DNA from: a virus
IMG/VR virus record: IMGVR_UViG_3300009149_000215
Location: 1-27,674 of that record
Length of the DNA: 27,674 bases
Reading direction: 5' to 3' (one strand)
This document shows, piece by piece, positions 1 through 27,674 of the stretch (positions are counted from its first letter, which is position 1; each line of letters begins with the position of its first letter). Below the pieces are notes generated by a model that saw nothing but the letters and a program-made list of their open reading frames with translations, was not told the origin of the DNA and ran no database searches. A program made the position numbers and the translations under genes.

Positions 1-38
1 AATAAACAAAAGATAAGCGGTAAAAGAAAAAGATAACA

Positions 39-47
39 GTATTTATT
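39..47 (+). promoter_or_regulatory. late-type promoter motif, copy 1
   Basis: GTATTTATT, one base off the consensus GTATTTATA found eight more times before genes in this window. It ends 12 bases before the ATG at 60. The A-rich leader has no Shine-Dalgarno sequence. Bases 1-38 hold nothing else I recognise. Confidence 0.6.
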
Positions 48-59
48 AAAAACAAGAAA

Positions 60-446
60 ATGGGAGAATTTTTTAACATATTATTTGGGGATTATAGTAT
101 AGCTCAACTAATGGCATTTGTGGTTTTCTTTATTATTGGTTATGTCATTTATGGTTTAACTGAAACAACTGGACGTGATAGACTCGGCACAAAAACACCA
201 AAGAAATGGAACTGGAAATTCTGGTTTCAGGATAACTGGAGAAGATATTTAACAACAATTTTATGTACATTTGTGCTTTTCAGATTTTATTCTGAATTAA
301 GTGGACACCCATTTGGTAATTTTGATGCGGTTACATTCGGACTATTAGGTGATGGTGTGGCAGCAACCATAAAGAAAAGAGTTAAGGGTGCAGGTGCAGA
401 CCGTGAAAAATTAATGGCAAACATGAAAGATGATGAAATAGGATAA
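60..446 (+). CDS. small membrane protein, unknown function
   Basis: A 128-residue protein that I do not recognise as a family. Two hydrophobic stretches are visible, at about residues 15-34 (FVVFFIIGYVIYGL) and 62-76 (LTTILCTFVLF), separated by a basic, tryptophan-rich loop with WNWKFWF. The C-terminal third is charged and probably soluble. The start is the ATG 12 bases after a late-type promoter. The stop overlaps the next ATG by one base, so the two genes are probably co-translated. Size, two membrane segments and late expression would fit a holin or other lysis or inner-membrane factor, but no diagnostic motif supports that, so it is best left as a phage membrane protein. Confidence 0.75.
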   Translation: MGEFFNILFGDYSIAQLMAFVVFFIIGYVIYGLTETTGRDRLGTKTPKKWNWKFWFQDNWRRYLTTILCTFVLFRFYSELSGHPFGNFDAVTFGLLGDGVAATIKKRVKGAGADREKLMANMKDDEIG

Positions 447-865
447 TGAATTACAGCACATTTGATATAAATAATTTTTTTATTAAGAAGGACAGTACTC
501 TTCCTGATTTAAAATACCCACTTATTCAGAAGATAAGAGAACAATATGATATTAGTGATGATATGTTGGAAAACTGTGCAGTAACTTTCTCTATGGTTGA
601 TGCAGAGACTGGACTATATCGCATAGCTAACGTTGCAGCAAATCTTGTTGTCAGTAATGACAGAGCAGCTAATCCTGATGAGGAAAAATATACCCTTACA
701 TACAGGTTTAAATTATCCCAAACCAGAAAAGCTGGGAGATTTCTTGGAGAATTTAAGATTGATTTTTTAAATCCAGAGTATGGGTGTGGTAAGATTACAT
801 TACCAACTCAAAATCAAATAAATATCATCATTTCAGACGGAATTACAAAAACTACAGTAATTTAA
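446..865 (+). CDS. beta-rich virion protein, BppU N-terminal-domain-like
   Basis: A 139-residue protein sharing its first base with the upstream stop codon. Its pattern resembles the N-terminal beta-sandwich of phage baseplate upper proteins (BppU type): a polar start with DSTLPDL, then VTFSMVDAETG, a run ending in YTLTYRFKL, a glycine turn AGRFLGEFKIDF, and a closing strand with LPTQNQINIIISD. In that family this domain joins receptor-binding parts to the baseplate. The protein is about the length of one such domain, so it may be a stand-alone adaptor or decoration protein. The family call rests on pattern resemblance only. It is separated by a host-type promoter from the replication genes that follow. 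Confidence 0.6.
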   Translation: MNYSTFDINNFFIKKDSTLPDLKYPLIQKIREQYDISDDMLENCAVTFSMVDAETGLYRIANVAANLVVSNDRAANPDEEKYTLTYRFKLSQTRKAGRFLGEFKIDFLNPEYGCGKITLPTQNQINIIISDGITKTTVI

Positions 866-895
866 TTGACAATCCGAAATATTTAGTTATCTTTG
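866..895 (+). promoter_or_regulatory. Bacteroidota host-type promoter
   Basis: TTG at 866-868, 19 bases, then TATCTTTG at 888-895. This matches the known Bacteroidota primary-sigma consensus (TTTG near -33, TAnnTTTG near -7) in sequence and spacing. It lies 17 bases before the ATG of the helicase gene at 913. It is the only such promoter I found, and it suggests that the helicase and polymerase are transcribed early by host RNA polymerase. Confidence 0.8.
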
Positions 896-912
896 CATGA
901 TAAACGTTTATT

Positions 913-2706
913 ATGCAATCACCTATTTTTGTAGTTCATTGCGAGAGAATACCAAGAAGATTAGCTTATTATCTTAGGTTTCAACCCAATGACCAACTTC
1001 TTCAACGCATTAAAGAGCTTCCAGACGATACTCGTAAATGGAATGCACTAATGATATGTTGGGAAATCACAACACCCTCCCTACTACTTTTAATTAAAAA
1101 GTATAAGAAAAGCAATAAAATTCATTTTGATTTTGGTAACGAAGACAGTAGAAAGGTTTTCATTCAACAAATCAAGAAAATTGAAATCAGCGAAGCCGAA
1201 AAGCGCAAGTTCATAGCAGAACTCGATGTAAAGAAAGAACATTGGGTTAAGTATAAAGAAGAACTGGAAGCCAGTTATGTTCAATATAGTGAGAAATGTC
1301 ATGCATTATTAAGAGAGGGAATTAAATTATATCCACATCAAATTGTAGCAGCGATGTTTATGAATGTCACTCGTAACACGCTGATTAGCCACGAGATGGG
1401 ACTCGGAAAAACGCTTTCGAGCATTCTTTATGTGGAAATGAATGGCTTTGAAAGGGTGGTTGTCATCACACCAAACTCATTGAAGTTTAATTTTTATGGG
1501 GAAGTGGAGAAATTTACAAAAAGTAATGCACATATTGTAAATTGGAAGAAAAATAAGTGTGGTATCGAAGATGCTAAATATATTATTGTAAACTATGATT
1601 ACTTCAATCCAAGCAATAAAGATAGGTTTAAAGCTAAATGGGATAAACTTGATATTGGTAAAATAGATTGTGTTATTTGTGATGAAAGTCAGAAACTCAA
1701 GAACACCAAAGCCAACACCTATAAGAATTTCAAAAGAACGTTTACAAAGAAAATATTTAAAGGCGAGAAAATAAGTAAGATTTTCTTATCTGGAACACCT
1801 GCACCTAATAGAGCACATGAACTCTATACGGTTCTACATGAAATATCTCCATTGGATTTCGCAACGAAGAAATACTTCAATGAATATTATTGTGGTATGA
1901 TTTACGACTATAATAGTGGTTGGGGTTATATTACTGATACGATGGCACAGCGTTTTGAAGAACTCTATCATAAGATTGCACCATATACACATAGAAAACG
2001 TAAAATTGATGCACTTAAAGACCTTCCAGATAAAACATACCAACGTATTTTGTTAGAAATGACAGATGATGAGCAGAGGGTATATGAAGAAATTGAAGCG
2101 GGTGTAGCTAATGAATTCGTAGAACACCCAACCAGAAACCCATTAACAATCATGATTAGGTTAAGGCAATACTTGACCTCCATTAAAGTGAAACACGTTA
2201 TTGAGTTAATCGAGAATATTCATGAGACAGGGGAAAAGGTTGTGGTTGTGGATTTCTTCAAAGAAAGTCTTTATGAGCTAAAGAAACTGCTTGGAGACAC
2301 AGCAGCACTTCATACTGGTGACCAGACCGTTGAAGAACGTTCAGATATTGTAGATATGTTCCAAGACCCCAACAGTTCATTACTGGATTTTCTTGGTAGC
2401 ATTCAAACCTGTAATTATGGACTTACACTTACGGCTGCCTCAAAGCTATTCATATTAACCCTACCATATTCAGTAGGTGAGTATGACCAAGTTAGTGACC
2501 GTTTACATAGAATCGGTCAAAAGAGTGCCGTTAATATCTACGTACTAATATTTCCAGACACAATTGATGATTACGTATTTTCTTCAATTGAGAGTAAGCG
2601 TAAAGAAATTGTCAGGGTAATTGACAACGAAGACTACACTTCCAATGTTAGTGAATCCGTGCTCAGTAGCGTAATTGAAAGAATAAAGGAAAAATATAAA
2701 AAATAG
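913..2706 (+). CDS. Snf2-like (SF2) DNA helicase/translocase
   Basis: A 597-residue superfamily 2 helicase of the Snf2/HepA type, expected to translocate on duplex DNA or remodel protein-DNA or branched structures during phage replication. Motifs in order: an N-terminal extension of about 130 residues, Q-motif-like YPHQIVAA, Walker A MGLGKT (G165-K166-T167), Walker B variant DESQ (257-260), motif III SGTPAPN (from 293), and motif VI DRLHRIGQ (529-536), the Snf2 hallmark. DESQ replaces the commoner DEAH but keeps the catalytic D-E pair. It follows a Bacteroidota promoter and precedes the DNA polymerase by 20 bases, so the two probably form a replication unit. It ends in the tandem stops TAG TAA. 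It could play the part that UvsW plays in T4, but the motifs are Snf2, not UvsW. Confidence 0.93.
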   Translation: MQSPIFVVHCERIPRRLAYYLRFQPNDQLLQRIKELPDDTRKWNALMICWEITTPSLLLLIKKYKKSNKIHFDFGNEDSRKVFIQQIKKIEISEAEKRKFIAELDVKKEHWVKYKEELEASYVQYSEKCHALLREGIKLYPHQIVAAMFMNVTRNTLISHEMGLGKTLSSILYVEMNGFERVVVITPNSLKFNFYGEVEKFTKSNAHIVNWKKNKCGIEDAKYIIVNYDYFNPSNKDRFKAKWDKLDIGKIDCVICDESQKLKNTKANTYKNFKRTFTKKIFKGEKISKIFLSGTPAPNRAHELYTVLHEISPLDFATKKYFNEYYCGMIYDYNSGWGYITDTMAQRFEELYHKIAPYTHRKRKIDALKDLPDKTYQRILLEMTDDEQRVYEEIEAGVANEFVEHPTRNPLTIMIRLRQYLTSIKVKHVIELIENIHETGEKVVVVDFFKESLYELKKLLGDTAALHTGDQTVEERSDIVDMFQDPNSSLLDFLGSIQTCNYGLTLTAASKLFILTLPYSVGEYDQVSDRLHRIGQKSAVNIYVLIFPDTIDDYVFSSIESKRKEIVRVIDNEDYTSNVSESVLSSVIERIKEKYKK

Positions 2707-2726
2707 TAATTTAATAAAAACAGAAT

Positions 2727-5700
2727 ATGTCAAAAATGGATGAAGTAAGTGTTTTGAGCGAGATTAAAGGGTTTCTCGAAGGACATAACGATAAGCTAAA
2801 ATATCTTGTAAATGTCGAAACCGACCCAAGATATAATTTTGCTGAATGTGTTATACATGAGCCAAACGAAAAACCAAAAATAATAAAAGTTCAATACGAA
2901 CCTTTTATGTATATGAGAGACCTATCTAAATTTGGTCGTAAGTTATATGAGGGACATTCTGAACAATTAATTGAAAGCAAGAAGATTAAGTATGGTATCA
3001 CAATCACCAAATTAAAAACAGGTAATCAAAAAAGACTTGTGAATGGTTATTGTTATAAAATAACAAGTCATAGGTCTTATAATGACATCATTAATTATTT
3101 AAGAGATGGTGGCATCAATCCATATGAAAAAGCTGAAGATATTGATGGAAACTATATTAGAGATAAGAAAGGTAGGATTATACAACCACATCGTGACTGG
3201 TTTTTTTCTCTGAGAACCACCGAACAATTCTTTGTTTCTAACCAGACCAGATTATTCAAAGGGTTTGAAGAATATAAAGATGTGCATAAGCTGACATTCG
3301 ATATTGAGACCACAGGTCTTCGTTATCAAATTTCGAGAGTGTTCGCTATTGGTGTGAGAGATAATAGGGGTTTTGAAACCATTTTAGAGGTTGAGAAAAT
3401 AAATGATGATGAATCCGAAATCAAATTAATACAGGACTTCTTTAATTTAATACACCTATTGAAACCTGCCGTTATTTCAGGATATTATTCTGAGGGATTT
3501 GACTTTGATTATATTCTTGGAAGAGCGAAGGAATTGAAAATGGATTTGAGTGGAGTTCCTACAAGTCTTAAAGATGGAATTCAACTAAGAAGACGAGGAA
3601 ATGTTAGTGTTAAGTATGGTAATACCGCAGACAAATATACTGCCACTGAGATGTGGGGATATTCTGTGATTGACATTATTCATGCAACCAAAAGAACGGC
3701 AGCAGTTAATAGTGACCTTAAAGAAACTGGCTTAAAATATATAGCTAAATTTGAAAAAATAGCTAAACCCAATCGTACATACATCAAAGGAGAAGATAAC
3801 TCAATTGGTAGATTCTATCACGAGAATAAGGTATTTCTCACAAATGAAACCAATGATTATATTGAAATTCCAGACGTGCATCAGGAAACCGCATTGAAAC
3901 TATATACAATTCAAGCAAATAAGGTTGGTGGGTTCATAACGGACGATGAATATAAGATACTTAGAAAACAATATCTTGATAGTAATCCTGAATTTGTTAC
4001 TTGGTTTAGAGGCGAAGCACTGCCGAAAAAACTAACCATTTTTATTAGTGGTAAGAAATTACTTAGACAATATCTGCTTGATGACCTTTGGGAAACCGAA
4101 CACGTTGATGAACTATATAATCAATCATCATTTATGTTGGCGAAAATTGTTCCAACGACATATCAGCGTATCTGTACTATGGGTACTGCAGCGATTTGGA
4201 ACTTACTGCTTACTGCGTGGAGTTATGAAAACGATTTGGCAATTCCAGAGTCGGATAAGTATGAGAGATTTAGTGGTGGATTGGCAAGATGTTATAAGGT
4301 CGGCTATACAAAAAGAATTAAGAAAATTGACTACGCATCTTTGTATCCAATGATTCAATTATCAGATGATGTATTCCCAATTTTCGACATTACTGCCGTA
4401 ATGAAGAAATTGCTATTATATCTTACAACCACACGTAACATATATAAGAAAATTGCCAGTGGTACTAAGCTAAAAAATGAGGAAGTAACGCTGTTGAAGG
4501 AAATCGACCACGATATCTACAACAAATATGTGAATGGCACACTTACTATTGCCGACATCGCAATGTCTAAGGTTAAACAGCTACCTATCAAAATCTTGAA
4601 CAACTCATTATTTGGTGCGTTGGGTTCAAACATTAGTTTTAACTGGTCAGATAATGTATGTGCTGCAAGAATTACGTGTACAGGTAGATTACACCTAAGA
4701 CACGGTATTGATTGGTTTAGTGATTTCGGATTAGTTGCTTTACTTGCAGTAACCGATGGTATAAACTTTAAAATACCAGATACTACAACAATAAAAGTTA
4801 CTGATGACGGCACATTATATGACCAACCAGAAGGACTTATTGAAGACATGTGGACATATGGTGGAGAAATTGGTGTTCAGGCATTAATTGAAAAATTTAA
4901 TAAAGAAGAAATGCAACCACCATATATGAGTGTTGATGATGATGGTGATAGCGTTTCTTGCCTAAACCTTTCCAGAATTAATTATGCTACCATGTCAGAA
5001 ATCAAAGACAAGAAGACTGGCGATGTTAAGGAAAAGGTTAAATTAACTGGTAATACAATCAAATCCAAAGTAATGCCCGAATACATTGAAGAATTTATTG
5101 ATAAGGGTTTGGATATGATTCTGCATGGCAACGGTAAAGAATTTGTTGATTATTATTATGACTATTGTGATGACATCAGATATATGCAGATTCCATTAAA
5201 GAAGATTGCGAGTAGAAGCAAGATAAAGACAAGCCTTTCTGCATATAAGAAAAGAGGTAAGGATAAGAATGGTAGAGAAAAGGGCATGCAAGCTCATATG
5301 GAATTGCTGATTGAAAAACGTGAGGAAATTGCTGCAGAACTTTTTGAAAAACATAAGGATAGTCTGGGATTCACCAAGTCAGAAGAAAAGCTAACCATTG
5401 ACGATAAAATTAAATTTGTTATAAACTACATGCCACCCGAACCCGAATTAGATAGTATGGTGTATTATGTTAATACTGGTTATAGAAAATCACATGGAGA
5501 CTCAAGAAAAATTGTGGATAAGGAAACTGGTATTGAGAGATTCTGTGCCACTTTGATTAGTGCCGAAGACCTGCAAGAGAATCCTGAAATGACTGGCACA
5601 TATAATTACGAAAAATATCTGGATGCTTTCAATAAGCGTGTGGTGTCACTTATCGTTGGGTTCGAACCAGAAGTTCAGAAGAAGATACTGGTTAAAATCA

Positions 5701-6401
5701 AAAAAGATGGAGACTTGAAAAAAGAAATGTTCAGTAGTGATGAGTTGGTTCTAAAGAATTTTGGTTCAGATGATTTTAAAGAATCAATGTACTTAGAAGA
5801 TTTAGAGGTTGACTTTTGGAATAAAACTGGTTATGACCCAAGATTGGTTTGGAATGGTTTTAAAATGAGTGATGAACTCAAGGTTTATTATGAGATATAT
5901 GAGAACGCATTGAAACATCTCAACGATAAAATGGACGAGATAAAAAAACCAAGAATTAAATCGATTAATGAGAAGTATGTTGATGGCGATTTGGTGCTGA
6001 TTAAAGACGGTGCTGAATATCATGTAGGTGCATTCAATGGAGTCTATCTTCAAATTGTTAGGGAAAATGTGGATGTACCTAAGAGTGAAATTGAACTCGA
6101 ACTTGATAGAAAACAAGAGGAAGAAGAAAAGAAACTTCTGGAGCTAAGAGCCAATGAACTAACGACTAAGAGTGATAGGGATATCTTTTTAGAGGCAGAA
6201 ATAGCTAAACGTAAAAAATATTTTACTGGCTTTAAACAGAAATATGGACTTCCACTTCTTTCGACAATGGAACAAGTTTTTTCTGAACTCGAAAACTCCG
6301 AAGGTGCGTTCGAAGACTATATAATCGAACAGGAGGGTGAGGACGAGAAAGAAGCTGCACAATATTTAGGTGTTGATGATGGTGGGGATGGTGCATATTA
6401 A
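2727..6401 (+). CDS. family B DNA polymerase, enlarged
   Basis: A 1224-residue replicative polymerase with 3'-5' exonuclease. Exo I is FDIETTG (D192, E194); Exo II has FDFDYI (D259, D261); Exo III is likely around YSVIDIIHATKR. Motif A is IDYASLYP (D535), motif B KILNNSLFG (K622, N626, F629, G630), and motif C reads VTDG (675-678) where DTDS is usual. The retained D677 matches the metal-binding second Asp (RB69 D623); the first Asp is Val and Ser is Gly. T4 gp43 is about 900 residues, so roughly 300 extra residues are present, mostly after motif C, with a charged, probably coiled-coil stretch near 1130-1180 and an acidic tail. The start is the first ATG after the A-rich cagaat leader; an ATG three codons on is possible. 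No own promoter is visible, so it is probably read from the helicase promoter. Confidence 0.93.
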   Translation: MSKMDEVSVLSEIKGFLEGHNDKLKYLVNVETDPRYNFAECVIHEPNEKPKIIKVQYEPFMYMRDLSKFGRKLYEGHSEQLIESKKIKYGITITKLKTGNQKRLVNGYCYKITSHRSYNDIINYLRDGGINPYEKAEDIDGNYIRDKKGRIIQPHRDWFFSLRTTEQFFVSNQTRLFKGFEEYKDVHKLTFDIETTGLRYQISRVFAIGVRDNRGFETILEVEKINDDESEIKLIQDFFNLIHLLKPAVISGYYSEGFDFDYILGRAKELKMDLSGVPTSLKDGIQLRRRGNVSVKYGNTADKYTATEMWGYSVIDIIHATKRTAAVNSDLKETGLKYIAKFEKIAKPNRTYIKGEDNSIGRFYHENKVFLTNETNDYIEIPDVHQETALKLYTIQANKVGGFITDDEYKILRKQYLDSNPEFVTWFRGEALPKKLTIFISGKKLLRQYLLDDLWETEHVDELYNQSSFMLAKIVPTTYQRICTMGTAAIWNLLLTAWSYENDLAIPESDKYERFSGGLARCYKVGYTKRIKKIDYASLYPMIQLSDDVFPIFDITAVMKKLLLYLTTTRNIYKKIASGTKLKNEEVTLLKEIDHDIYNKYVNGTLTIADIAMSKVKQLPIKILNNSLFGALGSNISFNWSDNVCAARITCTGRLHLRHGIDWFSDFGLVALLAVTDGINFKIPDTTTIKVTDDGTLYDQPEGLIEDMWTYGGEIGVQALIEKFNKEEMQPPYMSVDDDGDSVSCLNLSRINYATMSEIKDKKTGDVKEKVKLTGNTIKSKVMPEYIEEFIDKGLDMILHGNGKEFVDYYYDYCDDIRYMQIPLKKIASRSKIKTSLSAYKKRGKDKNGREKGMQAHMELLIEKREEIAAELFEKHKDSLGFTKSEEKLTIDDKIKFVINYMPPEPELDSMVYYVNTGYRKSHGDSRKIVDKETGIERFCATLISAEDLQENPEMTGTYNYEKYLDAFNKRVVSLIVGFEPEVQKKILVKIKKDGDLKKEMFSSDELVLKNFGSDDFKESMYLEDLEVDFWNKTGYDPRLVWNGFKMSDELKVYYEIYENALKHLNDKMDEIKKPRIKSINEKYVDGDLVLIKDGAEYHVGAFNGVYLQIVRENVDVPKSEIELELDRKQEEEEKKLLELRANELTTKSDRDIFLEAEIAKRKKYFTGFKQKYGLPLLSTMEQVFSELENSEGAFEDYIIEQEGEDEKEAAQYLGVDDGGDGAY

Positions 6402-6410
6402 CTTTTTATA

Positions 6411-6419
6411 GTATTTATA
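6411..6419 (+). promoter_or_regulatory. late-type promoter motif, copy 2
   Basis: An exact GTATTTATA ten bases after the polymerase stop codon. It ends 15 bases before the ATG at 6435. A short T-rich tract precedes it, but there is no hairpin, so read-through from the polymerase is possible. Confidence 0.7.
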
Positions 6420-6434
6420 TAAAAATATGTGCAC

Positions 6435-7058
6435 ATGAAATTAAAAAAGAAAGACTTGGTTGAAATAATTGATGGCGACAGTAGTTTAATTGGCAAGTCT
6501 GACATACCAACAAACGATGCTAATGCAGATACTCAAGCCAAAGGAACAACTGACGTTAACGCTAAAATCGGAACTCAGCCGTTTAGATATGACATGTTAG
6601 GTCGCTTCGGTTTTACTCTTATGCCATTTTTGGAAGGCAAGGAAAATCAAGAGCAAACCGAGATGATTAATGAATTGGGTAAGCTAATGTATGATAGGTA
6701 TGTTGAAATCGTGAAATTCTATTTCAAAAACCCTAACAAGTTAAAGCCTGATTACAGGAAGATTGTTGATGGTACTGCAACCCCAGATAAGGAAGTTAAT
6801 GCAGAATATGCAAAAAAGATTCTTAAAATAGTTGAAAAATACTTTGAGGATGCATTTAAAGAACCTGAAAAAATGATTGATGAGTCTATTCTTGATGAAA
6901 AACTCGTTGATAAAAAAACTGAAGATGAAATCACGAAAAAATCTGACGACAACGGTGTTCGTGGAAAGAAACTTGAGAAAATTGCGGGTTTAATTAATAA
7001 ACTTGAGAAAAAAGATATCGATAAGCTGATAAATTTATTGGAGAGAAACAATGGCTAA
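6435..7058 (+). CDS. helical protein of unknown function
   Basis: About 207 residues, not recognised. I take the ATG at 6435 (MKLKKKDLVEII) over the GTG two codons earlier, because GTG-His would leave only nine bases after the promoter motif. A polar linker (about 20-45) leads to a conserved-looking core with RYDMLGRFGFTLMPFLEG, then alternating charged helices and a C-terminal amphipathic stretch (LINKLEKKDIDKLINLLE) that could form a coiled coil. The stop overlaps the start of the Nudix-fusion gene by eight bases, so the pair is translationally linked and may act together. Late expression and composition fit a capsid-internal or scaffold-like protein, but this is not shown. Confidence 0.75.
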   Translation: MKLKKKDLVEIIDGDSSLIGKSDIPTNDANADTQAKGTTDVNAKIGTQPFRYDMLGRFGFTLMPFLEGKENQEQTEMINELGKLMYDRYVEIVKFYFKNPNKLKPDYRKIVDGTATPDKEVNAEYAKKILKIVEKYFEDAFKEPEKMIDESILDEKLVDKKTEDEITKKSDDNGVRGKKLEKIAGLINKLEKKDIDKLINLLERNNG

Positions 7059-7830
7059 TTCACAATTACAAGGAAAAACTTATTTAGTGCCTACTGAGAT
7101 ACTTAACAGCATCGAAGCAGCCAAGGTGAACTATCCGAACTCCGAGGGCATTAAACGAGCTAAAAACATCCTTAACGAGCCTAATCTAAGCTATGATTGG
7201 ATGAGAAGATTGAAGAATTACTTTGATAAAGCCAATCCGCAAACCGATGGTATTCGATATGCGTTAGCTGGTGGTGATGCCATGAGAAAATTTGTTGAAA
7301 CAAGCTTAACTCAAGACACAGCAGCAGTCCAGAGGTCTAAAGAAAACAGGCGTGCTGTGACAAACGATTTGGACTCGGACTTGAAACCATTTCAAACACC
7401 GAGATTAACGTTACAGGAAGAAAAGAAAGAAAAGGAAAAAAATGCAGTAGCTATAATTGTTAATGTAGACAATAAAATTCTATTATTGAAGCGGGTTGAT
7501 GACCCAAAGATTTGGCAACCAAATAAATGGGCACTTGTTGGTGGTGGAATTGAGAAGGGTGAGACCCCACAAAAGGCTGTTGAAAGAGAGATTGAAGAAG
7601 AAACTGGATTGGAAATCAAGAAATTTATTAAATCATTTACGATTGAAAGAAATTCAAACAGTATTGAGCACATGTTCGTCTGCAGATATGACGGAGAACC
7701 AACAGATATTGAGCTTGATACGAAAGAGAACACCAATTATGGTTGGTATGGTATTGATGAGATGAACTATTTAGACGTAGTACCGAATTTGGTTGATTAC
7801 ATTTCGCTTGCCTTTAAAAAATATGATTAA
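7051..7830 (+). CDS. Nudix hydrolase with an unrecognised N-terminal domain
   Basis: A 259-residue protein. Residues 124-259 form a Nudix domain with a perfect Nudix box: G165, E171, R179-E180-I181, E183-E184, G186-L187. Nudix enzymes hydrolyse nucleoside diphosphates linked to another group (ADP-ribose, NADH, NTPs, RNA caps); the substrate cannot be read from sequence. Residues 1-118 hold a separate helical domain (about 1-65, with SYDWMRRLKNYFD) and a polar linker. The linker ends at LQE (121-123), a possible prohead-protease-type site. The start overlaps the upstream gene and has one of the few Shine-Dalgarno-like sequences here, GGAGAG at 7040-7045, five bases before ATG. Close to several ART-like genes, an ADP-ribose or NAD-related role is attractive but inferred. 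Confidence 0.88.
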   Translation: MANSQLQGKTYLVPTEILNSIEAAKVNYPNSEGIKRAKNILNEPNLSYDWMRRLKNYFDKANPQTDGIRYALAGGDAMRKFVETSLTQDTAAVQRSKENRRAVTNDLDSDLKPFQTPRLTLQEEKKEKEKNAVAIIVNVDNKILLLKRVDDPKIWQPNKWALVGGGIEKGETPQKAVEREIEEETGLEIKKFIKSFTIERNSNSIEHMFVCRYDGEPTDIELDTKENTNYGWYGIDEMNYLDVVPNLVDYISLAFKKYD

Positions 7831-7831
7831 A

Positions 7832-7840
7832 GTATTTATA
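7832..7840 (+). promoter_or_regulatory. late-type promoter motif, copy 3
   Basis: An exact GTATTTATA right after the Nudix gene's TAA (7828-7830). It ends 33 bases before the ATG at 7874, and the leader between is very A-rich. Confidence 0.7.
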
Positions 7841-7873
7841 ATAAATAACACGAAGAATTTAAAATAAAAAAAA

Positions 7874-8167
7874 ATGGCAGATAAAACAACTTTTAATGCC
7901 CTTCCAGACGAGAGCGTTGGTGGTGGCAGCAGATTAATGGACATAAGCCTACAATTCAGACAATGTAGTGTTGCCAGAAATGATTATGGCAATAATAGTG
8001 CATACGTAGCAGGTCATCCTGACGCATTATCAACAGGTGATGAAGACGGTAAGGGTGAAGTAAATGGTCAAGTTGGTGGGACTACTGACATCAGAACCAG
8101 AGAATGTTCTATTGCAAAGAATAAATTTCAAAAAGGCGGTAAAGAATATAACGCAGGTACAGTATAA
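7874..8167 (+). CDS. small protein with a duplicated Cys motif
   Basis: A 97-residue protein, not recognised. It contains two copies of a short motif: RQCSVARNDYGNNSAYVAG (about 29-47) and RECSIAKNKFQKGGKEYNAG (about 76-95), giving [RQ]-[QE]-C-S-[VI]-A-[RK]-N at both ends of a glycine- and aspartate-rich middle. Each copy has one cysteine (C31, C78), so a metal site or disulfide is possible. It is the first gene after a late-type promoter and lies one base upstream of the WYL-domain gene, so it is probably co-expressed with it. Its size and late expression suggest a minor virion or packaged protein. The start is the ATG after an A-only tract. Confidence 0.75.
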   Translation: MADKTTFNALPDESVGGGSRLMDISLQFRQCSVARNDYGNNSAYVAGHPDALSTGDEDGKGEVNGQVGGTTDIRTRECSIAKNKFQKGGKEYNAGTV

Positions 8168-8168
8168 T

Positions 8169-9101
8169 ATGTTTTCTGAGGATAAAATATTGTTCGAAAA
8201 TATCAGAAACTTTCGTCATCTTCTTACTGAAGGTGTTGGTGAAAGCGAGATAATTAAAGCTATTCAAAACCACGAATGGATTTATATTAACTATAGTGGT
8301 GATGATGGTGAGACTTCTGGTAGTAGAACAGTAAGACCATATGTTCTTGGTACACATAAAGATTCTGGTAATCAGGTTCTAAGGGCGTGGCAAGACAATC
8401 CAAGAAACAGTTATGACTTTCAACATCGACCAACACGTAAGGATAGTTATGGACACGACTATTTTAGTGATGCAGAGGGTGAGAAACCGGGTTGGCGTAT
8501 GTTTAACCTCGATAAAATAACCCATGTTTATCCAATGGGAAGAAAATTTAATAATAAAGATGGTAGTGTAATGATACCTCCAAGATATCATGAGGGCGCA
8601 GATGCGGATATGAGTGATATCAAATATTATGTTTCAACATCAACACAACCTGAATATGTTGGACACCACATAGGTGAACCACAGACTGATGAACCAATGT
8701 CGAGAGCAGACCGTAATAAGGCAAGATGGGATAGTATCAGGGCAGGTAATAAGAGTAAGGTGAAAATTACTGCTGATGATGTGAAGAAATTAAAGAGACT
8801 TGCAAGTAATGTGCAAAAAACCGCACATGGAAAATATTTGGTGGTTGTTGATGACAATAATAACTTCCAATTAATGCTGGCAACCGACAAAGATAAGCAA
8901 AATATTCCTGATGCAGCAATTATTGATACATTGCCACACTTGGTTGATAGTCTTGTGAATACAAATGTACCAACCAACTCTCAATTCCATAACAAAAGCA
9001 AGGAAAGACTAAAAAGGGACATCGAAAATAATGCAAAAAAAGAAATAAAAGAAGCTGAATTACCAACAATACCGTTTGAAAAGAAAACTTTTTTCAAATA
9101 A
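8169..9101 (+). CDS. WYL-domain protein with a cleavable-looking N-terminal peptide
   Basis: About 310 residues from the ATG at 8169, one base after the previous stop; the same frame is open further upstream but overlaps the previous gene. Residues 28-128 resemble a WYL domain: AIQNHEWIYINY, a short polar turn, RTVRPYVLG, QVLRAWQ, then GWRMFNLDKITHVYPMGRKF. WYL domains are Sm-fold-like ligand or nucleic-acid sensors, common in regulators and defence systems. There is no helix-turn-helix. The first 21 residues look amphipathic and end in LLTE-G (L19, T20, E21, G22), which matches the T4 prohead protease preference and recalls the short capsid-targeting peptide of T4 internal proteins. The C-terminal half is unrecognised, with a sub-domain near 205-260 (KYLVVVDDNNNFQLMLA) and a lysine-rich tail. 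Confidence 0.82.
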   Translation: MFSEDKILFENIRNFRHLLTEGVGESEIIKAIQNHEWIYINYSGDDGETSGSRTVRPYVLGTHKDSGNQVLRAWQDNPRNSYDFQHRPTRKDSYGHDYFSDAEGEKPGWRMFNLDKITHVYPMGRKFNNKDGSVMIPPRYHEGADADMSDIKYYVSTSTQPEYVGHHIGEPQTDEPMSRADRNKARWDSIRAGNKSKVKITADDVKKLKRLASNVQKTAHGKYLVVVDDNNNFQLMLATDKDKQNIPDAAIIDTLPHLVDSLVNTNVPTNSQFHNKSKERLKRDIENNAKKEIKEAELPTIPFEKKTFFK

Positions 9102-9105
9102 TTTA

Positions 9106-9114
9106 GTATTTATA
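9106..9114 (+). promoter_or_regulatory. late-type promoter motif, copy 4
   Basis: An exact GTATTTATA five bases after the WYL gene's stop codon. It ends 22 bases before the ATG at 9137, with an A/T-only leader. Confidence 0.7.
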
Positions 9115-9136
9115 AAAAATAATAAAATTTTATAAA

Positions 9137-9802
9137 ATGGCACAAAATATTAATTTAAATAAACTCAAGAACGAAATAGATAATCGAAAGAAAGAGAAAA
9201 ATATGGTTTCATCTGGTTTAGGTGAACCTGTAGGTGTAGGAGTTGCACCACGTGATGTATTTTTAAATGGACTTCTCGAATCATTACAAACTGGTAGGGA
9301 AACCGCATCAAGTTCATTAGTTAAATCGGTTGATAATAAAGTAGCTGTCTAGCATGGTGAATCAGCACGACTTCCAGTTAAGGAAGTGGCTGCACCAGAA
9401 CAACCACGCAAACCAATTGATATGTCACCTGAAAGGGACGAACAATTATTTGCTGACCTTGAGAAAAAGAGAAAACAAACACTCGCTGAATCAATGTCTT
9501 CATATATTGAAGCACCAAAGGTTGGTGCACCAATGGCAAACCAGCCACCACAACAAGCAGGAGCACCTGTACAGCTTAACGAACAGTATCTTGCCGAGAA
9601 CGTTAAGAATATTGTTAATGGATACCTCACAGAAAGTCTCGGTCCTATTTTCGAAGAAGCAATCAAAGGCACAATCATTGAAATGTATGCTGTCGAAAGA
9701 ATAAAAGAGGTACTACATGAAAACAAAGACCTGATACGAACGGTGGTAATCGAAACCATAAAAGAGATACAACAAAAAAATAAAGCAAAAGCGCAATCTT
9801 AA
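9137..9802 (+). CDS. helical protein interrupted by an in-frame amber codon
   Basis: One reading frame runs from ATG 9137 to TAA 9800-9802 with a single TAG at 9350-9352 (codon 72). The parts are 71 and 149 residues. Before the TAG the text runs SLVKSVDNKVAV and after it HGESARLPVKEVAAP, which reads as a continuous helical, low-complexity protein. The second part has Q/P-rich linkers and ends in amphipathic helices (IVNGYLTESLGPIFEEAIKG, then RIKEVL). It lacks a convincing start: GTG 9386 has AAGGA only one base away, and the first ATG is 9422. I favour one gene with a nonsense change, read-through or suppression over two genes. Global TAG recoding is unlikely, because 1913- and 1224-codon frames nearby have none. 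Function is unknown; it is possibly a capsid-internal protein. Confidence 0.7.
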
Positions 9803-9817
9803 TTGCGCTTTTTTTCT
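9787..9817 (+). terminator. intrinsic terminator overlapping a stop codon
   Basis: An 11-base perfect stem (AAAAGCGCAAT, 9787-9797; ATTGCGCTTTT, 9802-9812) with a four-base loop, followed by more T. The TAA of the upstream gene (9800-9802) lies in the loop and the first stem base, so the last three codons form the 5' arm. The A-flanked stem could also work in the other direction. Confidence 0.9.
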
Positions 9818-9840
9818 TATCTCCTTTTATAGTCATTACT

Positions 9841-9849
9841 GTATTTATG
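9841..9849 (+). promoter_or_regulatory. late-type promoter motif, copy 5
   Basis: GTATTTATG, one mismatch to the consensus, 24 bases after the terminator's T tract and ending 19 bases before the ATG of the giant gene at 9869. The leader ends in ttcagaac, like the cagaa leaders of the genes at 2727 and 18415. Confidence 0.6.
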
Positions 9850-9868
9850 AATATATTATATTCAGAAC

Positions 9869-12800
9869 ATGGCTAAAGAAAAATTCCAGTTATACGAACT
9901 CTTCAACTTCTTTGATGGCAATGACGATATTCTCGGAGATATGCCACCACAAGATGCTATTGATACTCGCAGGGGTATGTGGGCACAAATACCCTATAGT
10001 GTTGATGATGGGGGTGATAATAGCGATGCTGTTATCAATGAACAATTTATTGACTTCGTTTCAAACAGAGAATACTATCCAAGCAGAGCGTTAACAGTAA
10101 TGCCATATTTAATGGAACGCTTTAATGAGTGTGTTGGTAATCTTAAAGAAGTACTTAATCATGCTAAAAATCCAAAACGTTTTTACGAAAACCTAATTAA
10201 GCTTCAGGAGTACCTTATTGAACAAAATTCTTATGATGGTGAACCATTATCAATGATAACTGAAGAGGACGAACAATCTGACATTCGCCCACCGATAATG
10301 GGTTATGAGGTAATGGACGATATTAAATATGTAACTGATTTAGCAAATGCTGTCACTGAAAAGTTGAGAATAGCAAGACCACAAAAAGATTTGGGTGGTG
10401 GGTCAAAGGGTAGAGCATTTTTAATAAATGATAATCTTGTTATGAAAATAACCTCAGATGTTAGTGAGGCTGATGCAGGATTTAAAATCATGAGAAATCA
10501 CCCCAAGACACTTGCTGAAGTATTTGAAATCTATAAATTAATTGACACCGAAACAAAATATTCGTTTTTTGTACTATTCGAAGAAAATATAAAAGATAAA
10601 CCCACTGAGCTATTTAAACAATACGATAGGCTTATTATGAAAATCATGCCAAAGGAAATGTATATGGGCGATGTTTGGGTGTTATTTAAAAAAAGACGTG
10701 AAAAACTTGCTATTGCATTTGATGAAATAAGAGACCTCCCACAAAGAGTAATAACAGATAATCCAGATGCTGGTGTGGATTTAGACACAAGAAAGAAATT
10801 ATCTGCCTTTATTTCAGGTATTTTTGCAATTAAAGATGAGTTGGTTCGTCTCGGCATTAATAGCAATGATTTTAGTCGATATGAAAATCTTGGATATAAA
10901 AATGGTGTATTAACATATTTTGATGTTGGTGATTATAAGGCAGATGAACCTACTTTCGGAGATAAAAATACCATATTGCTACCAGAAGGACAAGAAAATC
11001 TAACAGAAGAATATGATAGGCAGACTGCCGATGAAATAGCGATGCAGGTCGCACAACAAAAGGGATTAGGTAACCCAACATATATGAGAGGTGGTAGACA
11101 TGGTATTGCGTATGATATTGGTAATGACAGAGTGCTTAAAATTACTAAGGATAAAAGTGAGGCGGTTGAAAATCTAAAGCTTATTGATAAAAAATTAAAA
11201 TATGTGGCTGAGATATTTCATGTTTATGAGGTTAAGTCAAAATCACATGAAATTCCAGATACGTATGCAATCGTTTTAGAGAAGCTTGATACTGACACTG
11301 AGATAGTAAGACGATATGACCGATTAGAATATGCATTTGAAAAAATCATGGATGTTAAAATTCCAGATGTAATTGAACACTACCTTGAAGAATGGAATCA
11401 TAAAGAAGTAAATAAGGAAAAAATTAATTCTTATTTTAAAAAGAACCCACAAGATGCAGAATTTTTTGGCGGTTTACTTAGAATAGCAGAGGAAAGTAAA
11501 GCAGAGGGTATCGATAGTTATGATTTTCTCAATCCATTAAACCTTGGATATAAAAAGAATGGTGCATTAGCGTTTTTTGATGTTGGTTCAGGTACTGACT
11601 ATTTTGAACCTAAAGGTGCTGAACAGGTTGTTGTAGATGAAGACGGCAGTGCTAAGTTCAGTACACCAGATGCTATTGGACAAGATGGTTTTCCACCTTA
11701 TGATAACACAGGCGATTCCTCTCAACCAATACGAAACAATCTCGATGCAAATTCTGCAATGTATAATGAAGACCTTGAATATAATCACGTAGATGGTGAT
11801 GCTACACAGGATGAGTATATGTTAACTGAATCAAGAGCAGATTTTTTATCTTGGAAAAGAAAAAATGTTACGATTAGAGGTATGCAAGAAGTTGGTAAAG
11901 AAAATAATGGAATGGCTTCATTTGGTCAGGGTTTATATACCGCAGCATTAGGAAATAAAGAATTGGCAAGGAAATATGGTAAAGTCTATTTTGTTGTGGG
12001 TGCGATACCAAAGCATCCAAAAATTGTTAATACTTGGAACGATGCTGAAATATTTCTGCAAAATGTTGTGGTACAATATGGTAAGAAAAACAGTATTGAT
12101 AATTATTATGATGCGAAAAAGGAATTTGAGGTAAAAACAAATGTTAGGGACGAGATGTTAGAATTGGGATATGATGGATTAATCATTAAAGGACGTGAAA
12201 TGGTTAATTACACACCCGAAGACATTAGATATTTTGAAACTGAACAGGAATTAGAATCATATTACGATTCAATATCAAATGATATTAATGAGAGAGATAA
12301 GTCATATGGTAAGGGTTCACAAACAGTTACTGTTAAAAAGAAATGCCAGCTTGGTGGAAACGGTGATGGAACAAGCACCGCATGTAACCAAGGCGATATA
12401 AGTAATTTGGAGTTGGGTAGTATAAACGAAGCACCCTTTAGCAATTATCAAGGAAAGGATGTTTTTATGAACCCTCAAGTAATTAATAGACTTGCTGATG
12501 ATGCCAGAGGTTGGCTTGATAGAGATGGTAACTTATATATGATTGATGACGGCTATAATCTAACACACTCTGCATTAATGTTTCCATTACTTGCTAAAGG
12601 ACTTATAGATGCCGAGGACGTAATGAAGTACATGGACAGCGATAAGGGACTTGCAGTACAAAAGGTGGGTAATACGAATTTTCTTGCAATGAGCGATGCA
12701 TATAAAGGTAATGCTGAAAGCAAGTTCAATCAATTTAAGTCAGCAATTGATATGGCAGTGAAAAGAAATCCTAAAATTAGGTTTATTGGTGTAAACCATG

Positions 12801-15610
12801 CTGATGCAGAAAATCTTGATTTACAGGTATTACGTACCAAAGTAATGCAAACACAAACCATTGATGAAGATATTGATGCAAGTGAGGCACATTATGATGA
12901 AGACGCACTACAAACAGTCATTAATGGTAGACGTGGGGTGGCGTTAATTGGATTCGGTGAAACACCAATAATGAGAACAATGGTTGATGGTGCACGTCAT
13001 AAACAAAGAGCTATTGATGCAGGACTAAACCTGATTCCAATTAAACAATCTGAGGTAAGTCATCAGGGTCTGGATATGAATATTGTCTATCGCAACGGAT
13101 TTGAAAAACAAGCCAGACGTTTATATGATATTATGATGAGTCATGGTGGATATGTTGCAGATAAAACACCTGAAGAAGCTCGTGAAATCGGTAAGATTTT
13201 TGATTATACCGAGGATTCGATTGAAGACTATGTTAGAAGAAAGTACCCAGAAACATTAGCACCAGTAGAACCTTCACCCGAAGATTATTATGATTTTGCA
13301 GAAAATTTGGAAGTCTCAGAAAATATTGATAATATTGCATCCATGAATGAAGCAGAAATATTATCGTTACAAGACCTACCTTTTAAAGATGAGGTCGAAC
13401 AGCTTGGTGGTAAGATATATAGTGTTGGTGGTGCAGTCCGTGATGAATTTCTTGGACTGGATTCCAAGGACTTAGATATTCTTGTTACTGGCATCCCACT
13501 TGAGGAACTTCAGGCAATACTTGCTAAATATGGTAGAGTTAGTCTTGAGGGTGAATCATTTGGTATATTAAAATTTAAACCAGAGGGTGCAACTGAAGAT
13601 ATCGATGTTGCTATTCCAAGAACCGATGCTGCAACTGGCGGTGGAGGTCATAAGGATGTTGAAACAAAATCAGACCATGAGCTACCAATTGAAAAGGATT
13701 TGGAACGCAGAGATATTACAATCAATGCAATGGCAAAAGACATGGAAGGTAATCTTATCGACCCATATGGTGGCGAAGAAGACCTGAAGAATAAAATTAT
13801 ACGTGCAGTTAATCCTGACGCATTCAATGATGACCCATTGAGAATGCTACGTGCAGTTCAATTTGGAAGTCGTTTCGGTGGTTTTGGAATTGAACCAAAA
13901 ACCATGCAGATGATTAAAGACACTGCGCCTGCAATTAAAAACATTGCACCAGAAAGAATTTTAACTGAATTTGAGAAAATCATAACCAAAGGCAACCCAA
14001 GAGTGGGTGTTGAATTACTGGTAGAGACTGGTTTATTCAAACAGATATTTGGAAATCAGATTCTGCCTTCACAAATAGGTCGCAGAGATTTTGAGGGTGT
14101 TAGGACTATGGCAGAGCTATTATTCTTAATGATGGATGGTGTAGTACAGAATCCTGCGGAATTCTTCTTACAGAGATTTGCAACAGATAAGGCTAAGAAA
14201 GCTAAGATTTATAAGGAGATGCTGGCATTAAACGAAGCATTTAATTCTGATTTAATTACTGAGCCTATAACCAAAGTTAATGCAAGGTCAGTTACTTCAA
14301 ATATGTTTAAGAAAGCACCACAAAGTCTTGAGAGTCAGATACTACCTGAAGCAATTGAAACCGCAGCACAGGAACTTTTACAGGGTAAATATCCTAAGAA
14401 TGAAGATGAGTTGGCTGCAAATGGTAATGATTTAAAGGAAATCGGAATAACCAATGGAAACGATATTGGTAAAATGAAGAAATCATTATTAATTAAAATT
14501 TATGCAGATATTGTTAGGAATAACCGAGAAGATTTATTAGCTTTGGCGAAAGAAAATGCGCCTATCGTTAAGGAATATAATAGCTATCCAAGTCCAATGA
14601 ATGAAGGTGTTTTAAATGAGATGTCAATAAACTCAATTAGTTTTGATAATATTGTGACACCTCAATATATTGAAGAATTAAAACGTAGTGATAATTACGA
14701 AAGATATTTAGAATATTTCAAATATGAATACCATCTCGAAGACCAAGAGGACGGGGAATTGGAACAACACCCAGAATTTGAAGGTTGGTTAAGGGATGAA
14801 TTATATCATAGATATGACACGGCTGTTGATAATATTGGTGATGTAATTAAACCAGATGGAACAATTGACATTTGGAGGGAAATGACGGTGGATGAAAATT
14901 GGCTTAAAAAGCTCCCACAATCAGGAAAACATCTTGGAATATATTGGTCATGGGATGAAGCAGCAGCAGAAGCGCATTGGGGTCATTCTGGTGGACTGAG
15001 AGTACAAATAAAATCTTCTGTGCGTGAAGAACACGTTAACTGGCACGATACCATTATTTTAAACATGGATATAAGTCTTGGAGAGGAAGAGAAGGAAATT
15101 AGATTATTTAAAAATACTGAACTAAAAATTGAGGAAATGTATGTTGATGGTAAATATGTTATGGATACTCCAGAAGGCAATATCTTGAAAGATAAAACAT
15201 TTCTTGCAGAAGAAGAAATAAAAAATATTGCATATAGTGCTGTTGTGCTTACCGATGAATCACACGCTAAACTATTAAAGGTTTTCGGTAAGATGATTCC
15301 TGAAGGCTGGAAACCATATGCACATCATATGACAATAAAAATGGGTAAACTTGAAACGGGGTCTAAGGAAGAAGAGGATATGGATAATAAGGAATTAATT
15401 ACCTTGACCGTTTTAGATTATGCTATTGATGATTTAGTTATTGCTGTTGGTGTCGAAGGATATCCAACAAACAATGCTAAACCACACATAACATTAGCTG
15501 TAAATATTGAGGGCGGTGGTAAGCCATTCTTCTCAAATAAATTAACCGACTGGAAACCAATTGGATTTCCATTGAAACTGACTGGAATAGTAACTGAAGT
15601 ACCGAGATAA
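9869..15610 (+). CDS. giant multidomain effector: kinase-like x2, ART x2, CCA-type nucleotidyltransferase, 2H phosphoesterase
   Basis: 1913 residues. Domains I can place: kinase-like 1, about 170-356 (GGGSKG 176-181, K193, D334, N340, D352 of FDVG); kinase-like 2, about 400-577 (RGGRHG from 407, K424, D552, N558, D571); ART-like 1, about 655-800 (GQGLYTA from 686, LGYDGLIIKGRE from 766); an unrecognised stretch to about 1160, preceded by C826-QLGG and AC839-NQGDI; a CCA-adding/poly(A) polymerase domain, about 1165-1575 (VGGAVRD 1186-1192, catalytic D1201-L-D1203, RRDITINAM from 1280, RMLRAVQFGSRF from 1325); ART-like 2, about 1660-1760 (R1670, S1694, E1741-K-E1743); and a 2H phosphoesterase, about 1785-1913 (H1820-M-T1822, H1873-I-T1875). 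Each border has an [LIM]-x-E tripeptide (E132, E380, E654, E854, E1161, E1579/E1584, E1781), as if cut by a prohead protease. The stop shares its last base with the next ATG. This is a polyvalent-protein architecture; packaging and injection are inferred. Confidence 0.9.
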   Translation: MAKEKFQLYELFNFFDGNDDILGDMPPQDAIDTRRGMWAQIPYSVDDGGDNSDAVINEQFIDFVSNREYYPSRALTVMPYLMERFNECVGNLKEVLNHAKNPKRFYENLIKLQEYLIEQNSYDGEPLSMITEEDEQSDIRPPIMGYEVMDDIKYVTDLANAVTEKLRIARPQKDLGGGSKGRAFLINDNLVMKITSDVSEADAGFKIMRNHPKTLAEVFEIYKLIDTETKYSFFVLFEENIKDKPTELFKQYDRLIMKIMPKEMYMGDVWVLFKKRREKLAIAFDEIRDLPQRVITDNPDAGVDLDTRKKLSAFISGIFAIKDELVRLGINSNDFSRYENLGYKNGVLTYFDVGDYKADEPTFGDKNTILLPEGQENLTEEYDRQTADEIAMQVAQQKGLGNPTYMRGGRHGIAYDIGNDRVLKITKDKSEAVENLKLIDKKLKYVAEIFHVYEVKSKSHEIPDTYAIVLEKLDTDTEIVRRYDRLEYAFEKIMDVKIPDVIEHYLEEWNHKEVNKEKINSYFKKNPQDAEFFGGLLRIAEESKAEGIDSYDFLNPLNLGYKKNGALAFFDVGSGTDYFEPKGAEQVVVDEDGSAKFSTPDAIGQDGFPPYDNTGDSSQPIRNNLDANSAMYNEDLEYNHVDGDATQDEYMLTESRADFLSWKRKNVTIRGMQEVGKENNGMASFGQGLYTAALGNKELARKYGKVYFVVGAIPKHPKIVNTWNDAEIFLQNVVVQYGKKNSIDNYYDAKKEFEVKTNVRDEMLELGYDGLIIKGREMVNYTPEDIRYFETEQELESYYDSISNDINERDKSYGKGSQTVTVKKKCQLGGNGDGTSTACNQGDISNLELGSINEAPFSNYQGKDVFMNPQVINRLADDARGWLDRDGNLYMIDDGYNLTHSALMFPLLAKGLIDAEDVMKYMDSDKGLAVQKVGNTNFLAMSDAYKGNAESKFNQFKSAIDMAVKRNPKIRFIGVNHADAENLDLQVLRTKVMQTQTIDEDIDASEAHYDEDALQTVINGRRGVALIGFGETPIMRTMVDGARHKQRAIDAGLNLIPIKQSEVSHQGLDMNIVYRNGFEKQARRLYDIMMSHGGYVADKTPEEAREIGKIFDYTEDSIEDYVRRKYPETLAPVEPSPEDYYDFAENLEVSENIDNIASMNEAEILSLQDLPFKDEVEQLGGKIYSVGGAVRDEFLGLDSKDLDILVTGIPLEELQAILAKYGRVSLEGESFGILKFKPEGATEDIDVAIPRTDAATGGGGHKDVETKSDHELPIEKDLERRDITINAMAKDMEGNLIDPYGGEEDLKNKIIRAVNPDAFNDDPLRMLRAVQFGSRFGGFGIEPKTMQMIKDTAPAIKNIAPERILTEFEKIITKGNPRVGVELLVETGLFKQIFGNQILPSQIGRRDFEGVRTMAELLFLMMDGVVQNPAEFFLQRFATDKAKKAKIYKEMLALNEAFNSDLITEPITKVNARSVTSNMFKKAPQSLESQILPEAIETAAQELLQGKYPKNEDELAANGNDLKEIGITNGNDIGKMKKSLLIKIYADIVRNNREDLLALAKENAPIVKEYNSYPSPMNEGVLNEMSINSISFDNIVTPQYIEELKRSDNYERYLEYFKYEYHLEDQEDGELEQHPEFEGWLRDELYHRYDTAVDNIGDVIKPDGTIDIWREMTVDENWLKKLPQSGKHLGIYWSWDEAAAEAHWGHSGGLRVQIKSSVREEHVNWHDTIILNMDISLGEEEKEIRLFKNTELKIEEMYVDGKYVMDTPEGNILKDKTFLAEEEIKNIAYSAVVLTDESHAKLLKVFGKMIPEGWKPYAHHMTIKMGKLETGSKEEEDMDNKELITLTVLDYAIDDLVIAVGVEGYPTNNAKPHITLAVNIEGGGKPFFSNKLTDWKPIGFPLKLTGIVTEVPR

Positions 15611-16107
15611 TGGATTGGATTGAATCATCTAAAATGGGTTTTGAGTTCGAGGATTTTACATTACAAGACCTAAACCAAAAACATTTCCCTCTTGCATATA
15701 AAAATATGAAAAAAGAGGAATATAGTTTCTATGATATTGTTTTAATGAAAGACAGTCTGGTTAACTATAAGACTGCTGAATGTAAGTTTGATGAAATGGG
15801 TAGTGTGAGTGGTAATATCTGTATTGAGGTTGGTCAGTTCGGTAGACAGTCAGGACTTTTAATTACAAAAGCCGAGTTCTGGATTATAAGTGATGGCACT
15901 ACCACATATATTGCCAAAACAAAAAGAATTCATGATTGCATTGTTGATAACATGAATCAAATTGAATATAAGAAGAAAGAAAGGGTGGAGCAAAGAAAGG
16001 GCGTGTTTAAAGAAATGGATATGTATATTATACCAAAACGATTGTTCATCCCTTATTGTGATGAAATTGGAAACATAAATGAAATGAAATACGATTGTTT
16101 ATTATGA
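15610..16107 (+). CDS. PD-(D/E)XK nuclease-like protein
   Basis: 165 residues. The segment from D42 through E57-C-K59, GNICIE (68-73), QSGLLITKAEFW (80-91) and ISDG resembles the phage PD-(D/E)XK pattern in which D, E-x-K and a following Gly-Asn-Ile-x-Ile-Glu strand, then Ser-Gly and Thr-x-Ala, form the active site and substrate pocket. D42, E57 and K59 are the candidate catalytic residues. Such proteins cut DNA, or sometimes RNA, as resolvases or restriction-type nucleases. It starts on the last base of the giant gene and overlaps the HAD-ART gene by four bases (ATGA), so all three are translationally coupled. The basic stretch KKKERVEQRKG near 125-135 could contact nucleic acid. The target is unknown. 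Confidence 0.72.
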   Translation: MDWIESSKMGFEFEDFTLQDLNQKHFPLAYKNMKKEEYSFYDIVLMKDSLVNYKTAECKFDEMGSVSGNICIEVGQFGRQSGLLITKAEFWIISDGTTTYIAKTKRIHDCIVDNMNQIEYKKKERVEQRKGVFKEMDMYIIPKRLFIPYCDEIGNINEMKYDCLL

Positions 16108-17024
16108 AAAGATTGGCAGTATATGATTTTGATGGGACATTAATGGACAGTCCTGAACCAGAAACTGGAAAACCACAATGGGAAAAGGTAAAAGGAGAAC
16201 CATATCCACATAAAGGATGGTGGGGTCGTGCTGAAAGTCTGGACACCGATGTGTTCGACATCAAACCATTCCCAAATATCTTAGCTTTACTCAAGGCTGA
16301 TATGGCAGACCCAGATACTACTACAATTATTTTGACTTCCAGAATGGAGAAACTTAGACCTCAACTTGAAAACATCTTGGCGTTGAACGGTATTGTTGTC
16401 GATGAACTCATAACTAAAAGAGGTGCTGAAGACAAGGGAGATGTGATTCTGAAAATAGAGAACTATAATCAGGACTTGGAGGAGATTGTGGTTTATGATG
16501 ATTTTGCTGGTGGTATGCAGAATAAAATTACTGAATACACAAAAATCAAAGACCTGATATTACCAAAGGTTCAATATAACATCTATTATGTAAACAACGA
16601 CAGAATTAGCTTAATGGAAACCAGCAACATTTTATTACGCATGATTAATGAAGAAATAAAAAATTTTGTTGCAGATAGTGAATATGTATATCATGGTACA
16701 AATGATGGTGCTGGGTATCATATTCAACGTGATGGTAGAATGAGAATAAATGCTGCTGGGAATAATGAGCCGTATATTTCATTCACAAGTAAACCAAAAG
16801 TAGCAAGTTATTATGCAACCATGAAAGGTGGTTCTGGTAGGGGTGTTGTATTGAGAACAAAGAAAACCGAAGATTTTAAATTAGCACCTAAATATGAAAA
16901 GAATGAAGGGTTCGAATGGATTACTACCAGAGAAATTCCAGTAGCTGAACTTGAAATCAATACAAAACACGGTTGGATTCAATTAGATAGTTGGGATTTC
17001 ATCGATAAAGAAATAAAAAAATAA
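16104..17024 (+). CDS. HAD phosphatase (RNA-repair-like) fused to an ART-like domain
   Basis: 306 residues from the ATG at 16104, which overlaps the upstream TGA. Residues 1-175 are a HAD-type phosphatase: DFDGTLMDSP (D8, D10), a tryptophan-rich cap (WGRAESL), the motif II strand IILTSR, a lysine-containing stretch near LITKRGAEDKGD, and acidic motif VYDD. The DFDGTL...P...W...SL...R layout resembles the Swiss-army-knife RNA-repair HAD family. Residues about 194-290 look like an ART fold of the H-Y-E type: YHGT (196-199), ISFTSKPKVASYYA (about 225-238), E271-W-I-T-T-R-E277. INE (181-183) lies between the domains, a possible prohead-protease-type site. Together with the 2H and CCA-type domains of the giant protein, an RNA-end-processing role is plausible; the ART target is unknown. 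Confidence 0.83.
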   Translation: MKRLAVYDFDGTLMDSPEPETGKPQWEKVKGEPYPHKGWWGRAESLDTDVFDIKPFPNILALLKADMADPDTTTIILTSRMEKLRPQLENILALNGIVVDELITKRGAEDKGDVILKIENYNQDLEEIVVYDDFAGGMQNKITEYTKIKDLILPKVQYNIYYVNNDRISLMETSNILLRMINEEIKNFVADSEYVYHGTNDGAGYHIQRDGRMRINAAGNNEPYISFTSKPKVASYYATMKGGSGRGVVLRTKKTEDFKLAPKYEKNEGFEWITTREIPVAELEINTKHGWIQLDSWDFIDKEIKK

Positions 17025-17031
17025 GATTATA

Positions 17032-17040
17032 GTATTTATA
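17032..17040 (+). promoter_or_regulatory. late-type promoter motif, copy 6
   Basis: An exact GTATTTATA eight bases after the HAD-ART stop codon. It ends 13 bases before the ATG at 17054, which would leave a very short mRNA leader. Confidence 0.7.
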
Positions 17041-17053
17041 GTAAAATATTCGT

Positions 17054-17869
17054 ATGATTGACATGAGATATAAACCACGTTTTCTTCCACAGATGAATGC
17101 ACCCTATGATGTTGTGCTTGAAAAGCTTGATGAAGAGGGTGTGGGTTATGAGGTTGTCGAAGTAGACCCAAATGAATTAGAGCCACTACAAGGAATTACT
17201 ATCAGTGATGAAGTTGGAAAGGTAAATGGCGATGATATGAACCCTATTTGGATATCTCAAAACAATAAGGTTCTTGATGGTCATCATAGAATGGTTCGTG
17301 GGTTGCTTGATAACAATAAAGTTAAAGCAATCAAAGTAGGATTAAATGAAAAGGATGCTGCAAGGGTTTTAAATAAGATTCAAGACATTTATGAATATGA
17401 ACAATCACAGGGACTGGAAGAGGTTGAGGTACAAGACACCATTAATTATTATGGGGATGATGAAAATCAGTTCTTAAATACATTAGAAGAAGATAATTCT
17501 ATGGTGCAGCAGGAGACATCAAGTGCAAACCAGCAAACTATTATTGGTTATAGAAAAGACCCAATCAGCGATAATTCTGTTGTTGGTAATTTCTTTATGC
17601 TGAAACCACTTGAAGGCTACGATAAATATCAGATAGAGTTTGAGAATCTATTAGATACTCATGCGTTGGGTTTCATGTATAAAGATGGTCAACAACCAGT
17701 TGAAATTCTGGCGAAAATCTGGTTTCCTAATGTGAATTTTGAAGAAATAAGTAAACAATATAATATGCCATCCATCAATCTAAAAAACAAGGCTATTGCA
17801 GAAAAGGCACAGAAAATGGGATTTGATGGTATTAAATATGGCGATACATTAATTCAAGGATTAAAATAA
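17054..17869 (+). CDS. ParB/sulfiredoxin-like domain with a C-terminal ART-like region
   Basis: 271 residues. The N-terminal half contains NPIWISQNNKVLDGHHRMV (about 62-82) with D75-G-H-H-R79, the signature of the ParB/sulfiredoxin fold (DGxHR), which in relatives binds nucleotide and acts as a CTPase, nuclease, kinase or phosphotransferase. An acidic, Q-rich linker (about 120-158) follows. The C-terminal part (about 160-271) has TIIGYRKDP, GNFFMLKP and a final MGFDGIKYGD; the last is very like the LGYDGLIIKGRE of ART-like domain 1 in the giant protein, so I suspect an ART relative, with less confidence. ParB and ART modules often share polyvalent phage proteins. It has its own late-type promoter and lies eight bases before the next gene. 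DNA segregation is an unlikely role here. Confidence 0.75.
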   Translation: MIDMRYKPRFLPQMNAPYDVVLEKLDEEGVGYEVVEVDPNELEPLQGITISDEVGKVNGDDMNPIWISQNNKVLDGHHRMVRGLLDNNKVKAIKVGLNEKDAARVLNKIQDIYEYEQSQGLEEVEVQDTINYYGDDENQFLNTLEEDNSMVQQETSSANQQTIIGYRKDPISDNSVVGNFFMLKPLEGYDKYQIEFENLLDTHALGFMYKDGQQPVEILAKIWFPNVNFEEISKQYNMPSINLKNKAIAEKAQKMGFDGIKYGDTLIQGLK

Positions 17870-17877
17870 ATAATAAC

Positions 17878-18270
17878 ATGAGTACATTTAAAATAACAAA
17901 CATAACAAACTTTCTTGGTAAGCGTGATTTCAAAGCCAACTCTCCGTTGGATATCGAATATGTTGATAACATGACAAAGAAAACCATCACAGTAAAACCC
18001 AAAGAAAGTGTTTATTTGACAACTCGTTCGTTGCCACTATCAGTTCATAGATTAAGGGTAAAAAACCTAATTACCGTTTCTGAAATAAGTGAAGCAGAGT
18101 TAGTTTCTCTTCAAGGGACACCAAAACCTAAGAAGGAAGCACCAGCTAAACCCAAAGCGACAAAAAGGACAGTAGCACCACAAAAACAAGAGGATACTGA
18201 AACTCCCAAGTACAGCGCATCTAAAAAAACGAAAACCACAAAAAAAGAGACAGAAGAAACTGACGAATAA
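17878..18270 (+). CDS. small protein with a basic disordered tail
   Basis: 130 residues, not recognised. Residues 1-80 look like a compact beta-rich domain (FKITNITNFLGKRDF, IEYVDNMTKKTITVKPKESVYLTTRSLP, VKNLITVSEI). Residues 81-130 are a disordered tail rich in K, P, T, A and E, with repeated KPK and TKK units. Such tails are common in nucleic-acid-contacting or capsid-internal proteins. It is the last gene before a strong terminator and probably shares the promoter at 17032 with the ParB-like gene. A structural or head-interior role is a guess from composition and position. Confidence 0.72.
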   Translation: MSTFKITNITNFLGKRDFKANSPLDIEYVDNMTKKTITVKPKESVYLTTRSLPLSVHRLRVKNLITVSEISEAELVSLQGTPKPKKEAPAKPKATKRTVAPQKQEDTETPKYSASKKTKTTKKETEETDE

Positions 18271-18296
18271 TCAGCTAACAATCAATCAAATACATT

Positions 18297-18328
18297 AAAA
18301 TGCCAACAAATTGTTGGCATTTTTTTTT
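18297..18328 (+). terminator. intrinsic terminator
   Basis: Stem TGCCAACA (18301-18308) with TGTTGGCA (18312-18319) and a three-base loop, extended by flanking A/T pairs and followed by nine T. It closes the unit ending at 18270. Confidence 0.92.
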
Positions 18329-18367
18329 AAAACCCTTTCATCTTTAATCATTTTAGGTTATTTTTAC

Positions 18368-18376
18368 GTATTTATA
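18368..18376 (+). promoter_or_regulatory. late-type promoter motif, copy 7
   Basis: An exact GTATTTATA downstream of the terminator. It ends 38 bases before the ATG at 18415. The leader is A/T-rich and ends in gcagaat. Confidence 0.7.
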
Positions 18377-18414
18377 ATAAATTACATTATTTTATAATAT
18401 TTTATAAGCAGAAT

Positions 18415-19797
18415 ATGGACGGTAAAATCAGAATTTTATTCTATAACCTTGATGGAGCAGGAGTGAACTACTTCAGAACCTTAACACCAGCACAAGAACT
18501 GGAAAGAAATCACAGCGATGAATTTTTCGTGGAAATAAATCCAACCTTGGATTTTAATGACCCCGATATCGTTGATTATCTTAAATCATTTCATATTATT
18601 CACTATCATCGTCAATTCTTGGGTGATACTGGACAAATGTTGAAACTTGCGGAAGAACTAAGAAAATCTGGAACAATATTAATCGTAGATATTGATGACT
18701 ATTGGAAACTACATAAAGACCACCCATTTTATCAAATGAGTCAGGAAAAGAAGTTATATGTACCAATCATTGAAAACCTGAAAATAGCTGATTATGTGAC
18801 AACAACAACAGATTTATTTGCTGAAGAAATTAGGAAGATAACGGGTAAGGATAATGTTGGTGTACTATATAACAGCGTTGACCCGAAATGGATGAAACAA
18901 TTTCAAGATAAATGGAAACCAGACCCAGACGGATTGGTTCGAATTACATATATGGCTGGTAGTTCTCACATGGGCGATGTTCAACAACTTGACGGTGTGG
19001 TAAATGTATTACAAGCTAATTCTGAAACCAGAAACAAGTTTAAAATAACAATTGCTGGTTGGGATACTGAGGGTAGTACTACTGATATCACATTTAATCA
19101 AGAATTTAGTGCTGAACTTCAAAGGATGGGTTTATGGACTCACGATGTAGTAAAAGCAATCAATAAATCCAGAGGCGATGTTGACCAAATACCGAAGATT
19201 TCACAGGAAATGAAAGACAAATATAGGGATAAAATCTTTAGTAGCGCACAAAGAGACATTAAGTCAGAAGAAAGTGTTTATCTTGTTTATGAAAAAATCC
19301 TAACAGATAACCATAGATTAATTCAAGACCCTGATTATCTTCAGTGGCTTATGAATTTCGAAAGGAATGTTGATTATGAAAACGAAGGCAACTTTGGTAG
19401 ACGTTGGACACAGAAAGCTAACACATATGCAGGTGTATTGAATGAAACTGATATTGTGCTTGCACCCCTTGCCGATAATGAGTTCAATAGGATGAAGTCT
19501 AATCTAAAGCAGGTTGAATGTTGGACACGTAAATTACCCATCGTTTGTAGTGACATTCCACCATATAATGTTCATGGTAAACACATGGAAAACTGTGTAT
19601 TGATTCCAGCAGTGAAAAACGCACACAAGTACTGGAAGAAGTATCTGAAACAGTTGATATTAGATGCTGACCTACGTAAGCGTTTGGGTGAGCAGCTATA
19701 TGAGGACTTTAAAGACGATTATAATCTGGCAACAGTAACTAAAAAACGTGCTGACTTCTATAAAGCAGCAGTTGCCAAAACATTAGAGATAGCTTAA
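18415..19797 (+). CDS. GT-B-fold glycosyltransferase (GT4-like)
   Basis: 460 residues. The N-terminal Rossmann-like half begins with KIRILFYNLDGAGVNYFRTLTPAQEL, followed by IIHYHRQF, TILIVDIDDYW and ADYVTTTTDLFAEEI. The C-terminal half starts with LVRITYMAGSSHMGDVQQLDGVV and has the donor-binding segment MKSNLKQVECWTRKLPIV (from M360) with E368, then CSDIPPYNVHG. This is the layout of retaining GT-B enzymes. About 100 extra residues (near 235-340) lie between the halves. It heads a late transcription unit whose other four genes are unrecognised, so it may decorate virion proteins or the host surface rather than phage DNA. There is no signal peptide or membrane segment, so it should act in the cytoplasm. 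Donor and acceptor are unknown. Confidence 0.88.
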   Translation: MDGKIRILFYNLDGAGVNYFRTLTPAQELERNHSDEFFVEINPTLDFNDPDIVDYLKSFHIIHYHRQFLGDTGQMLKLAEELRKSGTILIVDIDDYWKLHKDHPFYQMSQEKKLYVPIIENLKIADYVTTTTDLFAEEIRKITGKDNVGVLYNSVDPKWMKQFQDKWKPDPDGLVRITYMAGSSHMGDVQQLDGVVNVLQANSETRNKFKITIAGWDTEGSTTDITFNQEFSAELQRMGLWTHDVVKAINKSRGDVDQIPKISQEMKDKYRDKIFSSAQRDIKSEESVYLVYEKILTDNHRLIQDPDYLQWLMNFERNVDYENEGNFGRRWTQKANTYAGVLNETDIVLAPLADNEFNRMKSNLKQVECWTRKLPIVCSDIPPYNVHGKHMENCVLIPAVKNAHKYWKKYLKQLILDADLRKRLGEQLYEDFKDDYNLATVTKKRADFYKAAVAKTLEIA

Positions 19798-19808
19798 AAA
19801 CAGAAATT

Positions 19809-20288
19809 ATGAGATTATTTAAGAAAACATCCAAGTGGTTTAACAAAAATTTTTTATCGAAATACTTGGTTACATATCACCCTGCTTTTCTGACATTAGT
19901 TGAAGAGATTGAATTTAAATTAAACGACATTGGTAGAGATAAGAAAGCCAAAGAAATTATGGAAATAATTAATAGCAGTCATTATAAAAGATTTTTTTAT
20001 CGTGCCGTTAATTATAATCCAGCAATTCCTGAACTACCTGAAACCCCGCTTTCATTTGGTGATAGATTTAAAATGTTTATTTCGAAAATTCACATCTTTC
20101 TTTTTCGAAGAGATATTTATAAAAAATTACAACTCTTTAAGAAAATTTCTAAGGAATTTATTGGTAGAGAAGAGAAAATCAATAAATACATGAAAGAAAC
20201 CAATGTTGGAGAAAGAATGGATAGAGCAGTAGAATTAGGTGTTATTAGTGAGGACACACAAAAATTGATTTTTAATAGAGAAGAATAA
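19809..20288 (+). CDS. basic helical protein, unknown function
   Basis: 159 residues, not recognised. It is strongly basic and aromatic at the N-terminus (MRLFKKTSKWFNKNFLSKYL) and again in the middle (FKMFISKIHIFLFRRDIYKKL), with predicted amphipathic helices and no clear transmembrane segment, although 88-105 is fairly hydrophobic. This composition could support peripheral membrane association. It follows the glycosyltransferase by 11 bases, with leader acagaaatt before ATG, and is separated from the next gene by one base, so it belongs to the same operon. The first half is AT-rich with short T runs, but the frame is clean and the codon use resembles its neighbours. Confidence 0.72.
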   Translation: MRLFKKTSKWFNKNFLSKYLVTYHPAFLTLVEEIEFKLNDIGRDKKAKEIMEIINSSHYKRFFYRAVNYNPAIPELPETPLSFGDRFKMFISKIHIFLFRRDIYKKLQLFKKISKEFIGREEKINKYMKETNVGERMDRAVELGVISEDTQKLIFNREE

Positions 20289-20289
20289 T

Positions 20290-21201
20290 ATGCGTAAATT
20301 TTTCCAGAACATACTTCTGTGGCTTTACCTCAAGTTCCACATGATAATGGTTACTATTAGTATAGCATTATTTAATACAGAACAAGAAATTCTCAAAGCA
20401 GACCCGAATGATTTAGACGAAAGAAATAATCATACGCAAAGAATGCGCAGCAGGAATCAATTGCTTGAGAAATTCTATGCTGGTCAAACAGATGAGAAAT
20501 ATGTTCAGGATTATTATGAGGTATTAAAAAAAGCCGATAAGTTTATCAGAACAGCGACTCCACGTCAAATGGCGGTTGCTGCCGATAAGCATGGGACAAG
20601 CTACGGCATGAAAGACCCCTATGGTCGCAGATATGAACATTATGGGTTCTTTGATGATAAGCATAAGCATGCTGGGAAAACAATTGGAGAGGTATTATTA
20701 CTTGAATTTGAAGAAAGACGTACAAAAGATGACGACTTAGAACTCATGTACATCTTTAACAATAAACCAATTGAAGTCGGTTTAGCAAAGGTTATGGATG
20801 TTGTTGAAAGGAAAGAAGGTACGCTTGACGAATATGAGGTTAAAGACATAGAAAAAAAATCAAAACAATTTCAGTTTCCAATAAGTGCTGTACGTGACAT
20901 AGAGGCGGTAAATAAAATTGAAGAGCTATCAGAATTTCTTCACATAAAAAAAATTGGTTTTGAACACAGACAGTTAGAATTTTTTATACCTTTGAAGTTC
21001 AAAACAACAGAACTTGATGAAGACTCTGATGTTTTTAAACAAATAATAAACATTAAAGAAGTGTTTATTCGTGACGAATATGGTCAAATCATGGGATTCG
21101 GCATAGGCAAATATAACAAAAGAATAAATTATAATGACACACATGACGTATTGAAGTTCGATGGAATTGAAATGCAAACAATGGGTGTACACCAAACTTA
21201 A
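20290..21201 (+). CDS. protein with an N-terminal membrane anchor, unknown function
   Basis: 303 residues. Residues about 4-28 (FFQNILLWLYLKFHMIMVTISIALF) form a hydrophobic segment that could be a signal anchor or part of a tail-inserted helix. After it come a helical stretch (about 35-95) and a mixed alpha/beta body with a GTSYGMKDPYGRRYEHYGFFDD glycine/tyrosine-rich section (about 102-123) and a C-terminal beta region (FFIPLKFKTTELDED, VFIRDEYGQIMGFGIGKY). I do not recognise a family. The gene lies one base after its neighbour and four bases before the next, in the unit between the glycosyltransferase and the baseplate operon. A virion or membrane-associated role fits the position, but nothing more specific can be supported. 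Confidence 0.75.
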   Translation: MRKFFQNILLWLYLKFHMIMVTISIALFNTEQEILKADPNDLDERNNHTQRMRSRNQLLEKFYAGQTDEKYVQDYYEVLKKADKFIRTATPRQMAVAADKHGTSYGMKDPYGRRYEHYGFFDDKHKHAGKTIGEVLLLEFEERRTKDDDLELMYIFNNKPIEVGLAKVMDVVERKEGTLDEYEVKDIEKKSKQFQFPISAVRDIEAVNKIEELSEFLHIKKIGFEHRQLEFFIPLKFKTTELDEDSDVFKQIINIKEVFIRDEYGQIMGFGIGKYNKRINYNDTHDVLKFDGIEMQTMGVHQT

Positions 21202-21205
21202 TATT

Positions 21206-21640
21206 ATGGCATCAAATTTTTTAGAAAACTTAAAGAAATCTGTTGAGGAAGGAGATTTTAATTCCGAAGCAGCAAGAAAAATAAACGAAATTGATAAACT
21301 CGCAGACGAAAAGACGCAACCATTTAAGGATGTTACAGACCGTTTGGATGAAACTGGATATGCTGAATCTGTGAGCAAAGAAGAAGCAGCAGAACTTAAT
21401 TCTGAATATGAAAAGCAAATGGCTCTGACTAAGAAGCAAGATACTGTTAACGCACAGCTTGCAACACTAATCGAAATTGAAGACTTGGTGAAAGCCAGTG
21501 TTGTGGACATGCTGGAGTTCACAAAGGAACTTGATGAAAACTTTAGCGAAGAATTTAAAGCCGAAGACCCAATGTTTGGTGATTTGGCATTAAAAATGGA
21601 ACAAATCCGTTCTAAATATAAATCTATTATTAACAATTAA
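21206..21640 (+). CDS. acidic coiled-coil protein, unknown function
   Basis: 144 residues from the ATG at 21206, four bases after the previous stop; the open frame continues upstream but would overlap 41 bases of the neighbour. The protein is almost entirely helical and acidic, with heptad-like runs (FLENLKKSVEEG, KINEIDKLADEK, EEAAELNSEYEKQMALTKKQ, LATLIEIEDLVKASVVDMLEF). It has no cysteine, tryptophan or catalytic-looking motif. Its size and helical character recall small phage recombination or assembly chaperones, but I see no signature that would assign it. It is spaced 12 bases from the following gene and is probably co-transcribed. Confidence 0.75.
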   Translation: MASNFLENLKKSVEEGDFNSEAARKINEIDKLADEKTQPFKDVTDRLDETGYAESVSKEEAAELNSEYEKQMALTKKQDTVNAQLATLIEIEDLVKASVVDMLEFTKELDENFSEEFKAEDPMFGDLALKMEQIRSKYKSIINN

Positions 21641-21652
21641 AAAACAATTTTT

Positions 21653-22126
21653 ATGGCAAAATTTGAAGAAGCGTCTGAGGACGTTGTGAAATTATTTGAT
21701 GGGGTAAGGGATAATACAAACATACCACATTGGGTTGAATTTAAAGTGCTTTGTAATAACAAGCAAAAAAATGATGTTTGTAAAATCGTTAAATCAAACG
21801 ACCTTGTTCAAGTACTTAGTGAAGGTATTAACTTTGCAATAGTTATCAACGAGGATGTATTTAACGAGCTACCAGAAGACCTGCAAAAAATGGCTGTTGA
21901 TGAATGCCTTGCTGGGGTTCAGGTTAATGACAGTGATGCGGTGTCTCTGGAGAAACCAGATTTCTGTACCTATACTGGTGTGCAGAAAAAATATGGTGAT
22001 ACTCCTGTGGTTATACTACACGAGTCAATCAAAACATTATATGACGCACAGAAACAAAGAGAAGACGAGGAAAAAGCTGCTACTAAGGCAAAGCGTGGTA
22101 GAAAAAAAGGTGTTTTTGCAACGTAA
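21653..22126 (+). CDS. unknown protein with a basic C-terminal tail
   Basis: 157 residues, last gene of its operon before a strong terminator. The middle (about 55-125) alternates strands and helices: SEGINFAIVINEDVFNELP, LQKMAVDECLAGVQV, EKPDFCTYTGVQKKYGDTPVVILHESIKTLYD. The order strand, helix with an E-containing MAVDE, then a C-terminal helix is faintly like phage putative metallopeptidase domains, but the HExxH zinc motif is absent, so I do not assign that function. The C-terminus (KAATKAKRGRKKGVF) is a lysine/arginine-rich tail suited to nucleic-acid binding. It has four cysteines (in residues 35-110), unusual for this window. Confidence 0.74.
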   Translation: MAKFEEASEDVVKLFDGVRDNTNIPHWVEFKVLCNNKQKNDVCKIVKSNDLVQVLSEGINFAIVINEDVFNELPEDLQKMAVDECLAGVQVNDSDAVSLEKPDFCTYTGVQKKYGDTPVVILHESIKTLYDAQKQREDEEKAATKAKRGRKKGVFAT

Positions 22127-22151
22127 CAAATAATTACACACCAATAAAGAT

Positions 22152-22182
22152 AAATCCCGACAACAATTGTCGGGATTTTTTT
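22152..22182 (+). terminator. intrinsic terminator
   Basis: A perfect 11-base stem AATCCCGACAA (22153-22163) and TTGTCGGGATT (22167-22177) with a three-base loop and a T tract after it. It separates the unit ending at 22126 from the baseplate operon. Confidence 0.95.
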
Positions 22183-22190
22183 GTTTATAA

Positions 22191-22199
22191 GTATTTATA
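22191..22199 (+). promoter_or_regulatory. late-type promoter motif, copy 8
   Basis: An exact GTATTTATA eight bases after the terminator. It ends 15 bases before the ATG of the gp25-like gene. It is a clear case in which the motif must start a new rightward unit. Confidence 0.8.
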
Positions 22200-22214
22200 G
22201 AAAAATCTATTGCA

Positions 22215-22613
22215 ATGATTTCATATAATATTAAATTTCCGCTTCGTGATGATGTTAGTACAAACACGTATTTTGAATTAACAACAGTAACTAAAGAAGC
22301 ACTTAGTTCTGATTTAATTCTCTTGTTATTAACACAGAGGGGTGAGAGATATTATGAACCTGATTACGGCACAAACCTTTTAAAATATATATTTGAACCT
22401 AACGATAGCTTAACTGCTGCCGATGTAGAACAGGAAATCAAGAGAATTGTTTCATTATATATTCCGTCACTAACAATAGATAAAGTCACGTTTAATTGGA
22501 ATGAAAACGATACTGGAGAAGCTATTCCAGAAACACAATTAAATGTAAATATTCAATTCAGTTATAACGAAGACACTTTTAGTGAAAGCGGTGAATTAGA
22601 TTTAAATTTTTAA
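22215..22613 (+). CDS. 25: gp25-like baseplate wedge protein
   Basis: 132 residues, the usual length for the GPW/gp25 family. In contractile-tail phages gp25 is a core wedge component that contacts gp6 and the sheath-initiating ring of the baseplate. The diagnostic stretch is present: a helix with SSDLILLLLTQRGERYYEPDYG followed by NLLKYIFEPND, then a helix VEQEIKRIVSLYIPSL and paired C-terminal strands (VTFNW, LNVNIQFSY). It is the first gene after the promoter at 22191 and is followed after three bases by the gp6-like gene, the same order as in many myoviruses. Confidence in the family is high from motif and context together. Confidence 0.92.
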   Translation: MISYNIKFPLRDDVSTNTYFELTTVTKEALSSDLILLLLTQRGERYYEPDYGTNLLKYIFEPNDSLTAADVEQEIKRIVSLYIPSLTIDKVTFNWNENDTGEAIPETQLNVNIQFSYNEDTFSESGELDLNF

Positions 22614-22616
22614 ACT

Positions 22617-24485
22617 ATGGCAACAACAGAAACAACAAATGTAATTAGATACGGAAGTAGAACTTTCGGGGAAATCAGGACAGACTTGATTGCCTTGATT
22701 AAACAAACATATCCTGAAGTTCTTTCAGACTTTACGGATTCGAGTGTAGGTGCAATGCTTATTGACCTCAATGCGGGTGTCGCTAATAACTTGAGTATAA
22801 ATACCGATAGGGTATTTCAGGAAACTCAACTTGAATACGCACAACAGAGAGCAAGTATTCTAAACATTGCTAAAAACATGGGATTTAATATCCCAGCAAA
22901 AAGACCAAGTGTTACCGTAGTTGATTTTAGTGTTTTAGTTCCTGTGCTTGGTGATAGACCTGATACAAGTTATTATCCTACTTTGATTGCTGGTGCACAA
23001 GTAATTGGAGGCAGTAAAATATTTGAAACACAAAATGATGTTGATTGGGATTCGGCATATAGTAATTTAGGTGACCCCAATCGTTCAATAATTCCTAACT
23101 TAGATTCGAATGGTGTTATTGTTAGCTATACCATAACCAAAAGAGAGGTGGTTCTTAATGGCACATCAAACATCTATAAAAGAACCATATCAACAGAGGA
23201 CGTAAAACCGTTTTTTACTATAACACTACCCGACCCAGATGTACTCGAAATCGAGAGCATCATATTAATGGAAGGCACTAATTGGACAAATAATCCAACT
23301 AATGCTCAATTTAATAATCCTGAATCAACAAACCCATCAGGTTTTCGTTATTATGAAGTGGATTATCTCGCACAACAAAGAATTTTCACTAAAAACGAAC
23401 AAGCATCTCAGCCAAACAATAACACCGATGGGATTGTTGCTGGAACATGGACAGACGTAAGCGAAAAATTTATAAAAGAATTTACTGCAAATGGTTATTG
23501 TAAAATTACTTTTGGGTCTGGAGACGTTGATGCAGACGCATTTAAGGATGGATTTCTTAAAGAAGGGGTCAGCAATAAATATTTCCTCGAAAACTTTTTA
23601 AATAACACGGCTTTAGATGTGAAACTAAAAGCTAATTATACATTATTTGTCAAATATCGCACTGGTGGTGGAAGTAATTCAAATGTTGGCGCAAAAATCT
23701 TAACACAATTGGGTAATTATACATTAGAATGCACTGGTTCTCGACAGGATTACAAGCAAAATGTGATAAGGAGCTTAAAGGTTTCAAATCCAATACCTGC
23801 AATTGGTGGTAATGATGGATTAAGTGTTGAACAAATAAGACAATTAATTAAATATAATTTTTCTTCACAATATAGAGATGTGACTCTGAGTGATTATCTT
23901 ATGCAAGTGTATAAGATGCCCGGGAAGTTCGGTTCGCCCTTTCGAGCAAACGTTATTAAGCTAAATAACAAGGTAATGATTCCAATACTCGATATTGGTG
24001 CTGATGGTAAATTAAATAATTCAAGCAATACACTATTAAAGGCAAACATCACCGAATATCTTAGTCAATACAGAATGGTTAATGATTATGTTGAGGTTAA
24101 AGATGGCAAGATATTTAATTTAGCGTTCGATATTGATATGTATGTTGAAAACATTGCAGATAATCAAATTGCAACGAGCGTCATATCAATTGTTAGGGAG
24201 TACCTTAATATCTACAATCATGAAATGAATCAGGATATTTTTCTTGGTAGACTTCAAAAAGAAATACTTAATGCGAATGGTGTTGTAAATGTTATTGGTA
24301 TAACCGTTTATAATAAAGTTGGTGGTAATTATTCTGTAAATACCGTTTCACAGGCAATAGCCAATACAAGTACTGGCGAAATAACACCAGTCAATAACAC
24401 AATATATTCAGAAGAAGATTCAATGTTTGAGATTAAATATCCAGCAAAGGACATCAGAGTATTTTTAAGAAAGAAGGTTAGTTAA
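22617..24485 (+). CDS. 6: gp6-like baseplate wedge protein (Baseplate_J type)
   Basis: 622 residues, close to T4 gp6 (660). The N-terminus has the typical TFGEIRTDLIALIKQTYPEVLSDFTDSSVGAMLIDLNAGVANNL pattern, shown here in part: residues about 15-58, then a helix ending in ASILNIAKNMGFNIPAKRPS. The centre carries beta-rich insertions, and the C-terminal half has DYLMQVYKMPGKFG and VISIVREYLNIYNHEMNQDIFLGRLQKEILNANGVVNVIGITV in outline, as in gpJ/gp6 relatives that dimerise to hold the inner baseplate ring. Neighbouring gp25 upstream supports the call. The stop shares a base with the next ATG. No frameshift or truncation is seen. Confidence 0.92.
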   Translation: MATTETTNVIRYGSRTFGEIRTDLIALIKQTYPEVLSDFTDSSVGAMLIDLNAGVANNLSINTDRVFQETQLEYAQQRASILNIAKNMGFNIPAKRPSVTVVDFSVLVPVLGDRPDTSYYPTLIAGAQVIGGSKIFETQNDVDWDSAYSNLGDPNRSIIPNLDSNGVIVSYTITKREVVLNGTSNIYKRTISTEDVKPFFTITLPDPDVLEIESIILMEGTNWTNNPTNAQFNNPESTNPSGFRYYEVDYLAQQRIFTKNEQASQPNNNTDGIVAGTWTDVSEKFIKEFTANGYCKITFGSGDVDADAFKDGFLKEGVSNKYFLENFLNNTALDVKLKANYTLFVKYRTGGGSNSNVGAKILTQLGNYTLECTGSRQDYKQNVIRSLKVSNPIPAIGGNDGLSVEQIRQLIKYNFSSQYRDVTLSDYLMQVYKMPGKFGSPFRANVIKLNNKVMIPILDIGADGKLNNSSNTLLKANITEYLSQYRMVNDYVEVKDGKIFNLAFDIDMYVENIADNQIATSVISIVREYLNIYNHEMNQDIFLGRLQKEILNANGVVNVIGITVYNKVGGNYSVNTVSQAIANTSTGEITPVNNTIYSEEDSMFEIKYPAKDIRVFLRKKVS

Positions 24486-24694
24486 TGGAAAAACTAAAGA
24501 AAAAAGCATTACAGGTATTAACCACTGGAACAACAACGGGTGGTGATATTGTTATTACACCCGATTTAGATGCGGTCTATGTTTTTAAGATTGGCATCAC
24601 TGCAGTGGCAAAGGATATCGGGTTCTTTGATGCTGGTGTAGGGTATGGATATTATGGTGACCAGTCGATTGGTATTGGTGAAGATTTATTATAA
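24485..24694 (+). CDS. small tail-operon protein, unknown function
   Basis: 69 residues, starting on the last base of the gp6-like stop. It has a basic N-terminus (MEKLKKKALQVL), a threonine/glycine turn (TTGTTTGGDIVITPD), a strand (AVYVFKIGIT) and a glycine/tyrosine-rich end (FFDAGVGYGYYGDQSIGIG). I do not recognise a family. It is too short for a typical wedge component and may be a small adaptor, or a remnant of a longer protein displaced when the glycosyltransferase-like gene was inserted next to it. The tight overlap with the gp6-like gene supports it as a real gene. Confidence 0.65.
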   Translation: MEKLKKKALQVLTTGTTTGGDIVITPDLDAVYVFKIGITAVAKDIGFFDAGVGYGYYGDQSIGIGEDLL

Positions 24695-24704
24695 TTTATT
24701 GAAT

Positions 24705-25601
24705 ATGAGGTACGTACATTCGCTATGGTCAACACCAGCAAGGAAAAAGAATTTTGATAACAAATATGATGAGAAATATTTGAGTAAGAATTTTTATACT
24801 TATTTATTGAGTGCACTATCAATTAAAAAGTTGGGTTATCAGATTGATTTGTATTGTGATGAGTATGCATATGATATGTATTCGTTGATACCTTATGATA
24901 ATATACATATTGTTAATTATGATAGGGATGGGATTGATAGTAAGTTTTGGGTGTGGGGTAAAATAAAAACATATTCGTTACAGGAAGAACCTTTCATACA
25001 TATTGATGGTGACGTGTTTTTCTTTAAGGACATTATTGGTGATAAAATGAGTAGCGGTAAATACCCACTTGTTGTGCAGAATGTGGAAAACGAGAAGATT
25101 ATGGGGGAATGCTTCGTGAGAGATTATCTTGGTTCAAAACACCCATTTGTTAATAATAACCTGTGTGGTATCGAGTGGGAGAAATATGGGTTTACTGCAT
25201 ATAATTGTGGTGTTGTTGGATTCAATGATTTGGTATTCAGAAACGATTATGTTAATAAAGTTCATGAGATATTAACAACACTTTCAAAGAGTGGTGATTT
25301 TGAGGAGAATAGGAGAAAATATGACAGCATGTTTTTATTATCCGAACAATCGTTGTTATATTACATGACACAAGAAAGAAATATCATGCCATTGGAAATC
25401 ATACCAGAGGCTGAGATAATAAAACGTAATTATAATTGGTATCCCATTGCATCAGAAATAGGGTATGTTCATATGTGGAGCTACAGTAAATATAAACCAG
25501 AGGTTATTGAAAAAATAAAATATAGAATAGAAAGAGATTTTCCAGAACACGCACATTTATTAAATGAGTTTGAAAGGAAATCAAATAAAATTATGGCATA
25601 A
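24705..25601 (+). CDS. GT-A-like glycosyltransferase inside the baseplate operon
   Basis: 298 residues from the ATG at 24705; the frame is open upstream but would overlap the previous gene. It opens with MRYVHSLWSTPARKK, then a Rossmann-like half (LSALSIKKLGYQIDLYCDEYAYDMY) and a strand ending in the DxD-type metal motif HIDGDVFFF (D101, D103), as in GT-A enzymes. YNCGVVGFND, SEQSLLYYM and GYVHMWSYSK follow, matching DUF6734/capsular-polysaccharide-type transferases. There is no signal peptide or membrane segment. It sits between baseplate genes and starts 10 bases after the small gene. Its leader and first half look somewhat richer in GTG/TTG codons than neighbours, so it may be a later insertion (a moron). 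A likely job is to sugar-modify tail or surface components; the acceptor is unknown. Confidence 0.82.
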   Translation: MRYVHSLWSTPARKKNFDNKYDEKYLSKNFYTYLLSALSIKKLGYQIDLYCDEYAYDMYSLIPYDNIHIVNYDRDGIDSKFWVWGKIKTYSLQEEPFIHIDGDVFFFKDIIGDKMSSGKYPLVVQNVENEKIMGECFVRDYLGSKHPFVNNNLCGIEWEKYGFTAYNCGVVGFNDLVFRNDYVNKVHEILTTLSKSGDFEENRRKYDSMFLLSEQSLLYYMTQERNIMPLEIIPEAEIIKRNYNWYPIASEIGYVHMWSYSKYKPEVIEKIKYRIERDFPEHAHLLNEFERKSNKIMA

Positions 25602-26044
25602 TGACAGTAACAGGGGAATCAACAAGTAGGTTAAGTGAATTGCGTAAATATACGGTCACAACAGTGTTTGCTGACCAGTATGTGACTGGTGGTAGTTATG
25701 CTTCCGATGGTGTTGATATAAACACATCAAATCCTCCAGAAACCGTTGTTTATTACATTGGAGGCATAAGGTATGTCGATGTTACCACAGGTACAACCTC
25801 TGGTACGACATTTAGCTTCACAGCACAAGGCACTGCAAGTGCAAATTTCATTTTTGCTCCAATATATAAAGACCCTAAAAAAGATAATATCATTAGCAAT
25901 CCAAAAATTAAGGATGATGTATTTATAGTAAGACAGGAATTATCTGCATTTGATAAAAACTATGAATTAGAATATATTAATAACCTAAATGATTTGATAG
26001 TATATGCTGGCGGTGGTTTCTTTAATATAGTTAATAACACATAA
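25601..26044 (+). CDS. small virion protein of the baseplate region
   Basis: 147 residues, starting on the last base of the glycosyltransferase stop. It is rich in T, G, S and V with beta-strand alternation (YTVTTVFADQYVTGG, VVYYIGGIRYVDVTTGTTSGTTFSFTAQG), followed by a more polar C-terminal part (IKDDVFIVRQELSAFDKNYELEYINNLNDL). The composition is typical of tail fibre, tail-tip or baseplate periphery proteins. No family is recognised. An in-gene GTATTTATA at 25919-25927 encodes VFI and is probably coincidental. The next gene starts one base after the stop, so the two are co-translated. Confidence 0.75.
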   Translation: MTVTGESTSRLSELRKYTVTTVFADQYVTGGSYASDGVDINTSNPPETVVYYIGGIRYVDVTTGTTSGTTFSFTAQGTASANFIFAPIYKDPKKDNIISNPKIKDDVFIVRQELSAFDKNYELEYINNLNDLIVYAGGGFFNIVNNT

Positions 26045-26045
26045 A

Positions 26046-26948
26046 ATGGCAATAGGAACATACGGAATAATAAGACCCTCAGACGTTGATGTCGCAGATA
26101 TCGAGATGTATTACAATTACATGACCAGTAGAAACGATAACAATAATGAAATATTTGAATTAGATGCATCAGACTTATTGCAAGACTGTCAATTACCTGT
26201 TGTTGACCAAACTGCTGGTTATGACAACCTTTTAGAAGGGTTATATAATTTAGTATTACCTGCCACAATATTCAATCAATTAGGTATATATACGATATAC
26301 ATTAAACCAAGAACCACGACAACAGTTATTGTTGATTGTAGTGTGTTATCAGCACTTCCAACAGTAAAGGGGATTGTTGTTGACATGAATAGCTTACCAG
26401 AAGAACTCCAAGGAAATAATGCAATGCAGGGATTTAGAATAGAATACATCAACACTGATGGTAGTAAGCTAAGAAATACTGTCAGATATGTTGTTACTTC
26501 AAATAAGGTTGTTCCAGTAAGTGAAAATGTTGGAAATACAACCCAAAAAGCAATCAGGTATCGTTTCGATGATAGCGGTACATTAATATTCCTTCAACTA
26601 ACACCAAGTAGTTCATCTGACGTTAAGCCAAACGCACTTCCATTTATTGGAAATGTTGGACAAACAATATTAATATCCAACACATACTTCACACCGTTAG
26701 TGGTCGAAGTTGATTTGGTTGAAAACACAATAGATACATTAGCAAATATTGTTGCTGGTGAACAGATTAAAGACGTACAGAATGGTGTCTTAACATATTA
26801 TGATGAGAACAGAGCAATCACTAAACAATTCAATCTGTTTGAAATAAAAGATGATGTCACAGACGTGCCATTGTATGAGGTTAAAGAGAAAAGAACCAAC
26901 ATAGACGACACACAAGATTTTAATAGTGTAATTGACGGAGTGGAGTAA
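26046..26948 (+). CDS. baseplate or tail structural protein, unknown
   Basis: 300 residues. The N-terminus (MAIGTYGIIRPSDVDVADIEMYYNYM) and asparagine-rich turn lead to beta-rich stretches (TIYIKPRTTTTVIVDCSVL, GFRIEYINTDGSKLRNTVRYVVTSNK, KAIRYRFDDSGTLIFLQLTPSS, TPLVVEVDLVENTIDTLAN). Composition and place at the end of the gp25-gp6 operon indicate a virion structural protein. Size and position would suit a gp8-like wedge protein, but I cannot support that from residues. It is the last gene before the terminator at 26973. The start follows the previous stop by one base. Confidence 0.78.
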   Translation: MAIGTYGIIRPSDVDVADIEMYYNYMTSRNDNNNEIFELDASDLLQDCQLPVVDQTAGYDNLLEGLYNLVLPATIFNQLGIYTIYIKPRTTTTVIVDCSVLSALPTVKGIVVDMNSLPEELQGNNAMQGFRIEYINTDGSKLRNTVRYVVTSNKVVPVSENVGNTTQKAIRYRFDDSGTLIFLQLTPSSSSDVKPNALPFIGNVGQTILISNTYFTPLVVEVDLVENTIDTLANIVAGEQIKDVQNGVLTYYDENRAITKQFNLFEIKDDVTDVPLYEVKEKRTNIDDTQDFNSVIDGVE

Positions 26949-26972
26949 AAATTGACGTGAAAACACTAAGAC

Positions 26973-27010
26973 AAAAAATCCCGATGTAATTTATTGGGAT
27001 TTTTCTTTTT
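26973..27010 (+). terminator. intrinsic terminator
   Basis: Stem AAAAATCCC (26974-26982) with GGGATTTTT (26996-27004), extended by three inner pairs including one G-T, a seven-base loop, then CTTTTT. It closes the baseplate operon. Confidence 0.88.
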
Positions 27011-27013
27011 AAC

Positions 27014-27022
27014 GTATTTATA
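27014..27022 (+). promoter_or_regulatory. late-type promoter motif, copy 9
   Basis: An exact GTATTTATA ten bases after the terminator stem. It ends 15 bases before the GTG at 27038, the same spacing as copies 2 and 8, which supports that GTG as the start. Confidence 0.78.
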
Positions 27023-27037
27023 GTAAATGTAAAACCT

Positions 27038-27674
27038 GTGGCAAAAGTAAAAGTCGTAAATAATAATCTTGACCAGAACCTAAATGGTGTCAATTTCAAT
27101 AACATTGCATCCGAAACGATATTTTCTTTTGGTAGCTTTAGCGTCACATCAAATTTTGATAACAGAAAATATATTGACTATACCAACACATTAAGTTCTT
27201 TTGTTCGTACTGTCACATTAGATTCAATGGGTGTTAATGATGTTCAATCCACAATCATTAATTATTATAATACAAATGCCGTTTTAAATCTCGATAAATC
27301 TGACCTTAATACTTTTATTAGATTCGGTTCTGCATATGAATTTTTGAGAATTAGTGTCGAAAAAATCATAAACAACTATCCCGCAAGTCTTTATGTTAGT
27401 TCACAGGTATCAAGAGGTAATAATGTTACATATACTGATTACTATTATGATATTGTATCTGATACCACAACCTTTAAAATACCAGTAAATAATATTGTAA
27501 ACACATATGGATTAGTATATAATTATGGTAATTTAAGCTACAGTGGTAATTCAAATCTATATGAAAATGGCGAGTTAAAGAACCTGAACGTATCATATAA
27601 TGATTATATCGTCTGGAGTAGTGAAGCACCAGAAAAGAATACTTGTACAGTGATAGGCTATACAGGTAATACAT
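27038..27674 (+). CDS. structural protein, partial at the 3' end, GTG start
   Basis: An open frame of 212 codons with no stop up to the window edge, so the C-terminus is missing. No ATG in this frame lies close upstream (the ATG at 27027 is in another frame and meets TAA at once), so I use GTG (MAKVKVVNNNLDQNLNG), 15 bases after a promoter motif. The visible part is rich in N, Y, S and T with strand-like alternation (SETIFSFGSFSVTSNFDNRKYIDY, a helix IRFGSAYEFLRISVEKIINNYP, SLYVSSQVSRGNNVTYTDYYYDIV). This is typical of long virion proteins such as tail-fibre or wedge subunits. It follows the baseplate operon, so a gp7- or gp10-like wedge or fibre protein is possible but unproven. Confidence 0.82.
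   Translation, partial: MAKVKVVNNNLDQNLNGVNFNNIASETIFSFGSFSVTSNFDNRKYIDYTNTLSSFVRTVTLDSMGVNDVQSTIINYYNTNAVLNLDKSDLNTFIRFGSAYEFLRISVEKIINNYPASLYVSSQVSRGNNVTYTDYYYDIVSDTTTFKIPVNNIVNTYGLVYNYGNLSYSGNSNLYENGELKNLNVSYNDYIVWSSEAPEKNTCTVIGYTGNT

Follow-up and report, generated by a model that had tools for sequence, protein, structure and literature searches.

WYL domains are known mainly from bacterial regulators, where they act as sensors; several of these regulators serve in anti-phage defence. The window analysed here, a stretch of viral DNA of 27,674 nucleotides from the IMG/VR collection, encodes a WYL protein whose short N-terminal segment ends in a motif of the kind cut by prohead proteases. 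This raises the question whether the protein is packed in the phage head and, if so, what it might do there or in the infected cell. We favour, and consider fairly probable, the answer that the protein is made late in a jumbo-phage lineage related to T4, has a cleavable leader and ends up inside the head. The features of the locus are collected in Table 1.

Table 1. Features of the WYL locus in the window (a slash between residues marks a proposed cut)
Feature	Position	Strand	Remarks
209-aa ORF	6429..7058	+	same block as the WYL ORF; late-promoter-like motif at 6411
259-aa ORF	7051..7830	+	uncharacterised N-terminal domain fused to Nudix domain; order kept in relatives
Late-promoter-like motif GTATTTAT	7832..7839	+	before the two-gene unit of 7874-8167 and WYL
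97-aa ORF	7874..8167	+	immediately before WYL; gene order kept in relatives
WYL ORF, 310 aa	8169..9101	+	leader, WYL fold, second alpha/beta domain, conserved tail
Leader, residues 1-21	8169..8231	+	MFSEDKILFENIRNFRHLLTE; proposed capsid-targeting propeptide
Proposed cut E21/G22	between 8231 and 8232		[LI]xE before G, A, S, N or Q in 33/33 homologues
WYL fold, ~residues 22-154	8232..8630	+	Pfam; Foldseek matches PafBC, BrxR, DriD, CapW
Pfam WYL stretch, residues 27-74	8247-8390	+
Second alpha/beta domain, ~residues 176-268	8694..8972	+	model confidence ~80-89
C-terminal tail AELPTIPFEKKTFFK	9054..9098	+	conserved in main group
1,913-aa multi-enzyme ORF	9869..15610	+	LxE sites at module borders; late-promoter-like motif at 9841

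Architecture of the WYL protein

The WYL reading frame extends back to another ATG at 8064; Met1 was fixed at the ATG at 8169 because relatives have an in-frame stop 2-3 codons upstream of the equivalent ATG. The Pfam family PF13280 matched the window protein with 21.7 bits when searched alone (cut-off 21.8) and with 25.4 bits when frame neighbours of the ORF were included, and it was matched by 14 of 25 homologues. An AlphaFold model based on 25 homologues gave a good WYL core and a second alpha/beta domain at about residues 180-266; it had low confidence at residues 15-23 and drew a single helix over residues 3-34. The best matches of this model among solved structures in Foldseek were nearly all WYL regulators, namely PafBC, BrxR, DriD and CapW (E 1e-3 to 1e-2, probability ~1.0 for most). 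Family profiles of helix-turn-helix (HTH) domains matched neither the window protein nor its homologues, and no HTH was evident in the model. The modelled structure therewith supports an HTH-less WYL fold. The first-pass annotation had placed LLTE-G at the end of the first 21 residues, immediately before a WYL domain without HTH, and both statements were borne out, the WYL fold taking up about residues 22-154. A sequence profile of the protein searched against solved structures returned nothing useful, and queries with the window protein and with the homologue in G016 found no cultured relative in the phage-record collection.

The G016 homologue is short (130 aa), lacks the second alpha/beta domain and consists of little beyond the WYL fold. 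In most WYL proteins of the main group an [ILV]xE stands ~15-17 residues from the C-terminus (9024-9098 in the window) and is followed by a tail of the form ...P.IP..K.TFFK; no other protein in the main-group genomes clearly ends in this way. A mature protein starting at G22 is predicted to yield the semi-tryptic peptide GVGESEIIK, the fully tryptic counterpart of which is HLLTEGVGESEIIK.

Conservation of the N-terminal site

Homologues were gathered from viral-contig scans with the protein, an alignment and a distant member, and from loci reached through the capsid protein. The resulting count of 33 covers homologues outside the megaphage group and leaves out L142-L144, three homologues from 630-kb phages. 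Every one of the 33 has L or I at P3, E at P1 and, at P1', G (17 of 33), A, S, N or Q, with P2 variable; the leaders measure 13 to 23 residues and the sites lie at residues 13-25. As these homologues are related and not independent, the argument is carried by a few types of leader that do not align among themselves. Main-group leaders are well conserved and share KILFEN...FR.L; the others share little beyond the site (MNLYSIFSELILE/A, MTLLEHIFRELLEE/S, MLKLYNIFE/SVILE/Q and MLNIFNIYEDLLLE/A).

Conservation is the test here, because [LI]xE[GSANQ] occurs within the first 24 residues in 6.1% of 703 proteins from two related genomes, a chance rate that makes one motif weak evidence. Moreover, the motif in a single protein cannot stand alone, since N-terminal LxE[AGS] shows no clear proteome-wide enrichment in G010 and G011. 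Once relatives are compared, the conservation of the putative cleavage site is far from chance. The most telling case is the pair L139 and L141, in which a domain of ~95 residues lies directly behind E14 of the leader, between the leader and the WYL domain. The segment preceding their WYL domain (TSISVTNINDAINNKNE) holds no LxE and the site remains N-terminal; we conclude that it is a feature of the N-terminus rather than of the WYL fold. This pair is the strongest single fact for regarding the segment as a putative leader. In the group of the 735-kb phage, the site likewise lies ~20 residues or more away from the WYL domain. L142-L144 read [LI]xE/D, with D at P1', and were treated as weaker.

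Several observations from the same comparison were set aside. For L242 the automatic choice of the site (position 25) is probably wrong and LLLE/A at 14 fits better; the count of 33/33 holds either way. The leader LFENIKNFRHLLTE/G was likened to a capsid prodomain end, LFENQLSHMINE/S, and to the leader of a G011 ORF, IILFENYMRKQINE/S; the likeness (20 matches vs 9.4 in shuffles) involves only three families and is inflated by homologues; it was retained as a lead and did not serve as evidence. The DNA polymerase of the lineage (2727-6401 in the window) and its relatives carry a conserved N-terminal FLEG, from which it follows that not every N-terminal LxEG can be read as a leader. Nothing beyond FLEG supports the polymerase as a second packaged protein, and being an unlikely cargo it was dropped as a candidate.

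Head genes, probable late expression and neighbouring genes

The window, a fragment of 27.7 kb, has no head genes, and the capsid and protease genes were read in relatives only. A T4-type gp23 capsid protein was matched in G008-G011, G016 and G022, and Peptidase_S77, the T4-type prohead protease, in G008-G011 and G016. By analogy with T4, the prodomain of the capsid protein is predicted to be cut at MINE/S in G008-G011, LLNE/S in G016 and LIYE/A in G022. The capsid protein of the 735-kb phage reads QMNE/N at the same place, in agreement with RINE/N in one WYL homologue of that group. The first-pass annotation had compared the leader with a T4 capsid-targeting peptide ending at a prohead-protease site. 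This comparison is strengthened by a site that is invariant over differing leaders and stays N-terminal despite an inserted domain, by a lineage gp23 with a matching site, and by an S77 match in most members checked. Packaging and injection, which the annotation also suggested, are plausible and would suit control by a late promoter.

The prohead protease ORFs of G010 (63002-64846) and G011 (214152-216080) are ~615-650 aa long and appear to hold an intein between ...EADHPD and SSIISLQ...; intein-like insertions were also noticed by eye in a glycosyltransferase-like ORF of G016 (16023-17720) and a helicase-like ORF of G010 (73381-75918).

A coding-strand motif, (A)GTATTTAT, is found mostly 20-50 bases ahead of start codons, and many more genes lie behind it than behind its reverse complement (49 vs 7, 76 vs 9 and 18 vs 0). 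The genes behind it include scaffold and gp25 and, as judged by eye, tail sheath and tail tube. This distribution suggests that the motif is probably the late promoter of the lineage. In the window it occurs at 39, 6411, 7832, 9106, 9841, 17032, 18368, 22191, 25919 and 27014, and the copies at 6411, 9106 and 9841 precede other genes of the WYL block. In that block, the G016 homologue of the 259-aa ORF (14170-14601) lacks the Nudix part, and window positions 9137-9352 and 9386-9802 are two pieces of one ORF that measures 219-242 aa in relatives; the split reflects either a frameshift in the phage or an assembly error.

The 1,913-aa ORF of the block has a CCA-adding enzyme as its only confident Pfam or PHROG match; its other enzyme-like modules were judged by eye. 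Its LxE sites stand, for instance, after E654, E854, E1161 and E1579. The linker ...ACNQGDI.NL... ends in [IVL]xE in 8/8 relatives, and at this end the similarity of the giant ORFs stops and different modules follow. A module IDASEA..., or a close form of it, lies behind such a site in the window, G001, G006 and G010, the upstream module of the window being a different one. Modules are likewise exchanged at LTE/S in the window and LTE/G in G007, with different modules next. On these grounds the giant ORF appears to be a polyprotein of enzymes with head-protease sites between them. Its cutting is less certain than that of the WYL protein, because P1' is not limited to small residues at the junctions. 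The polyvalent phage proteins (Iyer et al. 2017, PMC5512222) join unrelated enzyme modules, as the giant ORF seems to do, and the latter stands among probable late genes; its modules, however, meet at LxE of the prohead-protease type, whereas zincin-type processing has been proposed for polyvalent proteins (PMC5512222).

Proposed role, alternatives and known systems

We propose that the 21-residue leader would guide the WYL protein into the prohead core, like a capsid-targeting sequence (CTS) of T4, and that the Peptidase_S77 prohead protease, of the gp21 type, would cut after E21 and leave a mature protein beginning with G22. The mature HTH-less protein would stay with the DNA in the head and be ejected with it at infection. 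Core entry and cleavage have support in the sequences; DNA retention and ejection are inferred. Accounts of the parts differ in strength: that the WYL protein is cleaved and packaged is likely, and ejection combined with a role in the cell is a tentative suggestion, as is injection followed by the sensing of a ligand. Most likely the protein would bind nucleic acid, or a nucleotide that acts as a signal, at an early stage of infection; it may also hold DNA in the head. The ligand is suggested because connections of WYL domains with cyclic-nucleotide and ADP-ribose signalling have been described (PMC7824862, PMC9503650) and WYL structures have been solved with single-stranded DNA (ssDNA), several of the solved WYL entries among the Foldseek matches being ssDNA binders.

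The N-terminal segment might instead be no more than helix 1 of the WYL protein, with LLTEG as a structural helix end that is never cut. The continuous helix drawn in the model, the FLEG of the DNA polymerase and the good conservation of the leader itself in the main group all fit such a structural helix, and the first two of these, together with the missing enrichment in G010 and G011, the D at P1' in L142-L144 and the core status of the gene, are the points that count against a cleaved and packaged head protein. A plain helix end is nevertheless unlikely: leader length varies and the site does not, P2 is free and P3, P1 and P1' are restricted, and in L139 and L141 a whole domain separates the site from the WYL fold, with no LxE in the segment next to that fold. 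Still less probable is that the protein acts as a regulator in the infected cell without being packaged. Most WYL proteins with solved structures control transcription, which would suit this reading, but no HTH was found, the gene has the late-promoter-like motif common to structural genes, and the conserved leader ends in a protease-type site.

More weight is due to another reading, a real if minority possibility: the protein would be a cleaved part of the head with a structural task or one in organising DNA, which stays in the head or just passes the tail and is no host effector. The WYL gene is present in 14/14 contigs of at least 200 kb that were chosen by their capsid protein, and absent from four shorter contigs so chosen, which may be fragments; from the 14/14 we take it to be a core gene of the lineage. 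Core status speaks for a basic task in the head or for one in infection that all members need. A head component would also suit the conserved block of neighbouring uncharacterised late genes, the minimal homologue with little beyond the WYL fold and the ssDNA binding of several solved WYL proteins. On the other hand, the enzymes of the giant ORF nearby would suit a task in the host, and elsewhere WYL domains are tied to nucleotide signals (PMC7824862, PMC9503650), both of which speak against this reading.

Genes of T4 internal proteins are variable. T4 IPI-IPIII and Alt, the CTS of which is cut by gp21, resemble the WYL protein in having a short leader at the N-terminus with a final Glu as cut site (a proposed one here), a late gene (here a putative one, behind the late-promoter-like motif) and a phage with gp23 and S77 protease, both of which are matched in the lineage. 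They differ in that the cargo here has a WYL fold, its gene is core and not variable, and the protein is known from sequence alone; the likeness to the T4 CTS is one of form only, the leader in G016 being a hydrophobic helix with LxE/A. The leader of the T4 internal proteins measures ~10-20 residues (PMC7411985). In SPN3US and phiKZ, N-terminal propeptides of ejection proteins are removed after a Glu motif by the prohead protease (PMC5694885). The predicted cut of the WYL leader resembles this removal, but in those phages the motif reads AxE or SxE and the propeptides of SPN3US are mostly longer than 100 residues, whereas the WYL proteins have (L/I)xE and mostly 13-23 residues. PafBC, BrxR, DriD and CapW have the WYL fold in common with the phage protein, according to the model comparison; unlike them, it lacks an HTH, is encoded by a phage and has an uncharacterised second domain and a protease-type leader. 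In the open-licence literature searched we found no description of a packaged WYL protein, and a role in the head, where the protein is probably packed, would be new for WYL proteins as far as this literature goes.

If the proposal is correct, a packed WYL protein could influence such signalling, or the handling of DNA, as soon as infection starts. Moreover, the LxE leader and the LxE-punctuated polyprotein would offer a simple sequence rule by which packaged cargo could be predicted for jumbo phages and megaphages that are uncultured and seldom accessible to virion proteomics. A broader idea, which we regard as doubtful, is that a core HTH-less WYL protein in the heads of this widespread lineage and its distant 630-735-kb relatives enters the host together with the DNA and binds or soaks up a nucleic-acid or nucleotide alarm signal, and that the neighbouring polyprotein, diced by the head protease at LxE into exchangeable modules, belongs to the same cargo system.

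The 735-kb phage LR756501.1, which has a distant WYL homologue, extends the pattern beyond the lineage. A text search of the literature found no description of N-terminal LxE leader enrichment in this megaphage. In its first 400 kb (L118-L137), LxE[AGSN] is enriched 3.5-fold with E at positions 11-15 and [LIVMF]NE ~7-fold N-terminally; LxD and LxK controls are flat. The counts suggest that this megaphage may package dozens of proteins, and starts resembling a T4 CTS recur among them, such as MIKKYIQFINE/A and MDKYNNFINE/A.
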